Assembly (NCBI GenBank): GCA_001709035.1
Contig: LVKA01000011.1
Span: 744,001-808,000 of the forward strand
Direction of reading: 5' to 3'
DNA: 64,000 nucleotides
Source: Candidatus Thiodiazotropha endoloripes
GTDB taxonomy: Bacteria > Pseudomonadota > Gammaproteobacteria > Chromatiales > Chromatiaceae
Both the position numbers and the translations under genes were made by a program. Under the pieces are notes generated by a model. The model was not told the origin of the DNA. It worked only from the letters and a program-made list of their open reading frames with translations, and ran no database searches. Numbering within the stretch: position 1 is the stretch's first letter; every line of letters starts with the position of its first letter. Positions 1-64,000 of this stretch are shown here, piece by piece.

Positions 1-893
1 AGTTTGGCGGCTGGTCTGGCGATAATGAAAACTGCAGCGGTAACGGTGCATCGGTCACCCTTACCATCACCAGTGATACGACTTGTGGCGCCAGTTTTAT
101 AGCTGATAGCGAGACCCAATACACGGTCACTGTTAGTGCACCAGAAAACGGTACCGTGACCAGTGCCGGCAACGCGTTGAATTGTGGTGCTACCTGCAGT
201 GCCGAATTTGCGCAAAGTGCCAGTCCGGTCACTCTTACCGCGACAGCGGACACGGGTTATGTGTTTTTGAGTTGGGGGGGAGACTGCGCTGCAGCAACCA
301 GCAACCAGCAACCAGCAACCAGCAACCAGCAACCAGCAACCAGCAACCAGCAACCAGCAACCAGCAACGTGGCGGCGCTGGTATTGGATGGGAACAAGAG
401 CTGTTCGGTAAGTTTTACCGAACTGGACAGCGATGCAGACGGTGTTGGTGACACTACTGACAACTGCCCGGTTGTGACGAATGCCGATCAACTCGATACC
501 GATGGGGATGGGGTGGGAGATCTCTGTGATCTGACTGGGGAGTGGGATTTCCGCACAGAGGTGCCGGCGGCGACCGGTGACTGTCGAGGAGAGGTGGGCA
601 TCGCCGATAACTACACCATCGACATTGATCAGGAGGGGCAAAATGTCACCCTCAGAGGCTTTCTTGGTGTAGCGACGAATGTGCTTCAGGGTAGTGTGGA
701 AGGCAACACGCTTCTCTATTCAGGGAGTTATCCTGAACATCTTGGTACCACAACCCAGGAGAGGACCGAACTCACCATCGATTGGAATCCCCCCATCTCG
801 ATGTCAGGTGTGGAGCAATGGAGTTGGACCGATGGGAGCTCGAGTTGCCCTTCCGGCAATGAGTCTGCAATCACAGCGACGTTTCGCAATTGA
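1..893 (+). CDS. Secreted repeat protein with TSP3 calcium-binding repeats, 3' part
   Basis: The reading frame is open from the window edge (codons start at base 3) to a TGA at 891-893, so about 296 residues are seen and the N terminus lies outside. The visible part begins with a Cys-containing beta-rich repeat of the InlB/bacterial-repeat kind (TVTVSAPENGTVTSAG, then GYVFLSWGGDC). A low-complexity stretch built of ATSNQQP follows, encoded by a heptanucleotide tract. Next come two Asp-rich thrombospondin type 3 repeats (DSDADGVGD, DTDGDGVGDLCD), which bind calcium in known families, then about 120 residues of beta-rich C-terminal sequence I do not recognise. Many Cys and no Lys-rich stretches fit an exported protein. 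It converges on moaA, with 78 bases between. Surface or extracellular location is inferred; function unknown. Confidence 0.85.
   Translation, partial: FGGWSGDNENCSGNGASVTLTITSDTTCGASFIADSETQYTVTVSAPENGTVTSAGNALNCGATCSAEFAQSASPVTLTATADTGYVFLSWGGDCAAATSNQQPATSNQQPATSNQQPATSNVAALVLDGNKSCSVSFTELDSDADGVGDTTDNCPVVTNADQLDTDGDGVGDLCDLTGEWDFRTEVPAATGDCRGEVGIADNYTIDIDQEGQNVTLRGFLGVATNVLQGSVEGNTLLYSGSYPEHLGTTTQERTELTIDWNPPISMSGVEQWSWTDGSSSCPSGNESAITATFRN
292..368 (+). repeat. 11 perfect tandem copies of CAGCAAC inside a CDS
   Basis: Seventy-seven bases consist of eleven uninterrupted copies of the 7-mer CAGCAAC. Because 7 is not a multiple of 3, the peptide repeats every three units as ATSNQQP, and any change of one copy shifts the frame. 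With one copy fewer the downstream frame stops at 409-411; with one more it stops at 449-451. Either change would remove the TSP3 repeats and the C-terminal domain. This is the layout of a slipped-strand, phase-variable coding repeat; variation itself is not shown by one sequence. Confidence 0.97.
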
Positions 894-971
894 TCGGCTT
901 GATCCCAGTGCTGGAATCCATCAGCGGGCAAAAGCCTGCAGAAGTTGCCCGGTCGACACAAGCTCTGAGGA

Positions 972-1946
972 TCAGCCGCCCAAGGCTGACATGGGACGAA
1001 TGATGGCCGTTGGGGTTTCGTTGAAATGGTGCCGTTCCGGCTTACGGGCGATGGCGGCGCGGATTGCCTGTTGCAGAACCTCATCCGAGGCTCCTTGACG
1101 GATTAGGGGGCGTAACGCCAGTTTATCCTCCTGTCCGAGACAGAGATGCAGATCGCCGCTCACGGATACCCTGACCCGATTGCAGGTTTCACAGAAGTGT
1201 TGTGACTGGGGGGTGATGAAGCCAATCACCAGGCCCGTGTCGTCGACCTGGAAGTAGCGCGCCGGTCCACTGCCTTGCATGGCGGCGGCTTGCAGTTTGT
1301 AGCGTCGGCGCAGACGGGCTTCAATCTCAGTGAGGGGAATGTAACGCTCAGTTGCCGCCTGTCCGCCTTCTCCCACCGGCATGGTTTCGATAAAGCGCAG
1401 TGTCAGGTTGTGGGTAAGACAGTACTCAACCATCTTCTCGACTTCATCGTCGTTGAGTCCACGCATCACCACCATGTTGATTTTGATGGGTGAGAGGCCT
1501 GTGGCGCTGGCTGCGTCGATACCTGCCAAAACCGGTTGCAGACGACTGCCGGTGATCTGCTTGAACTTGCCCTCATCAAGGGAGTCGAGACTGATATTGA
1601 GTCGTGTCACCCCGGCCTGACTCAGGGGTTCGGCGTATTGATCCAGGCGTGATGCATTGGTGCTGAGGGAGAGCTCTTCTATGCCCGGTACATTGGCGAT
1701 GCGCGAGGCGATCTCTGTCAGCTCCTTGCGTACCAGGGGTTCTCCGCCAGTGAGCCTCACATGCCTGACACCCAACGCGGCGAATTGGGTGACCAGGCGT
1801 TCTGTCTCAGCAGGCGTCAGCCAGTCATCGGGCGTTTCGAAGCCACGATGACTCTTGGGCAGACAATAGAAGCAGCGGAAATCACAGCGATCCGTAACGG
1901 ACAGGCGCAGATAATCGATCTTTCTGCCGAATGGGTCGTTTAGCAT
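972..1946 (-). CDS. moaA: GTP 3',8-cyclase MoaA
   Basis: This radical-SAM enzyme converts GTP to 3',8-cyclo-GTP, the first step of molybdopterin synthesis. At 324 residues it has the usual length. The N-terminal radical SAM cluster motif is present (CDFRCFYC, a CxxxCxxC), as is the C-terminal cluster motif of the family (CETCNRVR followed by a third Cys in LCLG). The protein ends in Gly-Gly, as MoaA proteins do and as activity requires. The ATG at 1944-1946 follows GAGG at good spacing. It lies 74 bases after napC on the same strand, so it may be read with the nap operon. That makes sense because NapA needs a molybdopterin cofactor; AorB, encoded further along the window, needs the tungsten form. 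Confidence 0.96.
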   Translation of the reverse strand: MLNDPFGRKIDYLRLSVTDRCDFRCFYCLPKSHRGFETPDDWLTPAETERLVTQFAALGVRHVRLTGGEPLVRKELTEIASRIANVPGIEELSLSTNASRLDQYAEPLSQAGVTRLNISLDSLDEGKFKQITGSRLQPVLAGIDAASATGLSPIKINMVVMRGLNDDEVEKMVEYCLTHNLTLRFIETMPVGEGGQAATERYIPLTEIEARLRRRYKLQAAAMQGSGPARYFQVDDTGLVIGFITPQSQHFCETCNRVRVSVSGDLHLCLGQEDKLALRPLIRQGASDEVLQQAIRAAIARKPERHHFNETPTAIIRPMSALGG

Positions 1947-2020
1947 GCTTGCCTCATGGTTGGTCGATTTATAGTTACCTGCAAGTCATTCGCTTATCAT
2001 TCAAAAACAGCCCTTGATTG

Positions 2021-2593
2021 TCAATAATCCATATTCGGGTCGTAACCCTGGGGCAATGAATGAGCTATGCCTTTGTGACAATCAATACAGGTCTGCTGGG
2101 GCTCGTTGCCGTCCACTGCATCCCAATAGTGTGGATCATGCTGTTCCGAGCTGCGAGGGGCCTGCTTATCCAGGTCCATGGAGATGAACTTGTGACAGTT
2201 GCGACACTCCCGTGAATCTGTCTTTTTCATCGAACGCCAGACATTCTGTGCCAACTCCAGGCGTTTGGCTTCATATTTCTCCGGCGTGTCGATGGTGCCC
2301 ATCACTTTGTGATAGAGCTCATTGGTCGCCTGAATTTTGCGTACGAACTTATGTATCCACTCCTTGGGTACATGGCAGTCCGGACAGGTGGCGCGTACGC
2401 CGGTCCGGTTGGTGAAATGGATTGTCTCCTGAAGCTCCTGATAGACGGTGTTTTCCATCTCATGACAGGAGATACAGAACTCCTCTGTGTTGGTCATCTC
2501 CATAGCCGTGTTGAAGCCACCCCAGAGTAATATGCCGGCAATGATGCCAACACCCACCAGGAACAGTCCGCTACGCTTTTTACTCTCACTCAT
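2021..2593 (-). CDS. napC: NapC/NirT-type tetrahaem cytochrome c, quinol dehydrogenase
   Basis: NapC takes electrons from membrane quinol and hands them to periplasmic NapB/NapA. The 190-residue protein has one N-terminal membrane anchor (about residues 9-28, GLFLVGVGIIAGILLWGGF) and then four CxxCH haem motifs: CISCH, CPDCH, CRNCH and CIDCH. Length and haem spacing fit the NapC/NirT family. It is the last nap gene here, as in napFDAGHBC operons. The ATG at 2591-2593 has only a weak ribosome site, and a strong hairpin lies between napB and this start. No ccm cytochrome c maturation genes follow inside the window. Confidence 0.96.
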   Translation of the reverse strand: MSESKKRSGLFLVGVGIIAGILLWGGFNTAMEMTNTEEFCISCHEMENTVYQELQETIHFTNRTGVRATCPDCHVPKEWIHKFVRKIQATNELYHKVMGTIDTPEKYEAKRLELAQNVWRSMKKTDSRECRNCHKFISMDLDKQAPRSSEQHDPHYWDAVDGNEPQQTCIDCHKGIAHSLPQGYDPNMDY

Positions 2594-2629
2594 TATTACA
2601 CCAGATTATTGATCAACTACTCGTTACAC

Positions 2630-2663
2630 GGTTGGGTTTCCGCTCAAAGAGCGGTACCCAACC
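2630..2663 (-). promoter_or_regulatory. Strong hairpin between napB and napC
   Basis: The 75-base gap between napB and napC contains a long stem. On the + strand the arms are GGTTGGGTTTCCGCTC and GAGCGGTACCCAACC, around an AAA loop, with one small internal bulge. No run of T follows on the minus strand, so it is not a classical intrinsic terminator. It could protect or stop mRNA, or set the lower expression of napC. Its role is inferred. Confidence 0.6.
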
Positions 2664-2668
2664 AACTT

Positions 2669-3094
2669 CTATTTGGCGCCTTGAAAGTTGTTTTGCACCA
2701 GTGGATCTGCACCCATTTGAGCGGCATGGCACTGGGTACAAAAGTAGCGCCGGCTGGAGAGGGTCTTCAGCACGTTGCCATCGCGGTCCAGATAGTGGCT
2801 GTCGCCAACTCTGGGTGCCTTTTCTTTTTCATAGGTTGTTTCGCTGTGGCACTTCATGCAACCGTTGTTTTTCAGATTGATCTCATACTTGTCTACTTCA
2901 TGAGGCACCATCGGCGGTTGCAGTTTGAAGCTGCGCTCAATGCCACCCTTGACGTTGATAAGCTTCATGTTAGCGGGTTTTTTCGCCATGGTGTCCAGCT
3001 TGTCGCCCCGCAGGGATTGCACCTCGGCCAGAACAGCTGTGGACAGGAATATGGCTGCTAGTGCCGCAATGGTTTTTAATGCGATCTTTTTCAT
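2669..3094 (-). CDS. napB: Nitrate reductase cytochrome c-type subunit NapB
   Basis: NapB is the small dihaem cytochrome c that passes electrons to NapA in the periplasm. The 141-residue product starts with a clear signal peptide (MKKIALKTIAALAAIFLSTA, cleaved after VLA) and has two CxxCH haem sites, CMKCH and CTQCH, the second followed by AAQ as in other NapB proteins. The frame is open further upstream, to 3172. I chose the ATG at 3092-3094 because it begins the signal peptide and is preceded by GGAGAAAGG. It sits 49 bases after napH. Confidence 0.95.
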   Translation of the reverse strand: MKKIALKTIAALAAIFLSTAVLAEVQSLRGDKLDTMAKKPANMKLINVKGGIERSFKLQPPMVPHEVDKYEINLKNNGCMKCHSETTYEKEKAPRVGDSHYLDRDGNVLKTLSSRRYFCTQCHAAQMGADPLVQNNFQGAK

Positions 3095-3143
3095 ACCTTT
3101 CTCCATCATCACTCTAAATTCAGAAATTGTTTGGAATTGCCAG

Positions 3144-4052
3144 TCAGGCTTGAGCGCCCTGACTGATTTCACCTTCGCGTTTTAAGTCGTCATTTTTTTT
3201 GGCGTGACGACCGCCATAACTGAAAACGTCTTTGGCACAGATATCGATACAGCGCCCGCAATTGGTACAATCAGATGAGATGATCACCGGGGTCGCCCCC
3301 TGCTTCTCACCTTTCAGAGCCGGTTTGATAACCTGGGGTTCGGGACAGACCACATAACACTCCATGCAGTCATTGCAGGCCTGGCGTTCAAGCGCATTGA
3401 CCCTGAGCAGACTCTTGCTGCCCACCAGATTATAGAAAGCGCCGACTGGACAGATATGTCCGCACCAGCCATCTTTGGCAACGATCAGATCGAACAGAAA
3501 GATGCCCAGGACCATTACCCAGGCAGCCCCCATGCCGAAGACAATTCCCCGGAACATCATGGAGACCGGATTGACCAGCTCCCAGATGATGCCGCCGGTA
3601 ACCAGCAACGGCAGAATCAAGGTCAGGGCCAACATCCAGTAGCGTGTGCTGCGGGAGAACTGGGAGTTGCTTCTGATCCCCAGTTTGCGGCGTAGCCAGG
3701 CGGCCAGATCGGTCACCAAGTTGACCGGGCAGACCCAGGAGCAGTAGACCCGGCCACCCACCAGTAGATAGAACGCCAGTACGATCACCACACCAATGAT
3801 GGCAGCGGTCTCAGGCACCACGCCGGAGAGGCTCGCCTGCAATAACACATAGGGGTCGGTAAGCGGCAGTATGTCCAGGGTCAGACTGGATGCCAGATTA
3901 CCCTTGACGATCCATAGGCCGAACCAGGGGCCGGCGAGAAACAGGGCGAGAATGCCGAGCTGGCTGATTCGTCTCAGGATCAGGTACTTATGGGACTTCA
4001 TCCAGCCTTTGGCCGCGATGGCGTCGTCACCCAATGTCGTCATATCCACCAT
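3144..4052 (-). CDS. napH: Quinol dehydrogenase ferredoxin subunit NapH
   Basis: NapH is a polytopic membrane protein which, with NapG, forms a second quinol-oxidising route into the Nap system. The roughly 302-residue protein has about four membrane segments, two Cys-Pro membrane motifs (YCSWVCPVN and CGHICPVG), and at its C terminus two 4Fe-4S binding motifs (CNDCMECYVVCP and CTNCGRCIDIC). The frame extends upstream to 4127 inside napG. I chose ATG 4050-4052 because the following sequence (GWMKSHKYLILRRISQ) lines up with NapH N termini and the start lies one base past the napG stop. A second in-frame ATG three codons on (4041-4043) is also possible. Confidence 0.94.
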   Translation of the reverse strand: MVDMTTLGDDAIAAKGWMKSHKYLILRRISQLGILALFLAGPWFGLWIVKGNLASSLTLDILPLTDPYVLLQASLSGVVPETAAIIGVVIVLAFYLLVGGRVYCSWVCPVNLVTDLAAWLRRKLGIRSNSQFSRSTRYWMLALTLILPLLVTGGIIWELVNPVSMMFRGIVFGMGAAWVMVLGIFLFDLIVAKDGWCGHICPVGAFYNLVGSKSLLRVNALERQACNDCMECYVVCPEPQVIKPALKGEKQGATPVIISSDCTNCGRCIDICAKDVFSYGGRHAKKNDDLKREGEISQGAQA

Positions 4053-4053
4053 G

Positions 4054-4911
4054 CTACTTGTCCATGAATCCGCTATTGAGTGTATCCAGAGGATTTGAGG
4101 AGAAAGGGGTCTCCTCAGCCTCTCCATCGATGATCAAACCCTCACCCTGCAGGTCATAACGCACCCCATCGGGCAGGTTATATTGATGCTTGGTATCGGG
4201 TGTGACCAGTGCCTCACCAGCCTTCTCTTTCTCCTGCCAGCCAAGTCGGTAGTGTTTACCCAGTTCACCTTTCGCCAGGTGCATGGGGAATACCTTGATG
4301 GCCGCTTCCTCCAGGATGCAGGCCCGTTCACAAAGTCCACAACCGGTACAGGCATCGGAGTGGACTACCGGGATGAACAGGGCATGTTTGCCTGAGCGGG
4401 TGTTATGCTGCATATCCAGGGTGATAGCCCGGTTACGGATCGGACAGACGTTGAAGCAGACTTCACAGCGCAGTCCGTGAAAGGCAATGCAGTTTTCCTG
4501 GTCGATCAGGACCGCCAGCCCCATGCGGGACTCTTCGATATCCTTCAGGTCATGATCGAGGGCATTGGTGGGACAGGCAACGACACAGGGAATATCCACG
4601 CACATTTCACAAGGCCCGCTACGGGCGATGAAATAGGGGGTACCTGTGGCCACTTCATCTCCCACTTCACCCAGAAACAGAATATCGTAGGGACAGTCAC
4701 GCACGCACAGGCCGCAGCGAATGCAGGCGCCGAGAAAATCCTCCTCCGGCAGAGCGCCGGGGGGGCGGATATAGTTGGCCGGCATGGTGGAGGCCCGCTT
4801 TGAATAGGCACCCAATCCCAGTCCGACCAATCCCACCCCACAGGCAGTCTTGAGCATGTTGCCCAGGAACTGTCTGCGGTTGAGCTCGTTTTTGTCCTTA
4901 CTGTCTGACAT
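4054..4911 (-). CDS. napG: Ferredoxin-type protein NapG
   Basis: NapG is a periplasmic iron-sulfur protein that works with NapH to move electrons from quinol towards NapC/NapB. The 285 residues begin with a twin-arginine signal (NRRQFLGNMLKTACGVGLVG), consistent with export of a folded Fe-S protein. Four cluster-binding Cys groups follow: CIRCGLCVRDCP, CEMCVDIPCVVACP, CEVCFNVCP and CTGCGLCERAC. The order napA-napG-napH matches enterobacterial nap operons. A 113-base gap with a very stable hairpin separates it from napA. Confidence 0.95.
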   Translation of the reverse strand: MSDSKDKNELNRRQFLGNMLKTACGVGLVGLGLGAYSKRASTMPANYIRPPGALPEEDFLGACIRCGLCVRDCPYDILFLGEVGDEVATGTPYFIARSGPCEMCVDIPCVVACPTNALDHDLKDIEESRMGLAVLIDQENCIAFHGLRCEVCFNVCPIRNRAITLDMQHNTRSGKHALFIPVVHSDACTGCGLCERACILEEAAIKVFPMHLAKGELGKHYRLGWQEKEKAGEALVTPDTKHQYNLPDGVRYDLQGEGLIIDGEAEETPFSSNPLDTLNSGFMDK

Positions 4912-4984
4912 CTCTAATAAAAAACGTTTTCAGTTGAGTTGCATTCTGCCGTGGTGGCACCACAACCCATCAGAGTCGTGGTGG

Positions 4985-5007
4985 GGGGTGCGGCAGTGCC
5001 GCACCCC
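4985..5007 (-). promoter_or_regulatory. Very stable hairpin between napA and napG
   Basis: An 11-base-pair perfect inverted repeat (GGGGTGCGGCA and TGCCGCACCCC around a single G) lies just after the napA stop. A smaller hairpin at 4951-4963 (GTGGT, ACCAC) is next to it. No T-run follows on the minus strand. Such a structure inside an operon usually protects upstream mRNA or partly stops transcription, which would give more napA than napGHBC. That role is inferred. Confidence 0.65.
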
Positions 5008-5024
5008 TCTGCCGTTTCAGCCCA

Positions 5025-7595
5025 TCAGGCTCGACTGATCTTGACACCACACTTCTTGTAATCCGTCTCTTTCGAGAGCGGATCAGTCTGGTCGAGGGTC
5101 AGCTTGTTGACCAGGCGTCCAGCATCGAACCAGGGAACGAAAACCAGCCCTTCCGGACACTTGTTGCGGCCCTTGGTGTCGACCTTGCAGACGATCTCAC
5201 CACGACGGGAGGTGAGCTTGGCCAATGCACCGTTACGCAGACGCCGTTTCTTGGCATCTTTCGGATTCATGTAGACCACCGCGTCTGGGACGGCACGATA
5301 GAGCTCGGGTACGCGACGGGTCATGGAACCGGAGTGCCAGTGCTCCAATACCCGTCCGGTGCAGAGCCACAGATCGTACTCTTTGTCCGGCGGCTCAGCG
5401 GCGGGCTCATAGGGGGCGGTAATGATGTTGGCTCTGCCATCGGGCTTGCCATAGAATTTAACCCCTTCACCCTTGGCTACATGGGGATCGTAGCCCTCGC
5501 GGAAGCGCCACAGGGTCTCCTTGCCATCAATGACCGGCCAACGCAGGCCACGCACCTTGTGGTAGGCGTCGAAGTCGGCCATTTCGTGGCCTTTCTTCGG
5601 GATCCCCTCGGCAGAGTTGAACAGGCGATACTCTTCAAACAACCCTTTCTGTACATAGAAACCGAAGTCCTTGGACTCATCGTTTTCGTACTTGTTGCCA
5701 CGGGTGTCGGTAACCTGCTCTACCGGGAACTTGTCGACCTGGCCGTTGGCATAGAGCACATCGAACAGGGTCTTGTCGGCATACTCAGGCATCTTGGCGA
5801 TCAGATCTTCCGGCCAGACGTCTTTCACTTTGACATACTTGGCGAACTCCATGACCTGCCAGACGTCGGATTTTGCCTCACCGGGTGCAGCGACCTGCTG
5901 ACGCCAGAACTGGGTACGCCGCTCGGCGTTACCATAGGCACCTTCCTTTTCGATCCACATCGCTGTAGGCAGAATCAGATCCGCAGCCTGGGCCGATACG
6001 GTCGGATAGGGATCAGACACGGTGATGAAATTGTCCGGATTACGCCAACCGGGATAACTCTCATCATTCATGTTGGCGGCGGCCTGCATGTTGTTGTTAC
6101 ACATGACCCAGAAGGTATTCATCTTGCCGTCATTCAGGGCGCGATGCATGGCTACGGCGTGGATCAGGGTCTTGCCCATGGGTTTGCCGCTGATGTCGGT
6201 CTGGTCGGCGCCGTCGGTTTTACCGTTGGCCCGGGGAATGGTCCCGGCAGGCAGCTTCCAGGTCTTCTCGGCGAACTTACAGTGGGCGTCCTTCTTGGTC
6301 ACCAGGTCTGCGGGCAACCTGTGGGTAAAGGTACCAACCTCGCGGGCGGTGCCGCAGGCGGATGGCTGACCGGTGAGGGAGAAGGGGCTGTTGCCCGGCT
6401 CGGCGATCTTGCCCATCAGCAGATGGACGTTGTAGCAGAGGCCGTTGACCCAGACACCGCGGGTGTGCTGGTTAAAGCCCATGGTCCAGTAGGAGGAGAC
6501 CTTCTTGTTCGGATCGGCATAGGCCTTGGCCAGTTTCAGCAGCTGATCCTTCGGAACCTTGGAGAGCTTTGAGGTGTACTCCAGGGTGTAGGGCTCAACC
6601 GATTTGGCATACTCTTCGAAACTGATCTTGGAGAGCTTGCCCTTGTTGCGATTTTTGGCCGCCTTTTCGCGTGGATCAGTGGCACGCAGACCATAACCGA
6701 TATCGGTTGGTGTCTTGGTGAAATTGACGTGCTTGTCGATAAACTCCTTGTTGTAGGCCTTGTTCTGAATGATGTAGTTGGCAATGTAGTTGAGGATCGC
6801 CAGATCGGTCTGGGGCTCAAAGATCATGCCGTTGTCAGCCAGCTCGTAGCAGCGATGCTCGAAGGTTGAAAGTACATGGACTTCACAACCGGGCTTGGTC
6901 AGACGGGTATCGGTGAGGCGGGACCAGAGAATCGGATGCATCTCCGCCATGTTGGCGCCCCAGAGCACGAACACATCGGCGTGTTCCAGATCGTCATAAC
7001 AGCCCATCGGCTCATCGATACCGAAAGCGCGCATGAAAGCGCCCACGGCAGAAGCCATACAGTGGCGTGCATTGGGTTCCAGGCTGTTGGAGCGGAAACC
7101 TGCCTTCAGCAGTTTCTGTGCGGCATAGCCTTCCCAAACGGTCCACTGACCTGAGCCGAACATGCCGACACCCTTGGGTCCTTTGGCCTTACGTGCGGCT
7201 ACCCACTTATCAGCCATGGTCTGGAAAGCCTCTTCCCAGCTAACGGCCTCGAACTTGCCGTTCTTGTCATATTTGCCGTTGGTCTTTCTCAGCAAGGGTT
7301 TGGTCAGACGATCCTCTCCATAGAGGATCTTCGGTAGAAAGTACCCTTTGATACAGTTCAGGCCCTTGTTGACCGGTGCATCCGGATCGCCCTGACTGGC
7401 GACGACCTTACCGTCTTTGACACCCATCAAGACGCTACAACCAGTACCGCAGTAGCGGCAGGCCGCTTTGTCCCAACGGATGCCATCATCTGCATCGGCA
7501 GCAACAGCGCTGGACACAGGAAGGGTGACGCCGGCCACGGATGCAGCGGCTGCTACAGCATTGCTTTTTATAAAATCTCTTCTAGTTAATTTCAC
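5025..7595 (-). CDS. napA: Periplasmic nitrate reductase catalytic subunit NapA
   Basis: NapA reduces nitrate to nitrite in the periplasm with a bis-MGD molybdenum centre and one 4Fe-4S cluster. The 856-residue protein begins with a Tat signal ([19 protein letters not shown]). The cluster ligands are C46, C49, C53 and C81, and the likely Mo-ligating Cys is C179 in the motif ARHCMASA. Length is slightly above the usual 830 or so. Its start overlaps napD by 14 bases, so translation is probably coupled. It needs Moco (moaA is nearby), NapD for export control and NapB for electrons. The alternative, an assimilatory Nas enzyme, is ruled out by the Tat signal and the nap neighbours. Confidence 0.98.
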
Positions 7596-7851
7596 GGTTC
7601 ATTTCCTCCATCGACTCTTCACCGCCATAGTGATAAATCAAAGTTGTGCTCACCACGCCATCCACATTGCGCAGTTCATTCATAGTGTCTGAAACCGGTG
7701 ACATGGATTCACCCTCGTCTTCCACAGTAACAATCAGTTTGTCCTCTATCATTCCACCGTGGACTTCCACACCTTGGTATTGTGTTAGGCGCTTGGAGAC
7801 TTGGGGGCCATGGTCGGGTTTCGTATAGACAATCAGGCTGCATATATTCAT
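7582..7851 (-). CDS. napD: NapA signal-peptide chaperone NapD
   Basis: NapD is a small cytoplasmic chaperone that binds the twin-arginine signal of NapA and prevents export before cofactor insertion. The 89 residues fit the ferredoxin-like NapD fold: an N-terminal strand ([12 protein letters not shown]), a [14 protein letters not shown] segment, and the conserved Tyr-His near the end (LIYHYGGE). It sits between napF and napA, and its last codons overlap the napA start, as expected for a partner made in step with its substrate. Confidence 0.93.
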
Positions 7852-7878
7852 GTATGGCTTATTCCTCGCATTGGTCTG

Positions 7879-8448
7879 TCAGGCCGCTTGGGTCTGTGTG
7901 CCTGGCAAAATGGAAATGGAATGACTGGGGCAAACTGAAATACAGGCTCCACAGCTATTACACTTTTGCTGATCAACCTGTGGTAGGGAACGCCCCCTGG
8001 TAGCAAGCTTGAAGCAGATGGCAGCCTCTTCGCAGATGTCGCCACAGCTTCTGCAGACCACGCCGTTTTGCGACAGGCAGCTCTTTTCGATGCTCAGTTC
8101 GAGGTGCCAGGGTGCCATGTTCGGATCACTGTCAAAGCCCAGAGCCTGATGTTCACAGGCCTTTACGCAATCGCCGCAAAATGTACATTGGGCGACAGAG
8201 AAATCGATTTTTGGAAAACCGGCAGAACCCCGTGTAATGATTTTCTGGGGACAGGCTTCAATGCAGTCGTTGCAGCGTTCGCAAAGTTCAGTAAAGCTGC
8301 TTTCTGATTGCGACCAGGGTGGTCGTATCTCACTTTGTCGACCGCGCAAGTCACCACGTAAAAACTGTGATCTGTCGATGTGTCCTGACAACAGTCGCGA
8401 CCTCGGTTGATAGAGTTCAGTCGAATTTGATTGGCCTTTTTGAGGCAC
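7879..8448 (-). CDS. napF: Ferredoxin-type protein NapF
   Basis: NapF is a cytoplasmic iron-sulfur protein linked to NapA maturation or cluster supply in other bacteria. The 189 residues carry Cys groups for four clusters: CERCNDCIEACP, CTFCGDCVKAC, CRSCGDICEE and CNSCGACISVCP. The region IRPPWSQSESSFTELC matches the usual NapF N-terminal segment; about 25 residues before it are extra. The start used is a GTG at 8446-8448 with no obvious ribosome site, so the exact start is uncertain. It is the first gene of the operon. An FNR-type box lies 47-60 bases upstream and a NarL-type palindrome lies further up. Confidence 0.93.
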   Translation of the reverse strand: MPQKGQSNSTELYQPRSRLLSGHIDRSQFLRGDLRGRQSEIRPPWSQSESSFTELCERCNDCIEACPQKIITRGSAGFPKIDFSVAQCTFCGDCVKACEHQALGFDSDPNMAPWHLELSIEKSCLSQNGVVCRSCGDICEEAAICFKLATRGRSLPQVDQQKCNSCGACISVCPSHSISILPGTQTQAA

Positions 8449-8494
8449 AATGTTTTTGCTTGTGAAAGTGTTTCACCAAGCCCTTAATACTGCT

Positions 8495-8508
8495 TTGATT
8501 CTGATCAA
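8495..8508 (-). promoter_or_regulatory. FNR/ANR-type box upstream of napF
   Basis: The sequence TTGATTCTGATCAA is an exact match to the TTGAT-N4-ATCAA consensus bound by FNR-family oxygen sensors. Its centre is about 54 bases before the napF start codon. If FNR acts at the usual -41.5, transcription would begin about 12 bases before the GTG. This predicts anaerobic activation of the nap operon; no FNR gene is in the window. Confidence 0.8.
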
Positions 8509-8554
8509 GAAACAATGGGAAATCTTAAGAAAAAAATAATAAAAAACAGTAACT

Positions 8555-8570
8555 TACCAATATATTGGTA
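8555..8570 (-). promoter_or_regulatory. 7-2-7 palindrome, likely NarL/NarP-type operator
   Basis: TACCAATATATTGGTA is a perfect 16-base palindrome made of two heptamers TACCAAT facing each other across two bases. NarL and NarP bind heptamers close to TACYYMT, and NarP needs exactly the 7-2-7 layout; each half here matches six of seven positions. It lies 61 bases (centre to centre) upstream of the FNR box, and narXL is the next gene pair. Binding by this NarL is inferred. Confidence 0.65.
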
Positions 8571-8686
8571 GCGTTATATACCTCAATGTGAGTAGACGCT
8601 AATTCGTTTTGGGTAAAATCTGGCGGTAACGGCGGAATAGCGATTGCACTGATTGCAATCTGTCTGAACAGGCCCTGGAGAGAGGT

Positions 8687-9346
8687 TTAGCTGGAAGGTT
8701 TTTTCCCCTGGTTGAGGGCCCAAACGGCAGCCTCGGTTCTGGAGTGGAGATTGAGCTTTTTCAGCAGATGTTTGACGTGCACTTTGACCGTGCCTTCTGA
8801 GATAGCAAGGTTGGTGGCGATCTGTTTATTGCTCAGTCCCTGGGCAATGTGCTGAAGAATCTCCTTTTCCCTTGAGGTGAGATCCGGCATGGTGGATTGA
8901 GTATCCAGTCTGTCGTCCTCGCGCAGCGCTTTTGCCAGCAGTTGAGTCAAATGATCGCTGATGACCACGGTGCCCTCTACCGCTTTGCGGATCGATTTGA
9001 GAATATCTTCCGGCTCCATATCCTTCAGCAAATAGCCGTCTGCACCATTTTTCAGTGCTGCGAGCACATCCTCTTCATTATCTGAGACGGTGAGCATCAG
9101 GACCCTTGAATCAAGCTCAAAACTCTTGATGGCTTTCAAGGTATCCAGGCCGTTGGTGCCCTTCATATTGATATCGAGCAGGATCAGATCCGGGTTGAAC
9201 TCCCGTGCCAGCACCAGGCCATCCTCGCCATTGGCTGCTTCTCCGATCAGTTCAAGGCCTGGATCCATATCGATCAGATCGGAGACACCTTTTCTGAAAA
9301 GTGGGTGATCGTCTATCGCCAGCAGTGTGTAGTGTTGTTCAGGCAT
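8687..9346 (-). CDS. narL: Nitrate/nitrite response regulator, NarL family
   Basis: This 219-residue protein has a receiver domain with the acidic pair IDDHP near residues 12-13, phosphoacceptor D58 in LILLDINMKG, and the conserved Lys in GYLLKDM. A LuxR/FixJ-type helix-turn-helix follows (LTSREKEILQHIAQGLSNKQ, then ISEGTVKVHVKHLLKKL). It overlaps the upstream narX by 8 bases, so the pair is made together. The role as NarL (or NarP) rests on the P-box of the partner kinase and the nap operon next door. It likely binds the 7-2-7 palindrome 117 bases past its stop. NarL and NarP cannot be told apart by sequence alone. Confidence 0.88.
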   Translation of the reverse strand: MPEQHYTLLAIDDHPLFRKGVSDLIDMDPGLELIGEAANGEDGLVLAREFNPDLILLDINMKGTNGLDTLKAIKSFELDSRVLMLTVSDNEEDVLAALKNGADGYLLKDMEPEDILKSIRKAVEGTVVISDHLTQLLAKALREDDRLDTQSTMPDLTSREKEILQHIAQGLSNKQIATNLAISEGTVKVHVKHLLKKLNLHSRTEAAVWALNQGKKPSS

Positions 9347-11270
9347 CTTTCAATTGCTCGGTAAAAAGACGTTGCGATTCCCGGCTCGAAATATCAGCAA
9401 TCGTGAAGACCAGATTGATCTGGGTTCCGCCTATCGGTGACTCATTGATGTGTAGTTCGCCACCTAAATGTTCCGCCCGCTCCTTCATGATCGGCAGCCC
9501 ATAGTGTTGCATCATATCACCTTCGCCATCTATGCCAATGCCGTTATCCTCAATGTTGACTGTCACCAGACCCTGATGGTCGCAGTCCATGCTCACTCTT
9601 GCCTCGGTAGCATTTGCATGGCGTATCACGTTGGAGAGCGCTTCCCGGATGATCTGAATGATATGTATCTCGGCATTCGGTGAAAATTGACAGTTGCCCA
9701 GGGTATTGATGAATTCAATCGGAATGCCTGAGCGATTGGTGAATTCTTCAACGGTCTGATTGATCAGTCTGCCGAGGTTGGCGTCGGTGACCCTGAGTCG
9801 GAAAGTGGTGAGCAGCTCTCTCAGCTGTCGATAGGCGCCATTCAGCGCCGACCTCAATACGGAACTGATCTGTAGTACATCCTCTTTCGGCAGGTCATCG
9901 TTCACGGCTTTTTCGAGGCGCGCCACCTGAATCTTCAGATAGGAGAGTGACTGGGCTATCGAATCATGCAGCTCTCTGGCGATGACACTGCGCTCTTCCA
10001 TCAAAGACATTTTTCGGTTTTGAATATCCTGCTGGGTGACTGATATTGCCAATCCGATATGGCTGGCAACGGTTTCCAACAGGCGAGCCTGCCACTCCTC
10101 CAGCTCTTGTGAGGGCTGCAGTTCGACCATCAGGATGCCGTAGTACTTGGCCTTATCCCGGATCGGTGTTGAAAAGATATTGATCCGCTTGCCGCTGGCT
10201 GGATCGCAGGTCTGGAAACTGTGGGTTTCACCATCCCCAAGACACATAGCGCATTGGCCATCATTTTGGTCTTTGAGCAGAATATCCTTGCTTCGGGTCG
10301 AGGCGTACCGATAGGCCTGGTGGTCTCCGGGCTGACCCAGGCAGATCGTTCCATTGTTAACCCCGAGCAGGGCCTCGATATCGTGAATCACGGCAATCAG
10401 AACCTGCTCGTTGAGGGATGAGTCACTCAAGCGTTTGGTGGTGGAGTAGAGCAGTTCGAGGGTGCGATTACTCTGTTCCAGATCCTGGGTTTTCTCTTCC
10501 ACGCGGTATTCCAGATCTGAATAGATGACTGACAGGTTGTCAGCCATCAGATTGAAAGCATGACCGAGCTGACCCAGTTCGTCTTCGCTTAAAAATCGAC
10601 TTCTTACCGAAAAGTCACCATGACGAGCCGCTTTGGCGCAGGCAAGTAGATTGCGCAACGGGTTCAGAACGGAAATTTTTGTCAGGTAGAGGCTTATCAG
10701 GGCAACCAGAAAAGTGAAGCTGAGCAGAATGATCTGGATCAGACGGAGCTGCTGGTTTTTCTGTTCCGCTTCAAGCTCCAGGGCTTCCACGAAACTGTGT
10801 ATGTCATCCACGAAACCATCCACCAGTGAAAGATAGGTCTGCCGGCTGACATCGATTTCGTCCAGCCCGTGAACAGCAGGATCGGAGGTTTCAGTCATCT
10901 TCAGGTAGTTCTTGAGGTTGGGCAGCATCAACTGCTGCCATTGGCGCTCAACCCTTTGGTAGGTGCTATTGACTTCATCCCCTGTGCCTTTGGCCAGTAC
11001 ATCATGAATCCGCGGGCTGTGAAGACGTTGATTGTACTCATCCACCAGCAGTCCGGATCTGTTGCCTGGATGATTGCTGTGCGGATTGCCATGCACCAGA
11101 CTGCTGGCGATGCGGTATGACTGCATACGCAGGGTGCCCGCTTGATTGATTGCCGCTGCATAGCCTTCTGCGGTGTCTGCAATGATCACCGAACTGATCA
11201 TCCCGGAGAGCGCCAGAATGAAGAGTATCGTAATGAACGTTCCGAAGCGGAGTAGCAGTGAGTGTTTCAC
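9339..11270 (-). CDS. narX: Nitrate/nitrite sensor histidine kinase, NarX type
   Basis: This 643-residue membrane kinase senses nitrate/nitrite in the periplasm and phosphorylates NarL. It has a first membrane helix at about residues 10-33, then the P-box that binds nitrate (AGTLRMQSYRIASSL, near residues 45-58), a periplasmic helical domain, a second helix near 175-195 and a HAMP domain. A GAF-like region with several Cys (residues about 290-400) follows, then a HisKA_3 domain with H435 in ARELHDSIAQ, and a HATPase domain (NVIRHAN, DNGIGID). The GTG start at 11268-11270 follows AGGAGA at good spacing. The P-box is a strong NarX/NarQ marker. Confidence 0.92.
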   Translation of the reverse strand: MKHSLLLRFGTFITILFILALSGMISSVIIADTAEGYAAAINQAGTLRMQSYRIASSLVHGNPHSNHPGNRSGLLVDEYNQRLHSPRIHDVLAKGTGDEVNSTYQRVERQWQQLMLPNLKNYLKMTETSDPAVHGLDEIDVSRQTYLSLVDGFVDDIHSFVEALELEAEQKNQQLRLIQIILLSFTFLVALISLYLTKISVLNPLRNLLACAKAARHGDFSVRSRFLSEDELGQLGHAFNLMADNLSVIYSDLEYRVEEKTQDLEQSNRTLELLYSTTKRLSDSSLNEQVLIAVIHDIEALLGVNNGTICLGQPGDHQAYRYASTRSKDILLKDQNDGQCAMCLGDGETHSFQTCDPASGKRINIFSTPIRDKAKYYGILMVELQPSQELEEWQARLLETVASHIGLAISVTQQDIQNRKMSLMEERSVIARELHDSIAQSLSYLKIQVARLEKAVNDDLPKEDVLQISSVLRSALNGAYRQLRELLTTFRLRVTDANLGRLINQTVEEFTNRSGIPIEFINTLGNCQFSPNAEIHIIQIIREALSNVIRHANATEARVSMDCDHQGLVTVNIEDNGIGIDGEGDMMQHYGLPIMKERAEHLGGELHINESPIGGTQINLVFTIADISSRESQRLFTEQLKDA

Positions 11271-11298
11271 TTCATGGTCTCCTGCGGGTTAGTGATCT

Positions 11299-11312
11299 CT
11301 ATCGTTCGATAG
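11299..11312 (-). promoter_or_regulatory. Short palindrome upstream of narX
   Basis: CTATCGTTCGATAG is a 6-2-6 perfect inverted repeat that begins about 28 bases before the narX start. Its placement suggests an operator, but it matches no consensus I know; a chance palindrome is possible. Confidence 0.3.
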
Positions 11313-11338
11313 GGTAATTCTAAACGCTGATTGAAAAT

Positions 11339-11357
11339 GTGTTAACAGGCCCCCTAA
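11339..11357 (-). repeat. Partial copy of the TTAGGGCCTGTTAACA repeat
   Basis: On the minus strand this reads TTTAGGGGGCCTGTTAACA, the same core as the repeats at 27156 and 35086, with two extra G. It lies in the gap between narX and the unknown gene at 11428. See the finding on the dispersed repeat family. Confidence 0.5.
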
Positions 11358-11427
11358 AAGCAGGGTATCAGAGTTTGATCCTGTGCGAATTGATCTGGAA
11401 TGGTTGGTGACTCTGAGGCGCTTGGAG

Positions 11428-11868
11428 CTACTGAATGGTCAGCTTCAAAGGCTGCATCTCTTTGTACATGATGATCAGGGGCTTTTGGGTTGAAAAGGTA
11501 AGGATACGGGTCTTGGACGGATAGATCAGATGATTGCTCAGGAACATATGCAACTCATCCCCGCCCAGCAGAAACTCTTTGAACCTCTGGACATTCTGCA
11601 GATCGATGTTGTCCTGCAGGGAGAAGTCGAAGCTATTGAAGGCAACGGATTGGTCGCTTAGCAAAAGCTCGGGAATCGACTGGTGACCAAGTAGTTCATG
11701 CTGCGCACGTTTGAGTAGATTGGTCGAGAGAATCAACCCCACACGCTGTTCACCGAACAGCCAGCTGATCTCCCGTGCATCATCGTAATCCGCTGTATGC
11801 TCACCAAACGCCAGGCACCAGCCTTTGTAGTAAGCGTTATAGCGTTTGATGACTCGAGTATCTGACAT
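11428..11868 (-). CDS. Unrecognised cytoplasmic protein, about 146 residues
   Basis: I do not recognise this protein. The product has no signal peptide or membrane segment. It begins MSDTRVIKRYNAYYKGWCLA and has an alternation of strands and helices, with the notable phrases ISWLFGEQRVGLILST and LLGGDELHMFLSNHLIYPSK. The frame can be extended to a TTG at 11910, but the ATG at 11866-11868 gives a more natural N terminus. It is on the same strand as, and between, the transporter at 12283 and narX, with gaps on both sides, so it is probably transcribed alone. Its nearness to narX hints at a link to nitrate metabolism, which is only positional. Confidence 0.7.
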   Translation of the reverse strand: MSDTRVIKRYNAYYKGWCLAFGEHTADYDDAREISWLFGEQRVGLILSTNLLKRAQHELLGHQSIPELLLSDQSVAFNSFDFSLQDNIDLQNVQRFKEFLLGGDELHMFLSNHLIYPSKTRILTFSTQKPLIIMYKEMQPLKLTIQ

Positions 11869-12282
11869 GTGCCGATGCGGTGCTCTGCAATAAAACAAAA
11901 ACTCTCGCAATAGAGTCTACCATGACCGGCTGATTTCTATGCTGCGAGATTCTACGATACAGGAGATTATAAGATTCTTGTTAATTGTGGAACTGTGATA
12001 CTACTTTAATTCTTATACGGCAACAAATCCGGCCTTGATTTGATTGTTGTTTAATTTTTCATCTGGAGAGCCGGGCCTGACTGTATGACATTTGGTGGCA
12101 ACTTGCTGCAACCTTGTATTATCCAGGTTGTGGAACGTCCCTGCACAGGGAAAGTGTTTGCCAGCCCCAAACTTTGGATGATCTAAAGAGAGAACGCAGT
12201 GAGCCGTCCTGCAGCTTGTTTGGTAGCTTGCTGTAGGACGGCCGTTGTGCTGAATAAGATGCCGGTAGATGGAATCGCTGGT
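11869..12282. other. Gene-free stretch with one hairpin
   Basis: No credible gene is seen here. The half next to 11868 is AT-rich and should hold the promoter of the minus-strand gene ending at 11428. The half near 12240 holds the hairpin after the transporter gene. No repeat or RNA gene was recognised. Confidence 0.6.
12203..12242 (-). terminator. Hairpin after the SLC13 transporter gene
   Basis: GCCGTCCTGCAGC (12203-12215) and GCTGTAGGACGGC (12230-12242) pair in 12 of 13 positions with one G-T wobble, around a 14-base loop. It begins 41 bases past the stop of the minus-strand transporter gene. It lacks a clean T-run, so it may be a terminator that needs Rho, or a stability hairpin. Confidence 0.5.
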
Positions 12283-14268
12283 TTAGAAAACCAGGTTCAT
12301 CACCAACATCATGACTGTCAGAAAGAGTACGGTCATGATGCCGCCGGCACGCATGAAATCCGCGACCCGATAACCCGCCGGTCCCATGATCAGGGCATTC
12401 ACCTGATGGGTGGGAATGAGAAATGAGTTGGAGGTTGCTATTGCCACGGTAAGTGCAAAAATTGCCGGGTTGGCGCCTGCTCCGATAGCGATGTTAACCG
12501 CCAGGGGAACCAGCAGTACGGTTGCGCCCACATTGGACATCACCAGGGTGAAGAAGGTAGCCAGGATGGCAACGGCCAGCTGTATCACCCAGATCGGCAT
12601 ATCCCCAACCACAAACAGCACCTGCTCAGCGATCCATTTTGCGGTTCCGGTGGTTTCCACCGCCAGACCCAAGGGTATCAACGATGCGAGCAGGAAAACG
12701 GTTTTCCAGCTGACCGCCTCGTAGGCCTCTTCGATATTCAGTACCCCGGAGAGCACCATGCCCATGGCGCCGGTCAGCAGCGCGACGGAGAGACGAATGT
12801 CGGTAAACAGTACCATCGACAGGGCAATACCGAAAAACAACATCGCCCATCCGATCTTGTGCGGGCGCAACTCTTCATGGGGATACTCTGTGGTTACCAC
12901 GACAAAGTTCTTATCTTTTTCGATTCTTGGTAGTACATCCCAGGGGGTATGGACCACCAGGGTGTCGCCTGCCATGAAAGGCATGTTGCGGATATCCTCG
13001 CCTTCCCGCATGGTTTCGCCATTGCGGTGCAGGCCGATCATCGCCAGACCGTAGGTTTTACGCATCCAGACATCCCGGGCGCTTTTACCGATCAGCGAGG
13101 AGCTGGGGGGAATCACCACCTCGGCGATACCGGCCTTGTTGGCAGAGAGATCGCCGGAGAAAGTACGCAGCGTGTCGCGCTTCTTCAAGTTGAAGGTAGT
13201 GACAAAGTTGTTCAACGATTCCGGGTCGGCAACCACACCCAGTACCATGCCCTCCTGGATCGCGACATCACGGGCCAGGGCGCCCGGGCCGATACGATTG
13301 GCTTCACCGGAGATCTTGGTGGCAATGATGCGGACCCGGTAGCGGGTCTCCACTTCATCGAGTTCCTTACCGATCAGACTGCTGTCATCGGTGACCACCA
13401 TTTCGGAGAGATGGTAGGAGAGTCCATAGACGTCCTGAAAGTACTGCATTGGGTCAGTCCCGCTGGTACTGCTCTCACTCTTTGTTTTGGGTAGCACAAA
13501 ACGACCGGCAATGACGAAATAGAGGATCCCGGTGAGGATCAGGGCAACGCCGATCGGGGTCACGGAGAAGAGTCCCCAGGTCTCCATCTGTTGAGATTCT
13601 GGCAGCGCCTTGTTGGAAGTCAGGATCAGATCGTTCAACAGAATCAGCGGGCTGGAGCCAACCATGGTCATGGTGCCGCCCAAAATGGCGGTGAACCCCA
13701 TCGGCATCAGCAGGCGTGACATGGGCAGTCCCGAACGGGCGGAGATACGGGAGACTACCGGCAGAAACAGGGCGGCTGCACCAACGTTCTGCATGAATGA
13801 GGAGATGAATCCGACAGTAGCGGAGATGATCGGAATGATGCGGCTCTCGGTCGTACCGCCGATCTTCAGGATGAAGGCGGCAACGCTGCCCATGATGCCG
13901 GTCTTGTCCAATCCGGCGCCAATGATCATCACCGCGATGATCGAGATCACCGCATTGGAGGAGAAACCGTCGAACAGGTGCTGATTGTTCACCAGTCCCT
14001 GCTCAAGCCCCATAAAGGGCGCCAGTAGACTGGTCAGACCGAGCACTACCATAATGCTGGCGGCCGCCACATCCACGGCGACAACTTCAAACGCAAACAG
14101 GTAGATGGTGAGCAGCAGAATCACACTGACCCAGGCGATCTCGATGGTCGGCACCAGGTTTGCCAGCACCAGGGCAACAGCCATGAAGATGCCTCCGGCA
14201 ACCATCTGTTTGATCGATAGGCGATTCCTAGCCGGGCTCAGTTGCTGGGTAGTCGGCAACGCGTTCAC
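12283..14268 (-). CDS. SLC13/DASS-family anion transporter with two RCK_C domains
   Basis: This 661-residue inner-membrane protein has two blocks of membrane helices, about residues 20-265 and 485-660. Between them is a soluble part with two RCK_C/TrkA-C domains (around 300-370 and 385-465, with SSLIGKELDEVETRYRVRI and SSLIGKSARDVWMRKTYGLA). This domain order is common in bacterial SLC13 members proposed to carry sulfate or dicarboxylates with sodium. The motifs SSFMQNVGAAALFLP and VMSNVGATVLLVP, one in each half, are the inverted-repeat substrate loops with Asn. The GTG start at 14266-14268 has GGAG about ten bases ahead. The divergent LysR gene at 14499 probably controls it. The substrate cannot be read from sequence; sulfate is the first guess. 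Confidence 0.85.
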   Translation of the reverse strand: MNALPTTQQLSPARNRLSIKQMVAGGIFMAVALVLANLVPTIEIAWVSVILLLTIYLFAFEVVAVDVAAASIMVVLGLTSLLAPFMGLEQGLVNNQHLFDGFSSNAVISIIAVMIIGAGLDKTGIMGSVAAFILKIGGTTESRIIPIISATVGFISSFMQNVGAAALFLPVVSRISARSGLPMSRLLMPMGFTAILGGTMTMVGSSPLILLNDLILTSNKALPESQQMETWGLFSVTPIGVALILTGILYFVIAGRFVLPKTKSESSTSGTDPMQYFQDVYGLSYHLSEMVVTDDSSLIGKELDEVETRYRVRIIATKISGEANRIGPGALARDVAIQEGMVLGVVADPESLNNFVTTFNLKKRDTLRTFSGDLSANKAGIAEVVIPPSSSLIGKSARDVWMRKTYGLAMIGLHRNGETMREGEDIRNMPFMAGDTLVVHTPWDVLPRIEKDKNFVVVTTEYPHEELRPHKIGWAMLFFGIALSMVLFTDIRLSVALLTGAMGMVLSGVLNIEEAYEAVSWKTVFLLASLIPLGLAVETTGTAKWIAEQVLFVVGDMPIWVIQLAVAILATFFTLVMSNVGATVLLVPLAVNIAIGAGANPAIFALTVAIATSNSFLIPTHQVNALIMGPAGYRVADFMRAGGIMTVLFLTVMMLVMNLVF

Positions 14269-14498
14269 TTGATATTACTCCATGAGATTGGTCGTTTGTC
14301 GGCCGGTTGAAATAGCAAAACAACAGACAACCTGTAGCTGTTCTGTTGGTTCGCTTCATTCCTGATTGGAAATGTTACTGCAAAGACAAAGAAGTCCTGG
14401 GGCAGGTCTATTCGCTATACCAGCCAGCGAAAGAGGGGGCTATAATGCCTTTTTTGGACTATCTATTCAAATAAATAAAAATGTTTTAATATTCCCAT

Positions 14499-15395
14499 AT
14501 GGAATATAGAAGCCTGCCTGATATGAACAGCCTGGCAACCCTTAAAGCGGTGGTTGAGCGGGGTGGTGTCTCACCGGCCGCTCAAGTTCTGCAAGTGGGG
14601 CAACCTGCGGTGACCAAGCGACTGCGCAGTTTGGACAGCTGTTATGGGGTAGCTCTGATGCATCGTGAAGGCAGACGCTTAGAGCTGACCCCGGCGGGTG
14701 AAAAAGTCTATGAGTATGCCTGTCTGGTACTCGATCACCAGCTCAGCCTGCTGGATGATATCGACTCTCTCTCCAGCGGCCAGAACAGACTGCGTCTTGA
14801 GGTGAACTTTTCCATCGGTGAGCACATGCTGCCCAATCTTCTGCTCAGGTTCGCCGAACTCTATCCCCAGTACAACATCGAGAGTCGCATGGGCTATTCG
14901 CGCCGGATTCAGCGGCGCCTGGCAACCGGTTTGTCCGATCTTGCGCTGTTGGAACAGGCCCCGGATCATCCCGATATCCTGGTACAGAAGTGGCTTGACG
15001 ATGAGCTGGTACTGGTCTGCGGCCCTGACCACCCCCTCTGGGGTTGCGGATTGTTGCCGGTGACCGATCTGGAAAAACTTCACTATGTGCTCAGGGAAGC
15101 CCGTTCATCAATGCGTCTGACCCTGGATAAGGCGCTGAAGGATATTGGTGTCAGTAGTCTGCCGGTGACGATGGAGGTGGGTTCTACCGATACAATCGTG
15201 GAGATGCTGCAACACGGTCGGCATGTCAGTTTCCTGCCGAGATTCACCGTTGATGATGGGTTGCAAAACGGCTCGCTCTACCACATCAAGATCCAGGGTC
15301 TTAGGATCAAACGGACGCTGTGGATTGCCCGCACGAGATCCAATCTGAATAACGATGTGGCAGAAGTCTTCATCTCCCTGTTACGCGGAAGTTAA
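14499..15395 (+). CDS. LysR-family transcriptional regulator
   Basis: The 298-residue protein has the N-terminal winged helix-turn-helix of LysR regulators (residues about 9-68: NSLATLKAVVERGGVSPAAQ, then QPAVTKRLRSLD and LELTPAGE) and a periplasmic-binding-protein-like effector domain after residue 90. Neither ATG (14499, or eight codons later at 14523) has a clear ribosome site, so the start is uncertain. It diverges from the SLC13 transporter gene across 230 bases and also lies upstream of the AOR operon on the same strand. The usual LysR habit is control of the divergent gene, but regulation of the AOR operon is also plausible. Confidence 0.9.
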   Translation: MEYRSLPDMNSLATLKAVVERGGVSPAAQVLQVGQPAVTKRLRSLDSCYGVALMHREGRRLELTPAGEKVYEYACLVLDHQLSLLDDIDSLSSGQNRLRLEVNFSIGEHMLPNLLLRFAELYPQYNIESRMGYSRRIQRRLATGLSDLALLEQAPDHPDILVQKWLDDELVLVCGPDHPLWGCGLLPVTDLEKLHYVLREARSSMRLTLDKALKDIGVSSLPVTMEVGSTDTIVEMLQHGRHVSFLPRFTVDDGLQNGSLYHIKIQGLRIKRTLWIARTRSNLNNDVAEVFISLLRGS

Positions 15396-15903
15396 ACCAT
15401 CGTTCAAGGTGACAGAACTCTCAGTCACGAACTGCGCTGAAGTTGAAGTGCGGATTACAGCCTGTTATTCGCCAGGCTTCTCATTTGAGCCGGTAGACTG
15501 CGTCCACGGATTGGCTCGTTTGGCCGCTCCGATCCGTGTTCCCTATACGTGACATTTTGTCATTCCGCTATGCATTGTTGTCATTATTTGTCGTTATTTT
15601 CCCCGCCGTTTTTTGGATGCGATTCTCGCTCAGAAATTAGTTGTAGAAAAAATATTTCCCAACTACTCTAGAAAAAAACCAACGGTTAAATACACAGATA
15701 CATAATATTTCAAAACTACTGTGTATGTACTTTTTTCATAGTCAATCCATATTCGGCTGCCGGCATATTTGTGCCCGGCCAGTCAGTATTATCATCGCGA
15801 AAACAATCGGTGATGCCGACTGTTTCATATCAATTTGAGACTCAACCTGAAGTGCTGTGCCTGTCGAATGCAGGTATGCCCATGAAGGAAGGAGAATAAA
15901 AGC
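15396..15903 (+). promoter_or_regulatory. 508-base leader/promoter region of the AOR operon
   Basis: No gene is seen. Features visible are three near-direct TTGTCATT/TTGTCGTT repeats between about 15556 and 15595, and an exact 7-base inverted repeat TACACAG (15691-15697) with CTGTGTA (15719-15725) in an AT-rich stretch. A hairpin follows with arms AACAATCGG (15802-15810) and CCGACTGTT (15816-15824), then a small CCTG/CAGG hairpin near 15860-15874. The first elements look like an operator zone, and the last two would lie in the mRNA leader of aorA. Which protein or ligand acts here is unknown. Confidence 0.45.
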
Positions 15904-16383
15904 ATGCAGAGATCCCTGCTTATTGATGCGGATAAGTGCACAGGATGTGTTCAGTGTGAAATGGCCTGTTCCTATGAAAATGAGGGAATCTTTAATCCCT
16001 CGAAATCGAGGATACGGGTCTTTACCTTTCACCATGAAGGTCGTTTTGTGCCTTACACCTGTACACAGTGTGCCGAAGCCTGGTGTATGCAGGCCTGCCC
16101 GGTCGATGCTATTTCACTGGATGTGAACAGCGGCGCAAAAGTGGTCAGCGCCTCACTGTGCGTTGGCTGCAAGGTCTGCACCATTGCCTGTCCTTTCGGT
16201 ACGGTCAACTACAACACCGGAACCGGCAAGGTAACCAAGTGCGACCTATGCGGCGGCGATCCGGCCTGTGCCAAGGCCTGCCCGACAGGGGCCATCACCT
16301 ATGTGGATTCGGATCAGACCGGATTTGAAAAAATGCGCCAATGGGCAGGTAAAACTGACGCTGGCTCGACAGCTACAGCGTAA
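15904..16383 (+). CDS. aorA: AOR-associated ferredoxin subunit (AorA-like)
   Basis: This 159-residue polyferredoxin has four Cys groups for 4Fe-4S clusters: CTGCVQCEMAC, CTQCAEAWCMQACP, CVGCKVCTIACP and CDLCGGDPACAKACP. It resembles the electron-transfer subunit placed before the tungsten subunit in aldehyde oxidoreductase operons such as that of Aromatoleum. It would carry electrons between AorB and the FAD subunit. The ATG at 15904 follows AAGGAGAAT. It is 16 bases ahead of aorB. The ATG of an overlapping frame at 15857 is not used. Confidence 0.86.
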   Translation: MQRSLLIDADKCTGCVQCEMACSYENEGIFNPSKSRIRVFTFHHEGRFVPYTCTQCAEAWCMQACPVDAISLDVNSGAKVVSASLCVGCKVCTIACPFGTVNYNTGTGKVTKCDLCGGDPACAKACPTGAITYVDSDQTGFEKMRQWAGKTDAGSTATA

Positions 16384-16399
16384 TCGGAGGGTACTCAAT

Positions 16400-18253
16400 A
16401 TGTCTTGGTCTGGAAAATTACTTCGGGTAAACCTCACAAACGGCACTTGCGCTACGGAAGCATTGAATATGGCATGGGCGCAGGAGTATCTGGGGCAGCG
16501 CGGCCTGGCGAGCAAATATCTTGTTGAAGAGATCGATCCAAAGGTTGATCCACTCAGTCCTGAAAACAAGATGATCATGACCACCGGTCCGCTAACCGGC
16601 ACCATGGCGGCTACTGGAGGAAGATATTCTGTGGTCACCAAAGGTCCGTTGACCAACTGCATCGCCTGTTCCAACTCCGGTGGGTTCATTGGTGCTGAGA
16701 TGCATAACGCTGGCTGGGATATGATCATCTTTGAAGGCCGTTCAGCCAATCCTGTCTATCTCTATCTTGTCAACGACAAGGCAGAACTGCGTTCGGCCGA
16801 TGAGATCTGGGGTAAAAGTGTCTGGGAGACAGACGAGTGGCTGCATGCAACACATCAGGATCCGATGCTGAGAATTGCTGCGGTAGGTCGTTCAGCTGAA
16901 GAGGGCTGCCTGTATGCGGCGATTGTGAATGATCTGCATCGTGCCGCCGGTCGATCCGGTGTGGGTACGGTTATGGCATCGAAAAACCTCAAAGCGGTTG
17001 CCATACGCGGCACCCTCGGGGTTGGCAATATCAAAGATCCGGCGAAGTTCATGCAGGCGGTCAATGCGGGCAAGCAGGTGCTTGCAGACAATGCGGTTAC
17101 CGGGCAGGGTCTACCGACCTACGGTACCCAGGTATTGATGAATGTAATCAATGAGATTGGCGCCCTGCCTACCCGTAACATGAAAGAGGTACAGTTCGAA
17201 GGTGCGCAGAATGTTTCCGGTGAGGCGATGCATGAGAATCGACCCACCGACGGTAAACCCAATCTGACCACCAACGCAGGTTGCTTCGGCTGCACCATCG
17301 CCTGTGGGCGTATTTCAACCATCGACAAGGGGCACTTCTCGGTTGAGAGCAAACCCCAATATTGGGGCAATTCCGGTGGCCTTGAGTATGAAGCCGCCTG
17401 GGCGCTGGGCCCAGATACCGGTGTCGATGATCTGGATGCGCTGACCTATGTGAACTTCATCTGCAACGAAGACGGTTTCGATCCCATCTCGTTTGGTTCT
17501 ACGGTCGCAGCGGCAATGGAGCTCTATAAAATCGGCGCCATCAGCACGGCGGAAACCGGCGGACATGAGCTGAAATTCGGTTCTGCTGAAAGTCTGGTCT
17601 GGGCCGTGGAAGCGCTGGTCAGTGGTGAAGGATTTGGCAAGGATCTCGGTCTGGGGTCGAAACGGCTTTGTGAAAAGTATGGCCATCCCGAGCTCTCCAT
17701 GACCGTCAAAGGTCAGGAGTTCCCGGCTTACGATCCTCGGGGTATCCAGGGCATGGGATTGGCTTACGCCACCTCCAATCGCGGAGCCTGTCATCTGCGG
17801 GGTTACACCGTTGCCTCAGAGGTGCTGGGTATCCCTGAGAAGACCGATCCATTGGCAACCGAGGGTAAGGCTGGTCTGGTGAAGGCCTTTCAGGATGCCA
17901 CGGCGGCCGTGGACTCCAGTGGCTTGTGTCTTTTTACCACCTTTGCCTGGTCCCTGGAGGATATCGCACCTCAGGTGGATGGCGCCTGTGAGGGTGAGTG
18001 GACTGCCGAGCGGATGGCGGAGCTGGGTGAGCGGGTCTGGAACATGGAGCGGGAGTTCAATCTGAAGGCGGGATTGACCGCTGCAGATGACACTCTGCCG
18101 AAACGCCTGCTCAAGGAAGCGGCGAATGTAGGACCTGCCCAGGGTCGGGTCAACGACCTGGATCAGATGCTGCCCGAGTACTATGAGCTACGCGGCTGGA
18201 GCACTGATGGGGTGCCGACAGACGAGACTCGAAAACGTCTCGGTCTGGGTTAA
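16400..18253 (+). CDS. aorB: Tungsten-containing aldehyde ferredoxin oxidoreductase, large subunit
   Basis: This 617-residue enzyme subunit should oxidise aldehydes to acids at a bis-tungstopterin centre (or run in reverse with a low-potential donor). The N-terminal AOR domain starts MSWSGKLLRVNLTNG. The 4Fe-4S ligands are C295, C298 and C302 (CFGCTIAC), with the fourth at C510 (GLCLFTTFAW). NRGACHLRGY is the family's late motif. The frame is open upstream into aorA, but ATG 16400 follows GGAGG and matches family N termini. Next-door genes for a ferredoxin, an FAD subunit and a MoaD-like protein match three-subunit AORs. A molybdenum or benzoyl-CoA-type (BamB) enzyme is less likely given the neighbours. 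The aldehyde substrate is unknown. Confidence 0.92.
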   Translation: MSWSGKLLRVNLTNGTCATEALNMAWAQEYLGQRGLASKYLVEEIDPKVDPLSPENKMIMTTGPLTGTMAATGGRYSVVTKGPLTNCIACSNSGGFIGAEMHNAGWDMIIFEGRSANPVYLYLVNDKAELRSADEIWGKSVWETDEWLHATHQDPMLRIAAVGRSAEEGCLYAAIVNDLHRAAGRSGVGTVMASKNLKAVAIRGTLGVGNIKDPAKFMQAVNAGKQVLADNAVTGQGLPTYGTQVLMNVINEIGALPTRNMKEVQFEGAQNVSGEAMHENRPTDGKPNLTTNAGCFGCTIACGRISTIDKGHFSVESKPQYWGNSGGLEYEAAWALGPDTGVDDLDALTYVNFICNEDGFDPISFGSTVAAAMELYKIGAISTAETGGHELKFGSAESLVWAVEALVSGEGFGKDLGLGSKRLCEKYGHPELSMTVKGQEFPAYDPRGIQGMGLAYATSNRGACHLRGYTVASEVLGIPEKTDPLATEGKAGLVKAFQDATAAVDSSGLCLFTTFAWSLEDIAPQVDGACEGEWTAERMAELGERVWNMEREFNLKAGLTAADDTLPKRLLKEAANVGPAQGRVNDLDQMLPEYYELRGWSTDGVPTDETRKRLGLG

Positions 18254-18278
18254 TCAATCGCTGAAGATTGCTCATGGT

Positions 18279-18303
18279 CGTGCCCCCATTCTAAGGGGGC
18301 ACG
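18279..18303 (+). terminator. Hairpin with short T-run between aorB and aorC
   Basis: CGTGCCCCC (18279-18287) and GGGGGCACG (18295-18303) form a perfect 9-pair stem around ATTCTAA, followed by GTTTTAGG. It looks like a weak intrinsic terminator placed inside the operon, 26 bases after the aorB stop and just before the aorC ribosome site. It may let aorAB be made in excess of the later genes. Confidence 0.65.
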
Positions 18304-18321
18304 GTTTTAGGAGGTTAGTGA

Positions 18322-19566
18322 ATGCATTATGTTGTCATCGGCGCGGGTCCGGCAGGCGTTACCGCCTGCGATACCCTGCGTGAAGAAGATCCCCAATGCC
18401 GTATTACGCTGATCAGTGGCGAACCGGAGCCACCCTATTCGCGGATGGCGATCCCCTATCTGATGGTTGAGAAGATCGAAGAGCATGGTACCTATCTGAG
18501 GCAGAACGACAGTCACTATGCGGAACGCCAGATCGAGTTGGTTGATGGACCGGTGAGTAGGGTTGATCCACAGAATAGACGGATTGTGCTGGAGAACGGC
18601 TCTGAGTTGGAATATGACCGTTTGCTGATTGCCACGGGAGCAACCCCATTGAAGCCACCGATACCGGGTATCGATCTGCCCGGGGTGCACAACTGCTGGA
18701 CCATGGCGGATACCCGGGCAATCGTGGAACGGGCCCAACCTGGCAGCTCCGTGGTGCTGATAGGCGCCGGCTTCATCGGTTGCATCATCCTGGAAGCGCT
18801 GGTGATGCGGCAGGTTAATCTGACGGTGGTGGAGAAGGCGCCGCGTATGGTGGCCAGAATGATGGACCGAGTAGCCAGTGAGCTGCTGCAGGGCTGGTGT
18901 GAAAGCAAAGGAGTGGATGTGCACACCAATGCCGGGGTTACCAGCATCACTCAGCAGGGGGATGGGTTGCAGCTCGCTGTGGATAACGGTGAGAGCCTGA
19001 CAGCCGATCTGGTGATCACCGCGATGGGGGTACGGGCCAATACCCAGTTTCTCGAAGGCTCTGGCATCGAGGTCAATGACGGTATCGTGGTCAACTCCCA
19101 CTTTCAGAGCAACTTCCCGGATATCTATGCGGCCGGTGATGTGGCCCAGGGACTGGATTTTTCCACCGGCCTGAACCAGGTTCAGGCGATTCAACCCACT
19201 TCAGTTGAGCATGGCCGGATGGCGGCAATCAATATGGTCAGCGACTCTGCCGTTGAGCATCGTGGCAGTCTGAACATGAATGTGCTCGACACCCTGGGGC
19301 TGATCTCATCCTCCTTCGGACAGTGGATGGGGGTGGATAATGGGGAGCAGTCTGTGCTGCTTGATCGGGAGAACTACCGCTATCTCCGACTGGAGTTCGA
19401 TGGGGACTACCTGGTCGGTGCAAGCAGTCTGGGGCACACCCAGCATATCGGTGTGCTACGTGGGCTGATCCGCAGTCGGGTTCCACTGGGGGAGTGGAAA
19501 GGGCGCTTGATGAAGGATCCAAGCCGACTCATGGAGGCCTATCTTGGGTGTGTGGTGTCACCATGA
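18322..19566 (+). CDS. aorC: FAD-dependent NAD(P)H oxidoreductase, AOR FAD subunit
   Basis: The 414-residue flavoprotein belongs to the pyridine nucleotide-disulfide oxidoreductase family. It has an N-terminal FAD-binding motif (VVIGAGPAGVTA), an NAD(P)-binding motif near residue 150 (VVLIGAGFIGC) and the second FAD motif (DIYAAGDVA). It lacks a redox-active CxxxxC pair, like ferredoxin or nitrite reductase-type members. A strong AGGAGG precedes the ATG. Its stop overlaps the ATG of the MoaD-like gene (ATGA). By analogy with AorC of Aromatoleum, it would pass electrons between the ferredoxin subunit and NAD(P). Confidence 0.88.
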   Translation: MHYVVIGAGPAGVTACDTLREEDPQCRITLISGEPEPPYSRMAIPYLMVEKIEEHGTYLRQNDSHYAERQIELVDGPVSRVDPQNRRIVLENGSELEYDRLLIATGATPLKPPIPGIDLPGVHNCWTMADTRAIVERAQPGSSVVLIGAGFIGCIILEALVMRQVNLTVVEKAPRMVARMMDRVASELLQGWCESKGVDVHTNAGVTSITQQGDGLQLAVDNGESLTADLVITAMGVRANTQFLEGSGIEVNDGIVVNSHFQSNFPDIYAAGDVAQGLDFSTGLNQVQAIQPTSVEHGRMAAINMVSDSAVEHRGSLNMNVLDTLGLISSSFGQWMGVDNGEQSVLLDRENYRYLRLEFDGDYLVGASSLGHTQHIGVLRGLIRSRVPLGEWKGRLMKDPSRLMEAYLGCVVSP

Positions 19567-19817
19567 TCCAGGTGGAGTTTAAGCTTTTTGCAAGCTTGAT
19601 GAGCTATCTGCCCGCTGCTGCCAGTGAGCATGCCGTGATGGTGGAAATGCCTGAAGGATCGACGGTCTACGATTTGATGGACAAGTATCAGGTACCCAGG
19701 GAGCAGGCCCACCTGGTGGTATGCAACGGACTTTTCTTACCGCCTTCCCAAAGAGATATCCATAGCCTCAAGGATGGGGACAGCATTGCCCTCTGGCCTC
19801 CTGTCGCCGGGGGTTGA
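19563..19817 (+). CDS. aorD: MoaD/ThiS-like small sulfur-carrier protein of the AOR operon
   Basis: This 84-residue protein has the ubiquitin-like beta-grasp pattern of MoaD and ends in Gly-Gly, the tail that is thiocarboxylated to donate sulfur. The start (MIQVEFKLFASLMSYLP) and the end (DGDSIALWPPVAGG) match MoaD-type proteins. The ATG overlaps the aorC stop. A dedicated MoaD beside a tungsten enzyme suggests supply of dithiolene sulfur for tungstopterin. A ThiS role is unlikely here, since no thiamine genes are near. Confidence 0.85.
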   Translation: MIQVEFKLFASLMSYLPAAASEHAVMVEMPEGSTVYDLMDKYQVPREQAHLVVCNGLFLPPSQRDIHSLKDGDSIALWPPVAGG

Positions 19818-19849
19818 GCACGGCGGTGGATCATCAGGAAACCCGCTTG

Positions 19850-20119
19850 ATGGCGATCAGCCATCGTGACTTTCTGCGCAGTCTTCAGCCCATGAAGCGC
19901 GATTATCCGATAAGGGTGGAAGATCAGGGAACGAGGTTTGTGATCACCAGGGACGGTTTGCACCTGGAGATTTCACTTGGCGAGGAGCAGGTTGTCAGAA
20001 TGGGCTCTCTGACAATGCCCCGTACCCAGGTCGATTTTACCTTTCATACCGCTTCGCCACAGCAGGTCACAGATTTTTTCACCAGATTTGAGCTAAGCTT
20101 CAGACGCGGTGGCGGCTGA
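19850..20119 (+). CDS. Unknown small protein ending in Gly-Gly-Gly, last AOR gene
   Basis: I do not recognise this 89-residue protein. It reads MAISHRDFLRSLQPM, then a beta-rich middle (FVITRDGLHLEISLGEEQ) and a helical end (VTDFFTRFELSFRRGGG). It has no signal peptide. It is in line with the AOR genes; a longer frame begins with TTG at 19814, overlapping the aorD stop, but ATG 19850 follows AGGAAA. Gene position suggests a helper for the AOR (assembly or cofactor delivery). The Gly-rich tail resembles ubiquitin-like carriers but could be chance. Confidence 0.75.
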   Translation: MAISHRDFLRSLQPMKRDYPIRVEDQGTRFVITRDGLHLEISLGEEQVVRMGSLTMPRTQVDFTFHTASPQQVTDFFTRFELSFRRGGG

Positions 20120-20153
20120 ATCATCAACACCCAGGGAACATCAGCGGCTTGTT

Positions 20154-20193
20154 GCCATCAAACTCTCTTTAATAAAGCGAGAGCCGTGATGGC
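20154..20193 (+). terminator. Nested hairpin after the AOR operon
   Basis: GCCATCA pairs with TGATGGC (20187-20193), and inside it CTCTC pairs with GAGAG around tttaataaagc. It begins 34 bases after the last AOR gene. There is no T-run, so termination here is a guess. A second long-range pairing (AACCCGGC at 20213-20220 with GCCGGGTT at 20251-20258) lies in the leader of the next gene. Confidence 0.5.
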
Positions 20194-20283
20194 GGCTTGC
20201 CGTTGATCGGTAAACCCGGCTGCGTCATGGGGCACATTCAGCCACAGTGTGCCGGGTTGACAATAAAAGGGGAGTTCATATTA

Positions 20284-21345
20284 ATGAGGCGGATTTCTGC
20301 AGTCTTACTGGTCAATCTGATTATCGGCTTAATGTTCGCCCCGGGGTTGGCGACAGCCGCTAAACACTTCGAACGTCTGGTGGTGTTTGGTGACAGTCTC
20401 TCCGATCCGGGAAATGCTTTCTATCTGACCGGTAATGCGCTGAAACCTCCCTACAGCGCCCTCGATCAGTTTCTGGTACCGGATGCACCCTATGCCAGGG
20501 GTGGAAACCATTTCAGTAACGGAAAAACCTGGGTGGAGCGGTTTGCCGAAAAACTCGATCTGGAGGAGAGCGCAGGGCCAGCCTTCAAAGGGGAGAACAA
20601 GGATGAGCTGAAAATGACCAACTATGCGGTTGGTGGTGCCCGAGCCAGGGATTTCGGACAGTCTGTCAACCTGGTAAGTCAGCTGGGCATGTTCCAGGCG
20701 GATGCCCAGGGTCAGGTTGCCGATCGTGCACTCTATGTTTTAGCGCTTGGCGGCAATGATGTGCGGGATGCGGTGTCGGTCTTGGCGCAGGACAGTAGCG
20801 GACTGCTCAGTGCGGAGATTATCGCCAATGCATTGAGTGCAATCTCAGATGCGGTGATTGCCCTCTACAGTGGCGGGGCAACGACCTTGATGGTTGCCAA
20901 CGTACCCGATATCTCAATAACGCCTGCGATAAGCAGATTGGACGCCATACTGCCCGGGGCAACAATGAGCGCTGCGATTCTCTCCGCCAAATTCAACAGT
21001 GAGTTGGCCGGCCTGCTCGATGTACTGGAACAGAGTTCTCCAGGCTTGAAAATCATTCGCATCGACTTTGCTGGCAGCACCCGACAGATCGCTGACGATC
21101 CCGAAGCGTTTAAAATATCCAATGTCGAAGATGCCTGTGTGATGCCGGATCAGCAGCCCTCGAGCTGTAAAAAACCGAATCGGTATCTGTTTTGGGATGG
21201 TATACATCCAACCGCAAAGGCGCATCGGATCATTGGTAAAATGGTGTTTAAAAACTATCAGTCATTCATGCGGGCCTCGGAGGTATATTGTCATCCAGGC
21301 CGAAAGAACAGGAAAGCGGCCTGCCGTTCCGTGCTTTGGTTATAG
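20284..21345 (+). CDS. Secreted GDSL-family lipase/esterase
   Basis: This SGNH-hydrolase (about 353 residues) has a signal peptide (MRRISAVLLVNLIIGLMFAP, ending near TAA). The block I motif is FGDSLSDPGN with the nucleophile Ser, the GGND block III motif is near residue 157, and the catalytic Asp/His pair lies in DGIHPTAKAH. The layout resembles thermolabile haemolysin/phospholipase-type GDSL enzymes that act outside the cytoplasm. The frame is open to 20197, but ATG 20284 begins the signal peptide and has GGGGAG ahead. A basic, Cys-containing tail of about 20 residues follows the usual end of the domain. Confidence 0.88.
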   Translation: MRRISAVLLVNLIIGLMFAPGLATAAKHFERLVVFGDSLSDPGNAFYLTGNALKPPYSALDQFLVPDAPYARGGNHFSNGKTWVERFAEKLDLEESAGPAFKGENKDELKMTNYAVGGARARDFGQSVNLVSQLGMFQADAQGQVADRALYVLALGGNDVRDAVSVLAQDSSGLLSAEIIANALSAISDAVIALYSGGATTLMVANVPDISITPAISRLDAILPGATMSAAILSAKFNSELAGLLDVLEQSSPGLKIIRIDFAGSTRQIADDPEAFKISNVEDACVMPDQQPSSCKKPNRYLFWDGIHPTAKAHRIIGKMVFKNYQSFMRASEVYCHPGRKNRKAACRSVLWL

Positions 21346-21457
21346 TTTGACATTTTGATGGATGTGGAACACTCTGGCGACAGGCAGGGCGGTATCATGT
21401 TGTCGCGTGTTTCATCAAAGGCTTCCTTAAGAGGAGCCGTCAAATAAAGAATAACTC

Positions 21458-22897
21458 ATGTCCATCCCATTGATACGAAAAACCAAGATAGTCGCAACCA
21501 TCGGGCCGGCCTCGGATCGTGTGGAGACCCTCGAGGCGATGATCCGCGCCGGGATGAGTGTGGCGAGATTGAATCTTTCACACGGCAGTTATCAAGAGCA
21601 CAAACAACGCATCACACGGATCCGGCAGGCCTCGCAAAACCTGCAGATTCCAGTCGCCATCATGATCGACACCCGGGGCGTTGAGATCCGCACCGGACCG
21701 CTGCAGCAGGGCATTGTCGAGTTGCATTCGGGTGGCCATTTTTCACTCTATACAGACGATCGTATCGGCGATGAGCAAGGGGTATCGGTAACCTATCATC
21801 GACTCAGCCAGGAGGTGGGGCCGGGTGATGTGATCCTGCTCGATGATGGCGCCATGGAGCTGACTGTTGACGATGTGGCGGGAGATGAGATCCGTTGCAG
21901 CGTGGTGTTGGGCGGTATGTTGAAAGAGAACAAAGGGGTCAATCTGCCCAATACCCAGCTATCGATGACTGCGGTCGAGACTGCTCAGCGTGACGATATT
22001 CTGCAGGAGCTCACTTTCGCCGCTGAGAATGAGGTGGACTATATCGCTGCTTCCTTCATCCAACAGGCAGTGGAAATTGAACGCATGAGAGAGATCCTGG
22101 CTGAGCGGGAGAGTAAAATCCCGATCATTGCCAAGATCGAGAACCGCTCCGGTATTGAGAATCTGGAATCGATCGTCAGTGCCGCTGACGGCATCATGGT
22201 GGCTCGGGGTGACATGGGTGTGGAGCTGCCGCTGGCGGATGTGCCCAGTATGCAGAAGAAGATCATTCGTATCACTGTCAGTAACGGTAAGCCTGTGATT
22301 ACCGCCACTCAGATGCTGGCCTCGATGGAGCAGAACCCTAAACCGACCCGGGCTGAAGCCAGTGACGTGGCGAACGCCATTCTGGATGGCTCCTCCGCGT
22401 TGATGCTCTCCGGTGAGACCGCGATGGGAGACTATCCGGTCGAATCGGTCAGCACCATGGAACGATTAGCGGTGCGTACTGAAGCTTCGCTACGTGAATA
22501 TGGCTATCTGCAGCATATTTTGCCCCATGCCTCCAATGTGGTCACGGAGGCGGTCAGCCATTCAGCGGTCACCATGGCTGATCAGCTGCATGCGGCGGCG
22601 ATTATCAGTCTTACCGAGAGTGGCTTCACATCGCGTCTGATCTCCAAGCACCGTCCTGAATGCCCGATCCTGGCGGTGACCCATTCACCCAGGGTAACCC
22701 GGCGATTGTGCATGAATTGGGGGGTGATACCGATGCTCGATGCCGCAGATCATAACGATGAGGCGAAGGTGGATTACTGCATCGAACAGGCGAAACATCG
22801 CGGTCTGTTGACGGTGGGCGACGTGGTGATTGCAACCAGTGGCTCCACCCAGGCTACCGGTGGCACCAATCTGATCAAGGTGATGTCGGTCGATTGA
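21458..22897 (+). CDS. pyk: Pyruvate kinase
   Basis: Pyruvate kinase makes ATP and pyruvate from phosphoenolpyruvate. The 479 residues show the family motifs: RKTKIVATIGPAS at the start, RLNLSHG, the active-site signature AKIENRSGIENL, MVARGDMGVELP, and TATQMLASM with TRAEASDVANAILDGSSALM. The length matches a normal bacterial enzyme. It stands alone between the GDSL gene and a converging gene. Confidence 0.97.
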   Translation: MSIPLIRKTKIVATIGPASDRVETLEAMIRAGMSVARLNLSHGSYQEHKQRITRIRQASQNLQIPVAIMIDTRGVEIRTGPLQQGIVELHSGGHFSLYTDDRIGDEQGVSVTYHRLSQEVGPGDVILLDDGAMELTVDDVAGDEIRCSVVLGGMLKENKGVNLPNTQLSMTAVETAQRDDILQELTFAAENEVDYIAASFIQQAVEIERMREILAERESKIPIIAKIENRSGIENLESIVSAADGIMVARGDMGVELPLADVPSMQKKIIRITVSNGKPVITATQMLASMEQNPKPTRAEASDVANAILDGSSALMLSGETAMGDYPVESVSTMERLAVRTEASLREYGYLQHILPHASNVVTEAVSHSAVTMADQLHAAAIISLTESGFTSRLISKHRPECPILAVTHSPRVTRRLCMNWGVIPMLDAADHNDEAKVDYCIEQAKHRGLLTVGDVVIATSGSTQATGGTNLIKVMSVD

Positions 22898-22927
22898 AGG
22901 CAGATCCTCCTCCCTGAGAATCTGCCT
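22898..22927. terminator. Hairpin between converging genes
   Basis: AGGCAGAT (22898-22905) pairs with ATCTGCCT (22920-22927) around a 14-base loop, in the 50-base gap between the ends of pyk and the glycerophosphodiesterase gene. It could stop transcription from both sides; it lacks T-runs. Confidence 0.45.
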
Positions 22928-22947
22928 GGCAAGCCAACTGAAGTAAC

Positions 22948-24228
22948 TTACAGGCCTTTGCAGTTGGCGTAGAAGGTTACAGTTGCCGGCCAGTCTGAGA
23001 AGATACCCTTGATACCCACATCCTGTGCCAACACATCCAGCAACACCAGCATGTCACCATCGTTGTCGGTGACGTCGCTGATGCTCTGGTAGTACCAGCC
23101 ACCGCCGCTCGCCAGCAGGCCGGAGCGTTCCAGCGTCCAGGTGATCAGGTCGATACCATGGGCTCTTGCCGCAATCGCGTATTCGGAAGGTACGATCTCG
23201 CCATTTTCAGCGGTAACCAGGGCCCACATGGCAGGCGCCAAATAGTTCACACCCTGCTCCGCAAGGTAGGACATCATGTCGATGGTCTGCTTGGCCTGGT
23301 CCGGATTGTCACTGCCATCCAGGTAGACGGCCTGTCGGCCGAAACGTGGCTCATGGTTGATCCAGTAGAGTACATCGTCCAGGTTGAATGATTGGGCGAA
23401 GACACGCTTGGGTTTTACACCGGCGGCCTTGTACTCATCAATCATCTGTTGAGCGTAATCCTGTTGGGTGTAGTCACCTTCGAAGGGCATATCGACACTG
23501 GGAGACTTCAGCTCAGGGGTCATCTTTGTGCCAAGTTGTTTGAACAGCTCGATGCTTTCGGCGTGGGTCATCAGGGTACCGTTGCCCGTATAGAGGTCTG
23601 TACGCCAGCTTGGCGTGGCATCCAGATACTCCTCAACGCTGGTTGCCGTCCGATCAGCGGCATCCATTTTGCCTTGCAGGGTTTTGAACTCCTCCAGGGT
23701 GATGTCACTTGTGCAGCAGCGTGCGGAGGCCGGGGTGATTACCTCACCACTGGTCGGATCGAGCTCAGCCGGAACAAAGGGCTGGGAACATTTTGCCGCC
23801 AGTGGGGTTGCCAGGATGTTGGTGGTCGTGTGCAGGTCACACTGTGAATGACGGCAGACCAGTTCCCGATCCTTGGTGAAGGTGACATCGCACTCGAGAA
23901 TGCCGGCCCCCATGCGCGCTGCGGCGACATAAGATTCCACGGTGTGTTCCGGAAACTGCATCGCTGCGCCCCGGTGACCAATGGAGAAGTCGCTCTTTTT
24001 AAACTTCTTTTTTTTACTGCAAGCCTGCAGTTCCTGTTTGAGTTCGCTCTCGTCCATGTCGTTGACCAGGTAGAAAGGGCGGGGTCCCAGTTGGGTACTC
24101 AGACGAACCCGCTCATATTCGCGCTCGTCATCCTCTCGATTCTCTCTGTTCCCGGCAAAACAACCGCTCACCATAATGGTGGTTGTCGTGATGATTAGCA
24201 GTGTCTGTAGCATCTTTTTCAATCGCAT
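22948..24228 (-). CDS. Lipoprotein glycerophosphodiester phosphodiesterase
   Basis: The 426-residue protein starts with a lipoprotein signal ([14 protein letters not shown], lipobox Cys near 23), so it should be anchored in an envelope membrane. The GDPD domain shows [16 protein letters not shown] and [20 protein letters not shown], which hold the catalytic His and metal ligands. An insertion of about 50 residues with several Cys follows, as in long GDPD proteins. The enzyme would cut glycerophosphodiesters into glycerol-3-phosphate and an alcohol for phosphate or carbon recovery. GAGGAA precedes the ATG. It is a single gene. Confidence 0.9.
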
Positions 24229-24421
24229 ACTCGATTCCTCAGATTATTATGGTGCTTGATTCGGATTCCATGAATACCGGCTGCCACCATAAAAGGGCTT
24301 TATTTCCTGCTGATGCCGATGCTGTGACACTTTTGAGAAAAAAACAGTGTTGAGCTGTAGAGGTTTATAAGATTAGAGAAAGCTGAGGAAGGCGGGGGAG
24401 ATCGAATACGGCCGGTTAACT

Positions 24422-24447
24422 CTCCCGACACAGTGCTGTGTCGGGAG
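24422..24447 (-). terminator. Terminator hairpin after sodB
   Basis: CTCCCGACACAG and CTGTGTCGGGAG form a perfect 12-pair stem with a 2-base turn, 9 bases past the sodB stop. There is no clear T-run on the minus strand. Confidence 0.65.
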
Positions 24448-24456
24448 TTGTGGGGA

Positions 24457-25038
24457 TTAGCTCATGTTGCCGGCAACGAAATCCCAGTTGACCACCTTCC
24501 AGAAGGCTTCAAGATAGGCAGGGCGGGCATTGCGATAGTCGATGTAGTAGGCGTGCTCCCAGACATCGGCGGTGAGCAGTGCCTTTTTACCGGAGGTCAT
24601 CGGAGATCCGGCGTTGGAGGTGTTGAAGATCTCCAGACTGCCGTCTGCATTCTGTACCAGCCAGGTCCAGCCGGAGCCAAAGTTAGTGGCGCCGGAGGTG
24701 GCGAACTTTTTCTTGAACTCGTCGAATGAACCGAATGTGTTGTTGATGGCGTCTGCCAGTGCGCCAGTGGGAGCGTTATCATCGCTCGGGCTGCGCAGGC
24801 AGTTCCAGTAGAAAGTGTGGTTCCAGATCTGAGCCGCATTGTTGAATACGCCACCGGAAGATTTCATGATGATATCTTCCAGGGAAGCGTTTTCGAATTC
24901 GGTCCCCGGTATCAGGTTGTTCAGATTGGTCACATAGGTGTTGTGGTGCTTACCATGGTGGAACTCCAGGGTCTCTTTGGAGATCACCGGCTCCAGGGCA
25001 TCAATTGCGTAGGGCAGGGCAGGTAGTTCATGTGCCAT
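24457..25038 (-). CDS. sodB: Iron superoxide dismutase
   Basis: SodB converts superoxide to peroxide and oxygen in the cytoplasm. The 193 residues have all metal-ligand regions: [22 protein letters not shown], and [13 protein letters not shown], which holds the Asp and His ligands. [16 protein letters not shown] and the motif FGSGWTWLV favour the iron over the manganese type. The ATG has GGAG ahead. It diverges from the hyuB-like gene across 222 bases. Confidence 0.96.
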
Positions 25039-25260
25039 GAGTTAATACTCCTTTGTTGTCGCGTTATTGAATTCTTGATCCTCCCATGAGCTCAGGGGAG
25101 GATAAAAACCTAGTAGAATGGTCAGCTATTCTATCCATGCCATGGCGGGGATGCAACTGGATAGGATGTGAGGGAAAATAGTTAGGATCTGTTAACACTA
25201 ACTGGCAGTCGCCGGGTTAATATTAGCATCTCTGCCTGACTGATTGATGACGACTTTGAA

Positions 25261-26805
25261 ATGGATCCTATTGAACTGAGTATATTTTCATCCCGGCTCG
25301 AAGCGGTATGCGATGAGATGGGTGCGGTGCTGCGCAATGCCGCCTTCTCTCCCAATATCCGCGATCGATTGGATTTCTCCTGTGCGGTGTTCGACGCGGT
25401 CGGCGAGCTCTCTGCCCAGGCGGCCCATATCCCAGTACATCTCGGTAGTATGGCCTATGCGATGGCGGATATTATCGCTCAAATCGAGTGGCAGGATGGG
25501 GATATGGTAGTACTCAACGATCCATTCATGGGGGGAACTCATCTACCGGATGTAACACTGATCGCGCCGCTCTTTTGTGACGGCCTGTTAAGCGCATTTG
25601 TGGTCAATCGGGCTCACCATGCTGATATCGGTGCTGATTCTCCAGGCTCAATGCCTGTCTCGGATCATCTGCACCAGGAAGGGCGGATCATACCCCCCGG
25701 CAAGTTGATTGAGGCGGGGCGACTGGATGAGGACTTCCTGGCGGAACTCACGGCTGAGAATCGTAATCCGGTTGAGTCGAGAGGGGACTTTGCCGCCCAG
25801 ATCAGCGCCAACCGGAACGGCCTGAGACGCCTGCAGCGACTGATCAGTGAGTGGGGCAGGGCAGGCTTTCTGGATGGGCTGAATGCCCTCAACGCCTATG
25901 CGGAGCGATTGGCCGGTGATGCCCTGAGGCGACTGCCACCGGGAGAGTACCAATTCGAGGATCTGATGGATGATGATGGGCAGGGCAGTCAGGATATTCC
26001 AATCCGAGTCAGGATCAGTGTGAAGTCAGATCGATTGATTGTGGATTTCAGCGGTACGGCCCCCCAGGTGCCCGGTAATATCAACTGCCCTTTACCGGTT
26101 GCCGCCGCCGCGGTCTACTACTGTTTTCGCTGCCTGATGCCTGAGCAGACCCCAGCCTGTGCCGGCAGTTTCAATGCAATCCAGTTGATTGTGCCTGAAG
26201 GCTGTCTGCTCAATGCCCGTCGTCCAGCGGCCGTAGCGGCAGGCAATGTGGAGACCAGCACTCGCGTGGTTGATGTGGTGCTTGGGGCCTTGGCTCAGGC
26301 GATCCCTGATGAGATTCCTGCGGCGAGCCAGGGCAGTATGAATAACCTGGCCATGGGCAGTGATCGTGAGGAGGGACGCTGGGACTACTATGAAACCATC
26401 GGAGGGGGTATGGGAGCTGGACGCCTGGGTGGTGGTTTGAGCGGGTTGCAGACCCACATGACCAACACCTTAAACACACCGGTCGAGGTGATCGAGAGTC
26501 GCTTTCCCTTGCGTATCGAACGTTATGCCTTGAGAAAGGACTCGGCTGGACAGGGCAGACGTCAGGGTGGCGAGGGGCTGGTGCGAAGTTTCCGTTTCCT
26601 CGCGCCAACCCAGGTGACGCTGTTGACTGAACGCAGACGGAACAAGCCCTGGGGTATGGATGGTGGCGGTCCAGGTGGCATTGGTGTGAATCGGCACAAT
26701 GGACAACCGCTGGCTGGCAAGGTGAACCTGGTTGTGGAGAGTGGCGACCTGCTGACCATCGAAACGCCAGGTGGCGGTGGCTGGGGTAATACAGAGAGTG
26801 GCTAA
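25261..26805 (+). CDS. Hydantoinase B/oxoprolinase family protein
   Basis: The 514-residue protein belongs to the HyuB/oxoprolinase beta family. It shows [21 protein letters not shown] near the start, then [15 protein letters not shown] and [10 protein letters not shown] (likely metal-binding), and the Gly-rich end [14 protein letters not shown] ... ETPGGGGWG. These subunits normally work with HyuA, an ATP-dependent partner, in opening 5-oxoproline or hydantoin-like rings or in acetone-carboxylase-like reactions. No hyuA lies beside it, which is unusual. The substrate is unknown. A weak ribosome site precedes the ATG. Confidence 0.88.
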
Positions 26806-26823
26806 GTAGCGTTTCTGAAACTC

Positions 26824-27138
26824 ATGGAAAAGCGTATGTATGCCGTCATCTTTAAAGCAGTGATTGCCGACCTAGATTCCTCCTACTACGATACAGCTTC
26901 ACAGCTGAGGTCTCGCGCGATGGATTTGTATGGCTGTATCTCATTTGAATCTTACCAGGAGGGGGATCGAGAAATTTCAATCTCCTATTGGCGGGATAAG
27001 GAACAGATCGTTAAGTGGAAGAGCGACCAGGCCCATTTAAAAGCGCAGCAGATGGGTAGAGAAAAATGGTATCGTTCGTACCAGGTTCAGGTGGTCAAAT
27101 TGGTTCAGCAGTACGAGCATAATAACCAGAGTGATTGA
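26824..27138 (+). CDS. Antibiotic biosynthesis monooxygenase-fold (ABM) protein
   Basis: This 104-residue protein has the dimeric alpha-beta-barrel pattern of ABM/YqjZ-like proteins: MYAVIFKAVIADLD, a helix with AMDLYGCISFES, EISISYWRDKEQIVKWKSD, and HLKAQQMGREKWYRSYQVQV. Members are heme-degrading enzymes, monooxygenases or of unknown role; nothing here decides. It lies 18 bases after the hyuB-like gene, so the two are probably one unit. A second ATG at 26836 has a better ribosome site (GGAAAAG). Confidence 0.78.
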   Translation: MEKRMYAVIFKAVIADLDSSYYDTASQLRSRAMDLYGCISFESYQEGDREISISYWRDKEQIVKWKSDQAHLKAQQMGREKWYRSYQVQVVKLVQQYEHNNQSD

Positions 27139-27155
27139 TCCTGTTGTGGTCGTTT

Positions 27156-27310
27156 TAGGGCCTGTTAACAGGAATCCAATATGCCCTGCTGGGACTGTTT
27201 TTGTGTCCAGCAAGGCAGAATGAGCGTGGTGTAGCTCGGCTACATGAGCGAATGATAACGCCGCTGGGCGCAAAAACAGCCCCAGCCCTTCGGGTTGCGC
27301 CTGAAAAAGC
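27156..27310. repeat. Structured intergenic repeat with long inverted arms
   Basis: About 155 bases between two genes are highly structured. The first 33 bases (TAGGGCCTGTTAACAGGAAT ...) match the element at 35086-35118 in reverse orientation at 30 of 33 positions. Then come inverted arms at 27188-27211 and 27263-27286 (24 bases each, differing at few positions), enclosing a small hairpin TGTAGC-TCG-GCTACA (27230-27244). A CCC-TTC-GGG turn follows at about 27286. It has no credible gene. It looks like a MITE/REP-type mobile palindromic element or an RNA; no transposase is present. Confidence 0.7.
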
Positions 27311-27314
27311 ACCA

Positions 27315-27974
27315 CTAGGGTAACCAGATTGAGAAATTACCACCGCCCAAGCGTTGGTTGTTTGCCAGTTTGATAAATCCCTCGCGTTCACCATTGCTGT
27401 GCATGTGAGCCACCAGTGAGGCAAAATAGTGGCCCAGTTGGGTCTCTCCCTGTTGCGGTTTTTTTTGCTTCTCTGTCGATTGGGCTTCGATCATGCTCTG
27501 AGGAAATCCATTGCCATCATCATCGATACTCAAAACCAGGTAGTCATCCACGAATTCGGCATGGATGAGGATTTGAGAAGAAGTGTATCTCAAGCCATTG
27601 CCGATCAGGCTGTTGATGACACTCCGCATCAGCCATTCATCAAAATAGCCGACCAAACCCTCTTCGCTTTCATAGCTGACGGTAATTCCCATGTTGTTGG
27701 CTGTAGTCTGGTTGTCCACTGAAATCTCATAGAGAAACTGTTCGACATCGATCTCCTCGATGTTGGGGGTAAGCTGTCCTTTATCGATTTTATAGAGGGA
27801 TAACAGGGTAATCAGATTGCTGTTGAGACGTCTGGCTTCATGCTGCAGGGTGCCCAGTTTGGGGTTCTCCTGGTCTTGCATCTCCTGACCAAGATCGTCA
27901 ATGGTATTGATCACCAGACCCAGGGAGTTTTTCATGTCATGAATGAGGGAAGCCAGAATGTCGGGAAAATTCAT
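27315..27974 (-). CDS. Soluble sensor histidine kinase
   Basis: The 219-residue protein has a phosphoacceptor helix with SLIHDMKNSLG (HDxKN box, His near residue 11) and an ATP-binding domain with NSLIGNGLRYT (N box) and DDDGNGFP (G box). There is no input domain and no membrane segment, so it must receive its signal from a partner. The frame is open upstream into the next gene, but ATG 27972-27974 follows an AGAGAG-type site and gives a clean N terminus. It starts 20 bases after the REC-TPR gene ends and probably works with it. Confidence 0.85.
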   Translation of the reverse strand: MNFPDILASLIHDMKNSLGLVINTIDDLGQEMQDQENPKLGTLQHEARRLNSNLITLLSLYKIDKGQLTPNIEEIDVEQFLYEISVDNQTTANNMGITVSYESEEGLVGYFDEWLMRSVINSLIGNGLRYTSSQILIHAEFVDDYLVLSIDDDGNGFPQSMIEAQSTEKQKKPQQGETQLGHYFASLVAHMHSNGEREGFIKLANNQRLGGGNFSIWLP

Positions 27975-27993
27975 CTTTATCTCTCTGCTCTGT

Positions 27994-29619
27994 TTATACG
28001 TAGTCCGATAGCATGGTCTTAAGCCGGGCATAGAGCTTTTGCAGGGTGTTGTTGTCCGGGTCTGCTTTGGCCACCCGTGCAAGATAGCCTTTGATCTCAT
28101 CGATAATCGCCGGACTGGGTCCCTCTCTCTCCATACTCATCAGCAGTACAAGTGCAATATTCAGGTTTACCGTTCTGTTGGCCGGCATACGAGTTGATGT
28201 CTCCTTCAGCAGTTTTGCAGCTTCTTCGAGTTGACCATTTTTTGCCAGCTCAACACCCTTACGGTTTAACGCCGACACCTCCTCGCGAATGGTATCGATC
28301 GTGCCAAGGGCCTGTTCGTCCATATCCATTGACGAGATCGTCATTTTGATCTCATCCATGAGCTGTTCATCGGTATGATTGTTGAGGATTGCACCCTTCA
28401 GCAATTCAAGGCTCTCCTCCTCCATGCCAAATTTCTTGTAGGTCTTAGCCAGCTCAATGGCGCAATCCGAATCCTCAATCTGGTCGAAGGATTTCTGCAG
28501 CTCGGCAGCCTTATTCAGTGATGCCTGTGCCAGATCGTCGTTGCCCATTGCCTCGTGAATCTGACATTCGGCGCTGGCCTGGTAGAAGTCGGCCTTCGGG
28601 TCTTTTTTAAAATCCTTTTTGATCTGCTTCAAAACCTGAAGCCCGGCCGCACCATCATGATTATCCGCTGTGACCCTGGCCAGGTTGGCGTAGTTGGACG
28701 GGTGCTTGTAGACCGAGTGTTTGCCGTGATGAACCGCTTTTGTGAAGGCTGATTCCGCAATCTCCTGATGGTGGTTGGCGAGTGCAACCTCACCCAGCAT
28801 CTGCTGTCTTGGAACCGCCTTGGGTGAAATGGATACCGCCTGTTTGAGGATTTCCTCGGCCTCGGTCAGCTGATTGACTCTCTTATGGCATTTCGCCAAC
28901 CAGTCGTAGGCAGGGGTGTAGTTGGGATTCTGGCTCTTGAGGCGTTGGAACTCATCGGTCGCCTGCTGGTAATCCTCTGCCAGGTAGCTGCACCTGCCCA
29001 GGCCCAGACGTGCCCAGGGCAACTCGCGAATGGCCAGAACCTCTTCGAAGAGTGTTCTGGCTTCGGTCAGTTTGCCACTGTTGACCAAAATATCGCCTTT
29101 GATTTTTCTCAGCTCATTGCAGTTGGCCGGTTTGGCAGCGATTTTTTCATCCAGAATCGTTACCGCTTTGGCATAGTTTCGTTTCTCCACAGCTTCCTCG
29201 ATTGCCAGGAGATTGTGCTTCTTGGCAATCAGCTTTTCCAAGCGTGTTTTGAGAAAATCCTTATTGAAGGGTTTTGTCAGGTAGGAGTCGGGTTCATACT
29301 CCACCGCACCCATCACCATGTCCCGGGTGTTCTCCGCTGTGACCATGACAAAGACACTGCCCAGACCCATTAGGTGTCGATACTTGGCCTCTTCAAGTAC
29401 CTGCTGGCCATCTCTTCCAGCGCCGAGGTTATAGTCGCAAAGCACTACATCAAAGCGCTCCTCTTCCATCAACTCAATGGCTTCACTGCCATTTCTGGCA
29501 AGTCTGATCTCTCTGACACCACAGGCCATCAGCATATTTTTGATCATGCTGCGCATATCCCCGAAATCATCGACGACCAGATAGAGTCTGTTTTCGAGAA
29601 GTCCTGGTTTGAAGAACAC
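27994..29619 (-). CDS. Response regulator with TPR repeats
   Basis: The 541 residues begin with a receiver domain (LYLVVDDFGDMR, phosphoacceptor Asp in VVLCDYNLGAG, Thr in VMVTAE, Lys in YLTKPF). A long chain of TPR-like helix pairs follows from about residue 130 to the end (for example WARLGLGRCSYLAEDYQQAT and PAYDWLAKCHKRVNQLTEAE). There is no DNA-binding domain, so it probably acts by protein contacts. The GTG start has GGAG ahead. The kinase gene at 27315 is next in the same unit, and the HDOD gene lies upstream after a hairpin. Confidence 0.88.
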   Translation of the reverse strand: MFFKPGLLENRLYLVVDDFGDMRSMIKNMLMACGVREIRLARNGSEAIELMEEERFDVVLCDYNLGAGRDGQQVLEEAKYRHLMGLGSVFVMVTAENTRDMVMGAVEYEPDSYLTKPFNKDFLKTRLEKLIAKKHNLLAIEEAVEKRNYAKAVTILDEKIAAKPANCNELRKIKGDILVNSGKLTEARTLFEEVLAIRELPWARLGLGRCSYLAEDYQQATDEFQRLKSQNPNYTPAYDWLAKCHKRVNQLTEAEEILKQAVSISPKAVPRQQMLGEVALANHHQEIAESAFTKAVHHGKHSVYKHPSNYANLARVTADNHDGAAGLQVLKQIKKDFKKDPKADFYQASAECQIHEAMGNDDLAQASLNKAAELQKSFDQIEDSDCAIELAKTYKKFGMEEESLELLKGAILNNHTDEQLMDEIKMTISSMDMDEQALGTIDTIREEVSALNRKGVELAKNGQLEEAAKLLKETSTRMPANRTVNLNIALVLLMSMEREGPSPAIIDEIKGYLARVAKADPDNNTLQKLYARLKTMLSDYV

Positions 29620-29757
29620 AAAATTCTCCTTGAGCTTACACGTCTGCGATGACTGTTTGCCACTTGGCTGGTGAGGTAACAGGATATGCAGTCAGGAATC
29701 TGACCGCTATCTTGAATCAGAGCGGCGAGATCAGGGGAAACTGAAGTCGACAGGGAG

Positions 29758-29786
29758 CCTGACCCTGGACAAATACCAGAGTCAGG
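29758..29786 (-). terminator. Hairpin after the HDOD gene
   Basis: CCTGACCCTGG (29758-29768) and CCAGAGTCAGG (29776-29786) pair in 10 of 11 positions around ACAAATA, 37 bases past the HDOD stop. It separates this gene from the REC-TPR gene on the same strand. Confidence 0.5.
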
Positions 29787-29822
29787 GGGAGTGAAGTGGC
29801 GGGTTAGTGAGCCGTTGTCAGT

Positions 29823-30683
29823 TCAGGCCTGGGCTTGCCTTGCCGGTGCGATGATCATATCCATGGTCTCTTCACTACGGATGATCATCTCGGTGACCAG
29901 CGCTGAAACATCCTGATGGCTGAATCCGCTGGTCTCCCAGGCTGACGGATCGATTGCCCAGAGCATCTCATCGACCGAGAGTCCAACCATGTAACCGTTT
30001 GCTACCGCTTTGGCAATGTGTACCAGTGCGACTTCCAGTCTGTACTCTTCGGCATGCGCCGGTGCGTTGTGGAAACCGGCAACCTCGATAAAGCTCTCTG
30101 GAAGGTGCCAGGATCTCATCAGTTCGGCGCCAACCTCGAGATGGTTGAAGCCAAGAATCTCCTGTTCGGTGTCAGCCAGTATCCAAGTGTCTCCACCGGT
30201 GATATGCAGAACATCCCTTGATTCATCCGGAAGTGAAAGATAGATCACCAGACGACCGAGATCGTGCAGAACTCCCATTACCAGCAAGCGCTCGCTGTGC
30301 AGAACATTGCTCTGTTCAGCCAGGGTTTTCGCCATCACGCCGGTGGTGACTGAATGGCGCCAGAAGTCGGTCATATTGACCATCTCTTCAGGAATCCCGG
30401 TGAATGTCCGTTGTGCCGCCGTCGCCAGCACCAGGTTGCGAAGTTCGTTGGCGCCGATCAGCGTGACCGCCCTGGAGAGGGTCTCGACCTTGGCTCGCTG
30501 TCCGAACAGAGGGCTGTTGACCAGCCTGAGCAGGCGGGCGGAGATGTCGGCATCCTGAGTGATGATGTCGGCCACCTCAACCACGGAATAGTCCGAGGTT
30601 CCCAGGAGCTGATTAACCTTGATGCATACATCAGGGAGGGAGACAAGACGGTCAAGATTCTGCACAAGACTTTTAGGATCCAT
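29823..30683 (-). CDS. HDOD domain signalling protein
   Basis: The 286-residue protein is one HDOD domain, an HD-like fold that usually lacks phosphodiesterase activity and acts as a protein scaffold in signalling. It shows SLPDVCIKVNQLLG, NSPLFGQRAKVETLSRAV and LGRLVIYLSLP, with HD-like residues in GVLHDLGR. A ribosome site AGGAAAG precedes the ATG. It is on the same strand as the REC-TPR regulator and kinase, so the three may share a pathway; this is inferred from position. Confidence 0.9.
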   Translation of the reverse strand: MDPKSLVQNLDRLVSLPDVCIKVNQLLGTSDYSVVEVADIITQDADISARLLRLVNSPLFGQRAKVETLSRAVTLIGANELRNLVLATAAQRTFTGIPEEMVNMTDFWRHSVTTGVMAKTLAEQSNVLHSERLLVMGVLHDLGRLVIYLSLPDESRDVLHITGGDTWILADTEQEILGFNHLEVGAELMRSWHLPESFIEVAGFHNAPAHAEEYRLEVALVHIAKAVANGYMVGLSVDEMLWAIDPSAWETSGFSHQDVSALVTEMIIRSEETMDMIIAPARQAQA

Positions 30684-30873
30684 GATCTTTCCTAACAGAC
30701 GTAATTGTTATTGCTTAAAGTGTGAATGTAATTCATTAGAAAAAATAGTGTTATTTTAAGCAGAGAAATGAGAACTGGTTTGGAGTGTTTGGGAATATAA
30801 GTCATATTCCTTTGCAAACAAAGGGTTGCACCTCACTTTCCGGTGGCATCTATGAAATCTGTAATGGCAAGCT

Positions 30874-33033
30874 TCAGCTTGTGTCTCCATTCAGTGCAGC
30901 CTGTATACAGCGTAGTTCACCATAGTCATATTGCCCTTCCAGTGCTTCATAGACCGGTTTCAGCCGGCCATCCAGGCCGACTGTTTCAAACGCGTAGCGA
31001 ACGCTTTTGAGATGCGCAGAGGAGAGGGGTAATACCTCGGCCAAAGGCAGTCCCCGGTGTTCGATAGCCATGGCGAGGTGATTGTAGACCGTGGCCGGCG
31101 TCAGTTGTCGCTGTTCCGCGATGCTCTCGACGGTACAGCCCTCTTTCAGTAGATCCACGGTTAAAGATACTGTGTCCCCCTGATCGTCCGGTAAGTTCGC
31201 GTGGCTGATGATGCAATCAAGGAATTGGGCTCCGTACGACTCCAGTTTACGTTCGCCGACTCCGGAGACCTGGGCCAACTGGTCTATGGTTTGAGGACGC
31301 CTTTCCATCATCTCCATCAGTGTGGCGTCGTGAAAAATCATATAGGCTGGTACTCCCTGCTCTTCAGCCAGAGCGAGTCTCAATGACCGCAATGCCTCCC
31401 AGATCTGCTGATCGATCGGTTTGATCGACTCGTCAGCGGCCGCCTTACGCGTTCGGGTTTTTGATGCTTTGCGCAGCTTGCGTAGCAGCAGTTTGGATTC
31501 ACCCCGTAGGACCGGGCGGCTCTTTTCTGTCAGATGCAGACCGCCATGTCCCTGCAGATCAACCGCCAGCAGGCCATGGGCGATCAACTGCCGATAGATA
31601 CCTCGCCACTCGCCCGCTTTGAACTCGGTACCGATACCGTAGGTGCTGACCTGATGGTGGGTGAATCGTCGGATCCGATCATTCTCTTTACCGAGTAGTA
31701 CATCGATTAAATAATTGACGCCAAACCGCTGTCCGGTGCGGTGGACACAGGAGAGAGCTTTCTGTGCCGCCTCAGTGGCATCCCAGGTTTGCGGTGGCTG
31801 CAGGCAGGTATCGCAGTTACCACAGGGGGCATCCAAGGGGTCGGAGAAGTAATCCAGCAGGGCCTGCCGGCGGCAAGCGGTTATTTCGCACAGTGCCAGC
31901 ATGGCATCGAGCTTATGTCTTTCAATCCGTTTGTGCGCCTCATCGGCTTCTGAAGATGCCTGCATCTGTCGCAGGGTAATCACATCCTGCAATCCATACA
32001 CCATCCAGGCATCCGCGGGTTGGCCGTCGCGTCCGGCACGACCGGTTTCCTGGTAATAGGCTTCAATACTTTTCGGCAGATTGAGGTGGGCCACAAACCG
32101 CACATCCGGCTTGTCGATTCCCATGCCGAAGGCGATGGTGGCTACGATGACGATGCCATCTTCGCGTAAAAAACGGTTCTGGTTGTGTTGCCGGGTCTGA
32201 CTGTCCAGTCCCGCGTGGTAGGGCAGGGCATTGATGTATTTGGACTGCAGCCAGTTGGCGATATCATCGACCCGTTTGCGGGAGAGACAATAGACAATTC
32301 CCGCCTCCCCGGGGTGCTCGCTCTCGATGAAGTTCAGCAGGCGCTGTCGACTGTTGCCGTCGTTCTCCATGATCTGGTAGCGAATATTGGGACGATCGAA
32401 ACCGACAATGAATTTTTCAGCGTTCTGCAGACCGAGCCGTTCAACAATCTCATCTCGGGTCGTCTTATCCGCGGTGGCGGTCAGGGCGATACGCGGCACT
32501 GCTGGAAAATGGTGGTTCAGTTGATTGAGCTGGATATACTCCGGGCGAAAGTCGTGACCCCATTGGGAGACGCAATGGGCCTCATCGATGGCAAACAGGG
32601 CCAGCTGGGTCTGTTGCAGCAGTTCAAGGGTACGCGGAGTGAGGAGTCTCTCCGGTGCAACATAGAGCATATCCAGTTCACCGCCCAACAGTTGAGCCTC
32701 GATCTGCCGAACCTGGTCCTGAGCAAGTGTTGAGTTCAGGTAGGCGGCGCGGATGCCCAGTTGGTTGAGGCTGTCGACCTGGTCTTTCATCAATGCAATC
32801 AGGGGGGATACGACAACACCGACCCCGGACCTGATCATCGATGGAATCTGGAAGCAGAGGGATTTACCACCGCCGGTGGGCATGAGCACCAGGGCATCGC
32901 CGCCGCCCAGCAACTGTTCGATAATCTGTTCCTGAGGGGCGCGGAATTGGTGATAGCCAAAGCTGTTCTGAAGAATAGCTCTGGCGCGGCTCAGCTCAGG
33001 GTTTGTGTGAGAGGGGTCTGTCATCCGTGACAT
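30874..33033 (-). CDS. recQ: ATP-dependent DNA helicase RecQ
   Basis: RecQ unwinds DNA 3' to 5' in repair and recombination. The 719 residues show Walker A (PTGGGKS), the DEAH box ([18 protein letters not shown]), helicase motifs including [12 protein letters not shown], and a zinc-binding Cys set (CGNCDTC). An RQC domain and an HRDC domain (about residues 540-620) follow. A further HTH-like domain of about 90 residues comes after it ([20 protein letters not shown]), making the protein longer than E. coli RecQ. AGGA precedes the start. Confidence 0.96.
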
Positions 33034-33096
33034 TATCCTGTCCTTTTATGATTTTGTCAGTGGGGATGATAACCCAGGTTGAAAAACAGGTGGGGC

Positions 33097-33110
33097 ATTT
33101 GTTAACAAAT
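33097..33110. promoter_or_regulatory. Perfect palindrome between recQ and the amidotransferase gene
   Basis: ATTTGTTAACAAAT is a 14-base perfect palindrome in the 253-base gap between divergent genes. Its place and symmetry suggest an operator; no matching consensus is known to me. Confidence 0.3.
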
Positions 33111-33286
33111 CAGGCTGATTCACCAGGCGCCGAGCAGACGGGTTTGAACTCTATCTTGAAGTCATCTGCCGGACAGACTAAGGTGCCGGAGATTGATGAT
33201 TACTCTTTTTCGTGATGCTTATTAACCCGGCGACCCAATAGTTCACTTTCAGGGCTTTGTCAGCAAACGGATAACTGGATAGATTT

Positions 33287-35068
33287 ATGTGTGGATTTTG
33301 TGGTGAACTGCGTTTTGATGGTGGCCATGCTGAGCTGGCAACGATCGATCGGATGAATCATCAGATTCGGCGGCGCGGACCGGATCATGGCGGCAGCTAC
33401 AGCGATGGGCCGTTGGCGCTGGGGCATCGTCGCCTGGCGATCATCGATCTGTCGGTGCATGCCAATCAGCCGATGGTGGACCAACAGTTGAACCTTGCGC
33501 TGGTCTTTAACGGCACCATCTACAACTACAAAGAGCTTCGCGAAACCCTGAAGGGGCTTGGTTACAGCTTCTTCTCCAATGGGGATACCGAGGTCATTCT
33601 CAAGGCTTATCATGCCTGGGGGGAGGATTGTGTCGAACACCTGTCCGGCATGTTCGCCTTTGTTGTCTGGGATGCGCAAAAACAAAGCCTGTTCATGGCC
33701 AGGGACAGGTTCGGTATCAAGCCGCTCTACTACGCTGTGAATGGCAAGGCACTGCGTTTTGCCTCCAACACCCAGGCGCTGCTTGCGGCGGGCGGGGTGG
33801 ACACAACCTTGGACCCGCTCGCACTGCACTATCAATTCACCCTGCATGGGGTGGTGCCTGCACCACACACCATTTTCAAAGGTATACGCAAACTGCCACC
33901 CGGTCACACCATGTCCATTGAGGCCAACGGCACTCAACGATTGAGTCGTTACTGGAGTTACAGTGCAACCCGCACGGATCGTCCGATGTCAGATCGGGAT
34001 TGGCTGGAGGCCATACACGATGAATTGAGGGAGGCGGTTCGTAAACGAAATGAGATTGCCGACGTACCGGTAGGTGTGCTGCTCTCCGGAGGTCTCGATT
34101 CCAGCCTGCTGGTGGCTCTGCTGGCCGAAGCCGGGGTCAAAGACCTTCGCACCTTTTCGGTTGGTTTTGAGGATCAGCCGGAAGAGAAGGGCAATGAGTT
34201 CGAATATTCCGATCCGGTCGCCGAACGCTATCAGACCCAACACCACAAATTTCTGGTGCCCAACGGAGAGGTGCTCAAGCGCATGCCGGAGGCGGTGGAG
34301 CAGATGTCGGAACCGATGTTCGGACAGGATGCGGTAGCCTTCTTCCTGCTCGGCGAACAGGTGGCGCAGCAGATCAAGGTCGTGCAGTCGGGGCAGGGTG
34401 CCGACGAGGTATTTGGTGGCTACTTCTGGTATTCAAAGATCATGCACGAGAAGCAGGGAGAAGCCGTCGACCGTTTTGCCAAACACTATTTTGACCGGGA
34501 TCATGATGAGTATCTGCGAATGGTCACGGATCGGTATGGCGCCGGTGACCATACCCGCGAACTGATTGCCAACAGACTGCAGGAGAGTGACGCCGAATCC
34601 CTGATCGATGCGGTTCTCTATCTGGACCAGACCATGCTGATTGTCGATGATCCGGTGAAGCGCGTCGATAACATGACCATGGCCTGGGGATTGGAGGCCC
34701 GGGTTCCCTTTCTCGATCACCATCTGGTTGAATTGGCAGCCCGTTGCCCACCGGAATTGAAGTTACGGGACGGAGGTAAGTACCCGTTGAAAGCGATGGC
34801 CAGAGGGATCGTGCCTGATGCGGTTATCGATCGGCCGAAAGGCTATTTTCCGATGCCGGCCCTGAAGTATGTGCGGGGGGAATTTCTTGAATTCATGCAG
34901 GATATTCTAAGCAGCCAGGCGGCCCGGGAGCGAGGGGTGTTTCGCCAATCTTATATCGATATGCTGTTGGCGGCTCCCGAGATGCACCACACCCGGATCC
35001 GCGGCAGCAAGCTTTGGCACATTGCGCTATTCGAGTTCTGGCTGCAAAGGCACTTGGTGCTGCATTGA
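33287..35068 (+). CDS. asnO: N-acetylglutaminylglutamine-type amidotransferase (AsnB family)
   Basis: The 593 residues match the subfamily of asparagine synthetase B-like proteins that amidate N-acetylglutaminylglutamine (NAGGN), an osmoprotectant dipeptide. An N-terminal Ntn glutaminase domain starts MCGFCGELRFDGG with Cys2 as nucleophile; HRRLAIIDLS and a synthetase domain with the P-loop LLSGGLDSSL follow. VDDPVKRVDNMTMAWGLEAR and DRPKGYFPMPALK, and the C-terminal RGSKLWHIALFEFWL, are close to NAGGN amidotransferases. The known partner genes (a GNAT-ligase fusion and a peptidase) are not beside it here, which is odd. Ordinary AsnB is the alternative. Confidence 0.85.
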   Translation: MCGFCGELRFDGGHAELATIDRMNHQIRRRGPDHGGSYSDGPLALGHRRLAIIDLSVHANQPMVDQQLNLALVFNGTIYNYKELRETLKGLGYSFFSNGDTEVILKAYHAWGEDCVEHLSGMFAFVVWDAQKQSLFMARDRFGIKPLYYAVNGKALRFASNTQALLAAGGVDTTLDPLALHYQFTLHGVVPAPHTIFKGIRKLPPGHTMSIEANGTQRLSRYWSYSATRTDRPMSDRDWLEAIHDELREAVRKRNEIADVPVGVLLSGGLDSSLLVALLAEAGVKDLRTFSVGFEDQPEEKGNEFEYSDPVAERYQTQHHKFLVPNGEVLKRMPEAVEQMSEPMFGQDAVAFFLLGEQVAQQIKVVQSGQGADEVFGGYFWYSKIMHEKQGEAVDRFAKHYFDRDHDEYLRMVTDRYGAGDHTRELIANRLQESDAESLIDAVLYLDQTMLIVDDPVKRVDNMTMAWGLEARVPFLDHHLVELAARCPPELKLRDGGKYPLKAMARGIVPDAVIDRPKGYFPMPALKYVRGEFLEFMQDILSSQAARERGVFRQSYIDMLLAAPEMHHTRIRGSKLWHIALFEFWLQRHLVLH

Positions 35069-35085
35069 TTGGTCGCCGGGTTAAC

Positions 35086-35118
35086 TAGGGCCTATTGGAT
35101 TCGTGTTAACAGGCCCTA
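35086..35118. repeat. Palindromic repeat, also a bidirectional terminator
   Basis: TAGGGCCT (35086-35093) and AGGCCCTA (35111-35118) are perfect inverted arms around ATTGGATTCGTGTTAAC. Read on the minus strand, 30 of 33 bases match the start of the element at 27156. It lies between converging genes and even supplies the stop codon of the HD-GYP gene, so it can act as a terminator for both. Confidence 0.7.
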
Positions 35119-35757
35119 AGAGCAGGTCTGGCTGTTGAGGTGGGATTTTGAGCGGAGTTCCAAAATTGCTTGCACAGCCTCCGGGCAGAACTGTTTACCG
35201 CTCTCCTGCCGGATAATTTCCAGTGCCTGTTGAATCTCGATCTCACTCCGGTAACTGCGGGTTGTGGTCATGGCGTCATAGGCGTCAACCACCGCAATGA
35301 TTCGGGAGATGGTCGGGATCTCTTCGCCTTGCAGTCCGTCAGGGTAACCCTTGCCGTCCCATTGCTCATGGTGGTGCAGCACGCAGAGGGCGACCTCTTC
35401 AAGCACCGGATTGCCGAGGCTTCTGAGCATGTTCGCCCCGATGATGGGGTGTTGCTTGATATTATTGTACTCATCCCCTGAAAGCTTCCCCGGCTTCAAC
35501 AGAATCTGATCCGCAATACCGATCTTGCCGATATCGTGAAATCCGGCGGCCAAAGAGAGGATATCCATCTGGTGTTCATTCAGGCCCATCTGGTGGCCAA
35601 TCTGCTCAGCCAAAAAGACTACCCGCTCGGAATGCTCAAGGGTATAGCTGTCCCTGGCCTTGAGCGCATGTTTCAGGATGGTCTCCAGCTTGAAGCCCAC
35701 ATGGCTTTCCAACAGGGAGATACGGCGTTTGAATTCTGGATTGCTGTCCTTGGTCAC
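35116..35757 (-). CDS. HD-GYP domain protein, likely c-di-GMP phosphodiesterase
   Basis: The 213-residue protein is a bare HD-GYP domain. It shows the HD pair in FHDIGKIGI, the GYP motif in HHEQWDGKGYPDGL, and the further metal/substrate residues VDAYDAMTT. These enzymes hydrolyse cyclic di-GMP. There is no receiver or sensor domain in front, unlike many relatives. The start used is a GTG (35755-35757) with no clear ribosome site. Its stop codon lies in the palindromic repeat. Confidence 0.9.
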   Translation of the reverse strand: MTKDSNPEFKRRISLLESHVGFKLETILKHALKARDSYTLEHSERVVFLAEQIGHQMGLNEHQMDILSLAAGFHDIGKIGIADQILLKPGKLSGDEYNNIKQHPIIGANMLRSLGNPVLEEVALCVLHHHEQWDGKGYPDGLQGEEIPTISRIIAVVDAYDAMTTTRSYRSEIEIQQALEIIRQESGKQFCPEAVQAILELRSKSHLNSQTCS

Positions 35758-36156
35758 GTGGCTATGTTCAGTTATTCCAAATAGCTGGGCTGGGCGAATG
35801 AATGATTACGATTGATCCGTATAATTAAACTGTTTTTAACTTCCTGGGTGCAACTTTGTCAAATCGAATAAGATCTGAAAACTATTGAAGTATTAGCGAT
35901 ATTTGCCCTATTTCAATGGCCGGAATTCACCTCGCGTAGAGTGATCCTATGGTATATCGATCCTCTGGGGTATAACTTTACCATGTTTGTATCATGGTTT
36001 TAGAGGGGGTGATGGACTTGGAACTGAGAAAGCATTTTCGATTCGAGGTTTTTTCTTAACTGCCAAAGCGTTAGAATTTCCTTATTGGAACCGTGCTTGA
36101 AAATGCCAGGAAGGACACCAAATAAGCACGATAAACGACTATTCGAGGTGTAAACG
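35758..36156. other. 399-base gene-free stretch upstream of grxD
   Basis: No conserved gene was seen. Visible elements are a hairpin ACCATG (35980-35985) with CATGGT (35993-35998) followed by TTTA, and a 15-codon open frame at 36012-36059 preceded by GAGGGGG. The latter might be a leader peptide or chance. The end holds the ribosome site of grxD (GAGGTG). Confidence 0.5.
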
Positions 36157-36495
36157 ATGGAAGTATTGGATCGAATCAAAGAACAGGTCGAGAGTAATCC
36201 GATCGTGATCTACATGAAAGGCACGCCCCAGTTTCCCATGTGTGGCTTCTCTTCCCGGGCTGCCGCCGCACTCCAGGATTGCGGTGTTCCCTTTGCCTAT
36301 GTCAATGTGCTGGCGGATCCGGAAATATTTGAGAATCTCCCTCGATTTGCTGATTGGCCGACTTTTCCGCAAATCTATATCGATGGTGATTTGATCGGTG
36401 GCTGTGATATCACGCTGGAGATGCACCAGAGCGGCGAGTTGAAAAGCATGATGGAAGAGGCTGCGGCGAAAGCGGCTCCCACCGGTGAGAGTTAG
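36157..36495 (+). CDS. grxD: Monothiol glutaredoxin, Grx4 family
   Basis: Grx4 proteins carry a 2Fe-2S cluster with glutathione and take part in cluster delivery and iron sensing. The 112 residues show the CGFS active site with C29 (PMCGFSSRA), the WPTFPQIYI segment and the GGCDI glutathione site. A GAGGTG ribosome site precedes the ATG. It stands alone. Confidence 0.96.
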   Translation: MEVLDRIKEQVESNPIVIYMKGTPQFPMCGFSSRAAAALQDCGVPFAYVNVLADPEIFENLPRFADWPTFPQIYIDGDLIGGCDITLEMHQSGELKSMMEEAAAKAAPTGES

Positions 36496-36787
36496 GGCCT
36501 GATTAAGATAGACCCGGTCGCCCCTGTTGTCCCTGAAAAGTGCGCCAGAGGTGGCGTGAGGAGAGAAGTTTGGTTGTTCCAAATGAACCACAAATAACAG
36601 GTCGTGATGCTGGTTCAGGATTAAGCTCTCCAATCGATAAAAGCGTGGGGGTTGGGGCTGAATTTCTGCCCACCGACGCCAACACTCCCATCTCCGGAAA
36701 TGCGATACCTGGTGCGCTCTGCCTTGCAGGACGAAAAGTCACTCCCAGCAGAGCTGACAGGTTTCGCCGCAACAGGTTCTGTTTCGG

Positions 36788-37303
36788 ATGACAAAGTGGG
36801 ATACCCGGTTTTTGGGGCTGGCTGCCTATATCTCGGCCTGGAGTAAGGATCCCTCCTCTCAGGTCGGTGCGGTGATTACCGATGGCAACCGGATTATCTC
36901 GCTGGGCTACAACGGCTTTGCCGCCGGGGTGGAGGATAAGCCGGAACGACTGACGGATCGTAACTGCAAGCTCAATCTGACCATCCATGCCGAAGAGAAT
37001 GCGATGATCTTCGCCAAGAGAGGGCTGAATGGCTGTACTGTCTACGTCACCCATCCTCCCTGTCCAAGGTGCGCCTCCAAACTGATACAGGAAGAGGTGG
37101 GCCGGATTGTCTATGTCACACCCAGTGAGGACTTTCTTTCGCGCTGGGAGGATGACATCAAATTATCCACAGAGATGTATCGTGAGGCAGGCGTCGAAGT
37201 GACCCAGTACAATCTTGAGGAGCTGAATCATGACAAGGCCTCGATCACCATCGCCCCGGGAGGGCTGTTCAAGAGTGTCATGAATCTGCTGCTGCAGGAG
37301 TAG
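36788..37303 (+). CDS. dCMP deaminase family protein (ComEB-like)
   Basis: The 171-residue protein is a zinc-dependent cytidine/deoxycytidylate deaminase. Zinc and catalytic residues are in LTIHAEENAM (HAE) and HPPCPRCASKL (PCxxC), with GYNGFAAG ahead. It would turn dCMP into dUMP for thymidylate synthesis, or act on a related nucleotide. A glutamine-rich competence role is not implied. The ribosome site is weak. The 292 bases before it hold no recognised gene but begin with TTAGGGCCTGATTAA, close to the dispersed repeat core. Confidence 0.88.
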   Translation: MTKWDTRFLGLAAYISAWSKDPSSQVGAVITDGNRIISLGYNGFAAGVEDKPERLTDRNCKLNLTIHAEENAMIFAKRGLNGCTVYVTHPPCPRCASKLIQEEVGRIVYVTPSEDFLSRWEDDIKLSTEMYREAGVEVTQYNLEELNHDKASITIAPGGLFKSVMNLLLQE

Positions 37304-37354
37304 CGGTGGTTCTAGCCTGCCGGGGTGGCAGCAGATCTCCTCTCCTCAGTCTGA

Positions 37355-38107
37355 TCAGGAGCTGCTTTCCGCAGCCAGAGATCCCTCAGGGTTACGCAGC
37401 TTGTCCAGCATCATCCGGTAGAGCTTACCGTTCTGGTTGCGCTCGATCTTTATCGGCAGATAACCCAGCTCTCTGGCAAACCAGATGGTGTAGTCTGATT
37501 CGCCGTCTCCTTTTCTTCGCTCCACCCGCAGACAGCGGTAGCTGTCACTGGACGACGCCACTGTCTCTTCTCCAACTACCTGGAAATGATAGGTTTTTAC
37601 TTTTCCGCCATCCGCCACCTGATAGCTGACCTGTTGATTGCCCTGAGCCAGATGGAGCCTGACCTGTAACTGCTGGCTAAGTTTATCCTGTGTGGCATCC
37701 CCGATCGGCTGGGACCAGGTGACACCCTGGCTGGTTGTGGCGGCAAGCGCGGATTGCCAATCGAAACTGACCTCACTGTTTTCTGACTGCTGATCCTCGT
37801 CCCGGTAGGTGTAGCGGTGGGGAATGATCCTCCCCTCCAGGTATCTCCCCTGGCTCTCTTCAGTCACTTCATTGCGGCTGAAAAGATTCGCCAACAGGCT
37901 GGGTTGGCTGTGGGCGGTGTAGATATAGGAGCCGTCCGGCTTCAGTTTAAGGCTTAATGTCAGTCGCCCAAGGGGCAGGATGTTTCTGTGTACAGTGAAT
38001 TCTGCGGAAAATGGCTTCAAAAGATCATCGGCAAGGGCGTTCAGACTGAAGAAACAGGTCAGAACCACCCCCAGCAGCCCAGCTCGGACGGAGGCATGCC
38101 GGGCCAT
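37355..38107 (-). CDS. DUF3108 exported protein
   Basis: The protein (about 250 residues) has a signal peptide (MARHASVRAGLLGVVLTCFF, cleaved after NALA) and a DUF3108 beta-rich domain (FSAEFTVHRNILPLGRLTLS, and the usual end LGYLPIKIERNQNGKLYRMML). The family is periplasmic and of unknown role, and it commonly follows purN. The frame extends to 38167 inside purN, but ATG 38105-38107, seven bases after the purN stop, begins the signal peptide. Confidence 0.88.
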   Translation of the reverse strand: MARHASVRAGLLGVVLTCFFSLNALADDLLKPFSAEFTVHRNILPLGRLTLSLKLKPDGSYIYTAHSQPSLLANLFSRNEVTEESQGRYLEGRIIPHRYTYRDEDQQSENSEVSFDWQSALAATTSQGVTWSQPIGDATQDKLSQQLQVRLHLAQGNQQVSYQVADGGKVKTYHFQVVGEETVASSSDSYRCLRVERRKGDGESDYTIWFARELGYLPIKIERNQNGKLYRMMLDKLRNPEGSLAAESSS

Positions 38108-38114
38108 GGTTGGC

Positions 38115-38783
38115 TTAGTGGATCTTGTCCTGTGGTGCGAAGACCACAGGTTGAAGAAGCTTTTCATTATTCAGAATGACCTCTCCAGTTTCGTTGAGTT
38201 GCAGCCGCTTTTGTGCGAACCAGCCGACAACCAGTGGATAGAGCTGGTGCTCCTTTTCAAGCACCCGTGCAGCCAGGCTCTGTGGGTCATCCTCCGGTAG
38301 CACGGCCACCTGGGCCTGGGCAATCAGTGGGCCCCCATCCAGCTCTTCTGTGACAAAGTGTACGCTCACCCCATGCAGCTGATCACCCGCCTCGAGCACC
38401 CGCTTATGGGTATGCAGACCTGTGTATTTGGGCAGCAGGGAGGGGTGGATGTTCAACAGCCGCCCGGCATAGTGGCGCACGAAAGGTGTTGTCAGAATAC
38501 GCATAAATCCGGCAAGCACCACCAGTTCCGGTTGGTATCTGTCGATCAGCTCGATCAGGGCCTGGTCATAGCTTGCCCGGTCGGCAAAGGCCTGGTGGTC
38601 AAGCACTGCGGTTTCAATGGCTGCTGATGAGGCCCGCTGCAGACCGTGCACGTCCGGACGATTGCTGATAACTGCGGCAATCTGGATTGGCAGGCCGTGC
38701 TGGCTGGCATCGATGATCGCCTGCAGATTGGAGCCATTGCCGGAGATCAGCACCACAACCTTCGGGTGCTGAATGCTGGTCAT
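38115..38783 (-). CDS. purN: Phosphoribosylglycinamide formyltransferase
   Basis: PurN transfers a formyl group from 10-formyl-THF to GAR in purine synthesis. The 222 residues show [41 protein letters not shown], the catalytic region [20 protein letters not shown], and [17 protein letters not shown]. The start overlaps the purM stop (ATGA), so the two are coupled. Confidence 0.97.
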
Positions 38784-39850
38784 GCGAGTGGTCCGCTGAT
38801 CACCACACCCTGCCGCTGGGTATCAGCGGGTTCGATGCTACCCAGTTGCCAGGCGTTTTCTCCCAACTCATCGAGTAGTGCCAGCGTGGTTTCCGCATCA
38901 TCTGCCGAGACACAGACCACCATCCCCACGCCGCTGTTGAAGGTTCTGAGCATCTCATCCGAGGCCAGATTGCCCTGCTGACGCAGCCAATCGAATACCG
39001 GGGGCAGGGTCCAGCTGCTGCTGTCGATGACGGCACAGCAATCTGCCGGGAGTACCCGGGGCAGGTTTTCAGGCAGACCGCCACCGGTAATATGGGCCAG
39101 GGCATGAATTTCCACCTTCTGCATCAGCGCCAGCAGGGATTTGACGTAGATTCTGGTCGGTTCCAGCAACGCCTCACCCAGAGTGGTTCCAGCCAATGGC
39201 TGGTCCAGGCTGGCCTCACTGACCTCAAGAATCTTGCGGATCAACGAATAACCATTGGAGTGGGGGCCGGATGAGGCAAGGCCGATCAGCACATCCCCTG
39301 CTTTGACCCTGTCCGGCACGATCAGCTGGCTCTTTTCCGCGATACCCACGCAGAAGCCTGCCAGGTCGTAGTCACCACTGCCATAGATGCCGGGCATCTC
39401 TGCGGTCTCACCTCCTGTCAGGGCGGCGCCGGCCAGTTCGCACCCCCTGGCGATCCCCCTGACCACGTCGGTGGCAACCTCGATCTCGAGTTTCCCGGTC
39501 GCGTAATAGTCGAGGAAAAACAGTGGTTCAGCCCCGGCGACCACAATATCATTGACACACATCGCCACCAGATCGATGCCGATGGTGTCATGTTTGCTCA
39601 TCTCCAGAGCAAGTTTCAATTTGGTGCCGACCCCGTCAGTACCCGATACCAGAACCGGTTCCCGGTATTTGTCCAACGGCAGCTCGAACAGTGCTCCGAA
39701 TCCCCCCAGCCCGCTGAGTACGCCTGGACGGAAGGTCTGTTTGACGATCGGTTTGATGCGTTCGACCAGTTCATTCCCGGCATCGATGTCCACACCGGCA
39801 TCCCGGTAACTGAGTGAGGTTGGCTGGCTTGGCTTGGACTCATGGGCCAC
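38780..39850 (-). CDS. purM: Phosphoribosylformylglycinamidine cyclo-ligase
   Basis: PurM makes AIR from FGAM in purine synthesis. The core motifs are present: [43 protein letters not shown] and [12 protein letters not shown]. The frame can start at ATG 39940, giving a 30-residue N-terminal addition not seen in the family. The GTG at 39848-39850 follows GGGAG and gives the usual length, about 356 residues, so I prefer it. It diverges from the DUF2066 gene. Confidence 0.95.
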
Positions 39851-40018
39851 GAGACGATACTCCCGATTGTCAAAAAATTCAGATCGGGATTCTATCAGAA
39901 GATCATTGACCAGGTAGCTTTGTGATGGCTGAATTTTCATCTTTTTTCCAGGCGCGTTAATATGCCGGGTTGTTAAGGGTTGATCCTGTTTGTAAACCCA
40001 GGGAATGTGTGATCTGAA

Positions 40019-41140
40019 ATGAATCGATTTCCTCTACCGCGTATCTGTAACTGGTTGTTCCTGGCCTTGCTGCTGGGGAGTTACTCTGTTGTCCATGCGG
40101 AGGCCGTAACCAATCTCTATGAGGCTCAAGTGGCGGTCTTCGGTCAGGGCGGTGAGGCCCGTTCGAAAGGCATCAGGGAGGCATTTGCCGGTGTACTGGT
40201 CAAAGTCAGCGGTGACAGCGGCCTGCTTGATGATCCACAGGTGGGGCAACTGCTCAACCGGGGCTCCAGATTGGTTCAGCAATATCGTTACAAACCACTG
40301 CCTAACCCACCTGAAGGGGTTGAGGAAGAGGTGCCGGATCGGCTTCTATGGGCGAGATTCGATGCCCGAGCGGTCAACCGCCTGCTACGGGAGAGCGGTG
40401 TTCCCGTGTGGGGGGAGACCCGTCCCTCAATGCTGCTCTGGCTGGGACAGGAAGAGGGAGCGCGAAGGTCCCTGATCTCCCCTGACAGAGCGCCTTCCTT
40501 GAAGCAGCAGCTCACTCAGACCGCCGATGCCCGGGGCTTGCCCCTGGTCTGGCCGCTGATGGATATCGAGGATCAAAGGGCGGTTCAGGTCAGTGATCTG
40601 TGGGGCGGCTTTGAAGAGAATATCCGACGTGCCTCCGATCGTTATCTGCCGGATGTGATTCTGGTCGGTCGACTCTCCTATCGTGGTCAGGGTAGTTGGC
40701 GGGGAGAGTGGATTCTCTATCTGCCCGATAAAATCAACCGCTGGCAAAGCTATGCCGAAACCAGAGCCGCGGTTGCGAAAGAGGGGATGGAGCAGGCGGT
40801 TGATGCCTTGGCGCTCAGATTTGCACCGCAACAGGTGAGTCAGGGTATATCCAGTCTCAGATTGAGGGTCCATGGTCTCACCCAGCTCGCCGATTATGCC
40901 CTGGTTCAGGATTACCTGCGTTCATTGGCGATGATCGACAACGTCGATCTGTTGGCGGCGAATCCGGAGCAGGTGAGCTTTCTGCTCAGGGTGCATGGGG
41001 GGCGTGATGCCCTGGTGAGGGGAATTCAGTTGGGTTCAGTGCTCGAACCGATGGTCATGCAGGTGAGTCCGGATCCGGATCAGCCAGAGATCAGTGAGGC
41101 GTCGGTGGATGGAGAGGGGCTGGATTACCGGCTGCGCTAA
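40019..41140 (+). CDS. DUF2066 exported protein
   Basis: The 373-residue protein begins with a signal peptide ([19 protein letters not shown]) and carries DUF2066 ([43 protein letters not shown]). The function of this gammaproteobacterial family is not known. It typically sits across from purM and upstream of a CDP-alcohol phosphatidyltransferase, exactly as here. The following gene is 17 bases downstream. Confidence 0.9.
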
Positions 41141-41157
41141 CCAATCAATCTATCGCT

Positions 41158-41712
41158 ATGCAGCTTCGAGATATACCCAATCTGATCAGTATTCTGCGGA
41201 TCCTGCTGACCTTGCCGATTGTCTGGCTGCTGCTGGAGCAGCAATTTTCCCAAGCCCTGATCCTGTTTGCGGTCGCTGGTTTTTCGGATGGTCTGGATGG
41301 CTATCTGGCGAAACGTTTTGGTTGGCAGAGCTATTTGGGTGGATTATTGGACCCGCTTGCCGATAAAGCACTACTGATGAGCTCTTTCCTGGTACTTGGC
41401 GGGCAGGGGCTGATCCCGATCTGGCTGGTGCTGCTGGTGATCTTTCGTGACCTGACCATTGTCGGTGGCGCACTCTACTATAACTTCAGCGTGGAAGAGG
41501 TAGATGCGGATCCGAGTCTGATCAGCAAACTGAATACCCTGCTGCAGATCATGCTGGTGTTGCTGGTGGTTACCGATGCCGGGCCGTTTCCACTACCGGA
41601 CCCGCTGATCGAGTGGCTGATCTGGGGAACCGGCCTGACGACCTTGATCAGTGGTGCCGCTTATGTCTGGGTCTGGAGCAACAAAGCGCGAAAAAAAGGT
41701 TGGCGGATATGA
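41158..41712 (+). CDS. CDP-alcohol phosphatidyltransferase family protein
   Basis: This 184-residue membrane enzyme joins an alcohol to a CDP-lipid. The active-site signature DG-x2-DG with a downstream G-x3-D-x3-D is seen in SDGLDGYLAKRFG and GGLLDPLADKALL. Five or so membrane helices follow. It resembles PgsA (phosphatidylglycerophosphate synthase) but the substrate cannot be fixed by sequence alone. It is likely co-transcribed with the DUF2066 gene. In many relatives hda comes next; here a barrel protein does. Confidence 0.88.
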   Translation: MQLRDIPNLISILRILLTLPIVWLLLEQQFSQALILFAVAGFSDGLDGYLAKRFGWQSYLGGLLDPLADKALLMSSFLVLGGQGLIPIWLVLLVIFRDLTIVGGALYYNFSVEEVDADPSLISKLNTLLQIMLVLLVVTDAGPFPLPDPLIEWLIWGTGLTTLISGAAYVWVWSNKARKKGWRI

Positions 41713-41868
41713 AATCTGGGCAATATTCAGTTAATCAGAGTTTATTTCCTGTTGTGGGCGTTTATTCCGACCGATGTCGCAGTTTAAAGAGCATGGCGCT
41801 TGTGATGCCGAACAGCTAGACTATAGTTGGAAAAAATAAGTATCTATGTGACTTACGGAGAAAAGTTA

Positions 41869-42420
41869 ATGAGAGTTACCAGTTATATTGTTGCCATTGG
41901 CTTGCTGATCTCATCCGCTCTCGCACAGGCGGAAATATTTGCTGATGGCTCAGGTATTGAGGGAAACAACTACTTCGGGGTGATTCTTGCTTCCCCTCAG
42001 TATAAGGAAGATGACTCCAATACCGACTTCCGGGGCACCGGCCTGATCGCCAGGGGTGGTCGCGAGTTTTTCAAATATTTCGCGGTTGAGGGGCATTTTG
42101 GCATCTTCAGTGGCGATAGCGTTGATGGTACCACCTACCAGATCGATTACATGGGCAGTATGTTCGCCAGAGGTAATCTCTATCTGTTCGATGATCGCGC
42201 CCGCGCCTATGCGATGGTAGGTATCACCTATTTTGCGGGTGATGTACCGAGATTCAAGGGCGATGACGATATAGCGCCGGCCTTCGGTCTGGGGTTGGAG
42301 CTGTATGGCAATGAACGCAATGCAATTACCCTGGAGGCGATGCGCTATGCCGACGGAGATCTGCACAATGTGGATTACAAGATTGATTCAATCAATATCG
42401 GCTATCTGCACCGCTTCTGA
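41869..42420 (+). CDS. Outer-membrane beta-barrel protein
   Basis: The 183-residue mature-type protein begins with a signal peptide (MRVTSYIVAIGLLISSALAQ). The rest alternates short amphipathic strands (NYFGVILASPQY, YFAVEGHFGIFSG, RAYAMVGITYFAG, FGLGLELYG) and ends in Phe, typical for small eight-stranded barrels. ATG 41869 with GGAG ahead is preferred over the frame start at 41827. No enzyme motif is seen. A terminator hairpin follows. Confidence 0.85.
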   Translation: MRVTSYIVAIGLLISSALAQAEIFADGSGIEGNNYFGVILASPQYKEDDSNTDFRGTGLIARGGREFFKYFAVEGHFGIFSGDSVDGTTYQIDYMGSMFARGNLYLFDDRARAYAMVGITYFAGDVPRFKGDDDIAPAFGLGLELYGNERNAITLEAMRYADGDLHNVDYKIDSINIGYLHRF

Positions 42421-42434
42421 TTAAACACCCTTCA

Positions 42435-42470
42435 GCTGACCGCCGGGGGCATCTTCCCCCCGGTCTCAGC
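42435..42470. terminator. Bidirectional terminator hairpin
   Basis: GCTGACCGCCGGGGG and CCCCCCGGTCTCAGC form a long GC-rich stem around CATCTT between converging genes (the barrel gene ends at 42420 and pyrK at 42499). Confidence 0.75.
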
Positions 42471-42498
42471 TTGCAGCGGCGCCATCCTATCGATCTCT

Positions 42499-43371
42499 TC
42501 AGTTGAACACGCTCGCCGCTTCAAAAACCGGTCCATCGACACAGACCCGCTTCATCGCCGGCCCATCGGCTGTTTGTACTTCCACTACACAACCGGCACA
42601 ACCGCCAATACCGCAAGCCATAAACTCCTCCAGGGAGACCTGGCAGGGTACCTGCCATTCACTGGCCATGGCGGCAACGGCCTCCAGCATCGGGTGTGGA
42701 CCACAGGCAAAGATCTCGACTTGAGAGCGGGTCTCCCGGTCGAGGTTTCTGAACCATAGCTGAGCCAGTTCGGTGACATAGCCCTGAAAGCAACCACTGA
42801 ACTCCTGCTGGCTCGCCAGCCGGTTTCCGATACCCCAGTCATCCAGCAGCGGCATGCTGGCGATTACCCCCTCAGGGATGCCGGGGATCAAGATTTTCGA
42901 TGGGGTTGGCTTGAACGGGAAAGGGACTTCGGAACCGAGGATGACAAACGGCTGTTTATCGCTCTCCTGTCGCATGCTTTCAGCAAGGAAAATCATCGGC
43001 GGCATCCCCACGCCGCCACCGATCAGCAACGGACGGCTCTGTCCGGGGGTTGCTTTGAAGGGGGTGCCGATCGGGCCAAGTATACTGATCTTTTCTCCAC
43101 GCTGGCGCTGTGCGAGCAGAGTGGTGCCTCTACCCACTCTTTTATAGAGCAGCTCGATCCAGCCCTCATTGTATGAGCTGCGCATGATCGAAATCGGTCG
43201 CCTCATCGGCAGCTGTGGATCACAGGTCAAATGGACAAAACTGCCAGGCTTGGCTTTGGCGGCGCAGTGCGGGGCAAGCAGGCGCATGATGAACTGATCC
43301 CCATCGAAGGCCTGATGGCTGATGATCTCAGCCTCTTCAAGAAATACAGAATTATGATGTGGTTTGGTCAT
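42499..43371 (-). CDS. pyrK: Dihydroorotate dehydrogenase electron-transfer subunit-like (PyrK)
   Basis: The 290-residue protein has a ferredoxin-reductase-like FAD domain (RRPISIMRSS), an NAD-binding domain (LLIGGGVGMPPMIFL) and a C-terminal 2Fe-2S motif (CGIGGCAGCVVEV with a later Cys in RVCVDG). PyrK moves electrons from PyrD to NAD in type 1B enzymes. Here it lies last in a pyr operon without pyrD beside it. Its start overlaps the pyrC' stop (ATGA). It might serve another oxidoreductase. Confidence 0.9.
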   Translation of the reverse strand: MTKPHHNSVFLEEAEIISHQAFDGDQFIMRLLAPHCAAKAKPGSFVHLTCDPQLPMRRPISIMRSSYNEGWIELLYKRVGRGTTLLAQRQRGEKISILGPIGTPFKATPGQSRPLLIGGGVGMPPMIFLAESMRQESDKQPFVILGSEVPFPFKPTPSKILIPGIPEGVIASMPLLDDWGIGNRLASQQEFSGCFQGYVTELAQLWFRNLDRETRSQVEIFACGPHPMLEAVAAMASEWQVPCQVSLEEFMACGIGGCAGCVVEVQTADGPAMKRVCVDGPVFEAASVFN

Positions 43372-44666
43372 AGTGTTTCTTCACGAAAGACCAGTCGGCC
43401 TTTCAGCAGTGTATGGGTGACCCGGCCGGGCATTTCCCAGCCGGTGAATGGTGTGTTTTTACCGGCACTATGGATCTGCTCAGCTGATACATGCCACAGT
43501 CTGTGGGGGTCATAGATGCAGATATCGGCAGCGTACCCTGGGGTCAGGCGGCCCAGTGGCAGACCGAGAATATCGGCGGGGCCACAGGTGAGACGGGCAA
43601 TCGCACTGCTTAAATCCATGACTTCCTGTTCAACCAGTTTCAGGGTCAGAGGCAGCAGGGTATCCAGTCCGGAGATCCCCGGCTCGGTATCTGGAAAGGG
43701 AGAGGACTTGGCATCGGCTTCATGGGGCTGATGGTCGGAACAGATCGCTTGAATGACATTCTCCGCCACCGCTTTGCGCAGACCGTCCCGGTCGCTGTCG
43801 GTACGCAGTGGTGGTCTGACATGGCGATTGCTGTCAAATCCCTCCAGGTCGAGTTCGGTCAGATGCAGCTGGTGGATGGCCACATCGGCGCTGACCTTGC
43901 GACCTTCCCGTTTCGCCCAGGCCATGGTACGTGCCGCGCTGGCACTGGAGAGGGCATGAAAATGGATTACCGCACCTGTGGTTTCGGCTAGTGCCAGGTC
44001 CCGGGCGACGGCAACGGTTTCTGCCGCTTCCGGTATCCCCGGCAGACCAAGCCGGTCAGCGACCTTACCTTCGTGAGCACAACCGTTGTTACACAGGTGC
44101 TGATCTTCCGGGCGAATGATGGTCAACAGGTTGAAGGTGGAGGCATACTCCATGGCGCGTCGCTGGACCAGGGTATTGGCCAGCGGGGTATAGCAGTTGG
44201 TTACCGCGATGCATCCGGCCGCTTTGAGAGCGGCCATTTCACTCAAATGGGAGCCGCCGAGATTTTTCGTCAGTGCCCCCTGGGGCAGCAGTCTGCAGTA
44301 GCCGGCTTTGCGTGCCTTGTGGCGTATTTGGCCTACCACGGCCGGTGTGTCGATCACCGGTAGGGTATCCGGTGTACAGCAAAGGGTGGTGACGCCGCTA
44401 CGGGCGGCACAGGCGGTTTCACTGGCGATGGTGGCTTTGTGCTCATTGCCCGGTTCCCGCAGATTCACGTTCAGGTCGATCAGACCCGGGCAGACAACCT
44501 GCCCACTGGCATCGATTTCAAGATGAGGCTCAAAGTTGTCCGGCGCTTGACCCAGGGCGAGGACTTTGCCGGCTGAGATATGCAGGTCGGTAACCTCATC
44601 GATGCCATTGGCCGGGTCGACGACCCGGCCATTGCGAATCGAGATATCCTTTTTCTTCTTTTTCAT
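43368..44666 (-). CDS. pyrC': Dihydroorotase-like protein, metal site degenerate (PyrC')
   Basis: The 432-residue protein is a dihydroorotase homologue, but the metal-binding motif DxHxH is changed to D-L-N-V-N (D64, N66, N68 in [13 protein letters not shown]). Both metal His are Asn, so it should not act as an enzyme. Such PyrC' proteins sit next to pyrB in Pseudomonas and support aspartate carbamoyltransferase assembly. Its ATG overlaps the pyrB stop and its stop overlaps pyrK. A real dihydroorotase must be elsewhere in the genome. Confidence 0.92.
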
Positions 44667-45652
44667 ACGGCCACCTCCTGGGTACGCAGGTTTTGCGTAC
44701 CGATCACCATCGAGATGATCGCCATGCGGATCGCAATGCCATAGCTGACCTGCTGCAGGATGACGGACTTTGAACCATCCGCCACTTTGGAATCCATTTC
44801 GACACCCCGGTTGATCGGCCCCGGATGCATTACGATGGCATCGGGTTTAGCCATTGCGAGGCGCCTTTCGGTGAGACCGTAGAGACTGAAATACTCATGT
44901 TCGGAGGGGAGTAGAGCGCCCTGCATCCGCTCTTTCTGCAGTCGCAGCATGATGATCACATCCACATCTCTGATGCCTTCGTCGAAATCGTGGTAGACAT
45001 GTACTCCCAGGCTGCGGGCATCGGAGGGCAGCAGGGTTTGCGGCGCCACCACCCGGACTTCGGAGACGCCCAGGGTATTCAGAGCCAGGATCTGGGAGCG
45101 GGCCACCCGGGAGTGAAGGATATCGCCCACGATGGCTACCCGAAGCCCGACGAACTCCCCTTTGTGGCGACGGATGGTGAACATATCCAGCATCGCCTGG
45201 GTAGGATGGGCGTGGCGTCCGTCTCCCGCATTGATTACCCCGACACCAGGGTCGGCGTGCTGGGCGATGAAATGGGCTGCGCCACTGGTGGCGTGGCGGA
45301 CAATAAACATATCCACATGCATCGCTTCCAGATTGCGCAGGGTATCCAGCAGGGTCTCACCTTTGGAGGTGGCCGAGGCGCTGATATTAAGATTGAGTAC
45401 ATCAGCGGAGAGTCTTTTTGCCGCCAGCTCAAAGGTGGTACGGGTACGAGTGCTGTTTTCGAAAAACAGGTTGGCGACCACCTTGCCTCGGCAAAGTGGC
45501 ACCTTTTTTATGGTTCGTTCGGAGACGCCGGTAAATCCCTCTGCGGTATCCAGTATTTCAGTCAGGATCGATCTGTCGAGTCCGTCGATCGTGAGGAAAT
45601 GGAGCAGTCGCTGCTCATCATCGAGTTGTAGTGCTTTGTTACTCAGACTCAT
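44663..45652 (-). CDS. pyrB: Aspartate carbamoyltransferase catalytic subunit
   Basis: PyrB joins aspartate and carbamoyl phosphate in pyrimidine synthesis. The 329 residues show the carbamoyl-phosphate motif [12 protein letters not shown], the HPTQAMLD segment and [12 protein letters not shown]. An N-terminal extension of about 15 residues fits the class that works with a PyrC-like partner. It overlaps both pyrR and pyrC' by four bases. Confidence 0.97.
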
Positions 45653-46212
45653 GCGTCCTTGTCCTGCTCATCGCCTCGGGAGGTGCGGTTGGTTTTTGCC
45701 CCGAGAATCAAACCCAACGGATCGGGGCCGATCAGGGTGATGTGTTGATCCGGGTCCAGGCTGGGGTGCAGCCCGGTCACATCCGGCTGGATCGGCAGCT
45801 CCCGGCCACTCCGGTCGACCAGGGTGGCGAGGGTGATCGAGGCGGGTCGACCATAGTCGAAGATCTCATTCAGTGCCGCTCTGATGGTGCGGCCGGTGTG
45901 CAGTACATCATCGACCAATATGATGTGCCGGTCATCCACCGGGATCGGCAGATCGGATGGGTGAACCTCCGGGTTCATACCAATACGGGTGAAGTCGTCC
46001 CGATAAAAAGAGATGTCGAGTGTGCCCAGGGGGTCCCGCAATCCCAGTTCCTGATGGAGTCGTTCCGCCAACCAGACGCCGCCGGTTCGTATGCCAACCA
46101 TCAGCGGGTCGGATATCTCTTTGTCATTGATCAGCGTCCAGATTTTGCCTGCCATGACATCGATCAGGGATTCCACGCCGTCGGCTTGCATGAAGGTTGT
46201 GTTATCGCTCAT
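45649..46212 (-). CDS. pyrR: Bifunctional pyr operon regulator/uracil phosphoribosyltransferase
   Basis: The 187-residue protein is a PRPP-binding phosphoribosyltransferase (motif [28 protein letters not shown]). In Bacillus, PyrR binds pyr mRNA; in Gram-negatives, control of the following pyrB is plausible. No clear pyr leader attenuator was seen before it, since it overlaps ruvX. Confidence 0.93.
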
Positions 46213-46630
46213 TAAACCAGGTTTCCAATATCAGTTTTGCCGCTACGGCATCATAATCCTCGAGCCGCTTGGCCCGGTGTCCCAACCTGTCCCTGGCCTC
46301 GAAGGAGGTGAAGCGTTCATCTGCCAGATGTACGGTCAGGTGGAAACGACCTTCGAGCTGTCGTGAAAATCGCAATGCGGGTTGTGTGGCATCGGTTTCA
46401 CTATCATCCACATCGAGCGGCAGGCCAACCACCAGAGCCTGAGGTTGCCACTCATTGATTAACTGTTCAATACGTACCCAATCAGGTTTGTGATTGACCA
46501 ACTCCAGGGTTTCAAGCGGCGTTGCCGTACCTGTCAGGGTCTGACCTACCGCCACCCCGATTTTACGCGTACCGAAATCGAAACCCAGCAGGGTACCTGA
46601 GGTTCTCTCTGGATCAGGCGTGTCCGGCAT
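46202..46630 (-). CDS. ruvX: Holliday junction resolvase-like RuvX/YqgF
   Basis: The 142 residues show the RNase H-like fold of YqgF (LLGFDFGTRKIGVAVG, ALVVGLPLDVDD, HLADERFTSFEA, DAVAAKLIL). These proteins take part in rRNA 5'-end processing and possibly in recombination. Overlaps of 17 bases with yqgE and 11 with pyrR mark one operon. Confidence 0.95.
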   Translation of the reverse strand: MPDTPDPERTSGTLLGFDFGTRKIGVAVGQTLTGTATPLETLELVNHKPDWVRIEQLINEWQPQALVVGLPLDVDDSETDATQPALRFSRQLEGRFHLTVHLADERFTSFEARDRLGHRAKRLEDYDAVAAKLILETWFNER

Positions 46631-47171
46631 CGCCGCTCAGCAGGTTCAAGTCTACACCAAGCAGGTCGGCTGCTGCCTGCCAACGCTCCGTGCTGGCTCG
46701 ATTGAATATGATATCGCTTTCGGCAGGGCCGCTCAGCCAGGCATTCTGTGCCAGCTCACTCTCTAATTGGCCTGCTCCCCAGCTGGCATATCCGAGTGCC
46801 ACCAGGTTCTGCTCAGGACCCTTGCCGGCGGCAATCGCCTCGAGGATATCCAAGGATGTGGTGACACTGATCTGCGGGGTGACTTTCAGGGTGGAGGCCC
46901 ACTCTGAATTACTGTCGTGCAGAACGAATCCACGATCACTCTGTACCGGGCCACCTATGTAGACTGACTGTTCAGAAACTTTCTCGGTGGCGATGGGGAT
47001 CTTCAGCTGTTCAAATATGTCAGCCAGATGAAGTTCCATGGGACGATTGATGACAATGCCCATGGCGCCATCGCTGGAGTGCTCGCAGATGTAGGTCACC
47101 GTATGGAAAAAATTCGGATCCTCAAGCTGCGGCATAGCGATGAGAAAGTGGTTGGTCAGATTAGAAGACAT
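46614..47171 (-). CDS. yqgE: YqgE/AlgH family protein
   Basis: The 185-residue product fits YqgE/AlgH: NLTNHFLIAMPQLEDPNFFH at the start, GAMGIVINRPM, VYIGGPVQSDRGFVLH, and YASWGAGQLESELAQNAWL. The exact role is unknown; AlgH was linked to alginate gene control. ATG 47169-47171 is preferred to a TTG at 47186 because family proteins start there. Confidence 0.94.
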   Translation of the reverse strand: MSSNLTNHFLIAMPQLEDPNFFHTVTYICEHSSDGAMGIVINRPMELHLADIFEQLKIPIATEKVSEQSVYIGGPVQSDRGFVLHDSNSEWASTLKVTPQISVTTSLDILEAIAAGKGPEQNLVALGYASWGAGQLESELAQNAWLSGPAESDIIFNRASTERWQAAADLLGVDLNLLSGDAGHA

Positions 47172-47209
47172 AGTGCTAGTATCCAATCGCTGGCTTAATG
47201 CTGCAACTG

Positions 47210-48058
47210 TTATTCTGCGTTGAGTTTGCCACTGCGAAGAAATTGCCAGGTCCGGGTGATGTCCAGGATATCAGTCTCTTTGCGGATTTCATTGGGAAAG
47301 GGTGAAAATGGTGCTGCCAGACGGACGATGCGTATCGCCGAATCATCAAGGATTTTATGTCCCGAAGAGTGCAATACACGGATCTGATCAACACTGCCGT
47401 CCGCTTTAACGGCAACATGCAGCACCAGGTTGCCGTATAGCCGGCCCCGCTTCGCTTGATCCGGGTAGTTGAGGTTACCGATCCGCTCAACCTTGCGGCG
47501 CCAAGCATCGAGATAAGAGGCATATTTATACTCTTTAGTACTGGCGCTGATCGCTTTGCGCTTGGGGAGCTTGGCGTAGGCCTCAGACTTTCTCTCCAGC
47601 TCAGCGGTGAGTCGGGCGATCTCCATGTTCTTACTGTTCAACAGTTGGCTGGCCGTGGGCAGGGGTTGTCGCTCTACGATGCGGCTATCGACCGGTGCCT
47701 GCTGTTCGGATTGTTCTGTCGTCAGTGGCTGGGTCTGGCTCACCGGTTGTTGCAATGCGGGGGGTGTCTGAGCGGCCTGTGGAGGTGCTGGAGGTTCAGG
47801 CGTTTGTGGCTTTTCCTGCTCCCTTTTTTCACCGTCGCCGCTCTGAGCAACCTGTGCCAGGTAGTCTGCCTGCTCATCCTCTTCCGGCTGCTGCTTGGGT
47901 TGCCGGACCACCATGACCTCAAGACTCTGTTGTTGGTATTCAGGTTTGCTCGGGTCAAACGGTTTGAAGGTAATGCCGAGAATGATAAAGGCGTGCAGCG
48001 CTGTGGCGACAAACAGACCGATGCCCAGCATGTCATTGTGATTATGGGTGGAGATCAT
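47210..48058 (-). CDS. tonB: TonB-family energy transducer
   Basis: The 282-residue protein has one N-terminal membrane segment (residues about 11-30, LGIGLFVATALHAFIILGIT), a long Pro/Gln-rich periplasmic stretch (about 50-130) and a C-terminal TonB domain (NYPDQAKRGRLYGNLVL, HSSGHKILDDSAIRIV). It would transmit proton-motive force to outer-membrane receptors. ExbB/ExbD are not near. It overlaps gshB by four bases; this place between gshB and yqgE is common in Pseudomonas-like genomes. Confidence 0.92.
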   Translation of the reverse strand: MISTHNHNDMLGIGLFVATALHAFIILGITFKPFDPSKPEYQQQSLEVMVVRQPKQQPEEDEQADYLAQVAQSGDGEKREQEKPQTPEPPAPPQAAQTPPALQQPVSQTQPLTTEQSEQQAPVDSRIVERQPLPTASQLLNSKNMEIARLTAELERKSEAYAKLPKRKAISASTKEYKYASYLDAWRRKVERIGNLNYPDQAKRGRLYGNLVLHVAVKADGSVDQIRVLHSSGHKILDDSAIRIVRLAAPFSPFPNEIRKETDILDITRTWQFLRSGKLNAE

Positions 48059-49005
48059 TTATTCAGTCTAGCCGCTATCGCATCCATCAGATCTGAGGCG
48101 ATATCCAGATCGTAAATCTTGTCCAGCTCCCGGATACAGGTGGGACTGGTGACATTGATTTCCGTCAGGTAGTCTCCGATCACATCCAGTCCGGCAAATA
48201 GAATGCCCCGTTGTTTGAGTTGCGGTGCAACCTGACGCGCAATCCAGAAGTCCCGTTCAGACAGGGGCACCCCTTCACCCCGGCCGCCAGCGGCCAGATT
48301 GCCTCTGGTCTCGCCGGCCGCAGGAATTCTGGCCAAGGCATAAGGAACCGGTTCACCATCGATCATCAGGATACGTTTATCGCCTTTGCTGATCTCAGGG
48401 ATAAAGCGTTGGGCCATGGCGAATTGGCTGCCGTGCTGTGTCAGGGTCTCGATAATCACCCCGAGATTGGGGTCCTGCTCAGTGATGCGGAAGATGGAGG
48501 CGCCACCCATGCCGCCCAGGGGTTTAACGATGATGTCTTTGTGTTGACGATGAAACTCCCTGATCTCCGCTTCTTTGCGGCTGACCAGCGTGGCCGGCGT
48601 GCATTCGGGGAAATAGGCGGTAAACAGCTTCTCATTGGCATCCCGCAAGCTGTTTGGCCGGTTGACCACCAGGCAGCCCTGTGACTCGGCCTGCTCCAGT
48701 AGATAGGTGGTGTAGATGTATTCCATGTCGAAGGGGGGATCCTTACGCATCAGAACCACATCCAGGTGATGCAGGGGTAATTGCTGACGCTGGCCAAATT
48801 CAAACCAGTTTTCAGCATTGTCAGTAACTTGCAACTGTCTGGACTCTGCCCAACAGACCCCTTCCCGAAGCGAGAGGTCCTGCTGTTGCAGGTAGTGGAT
48901 CTGCCAACCGCGACGCTGGGCTGCCAGCAACATGGCGAAGGTGCTGTCTTTCTCTATTTTGATGGTCTCTATGGGGTCCATCACCACGCCAAGCTGAATC
49001 GTCAT
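48055..49005 (-). CDS. gshB: Glutathione synthetase
   Basis: GshB adds glycine to gamma-glutamylcysteine with ATP. The 316 residues show the N-terminal domain start QLGVVMDPIETIKIEKDSTF, MRKDPPFDMEYIY, the ATP-grasp region VKPLGGMGGASIFRI, NLAAGGRGEGVPLSE and the end GLDVIGDYLTEINVTSPTC. It is the first gene of the eight-gene operon ending with pyrK. Glutathione made here is also used by Grx4. Confidence 0.97.
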   Translation of the reverse strand: MTIQLGVVMDPIETIKIEKDSTFAMLLAAQRRGWQIHYLQQQDLSLREGVCWAESRQLQVTDNAENWFEFGQRQQLPLHHLDVVLMRKDPPFDMEYIYTTYLLEQAESQGCLVVNRPNSLRDANEKLFTAYFPECTPATLVSRKEAEIREFHRQHKDIIVKPLGGMGGASIFRITEQDPNLGVIIETLTQHGSQFAMAQRFIPEISKGDKRILMIDGEPVPYALARIPAAGETRGNLAAGGRGEGVPLSERDFWIARQVAPQLKQRGILFAGLDVIGDYLTEINVTSPTCIRELDKIYDLDIASDLMDAIAARLNK

Positions 49006-49485
49006 CTGTGTCTACTGGTCCGCTGGAAAAGTGTAGCTTGCATTATTTGCTGGGGGGGATTGTTAATCAAGCTCCTTAAGTTTTTCAATGGTTTGCCGCT
49101 AGAAGGACTTACATGTTGTGAGGAACAGCTAGTTTCGACCCCTAAGTTTATGAATTGGGAAGTATATTCTTGATGCAAATAGGTTGTCTTGCTATTTTGT
49201 GGGGTAGATCTAGCGTAGCGTTCCATGCTGTTTGACGATTTCAGTCTGACGATCTGAAGCTGCGTTGTATTCAGATCCGGGAGACAGATTGTTCCGATTG
49301 GCTGGGGGCATGCAGGCTTGCAGTTGAAGTTGATCTGAACAGATTGTGAAAATCGTCGACAGAATCGAACGCTACATCGGGTTAAGGATTTGACCGAAAG
49401 GGAGGAGAGCCACTGCACATAAGATCAAATTAAAAACTTGCGCAGTGTTGTCAATCATTGCTGATTATTAGAGAGGTGTGTTGCT
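49006..49485. other. 480-base region between divergent genes, no gene seen
   Basis: The two flanking genes diverge, so it must hold both promoters. Open frames inside it have no credible start or composition. No clear hairpin, repeat or binding-site consensus was recognised. Confidence 0.5.
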
Positions 49486-49872
49486 ATGGCGACACAAACC
49501 ACCAGTTTCGGAAATTTGGACTGCGCAAGCTTGAAATATCCGGCGATTCTTCTGACTATGCTCGGCTTGCTGGTGCAACCCGCAGTCGCACAGGACGACG
49601 ATTATCTGTCGGAGATATCTGCAGAGGCCAGTAAGATCGATTCCAAATTACCAACGCAGGGAGAGGAGAAACAAGACCAGGACGGTTTAACGGACGAGAA
49701 TGCAGCTCAAATTGCATTTGAAGAGGATTTGAAATCGCGTTATCTGGGTAGCTACACCTTTTATAAGAAACTCCCCAGGCGGGCCAGGGAAGAGGTCTAT
49801 GAGGAGTATAAAGGCGGAGCCTCGATCGATGAGATCAGGCAGAAAATTATGAATCGATTTTTAAATCAATAG
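49486..49872 (+). CDS. Unrecognised small exported protein
   Basis: I do not recognise this 128-residue protein. It has a hydrophobic signal segment (YPAILLTMLGLLVQPAVA, cleaved near AVAQ), an acidic middle (EISAEASKIDSKLPTQ) and a basic, helical C terminus (SYTFYKKLPRRAREEVYEEY, then ASIDEIRQKIMNRFL). A GAGAGGTG ribosome site precedes the ATG. It is upstream of the rhodanese and Pil-Chp genes on the same strand, with 81 bases to the next gene; it may be linked to them. Confidence 0.75.
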   Translation: MATQTTSFGNLDCASLKYPAILLTMLGLLVQPAVAQDDDYLSEISAEASKIDSKLPTQGEEKQDQDGLTDENAAQIAFEEDLKSRYLGSYTFYKKLPRRAREEVYEEYKGGASIDEIRQKIMNRFLNQ

Positions 49873-49953
49873 CTATGCAACCCGCTTGGAAAATTTTACA
49901 AGAATCACTCCATGTCCCCAACGTTCGATCAATTTTAGTCTGAAGGTAACGTG

Positions 49954-50685
49954 ATGAATCGCTGTGTTAACCTGATATGTCGAATCCTGCTGATGCTATC
50001 ACCGCTGGTGGCCGTTGCCGATGAGACGGCAGAAGCCAAACAGGGAGATGATCTTGCAGTCAAGTTGTCGTCTGAAAAACCGTTCACTTTTGTTATACAT
50101 GAAGGTCGATCCATACGGGTGCAACGGATACAGGATCCCGAGTATCAGCTCAAAGGCTACTATGCCAAAACGGCGCGCAAGTGCCCGCCGTTTTGCTTGC
50201 AACCGATGCAGGTTGATCCTCGGGTCGCCACCATCGGGGAGATAGAGCTTTTTGATTTCATGGAAGGAGAGTTGAGAGATAAAACCGGCCTGTTAATTGA
50301 TGCGCGCACGGCTGAGTGGTTTAATCGTGGCACGATTCCCGGCTCCATCAATCTTCCTTTTACACAACTGAGCAAGCCGGGGACCGCTGAAATGGAGCAA
50401 GCGTTACTACTCTTCGGTGCACGACCAAGAGTCGATGTGGGTGCGATTTCCCTGAAACTGGAAGAGCTTGGCCTGCTGGGAGATGGAGAGAAAACCGAGA
50501 AATGGGATTTTAGCAATGCCAAGAGCCTGGTTCTCTGGTGTAATGGTCCTGAATGTGGTCAATCTCCCCGGGCGATTAAGGGCTTGTTAAAAGTGGGTTA
50601 CCCAGCAGATAAGATTGCCTATTACCGGGGTGGTATGCAGTTGTGGCAGCTATGGGGACTGACAACTGTCGTACCGGGAGAGTGA
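49954..50685 (+). CDS. Periplasmic rhodanese-like protein
   Basis: The 243-residue protein begins with a signal peptide (CRILLMLSPLVAVADE) and has a rhodanese domain from about residue 100 (LLIDARTAEWFNRGTIPGSI). The active-site loop is in LVLWCNGPECGQSPRA, with catalytic Cys likely and a second Cys near. Such proteins carry persulfide sulfur. The family is close to rhodaneses found with PQQ/methylotroph genes. The ATG at 49954 follows AAGGTAAC. It sits 40 bases before pilG. Confidence 0.85.
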   Translation: MNRCVNLICRILLMLSPLVAVADETAEAKQGDDLAVKLSSEKPFTFVIHEGRSIRVQRIQDPEYQLKGYYAKTARKCPPFCLQPMQVDPRVATIGEIELFDFMEGELRDKTGLLIDARTAEWFNRGTIPGSINLPFTQLSKPGTAEMEQALLLFGARPRVDVGAISLKLEELGLLGDGEKTEKWDFSNAKSLVLWCNGPECGQSPRAIKGLLKVGYPADKIAYYRGGMQLWQLWGLTTVVPGE

Positions 50686-50725
50686 TTGTTTGTTATGTAT
50701 ATGCCCGTGACATGAGGATTTCAAC

Positions 50726-51130
50726 GTGAGTGGTGATGAAACTGAAAAGGACATCTCTGGTGTCAGAGTCATGGTCATCGATGATAGTAAGACAATTCGG
50801 CGTACCGCCGAAAGTCTATTGAAAAAGGCGGGCTGTGAGGTATCCACGGCGACGGATGGTTTTGAGGCATTGGCGATGATCGCCGACCATCATCCGGATG
50901 TGATTTTCGTCGATATCATGATGCCGCGTCTTGATGGCTATCAGACCTGTGCACTGATTAAACATAATGATGTGTATAAGAATATTCCCGTGATCATGCT
51001 ATCCAGTAAGGATGGCCTGTTCGACCGTGCGCGGGGCAGGATTGTGGGTTCAGAGCAGTATCTGACGAAGCCGTTTACCAAGGATGAGCTGTTAGGTGCA
51101 ATTCGTCGATATGTGAATACTGCGGCTTAG
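50726..51130 (+). CDS. pilG: Twitching response regulator PilG
   Basis: The 134-residue single-domain receiver matches PilG: VMVIDDSKTIRRTAESLLKK, phosphoacceptor Asp in VIFVDIMMPRLDGYQTCALI, and YLTKPFTKDELL. In Pseudomonas, PilG promotes type IV pilus extension and cAMP output in the Pil-Chp pathway. The GTG start follows AGGA. It is the first gene of pilGHIJ-chpA-chpC. Confidence 0.93.
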   Translation: MSGDETEKDISGVRVMVIDDSKTIRRTAESLLKKAGCEVSTATDGFEALAMIADHHPDVIFVDIMMPRLDGYQTCALIKHNDVYKNIPVIMLSSKDGLFDRARGRIVGSEQYLTKPFTKDELLGAIRRYVNTAA

Positions 51131-51263
51131 TATTAACGAGTCCTAATATACTGATTGGTGCGATTTGGTTTGAGATGGCTGCAATCTGCAAGGATGTAGG
51201 CTTGTTTTAAAGACATTCCGTGGTCAGCCGATAAGGACTAGAACCAACGGGCAGAGAGATTCG

Positions 51264-51701
51264 ATGATCAAAAATATATTTCGCAAGGGTCGCGAGCAAG
51301 AAGAAGAGAGCAATCACCCGGTTAGCGGAGAGGCTAAGGGCAGGATTCTCGTGGTCGATGATTCGCCCACCGAAGTAGTTGTTTTCAAAAAAATTCTTAC
51401 CAAACAGGGATACCAGATTCTGGTTGCCAGTGATGGACAGGAAGGGGTGGAGATGGCGAAAAAGGAGTTGCCTGATCTGATTCTGATGGATGTGGTGATG
51501 CCGGTGCTGAATGGATTTCAGGCAACCCGGCAGTTAAAGAATGACGACTCCACCGCTAATATTCCTGTGATCATGGTGACCACCAAAGATCAACAGACAG
51601 ATATCAACTGGGGAATGCGCCAGGGCGCCGATGAATACATGGTGAAGCCAGTCTCTCCAGCGGAACTTCTCAACAAGATTAAGGCATTGATCAATGCCTA
51701 A
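51264..51701 (+). CDS. pilH: Twitching response regulator PilH
   Basis: The 145-residue receiver protein has an N-terminal extension of about 28 residues, then ILVVDDSPTEVVVFKKIL, phosphoacceptor Asp in LILMDVVMPVLNGFQATRQL, and YMVKPVSPAELL. In Pseudomonas, PilH dampens the pathway or promotes pilus retraction. The stop overlaps the pilI start by eight bases. Confidence 0.92.
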   Translation: MIKNIFRKGREQEEESNHPVSGEAKGRILVVDDSPTEVVVFKKILTKQGYQILVASDGQEGVEMAKKELPDLILMDVVMPVLNGFQATRQLKNDDSTANIPVIMVTTKDQQTDINWGMRQGADEYMVKPVSPAELLNKIKALINA

Positions 51702-52263
51702 TGACGCCATGCAACAGAGCGTTATAGAGTCGCCCCAGGGGGTTGTCCAGTTACTCGCTAGTCTGGAACAACGCAGCCGGGACAATGCAAAAGGACTACC
51801 CCAGCAGGAGCTGATACAGAGTTACTGGGAAGGGGTGATGTTCTATGTGGGCGACAGTCGCTTTATTGCACCTTTGAGCAGCGTCAAAGAGATTCTCAAT
51901 TACCCCTCTGCACTGACACCGGTACCCGGTTCAAAACCCTGGATGATGGGGGTCGCCAATGTGCGAGGCACCCTGATACCGGTAATCGATCTACAACTGT
52001 TTCTGATTGGTGAGAAGACCCGGCGAACCCGCCGAAGCCGGGTGCTGGTGTTCACCATTGGAAGTGGTTTGAGTGGCGTACTGGTAGGCGAGATGGTCGG
52101 TATGCGCCATTTCACCAGAGAGACTGCAAAAGAAGTGCAGATGGTTAGCGAAAATTTTACAAAATATGTTCAGTTTGAATTTGATCAGGACGGCATGGCT
52201 TGGCCGGTCTTCAGTCTGCAGGCGCTGGCCGATGACCCGGTTTTTCAGATCGCGGCAACCTGA
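51694..52263 (+). CDS. pilI: CheW-like adaptor PilI
   Basis: The 189 residues form a CheW domain (WEGVMFYVGDSRFIAPLSSV, GVANVRGTLIPVIDLQLFL). PilI links the receptor PilJ to the kinase ChpA. It starts inside the end of pilH and lies 56 bases before pilJ. Confidence 0.92.
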   Translation: MPNDAMQQSVIESPQGVVQLLASLEQRSRDNAKGLPQQELIQSYWEGVMFYVGDSRFIAPLSSVKEILNYPSALTPVPGSKPWMMGVANVRGTLIPVIDLQLFLIGEKTRRTRRSRVLVFTIGSGLSGVLVGEMVGMRHFTRETAKEVQMVSENFTKYVQFEFDQDGMAWPVFSLQALADDPVFQIAAT

Positions 52264-52319
52264 TGCCATGAGAGTTACTGAACTTAGGATTTGGGCTTAA
52301 GCTTTCGGGAGAAAGAAGA

Positions 52320-54362
52320 ATGAAAGGCAAACGCGTGGGCGGTACCCTGCCCTCAAATAAGGTCATCACCATTTTGGCTGTTTTGGTGCTGGTGTCTCTT
52401 ATCCTGGCACTGGTGACCTTCTTGCACACAACCCAGCAGGAGTCCTACGACGAACAGTATCTGATCCGTGCTGCAGAGCAGCAGGTACTTGCACAACGTA
52501 TTGCGAAATACGCCCTCTCGGCAGCTCGAGGTGAGCTTGAATCATTCAAGCCTCTGCAAAAGAGCCGTGATCGGTTTGAGAACATCATGTGGGAGCTGAA
52601 GAACGGGGGTGGCGCAGCCAGCGATCTGCCCGGATCTCCGGATGAAGTGAAGACCGAATTGGGCGATCTTGAGAATAAATGGCTGGCACTGCGCAGCAAT
52701 ATTGATGAAATTCTCAAAGCCCAGGAGAACATTCTGGCAATCGATGAGTTCTCCGCCATCATTTCCGAATTTGTTCCGCAGCTTCAGGAGCTGTCGGAAG
52801 AGCTGGCCGAAGTGCTGATCAACAGTAATGCGCCCAGACGCCAGGTCTATATCGCCACCGAACAGGAGATGTTGATCCAGCGTATCAACTCCAACGTCAA
52901 CCAGGTCCTGGACGGGGGGCAGAAAACCGCCGCTGCGATCGATCAGTTCAGCCGAGACGCGGATCTGTTTGGCCGAATCCTTGAGGGGTTGAAAAACGGC
53001 GACTCAGAGATGGGTATCTCCAAAGTTAAGGACAAGATCGCCTCGCAGCGACTGGATGACGTAGCCACCCTGTTTACCACCATTCAAGATAATGCCACCG
53101 AGATTATTCAGAATATCCCGGATGTACTGCCGGCACTGGAAGCTGCCTCCATGGTCAATGCCTCATCGGATCAAGCCAGTGATGCAGCTGAAACCCTGAT
53201 TGCCGCTTACGGTAAGTCGCCTGGGCGTTTTGCCGTGCTTGGCATCAAAGCGGGTCCCGGCATGATCGCCGTGTTCGGTGGCGCCGCCTTACTCTTCCTG
53301 GTACTGCTCGGTATGCAACTGGTTGTCGATGCGCAGCGTCGTGAGTTGGCAAGTAAGCAGCAGAATGAGAACAACCAGAAGGCGATCCTGCAGCTGCTGG
53401 ATGAGATGGGTGACCTGGCGGATGGTGACCTGACCGTGACCGCCAGTGTGACGGAAGACATTACCGGCGCCATTGCAGACTCGATCAACTACGCCATCGA
53501 GGCGCTTCGCGAACTGGTTACCACCATCAATACAACCTCGGACCAGGTCTCCAGCGCGACCCAGGAGAGTCGGGCAACCGCGATGCACCTTGCTGAAGCG
53601 AGTGAGCATCAGGCGGAACAGATCACCCAGGCGAATGGTTCTATCGGTGAGATGACCGGCGCAATCGATCAGATGTCCCAGGATGCGACCGAGTCGGCTG
53701 AAGTTGCCAAACGTTCGGTTGAGATCGCCGGCACCGGTGCCGAGACGGTGCGCAACACCATCGCCGGTATGGATAACATCCGTGAACAGATTCAGGAAAC
53801 TTCGAAGCGAATCAAACGACTCGGTGAGAGTTCCCAGGAGATCGGTGACATCGTTGAGCTGATCGACGACATCGCGGATCAGACCAATATCCTCGCCTTG
53901 AACGCAGCCATGCAGGCCGCCATGGCGGGTGAGGCAGGGCGCGGTTTTGCGGTGGTTGCGGACGAGGTACAGCGTCTTGCGGAGCGTTCAATCAACGCCA
54001 CCAAACAGATCGAAGCACTGGTAAAAACCATTCAGGCGGATACCAACGAAGCGGTGACCTCCATGGAAGCCAGTACTTCAGGTGTGGTCAAGGGGGCTAC
54101 CCTGGCGGAAGACGCGGGTGAAGCGCTGAAAGAGATCGAGAGCGTATCTCAATATATCGCTGATCTCACCGGTAAAATCGCTACCTCCGCTCAGACCCAG
54201 TCTGACCAGGCGGTCAATGTAAAAGATACCATGAGTGTCATTCAGGAGATCACCAATCAGACGTCCGAGGGTACGCATCAGACCGCGAACTCCATCGGGG
54301 CCTTGGCCGATCTATCGGATCAGCTGCAAAAGTCGGTTGCCGGTTTCCGTCTGCCAGCCTGA
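52320..54362 (+). CDS. pilJ: Type IV pilus methyl-accepting chemotaxis protein PilJ
   Basis: The 680-residue receptor has a first membrane helix (residues about 15-38, [20 protein letters not shown]), a periplasmic helical region with two PilJ-type segments ([20 protein letters not shown], and [20 protein letters not shown]), a second helix near 320-345 and a HAMP domain. The long cytoplasmic coiled coil has the signalling tip [25 protein letters not shown] precedes the ATG. It would sense surface contact through pili and signal to ChpA. Confidence 0.94.
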
Positions 54363-54442
54363 TCCCCTGAAGGCAACCCATAAGGCATGATGACAAGCAT
54401 GATCGAGAGCCGACGCGGTCTCCAGACAGGAGTGCAACGCAT

Positions 54443-57400
54443 ATGAGTAATGCGCAAGACTTTGGCGCCCTGAATTGGGTAAAAGACGAATTGGATGTTT
54501 CGATTCGTCATGCGCGCCAAGCGCTGGAATCCTATGTGGAGACTCCCGGTGATAACGAATCACTCGCCACCTGCGGTGATCATCTGCACCAGATTGCCCG
54601 GGTTCTACAGATGGTCCAGGTCTACGGCCCCAGTATGCTCGCAGAGGAGATGGAGCTGGTGGTGCGGGACATGTCGGAAGGCATCGTCCGGCAGGAGGAG
54701 GATGCCGCCGAGGCATTGATGCTGGCGTTGATTCAGCTGCCCGATTATCTCGAGAAGCTGCAAGGCGGTGATGCGGACATTCCGCTGATCATTCTGCCGC
54801 TGCTCAACGATCTGCGTGCGGTGCGGGATGCGCCATTGCTCTCCGAAGCGGCGCTGTTCAAACCGGAAATCGATACCGAATCCAGCGCCGATGAAGTCAA
54901 CAAGGATCTTCCGGCGCTGGTGCGACAGGTCAGGCAGAAGTTCCATCTGGGGCTGCTGAGCTGGTATCGCAAACGGGATACCGTACACGGCTGGCCACTG
55001 TTGCGGGACGTATTCACCACCATCCATAAGAGTGCGGGCACCGAGTCGGTGCAGCATCTGTTCTGGGTGGCAGAGGGACTGATGCATGGTTTGATCGACA
55101 ATACCATTGCACCGGGTATTGCCGTGAAGCAGCTGTTCAGTCGGCTCGACCGGAAGATGAAGATCATCATCGACAATGGTGAGCAGAGCTTAGTGGATGA
55201 ACCGCCGTCGGCGCTGTTGAAAAACCTGCTCTATTACATTGCCAGGTCGAACTCGCAAGATCCTCTGATTCTGGAGATCAAACAGGCCTACAATCTCGAT
55301 GCGGTGATGCCTTCCGAAGACCAGCTCAATCAGGGCCGGCTCGGGTTGACAGGTTCGAATGCGGAACTGGCGGAATCGATCAAGGATGCGGTGAGCAGCG
55401 AGCTGACCCGGATTAAGGATATTCTCGATCTGTTCATGCGTGATGAAAAGGCGGATATGGAGATGCTCGGTCATCTCGAAGCGCCAACCCGCAAACTGGC
55501 GGATACCCTTGGCATGATCGGTCAGGGTGCCTTGCGCTCCCGACTCAACCGGCAGGCAGACAAGGTCAAAACCTTCGTCGAACAGGGTGTTTTACCGGAA
55601 GAGTTTGAGTTGATGGAGATGGCGGGGGATATCCTCTATGTGGAGTCCTCGCTCAGTACCCTGCATACCTTTCAGCCAGGTGCGGCGGAAACCATTGATG
55701 AAAACACACTGGGAGACAGCCTGCCTGAAGGTGAGTACCAGAATCTGATCAAGCAGACCGTGCGTGAAGCCAAGGTTGAGATTGCGCGGGCGAAAGAGAC
55801 CATCATCAGTTTCACTGAGGCAACCGACGATACCTCAGTATTGGAGCCGGTTCGTCAGGGCTTCCGACGTGTCGAAGGCGCGCTGCAGATGCTCAATCTG
55901 AGGGAAGCGGCAGAATTGATGTCGCAAACCGGTGCGATCATCAAAAATCAGTTGATCGAAGCCTCCGCACCGCCGAACAGACAACAGCTGAACTCCCTGG
56001 CTGACGTGGTCAGTAGTATCGAATACTACCTGGAAACATTAGTGGATGGAGCTGGCGATCGTCGCGAGATTCTCGCCATCGCGCAAGCCTCGCTGAATGA
56101 TCTGATGAGCGATGGCAAGGCTGAAGTGAACGAATATGTGGAGCCGGTAGAACCCATCAATCTGGATGAGTCTGCCGATCATGCTGAAGGCTACGATCTT
56201 GAAGAGGAAGAGATATCCGATCTCGAGTTTGGTGCCAGTAGCCTGCAGATCGAACCCCCTCAGCCGGAAGTGGAAATTCTCGCTTCCACAGAAGATACCT
56301 CAGAGTCTGAGTCCAAAGCAGAGCCTGAGCCGTTTCAGGATGAAGAGATTGCGGCTGCAGACAAGCCGATGCTGGAGGATATCGATCCGGAAATTCTGGA
56401 AATCTTCATCGAAGAGGCCAGAGAAGAGCTTGAAAATATTCAGACCTATCTGCCCCGCTGGCAACATGATCAGGCTGACCGTGACGCACTGACCATCTTC
56501 CGTCGTTCATTCCATACCCTGAAAGGCAGTGGCCGGCTTGTTGGTGCCAAGGTGATTGGTGAACTCGCCTGGTCTGTGGAGAACATGCTGAACCGGCTGA
56601 TCGACGAAACGATCAAGGTTTCACCTGAGATGATGGAACTGCTCAATCAGGTGACCGAAGCCTTACCGATACTGATCGAGTCCCAGGAACAGGGTGTCAG
56701 TCCTGCGGTAGATGTGGAACTGCTGCAGAGTCATGCTCATGCCCTGTCTGAGGGTCGCCCGATCGAACAGCCTGCGGAACCGGTTGTAAGCGAAGCACAA
56801 CAGCAACCTGCCGACAGCACGGCAGCGACAGAGGACGAGTTTGAGGTTGAAGCCCTCGAAACAGCTGCTGAGGAAATTGAATCCGAAGTGGAGGATTTGC
56901 CAGCCGAAACGGATGAACGCGAGGCTGGGGAAGAGGATGCGACAGCGCTCGATGTGGCGTCACTGGATGAGCCCGAAGTTCAACAGCCGCCTGAAGTCAG
57001 TGACGATGAAGTCGCCGCCCTGGGTGAGGCGATGCTTGAAGGGACTTCTGTCGCCGAAGCGGAGGCTGAGTTTACCGATTCGGATCTTGAGATCGAGATC
57101 GACACCGAACTCCTGGAGGTTTTCGCTGAAGAGTCAGAGGAGCACCTGCAGGAGATAGAAATATTTCTCAAGCAGGCCAAGGGCATCTCTCCGCCCATGT
57201 TGTTGCCTGAAGAGGTAGTCCGGGCCTGCCACACTTTGCATGGCAGTGCACACATGGCCGGTATCACGCCAATCGCCATGCTCAGTGAAGCGATGGAAGA
57301 CTACGTCAGAGCCGTTCATGAAAATCAGATCCCGGCCGAGTCCAAAGTGGTTGATCTGGTGGACGGTAGTGTTGGCTATATCCGCCAACTGCTGGAATTG

Positions 57401-60400
57401 CTGCCGGACGAAAATCTGCCTGAGCCGCATGTTGAAACCTTTCTGCAGGGCCTGAATGAAGCGCTGCAGGAGATTGAAGAGAGTGAAGAGGATGTAGCAG
57501 AAGCCGAACCGTTGATGACTGAAGAGGGCATCAGCGAAGAAGAGGCGATCACCCCGGATGAGGCCTCGGCACTGGAGGAAGAACTGCAGATCGAGGCGAT
57601 CGAAGAGATCGGCCTGACTGATGAAGAATCGATCGATCTTGCTTCCGATTTGATTCTGGAAGAACTCGAGGCGAACGAGATCGATTCCGGCTTGTTGGCG
57701 CAAGAGAAGGGTCAGGATTCCGGTTTTTACGAGTCAACCAGCTATCTGCAATCCACAGACTATTTTGATGTGGAAGGTGACGAAGAGCTGCTGGAGATCT
57801 TCATTGAAGAGGGCCGTGAGTTACTCGAGGCGCTTGAGCAGGGTTATAACGACTGGCAGAAGTCGCTCAATGATGAGACTGTGGTCGATGGCATCAAACG
57901 CACGCTGCACACCCTGAAAGGCAGCTCCAGGCTTGCCGGCATCAATCCCATCGGTGATCTGAGTCATGCCCTTGAGGATCTTTTCGAGAATCTGTTGAGG
58001 GAAAACATAACCGCAGGTCAGCCGGTACAGGACCTGGTTCGGCAGGCGTTCGATTTTCTCGCGACCCAGGTTGAAGATGCGGCAACCGTTAGCAGAGTGC
58101 CGGTTTCAACACAACTACTCACCGATCTTGAGCATCCTTTTACTTCAGTAGAGACCAGTGAGGCTGAAGAGGAAGCGGAAGCGTTGCATGATGAGGTGCT
58201 TGAGGCAGAGCTGCAGCTCGCCGAGGAGGCCTTTCCTGATGCTGAACTCGAAATCGAGCCGGCTGATCAGGAAGAGGATGAGCATCTTCAGGAGCTTGAA
58301 CTGCAAAGTGCACTCGAAGAGGTGGTGGAAGAGCAGGATCCGAGCGAGCTGGACAGCAGCGAAGCGCTCGATGCGAGCAGTTACTACGCAGAACCGATGA
58401 GCTTTCTCCATGAAGGTGATCTGTTCGAAGTCAGTGAAGACCGCGAACTGGTTGATATCTTTGTAGAGGAGTCGAAAGAGCTGCTCGAATCCCTGGAAGA
58501 GCAGTTTCAGAAATGGGCAAATGAACCCTCGGATCATCAACATCTGGATGCCATTCTGCGTGCCTTGCATACGGTAAAGGGCAGCTCCCGTCTGGCGGGT
58601 ATCGAACCGGTTGGTGATCTCAGTCATGCAATGGAGTCATTGCTGAATGGCGTTATCAGAGGGCACATTCCTGCGGATGATCAGGTGATGGGCCTCTCCC
58701 GATCCACCCTCGATCTTCTGGCCACCCAAACCGAAGATGCAGAGACCTCTAATCAGGTACACCGGGCAGATTCTCTGATCGCGGAAATCCAGACACTGAT
58801 CGATAAGGGGATTGAAGAGGAGGGTGAGGTTGAGGATCTGATCGATCCTGACCTTAAGGAAGAACTTGAGGAGCTTGAAGAGCTTCAACAGCAGCAAGCT
58901 GAAGAGGTTGTTGAGGCAGAGTCCGAGCCCGCCGCACCACAGCAAGATGTTGAAGATCTGGATGATATTCAGATTGATGCCTCCGAGTTGGATGTGGGTG
59001 TGGAAGACGTTTCAGAGGAAGCGTTGATGCAACCGGATGAATCCTTCCTCATGATGCATGATGAAGTCCTGCTGGATGTGGGAGAAGATGAGGAGCTGAT
59101 CCAGATCTTCATCGAAGAGGCAAAAGAGTTTATGGAGGAGGTGGAAGCCCGCTTCCTGCAGTGGCTTGATAAACTGGATGATCAGGAAGCGATCGATGGC
59201 ATGCAGCGAAATCTGCATACCCTGAAAGGCAGTGCCCGACTCGCCGGTATCATGCCGATCGGTGATCTGAGTCATGCGGTGGAATCGGTGATGACCGCCT
59301 TGGCGGAAGGTGAGATCGATCCAATCGATCCAGTCACCGAAGCCCTCCGTCACAGTATTGACCACTTGGCATTCCAGGTCGACACCATTGCCAAGACCGG
59401 CAAGGTGCCCGCCTCCGATGTTCAGGTCGAACAGCTGCACAACCTGCTGGGTGGGGAGATGCTGCCCGCCCATGGCGACATGGTTGAGACCATACAGGAG
59501 GTTTCCGAGAGTAGCATCCTGGCGGAAGAGCCAGAACCGGAACAGCCGACCGCACAGGTACTGCCATTCAACGAAGAGATTGCCAAACTGCTCAATCCGG
59601 AGCAGGAACAGGAGAAAGAGAAAGCCGGTTTTAAGCCAAACAAAGAGCAGGTCCGGGTCAATGCGGACCTAATGGACCGGCTGGTCAACCATGCGGGTGA
59701 GGTGAGTATCTATCGCGCCCGTCTGGAACAGCAGAACAGTGTATTGGGCTTCAATCTCTCTGAGCTTGAACAGACTGTCTCCCGTCTCTACACACAATTG
59801 CGAAATCTGGAGATCGAAACAGAGGCGCAGATTCTCTATCGCTGGGAGCGGGAGACCGAAAAAGAGGATCAGGGCCGGACCGAGTTCGATCCCCTGGAAC
59901 TGGATCGGTTCTCCACCATGCAGCAGCTCTCCAGAGCTCTGGTGGAGACGGTAAACGATCTGGGCAACATCAATGAATCACTACGCGATCTGCAGCGCGA
60001 GACCGATACCCTGTTGTTACAGCAGTCCAGAATATCCACCGATCTGCAGGATGGCCTGTTGCGTACCCGGATGGTGCCTTTTGCAACACTGGTACCCAGG
60101 ATGCAGCGGCTTGTCAGGCAGACCGCAGGGCAGTTGAATAAAAAAGCCAATCTGGAGTGCTTTGGTATTGAGGGAGAGTTGGATCGCAGTATCCTGAACC
60201 GCATGGTGCCGGTACTGGAGCATCTACTGCGTAACTCCGTTTCCCATGGTATCGAGCCACCGGACCAGCGTCTTGCCGATGGCAAGCAGGGTACCGGCCG
60301 AATCTCCCTCTATCTCGACCGTGAGGCGACCGATGTCCTGATTACCCTCTCCGATGACGGTAAAGGTCTGGACATCGAAGCAATTCGTAAACGGGCGCTT

Positions 60401-61471
60401 GAGCAGGGCATGATCAATGCCGATGTGGAGATCAGTGATGACGATCTGATCCAGTGTGTGCTGCTGCCCGGTTTCAGTACCGCCAAAGAGGTCACCCAGA
60501 TCTCCGGACGTGGTGTGGGTCTCGACGTGGTGACCAGTGAGGTGAAGCAGCTCGGTGGTTCCCTTGAGATCGACTCTCAACCCGGTCGGGGCACCAGTTT
60601 CATCATCCGCCTGCCTTTGACCCTGGCGATTACCGATGCTCTGTTGATCAGGACGGGTGAAGAGATCTACGCCATCCCTCATGGCAGTATCAGTGGCGTG
60701 GTGCGAATCCGGCGTGATGAGATTCTGCGCTGTTACGAGGGTAAGCAGGAGAGTTTCGATTACGGTGGCAAGCAGTACAAGGTGAGCTATCTCGGCCGGA
60801 TGATGGGTACAGGTCAGCATGAGATTCATGAAGGCATGCGTTGGTTACCCCTGCTGCTGTTGCAAACCGGTGAACATCAGGTGGCTCTGCAGGTTGATGA
60901 TCTGCTGGGTAGCCGACAGGTTGTTGTGAAAAACCTGGGTAAGCAGGTTGGCAGTGTACGCTGGATAACCGGCGGTACGATTCTCGCCGATGGCCGAGTT
61001 GCCCTGATTCTCGATCTGGCTGCTCTGGTGCGTATGGATGCTACCCATGCGGCACCGATCATGAGGCCTGAGACTGAACAGAAAAAACTGGAAGAGCGTC
61101 TCCGGGTCATGGTGGTGGATGACTCCATTACAGTACGTAAAGTTACCAGCCGCTTACTTGAGCGCCACGATATGGATGTGGTCACCGCAAAGGATGGTGT
61201 TGAAGCGGTGGCGCTGTTACAGGAGCAGGTACCGGATATTATGTTGCTCGATATCGAGATGCCACGTATGGATGGCTTTGAACTTGCGAGACACATCAAC
61301 AACTCTGTGGATTATTACGGGTTGCCGATCATCATGATCTCCTCAAGGGTGGGAGATAAACACAGGCAGCGGGCGATGGACCTGGGGGTCAAGCGCTGTC
61401 TCGGTAAACCCTACCAGGAGAGCGAGTTGTTGGAGAATATCAACGAAGTTCTGACGGAAAATAGACAATGA
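54443..61471 (+). CDS. chpA: Giant hybrid chemotaxis kinase ChpA
   Basis: The 2342-residue protein is the Pil-Chp kinase. After a PilL-type N terminus come five Hpt domains with phosphorylatable His at H691 (FHTLKGSGR), H930 (CHTLHGSAH), H1156 (LHTLKGSSR), H1376 (LHTVKGSSR) and H1592 (LHTLKGSAR). Very acidic Glu-rich linkers join them. There follow a dimerisation and HATPase core (residues about 1730-2010, HLLRNSVSHGIEPP, DDGKGLD, SGRGVGLDVV), a CheW-like domain, and a C-terminal receiver (VMVVDDSITVRKV, LLDIEMPRMDGF). In Pseudomonas, ChpA controls twitching and cAMP. Two more degenerate Hpt-like segments may lie in residues 1-250. Confidence 0.95.
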   Translation: MSNAQDFGALNWVKDELDVSIRHARQALESYVETPGDNESLATCGDHLHQIARVLQMVQVYGPSMLAEEMELVVRDMSEGIVRQEEDAAEALMLALIQLPDYLEKLQGGDADIPLIILPLLNDLRAVRDAPLLSEAALFKPEIDTESSADEVNKDLPALVRQVRQKFHLGLLSWYRKRDTVHGWPLLRDVFTTIHKSAGTESVQHLFWVAEGLMHGLIDNTIAPGIAVKQLFSRLDRKMKIIIDNGEQSLVDEPPSALLKNLLYYIARSNSQDPLILEIKQAYNLDAVMPSEDQLNQGRLGLTGSNAELAESIKDAVSSELTRIKDILDLFMRDEKADMEMLGHLEAPTRKLADTLGMIGQGALRSRLNRQADKVKTFVEQGVLPEEFELMEMAGDILYVESSLSTLHTFQPGAAETIDENTLGDSLPEGEYQNLIKQTVREAKVEIARAKETIISFTEATDDTSVLEPVRQGFRRVEGALQMLNLREAAELMSQTGAIIKNQLIEASAPPNRQQLNSLADVVSSIEYYLETLVDGAGDRREILAIAQASLNDLMSDGKAEVNEYVEPVEPINLDESADHAEGYDLEEEEISDLEFGASSLQIEPPQPEVEILASTEDTSESESKAEPEPFQDEEIAAADKPMLEDIDPEILEIFIEEAREELENIQTYLPRWQHDQADRDALTIFRRSFHTLKGSGRLVGAKVIGELAWSVENMLNRLIDETIKVSPEMMELLNQVTEALPILIESQEQGVSPAVDVELLQSHAHALSEGRPIEQPAEPVVSEAQQQPADSTAATEDEFEVEALETAAEEIESEVEDLPAETDEREAGEEDATALDVASLDEPEVQQPPEVSDDEVAALGEAMLEGTSVAEAEAEFTDSDLEIEIDTELLEVFAEESEEHLQEIEIFLKQAKGISPPMLLPEEVVRACHTLHGSAHMAGITPIAMLSEAMEDYVRAVHENQIPAESKVVDLVDGSVGYIRQLLELLPDENLPEPHVETFLQGLNEALQEIEESEEDVAEAEPLMTEEGISEEEAITPDEASALEEELQIEAIEEIGLTDEESIDLASDLILEELEANEIDSGLLAQEKGQDSGFYESTSYLQSTDYFDVEGDEELLEIFIEEGRELLEALEQGYNDWQKSLNDETVVDGIKRTLHTLKGSSRLAGINPIGDLSHALEDLFENLLRENITAGQPVQDLVRQAFDFLATQVEDAATVSRVPVSTQLLTDLEHPFTSVETSEAEEEAEALHDEVLEAELQLAEEAFPDAELEIEPADQEEDEHLQELELQSALEEVVEEQDPSELDSSEALDASSYYAEPMSFLHEGDLFEVSEDRELVDIFVEESKELLESLEEQFQKWANEPSDHQHLDAILRALHTVKGSSRLAGIEPVGDLSHAMESLLNGVIRGHIPADDQVMGLSRSTLDLLATQTEDAETSNQVHRADSLIAEIQTLIDKGIEEEGEVEDLIDPDLKEELEELEELQQQQAEEVVEAESEPAAPQQDVEDLDDIQIDASELDVGVEDVSEEALMQPDESFLMMHDEVLLDVGEDEELIQIFIEEAKEFMEEVEARFLQWLDKLDDQEAIDGMQRNLHTLKGSARLAGIMPIGDLSHAVESVMTALAEGEIDPIDPVTEALRHSIDHLAFQVDTIAKTGKVPASDVQVEQLHNLLGGEMLPAHGDMVETIQEVSESSILAEEPEPEQPTAQVLPFNEEIAKLLNPEQEQEKEKAGFKPNKEQVRVNADLMDRLVNHAGEVSIYRARLEQQNSVLGFNLSELEQTVSRLYTQLRNLEIETEAQILYRWERETEKEDQGRTEFDPLELDRFSTMQQLSRALVETVNDLGNINESLRDLQRETDTLLLQQSRISTDLQDGLLRTRMVPFATLVPRMQRLVRQTAGQLNKKANLECFGIEGELDRSILNRMVPVLEHLLRNSVSHGIEPPDQRLADGKQGTGRISLYLDREATDVLITLSDDGKGLDIEAIRKRALEQGMINADVEISDDDLIQCVLLPGFSTAKEVTQISGRGVGLDVVTSEVKQLGGSLEIDSQPGRGTSFIIRLPLTLAITDALLIRTGEEIYAIPHGSISGVVRIRRDEILRCYEGKQESFDYGGKQYKVSYLGRMMGTGQHEIHEGMRWLPLLLLQTGEHQVALQVDDLLGSRQVVVKNLGKQVGSVRWITGGTILADGRVALILDLAALVRMDATHAAPIMRPETEQKKLEERLRVMVVDDSITVRKVTSRLLERHDMDVVTAKDGVEAVALLQEQVPDIMLLDIEMPRMDGFELARHINNSVDYYGLPIIMISSRVGDKHRQRAMDLGVKRCLGKPYQESELLENINEVLTENRQ

Positions 61472-61944
61472 GCCAAGCGGTAGTCAAAGAGGTCAGAAGC
61501 GTTCTCATCCCTCTGCATAAGCGTCAGATTCTGCTGCCGAATGCGACAGTCGCTGAGGTTATGGGTTATCAGCCGCCCGAGTATGCCGGTGACGAGTTGC
61601 CCGAGTGGTTTCTCGGCCACCTGGCCTGGCGCGGAGTGATGATTCCGGTGGTCTCCTATGAAGGGCTGCTGGGTGAACCCGTGGTGGAGCCCGGCTACCG
61701 GGGCAGGATCCTGATCCTCAATGCTCTTGGCGAGCATGATCGAATCTCCCATATCGGTATGGCTGTTCATGCCATACCATCACTGGTCAGGGTCAGCGCC
61801 GACAATGTGGTACCGGTCAATCCAGAACTGGATGAGCCACAATCCTTGATCAGACAACATGTGGAACTGGATATGAGTCCGGCTGTCATTCCCGATATGG
61901 ATGAAATTGAGCGACAGGTACTCTCGGTAATCGAAGCGCTGTAA
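61468..61944 (+). CDS. chpC: CheW-like protein ChpC
   Basis: The 158-residue CheW-domain protein (LIPLHKRQILLPNATVAEVM, GHLAWRGVMIPVVSYEGLLG) overlaps the chpA stop by four bases (ATGA). ChpC is the second adaptor of the Pil-Chp system, proposed to bring other signals to ChpA. It ends the cluster. Confidence 0.9.
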   Translation: MSQAVVKEVRSVLIPLHKRQILLPNATVAEVMGYQPPEYAGDELPEWFLGHLAWRGVMIPVVSYEGLLGEPVVEPGYRGRILILNALGEHDRISHIGMAVHAIPSLVRVSADNVVPVNPELDEPQSLIRQHVELDMSPAVIPDMDEIERQVLSVIEAL

Positions 61945-62054
61945 CGCCAGATTTGAAGCTCCTGTCGTCATCACAAACCTGGTCTTCAGGGTGTTGTGTA
62001 TGATCTGAAGCAGACCCGTTGATCACCAGGTAAATAGTATCTAACTGTGCACTA

Positions 62055-63215
62055 GTGTATCCTGGCTGCGATTCAATTTCCGTCTCACCTGTCTGCATTC
62101 ATCGTTGTAGCGGCACAATTCACTACAGGTTGCTATCTCTCTTGTCTCTACTCAACCACTATCAGCAACAACTTCAGCTCAATGGCTATCAGCGGGATCC
62201 TCATCAGGAGCAGATTCTAGCGGCCTTTGAACGCCTTGCTGAAGCACTGCAGCAGCCGAGAAAAGCGAAGGGTTGGTTGTGGAAGAAAAGTATCGAAACG
62301 ATTCCCGGAGTCTATCTCTGGGGTGGTGTGGGTCGGGGTAAAACCTGGTTGATGGATATGTTTCATCATCAGTATCAGCAACTGGGTATTGAGCGACACC
62401 ATTTTCACAGTTTCATGCGCTACATTCATCAACGACTGGCTGAGCACGGCGGAGAGAAGGAGCCGATGTTGCTGATAGCCGATGAGATGGCCAGCCGGAT
62501 GCAGGTGCTCTGTCTGGATGAATTCAATGTCATCGATATCGGTGATGCGATGTTGATGCGGGTGTTGCTGGAGAGTTTGCAGAAAGTGGGCATCGTCTTG
62601 GTCACCACGTCGAATCAGCCGCCAGACAGACTCTACTGGCAGGGATTGCAGAGAGAGCAGTTCCTGCCGGCAATCGATCTGCTGAACAGCAATAATGAAG
62701 TGCTGGAGCTGGCCGGCAACAAAGACTACCGGCTACAACTGTTTGAGGCTTCTTCCGTCTATCACACCCCGCTGAGCGACGAGTCGATGGTTAATCTGAG
62801 CAAGGAGTTCGATCGATTGGTCAGCGGTGGCGTCGAAGAGACGGGGCGTTTTGAAGTGCCGGGAAGAGCGGTGCGGTTCGTCAAACGGGGGAGTGGTGTC
62901 ATCTGGTGTGACTTCAACGCCCTGTGCGGTCCACCCAGATGGCAGAACGACTATCTGGAACTGGCTCGCTGTCACCATACGGTATTTATCTCGGACATAC
63001 CCAAACTGGACGGTACCTGGGATGATCGAAGTCGTCGTTTTATCAATCTGATCGATGTCTTTTACGATAGAAAAGTCAAAGTGGTGATCAGTGCCGATGC
63101 GAAACCGGATCAGCTCTACAGCGGTGTCCGTCTGGCATTTGAATTCCAACGTACGGTGAGTCGCTTGAAAGAGATGCAATCAACCGCTTATCTGGAAGCG
63201 CCTCATAAAGGCTGA
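62055..63215 (+). CDS. zapE: Cell division ATPase ZapE (AFG1-like)
   Basis: ZapE is an AAA-type ATPase that helps the division ring under low oxygen or heat. The product shows Walker A (LWGGVGRGKTWLMDMF), HFHSFMRYIHQRL, Walker B (LCLDEFNVIDIGDAM) and the late motif LARCHHTVFISDIP. The longest frame starts at GTG 62055. Family proteins begin about 25-30 residues later (near LLSLLNHYQQQL), with TTG codons at 62130 and 62142, so the start is uncertain. It is a single gene. Confidence 0.92.
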   Translation: MYPGCDSISVSPVCIHRCSGTIHYRLLSLLSLLNHYQQQLQLNGYQRDPHQEQILAAFERLAEALQQPRKAKGWLWKKSIETIPGVYLWGGVGRGKTWLMDMFHHQYQQLGIERHHFHSFMRYIHQRLAEHGGEKEPMLLIADEMASRMQVLCLDEFNVIDIGDAMLMRVLLESLQKVGIVLVTTSNQPPDRLYWQGLQREQFLPAIDLLNSNNEVLELAGNKDYRLQLFEASSVYHTPLSDESMVNLSKEFDRLVSGGVEETGRFEVPGRAVRFVKRGSGVIWCDFNALCGPPRWQNDYLELARCHHTVFISDIPKLDGTWDDRSRRFINLIDVFYDRKVKVVISADAKPDQLYSGVRLAFEFQRTVSRLKEMQSTAYLEAPHKG

Positions 63216-63519
63216 GTGTCTTGCGGTATACAGATTCAATCGTGTATGTCAGTTAGCCCTAAGTGATATGCAATCAACTGATCGTAGCTGACATTTATGT
63301 GTGCACCCGTACCCGCAGAAAGCAAATGCAAGATTGCTATAACCATTGGCTGCATGAGCAACTATTTGTCATTGGCAATGTTCTGAACTATCCCATCACC
63401 ATCAGTACCTCGCTGGCGTGAATCATCTAGAAGTATGTTGAAATCTTAGATTTGCGAAAGTATTGAATTTAGATTGTTGCCTCTACAATATTTATTTCAC
63501 ATGTAGAAGGAGAAGGATC
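63216..63519. other. 304-base gap between zapE and the last gene
   Basis: No credible gene, hairpin or repeat was seen. It should hold the promoter of the gene that starts at 63520; its last bases carry a strong ribosome site (GAAGGAGAAGG). Confidence 0.5.
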
Positions 63520-64000
63520 ATGTTGAAAGCCATTGTGCTTTTTTTTGTTGGTGTGATTTGCAGTACGTCACTTCATGCTGAACAGGTGTTGAGAACAGAA
63601 AAACTGACTCACAATGTCTATGCGCTGATTGGCCCACTGACAAATCGAAACCCTGAAAACCTGGGTAACAATGCCAACTTTGGTGTCATTGTCACGGATG
63701 ATGGCGTGGTGCTGGTCGATTCGGGTGCTACAGACAAGGGCGCACGGATGATACACGCAGCGATTCAAAATATTACCGATAAGCCTGTGAAATGGGTCAT
63801 TAACAGCGGTGGACAGGATCATCGCTGGATGGGCAATGGTTATTTCAAAGAACTGGGTGCGACTATCATTGCCAGTGAAAAAGCAGTCGCCGATCAAAAG
63901 GCCCGCAGGGATTCTCAACTGGACAGGCTTTGGAGTTTGGTCGGAGAAAAAGGCCTGGAGGGCACAAGTTATATTTTTGCCGATGAACTGTTTTCAAAGC
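63520..64000 (+). CDS. Exported metallo-beta-lactamase-fold protein, 5' part
   Basis: The gene runs off the window; 160 residues are seen. A signal peptide (MLKAIVLFFVGVICSTSLHA) is followed by a metallo-beta-lactamase N-terminal pattern (NVYALIGPL, NFGVIVTDDGVVLVDSGA). In place of the usual HxHxDH metal motif there is S-G-G-Q-D-H at residues 96-101 (INSGGQDHRWMGN): the first two His are missing and only D100 and H101 remain. It resembles SoxH/quinoprotein-relay-type exported members. A strong AGGAGAAGG site sits just before the ATG. Confidence 0.85.
   Translation, partial: MLKAIVLFFVGVICSTSLHAEQVLRTEKLTHNVYALIGPLTNRNPENLGNNANFGVIVTDDGVVLVDSGATDKGARMIHAAIQNITDKPVKWVINSGGQDHRWMGNGYFKELGATIIASEKAVADQKARRDSQLDRLWSLVGEKGLEGTSYIFADELFSK

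Follow-up and report, generated by a model that had tools for sequence, protein, structure and literature searches.

In Escherichia coli K-12 DNA a 7-2-7 site is located at -121.5 from the napF start and an FNR-like sequence, TTGATCCTGCTACA, lies 20 bp further upstream; the published positions of these sites are -44.5 and -64.5. The Haemophilus influenzae napF promoter has the same site order as that of E. coli. At the E. coli narG promoter FNR is centred at -41.5. The sections of PMC4549865 dealing with this promoter describe NarL regions at -89 and -195 and cooperative action of NarL with IHF, and narG appears there as a promoter without 7-2-7 sites. At E. coli nrfA, according to passages of PMC5434802, FNR is at -41.5 and NarL/NarP bound at -74.5 displaces IHF. 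Another NarL-activated promoter is that of E. coli ogt, where, in the portions of PMC7419079 concerned, NarL contacts alphaCTD from -44.5, -67.5 and -77.5 and most other single NarL site positions tried were poorly active. Further background is given in parts of PMC1805755, PMC8139620, PMC1802743 and PMC13137333. A search by title of the open-licence literature found no study on nap promoters in Candidatus Thiodiazotropha or its family.

The window analysed here, a 64-kb stretch of the Candidatus Thiodiazotropha endoloripes genome, carries on its minus strand narX (9339–11270), narL (8687–9346), a 238-bp gap, napFDAGHBC and then moaA, the gap being measured from narL to the longest napF open reading frame (GTG 8448). 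The napF gene (7879–8391, minus strand) scored 119.4 bits with NCBIfam TIGR00402 (cut-off 102.2), and the remainder of the operon, napDAGHBC (2021–7851, minus strand), was assigned from NCBIfam matches. The nap promoter lies between narXL and napFDAGHBC; a sequence-only reading had placed FNR and NarL sites in such a promoter next to narXL, and this is supported. Within 8389–8448 the longest-frame GTG at 8448 is probably too early, and TTG 8391 is the more likely start codon of napF, for in several relatives a stop closely precedes the position of the TTG (in frame in loci L008, L009, L010, L018 and L019). This TTG is preceded by GAGG and fits the conserved start region better than does GTG 8448. 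Stops within the napF match were present in loci L007–L010, L018, L019 and L022.

The narL product matched the NarL model NF007935 with 309.2 bits (cut-off 250) and also matched PDB 1a04, with which it has the DNA-reading helix TVKVHVKH in common. The adjoining gene encodes a NarX/NarQ-type nitrate sensor kinase whose best NCBIfam scores, 413.9 bits for NarQ and 385.8 bits for NarX, fall under the respective equivalog cut-offs (553 and 578); its P-box, AGTLRMQSYRI, shares RMQSYR with the AGSLRMQSYRL of NarQ. It was the sole match in its own genome to the NarX N-terminal region (E <= 1e-10). No narG match was obtained in this genome, and in a set of 22 genomes comprising Candidatus Thiodiazotropha and other lucinid-clam symbionts (hereafter the genus) 9 had a narG match and 13 did not. 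These counts are in line with the published table in PMC9938160, where the part covering the taylori, lotti and weberae species lists a periplasmic and no respiratory nitrate reductase. A second, divergent NarX (mostly 35–43% identity) was observed near narG in G002, G011, G015, G020 and others of the genus genomes that encode the membrane-bound nitrate reductase. With the distant NarX located near narG, and no narG match in the present genome, it is the narXL pair next to nap that seems to be the one relevant to this operon.

Within the nap promoter, the coordinates and letters previously given for an FNR box at 8495–8508 and a NarL site at 8555–8570 were correct. The FNR box, TTGATTCTGATCAA (minus strand, centre 8501.5), is an exact TTGAT-N4-ATCAA, and the NarL site, TACCAATATATTGGTA (site 1), is an exact 7-2-7 consensus. 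Both had been described as perfect palindromes 61 bases apart. This holds for site 1, which is a perfect 16-bp palindrome, whereas in the FNR box the arms alone are symmetric and the centre, TCTG, is not; the figure of 61 bp is the distance between centres, with 46 bp actually separating the edges. Beyond that reading, a 7-2-7-like site 2, TACTCACATTGAGGTA, was found at 8579–8594 (minus strand) with two mismatches, these being the seventh base of each heptamer, together with a degenerate NarL-like site 3, TACCCAAAACGAATTA, at 8600–8615 (minus strand), which is weak as a full site, and a -10-like element at 8467–8475. When the 238-bp gap was dinucleotide-shuffled 20,000 times, an exact NarL site arose in 5 of the shuffled sequences, an exact FNR box in 11 and both in none, indicating that the pair is not due to chance. 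The FNR box is the only exact one in the window and one of 23 in the 4.87-Mb genome, against 3 for a reversed control pattern, while TACCAATATATTGGTA is the sole exact 7-2-7 match in the window (0.03 expected) and one of three in the genome. No exact FNR box was found within the 3-kb loci surrounding the other two (L031 and L032), and that of L031 falls inside a 738-aa open reading frame. Among the 16 of 23 exact FNR boxes whose surroundings were examined (L034–L048 and nap), nap alone had a NarL-like site (<=1 mismatch in the 3-kb locus, or 2 near the FNR box).

Lack of conservation in close relatives had been named beforehand as an outcome that would refute the earlier reading. NapF was found in all 22 genus genomes, and alignment of the 22 upstream regions showed that every one keeps the whole layout, in the order towards napF of NarL site 3, site 2, site 1, an AT-rich conserved spacer, the FNR box and GAAACACT. 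The FNR box is exact in 17/22 and has one mismatch in the other 5. Site 1, with 0–2 mismatches, always has its centre 60 or 61 bp away from that of the FNR box; site 2 lies 24 bp upstream of site 1 in 22/22, also with 0–2 mismatches, and is exact in five (L011, L012, L018, L019 and L022); site 3 lies 21 bp upstream of site 2 in 22/22 with 2–5 mismatches, and in it TACC (replaced by TATC in L010 and L012) and the terminal TA are conserved. Spacings of 21, 24 and 31 bp are thus invariant and only that between FNR and site 1 varies. In the 60-bp promoters the entire NarL array is shifted together with its own spacing kept, and so behaves as expected for one unit. The layout of the nap control region is real, tidy and conserved.

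In all 22 promoters the distance between GAAACACT and the centre of the FNR box is 31.0 bp, and the preceding T is present in all 22 alignment rows. The resulting extended -10-like element, TGAAACACT (8467–8475, minus strand; TG at -15/-14 and hexamer AACACT at -12 to -7), is invariant and placed exactly as an extended -10 would be with FNR at -41.5 (A-11, T-7), although it is weak, with 3/6 matches to TATAAT. A GTGAAA-N3-TTTCAC palindrome around the -10 (8461–8475) occurs in the window and is unconserved in the genus, so that only TGAAACACT was kept. Across 25 genera, with L094, L163 and two genera that have NarL at the promoter and no proximal FNR (g8 and g14) excluded from the profile, TATAAT-likeness peaked where its first base is -12 for FNR at -41.5 (mean 3.24/6, z 5.0), the next best offset having z 2.4; within this genus alone -12 ties with -15. 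Similarly, 40 non-genus promoters (<=2 per genus), with positions counted from the proximal FNR box, showed enrichment of T-12, A-11, A-8 and T-7. The position of this peak suggests that FNR at nap is most likely a class II activator. The napF transcription start predicted at 8460 (minus strand) from the -10 and an FNR position of -41.5 therefore has good support, and would place sites 1, 2 and 3 at -102.5, -126.5 and -147.5, respectively. In the short leaders of L013, L018, L019 and L022 GAGG follows 11 nt after GAAACACT, so that the start must be near and little space is left for another; L010 also shows GAGG at 11 nt, but its leader is long and the alignment shows this GAGG to be fortuitous. 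A further -35/-10 pair, TTGAGG-16-TATATT (8586–8559), was picked up inside the NarL sites by a consensus scan, yet such a match is at chance level (0.8 expected) and its TATATT is unconserved in the genus, making initiation from it very improbable.

Comparison with the E. coli promoters places these elements in a known context. The napF promoter of E. coli serves the same operon and has sites for the same two regulators, but there the 7-2-7 site is proximal and FNR distal, an order reversed in 22/22 genus promoters; the reversal had been claimed earlier and was verified on the K-12 DNA. It had also been taken to imply a separate mechanism, a suggestion now less supported as nrfA and narG share the layout of FNR at -41.5 with NarL upstream. 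As described in the nrfA passages of PMC5434802, that promoter has FNR at -41.5, the position predicted here, an upstream NarL/NarP site and IHF, which is a candidate participant at nap as well; here, site 1 is predicted at approximately -102.5, two or three NarL sites are present and the operon is another. Likewise narG, in the relevant sections of PMC4549865, has FNR and, farther from the start, a number of NarL sites, and differs in its want of 7-2-7 sites, site 1 at nap being a perfect one. The tandem 7-2-7 sites recall ogt, which, as far as the account in PMC7419079 covers it, has no FNR and has NarL sites closer to the start. The layout is the nrfA/narG arrangement applied to nap, with no new mechanism.

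To place this arrangement within the order, in which NapF was present in 98/210 genomes, 76 of 77 non-genus napF matches were read (fragment G165 was left out), and after five regions with <250 bp upstream were dropped 71 remained. Genomes were classed by a NarX N-terminal search as having nap-type NarX (>=250 bits, plus G097), a distant type or none. G097 was added because tblastn found narX and narL adjoining its napF; as the search had missed this NarX, absences in it are uncertain, and with this proviso NarL-like sites were present at napF in 15/16 nap-type, 0/10 distant-type and 1/45 NarX-less genomes. The contrast of 15/16 with 1/55 gives a Fisher p of 2.8e-13, uncorrected for relatedness, and the shuffle background was 71/1420. 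In genera g9 and g59 the NarX-bearing genomes have NarL sites and the single NarX-less genome of each does not. The one nap-type promoter counted as a miss, L094 (G099), has upstream DNA resembling napA coding sequence, and its contig may be misjoined. In 12 of the 15 (genera g36, g9, g12, g59, g3 and g40) the NarL site nearest or next to the proximal FNR is found 48–90 bp upstream of it, at distances of 48, 50, 62, 74 and 76 bp, g40 showing 76 or 90 bp. The remaining three, L122 and L132 (g8) and L142 (g14), have two NarL-like sites 25 bp apart, the inner near -44 relative to TATTAA as read from the sequence, and no proximal FNR box was found in them. A second FNR-like box 31–41 bp away was seen in 17/45 NarX-less, 8/10 distant-type and 0/16 nap-type promoters. 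Such tandem boxes, observed in 25/55 promoters without nap-type NarX (L096, L110, L139, L147 and others), are spaced at 39 bp in 17 pairs and 31 bp in 6; it is as though NarL gave way to another dimer of FNR where nap-type NarX is absent. A survey of the whole class (369 genomes; 56 of 61 non-genus napF upstream regions examined, to 2 kb where the contig allowed) yielded narXL matches in 0/56 and a NarL-like site in 3/56, one of them exact (L171), and the layout of proximal FNR with NarL upstream was not found outside the family in this 56-region sample.

These data are probably best accounted for by class II activation of the napFDAGHBC promoter by FNR together with co-activation by phosphorylated NarL from upstream, the transcription start, the binding and the positive sign of the NarL effect being inferred. 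The weak -10 and the poor activity of most single NarL site positions tried at ogt count against this account. At low oxygen FNR would bind at -41.5 and activate as a class II regulator on the weak extended -10. The products of the adjoining narXL genes would respond to nitrate, and phospho-NarL dimers on two or three neighbouring sites would raise transcription further. Co-activation would most likely proceed either through contact with a free alphaCTD of RNA polymerase or, as at nrfA, through remodelling of a nucleoprotein complex that occupies the AT-rich spacer and may include IHF. By analogy with class I contact by CRP, the phase of -102.5 would suit contact of that kind; the NarL–FNR distance varies among genera and departs from that phase in them, which makes a rigid contact unlikely and favours flexible contact or remodelling. 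Of the roles previously offered for the upstream site, helper or repressor, the former is preferred, and the candidate mechanisms rank as co-activation, then IHF remodelling as a strong sub-model, then repression.

In the most restricted form of that sub-model NarL would make no polymerase contact and would only displace IHF or another nucleoid protein by which a promoter otherwise driven by FNR is kept down. This is somewhat unlikely as a complete account, its probability overlapping with that of co-activation, of which it is a part. The AT-rich conserved spacer, the varying NarL–FNR distance and an IHF-like match (YAAN4TTGATW; 8544–8556, minus strand) abutting site 1 would fit it, as does displacement of IHF by NarL/NarP at -74.5 of nrfA in the passages of PMC5434802. 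The match itself is speculative, however, as it has two mismatches in the window, its first bases belong to the NarL site and a best match with two mismatches also occurs in 57% of shuffles; across the genus it is exact in 5/22, with one mismatch in 6/22 and with two in 11/22 including the window. NarL bound to the upstream array might instead repress nap, for instance when nitrate is plentiful, and phospho-NarL is an antagonist at E. coli napF. Repression by NarL also has a precedent at frdA, but there, in the part of PMC4549865 concerned, the site overlaps the start (-4/+6), whereas at nap the NarL sites leave FNR, the -35 and the -10 free. Moreover, without a narG match in this genome there is no respiratory Nar to take over at high nitrate. 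Repression was judged quite unlikely given sites well upstream of FNR and the -10 that track nap-type NarX. As regards the proximal box, DNR-type proteins share TTGAT-N4-ATCAA, and 12 HTH_Crp_2 matches were obtained in the genome, of which one scored under the curated cut-off (five of the 12 were classified; loci L226 and L229 were dropped), so that another family member such as a DNR-like regulator could use it. This is also unlikely, if slightly less so than repression, as the genome encodes a clear FNR orthologue (L222; NF008365, 280.7 bits, cut-off 228) with an N-terminal cysteine cluster. An exact FNR box (L040 1501–1514, C7:900207) lies close to the gene for FNR itself (L222, C7:899224; G000), which suggests autoregulation.

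Class II activation by FNR with upstream co-activation by NarL may be one form of a modular nap promoter in the family, in which a fixed FNR class II core would be combined with an exchangeable upstream slot, a reading put forward tentatively and with rather less than even confidence. A cooperative NarL array would fill the slot where nap-dedicated NarXL is present and a second FNR dimer, 31–41 bp upstream, where NarXL is absent, whilst in g8 and g14 NarL itself would take the place of FNR near -44; a private nitrate sensor would thus accompany the operon together with its array of operators. FNR and NarL sites can stand in either order at nap, and the NarL sites there are tied to one kind of NarX. 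The related promoters, with NarL and FNR 48–90 bp apart, form a natural series for the combined action of these regulators at a distance. In the clam symbionts, 13 of 22 of whose genomes are without a narG match, nap is predicted to respond to both nitrate and low oxygen.
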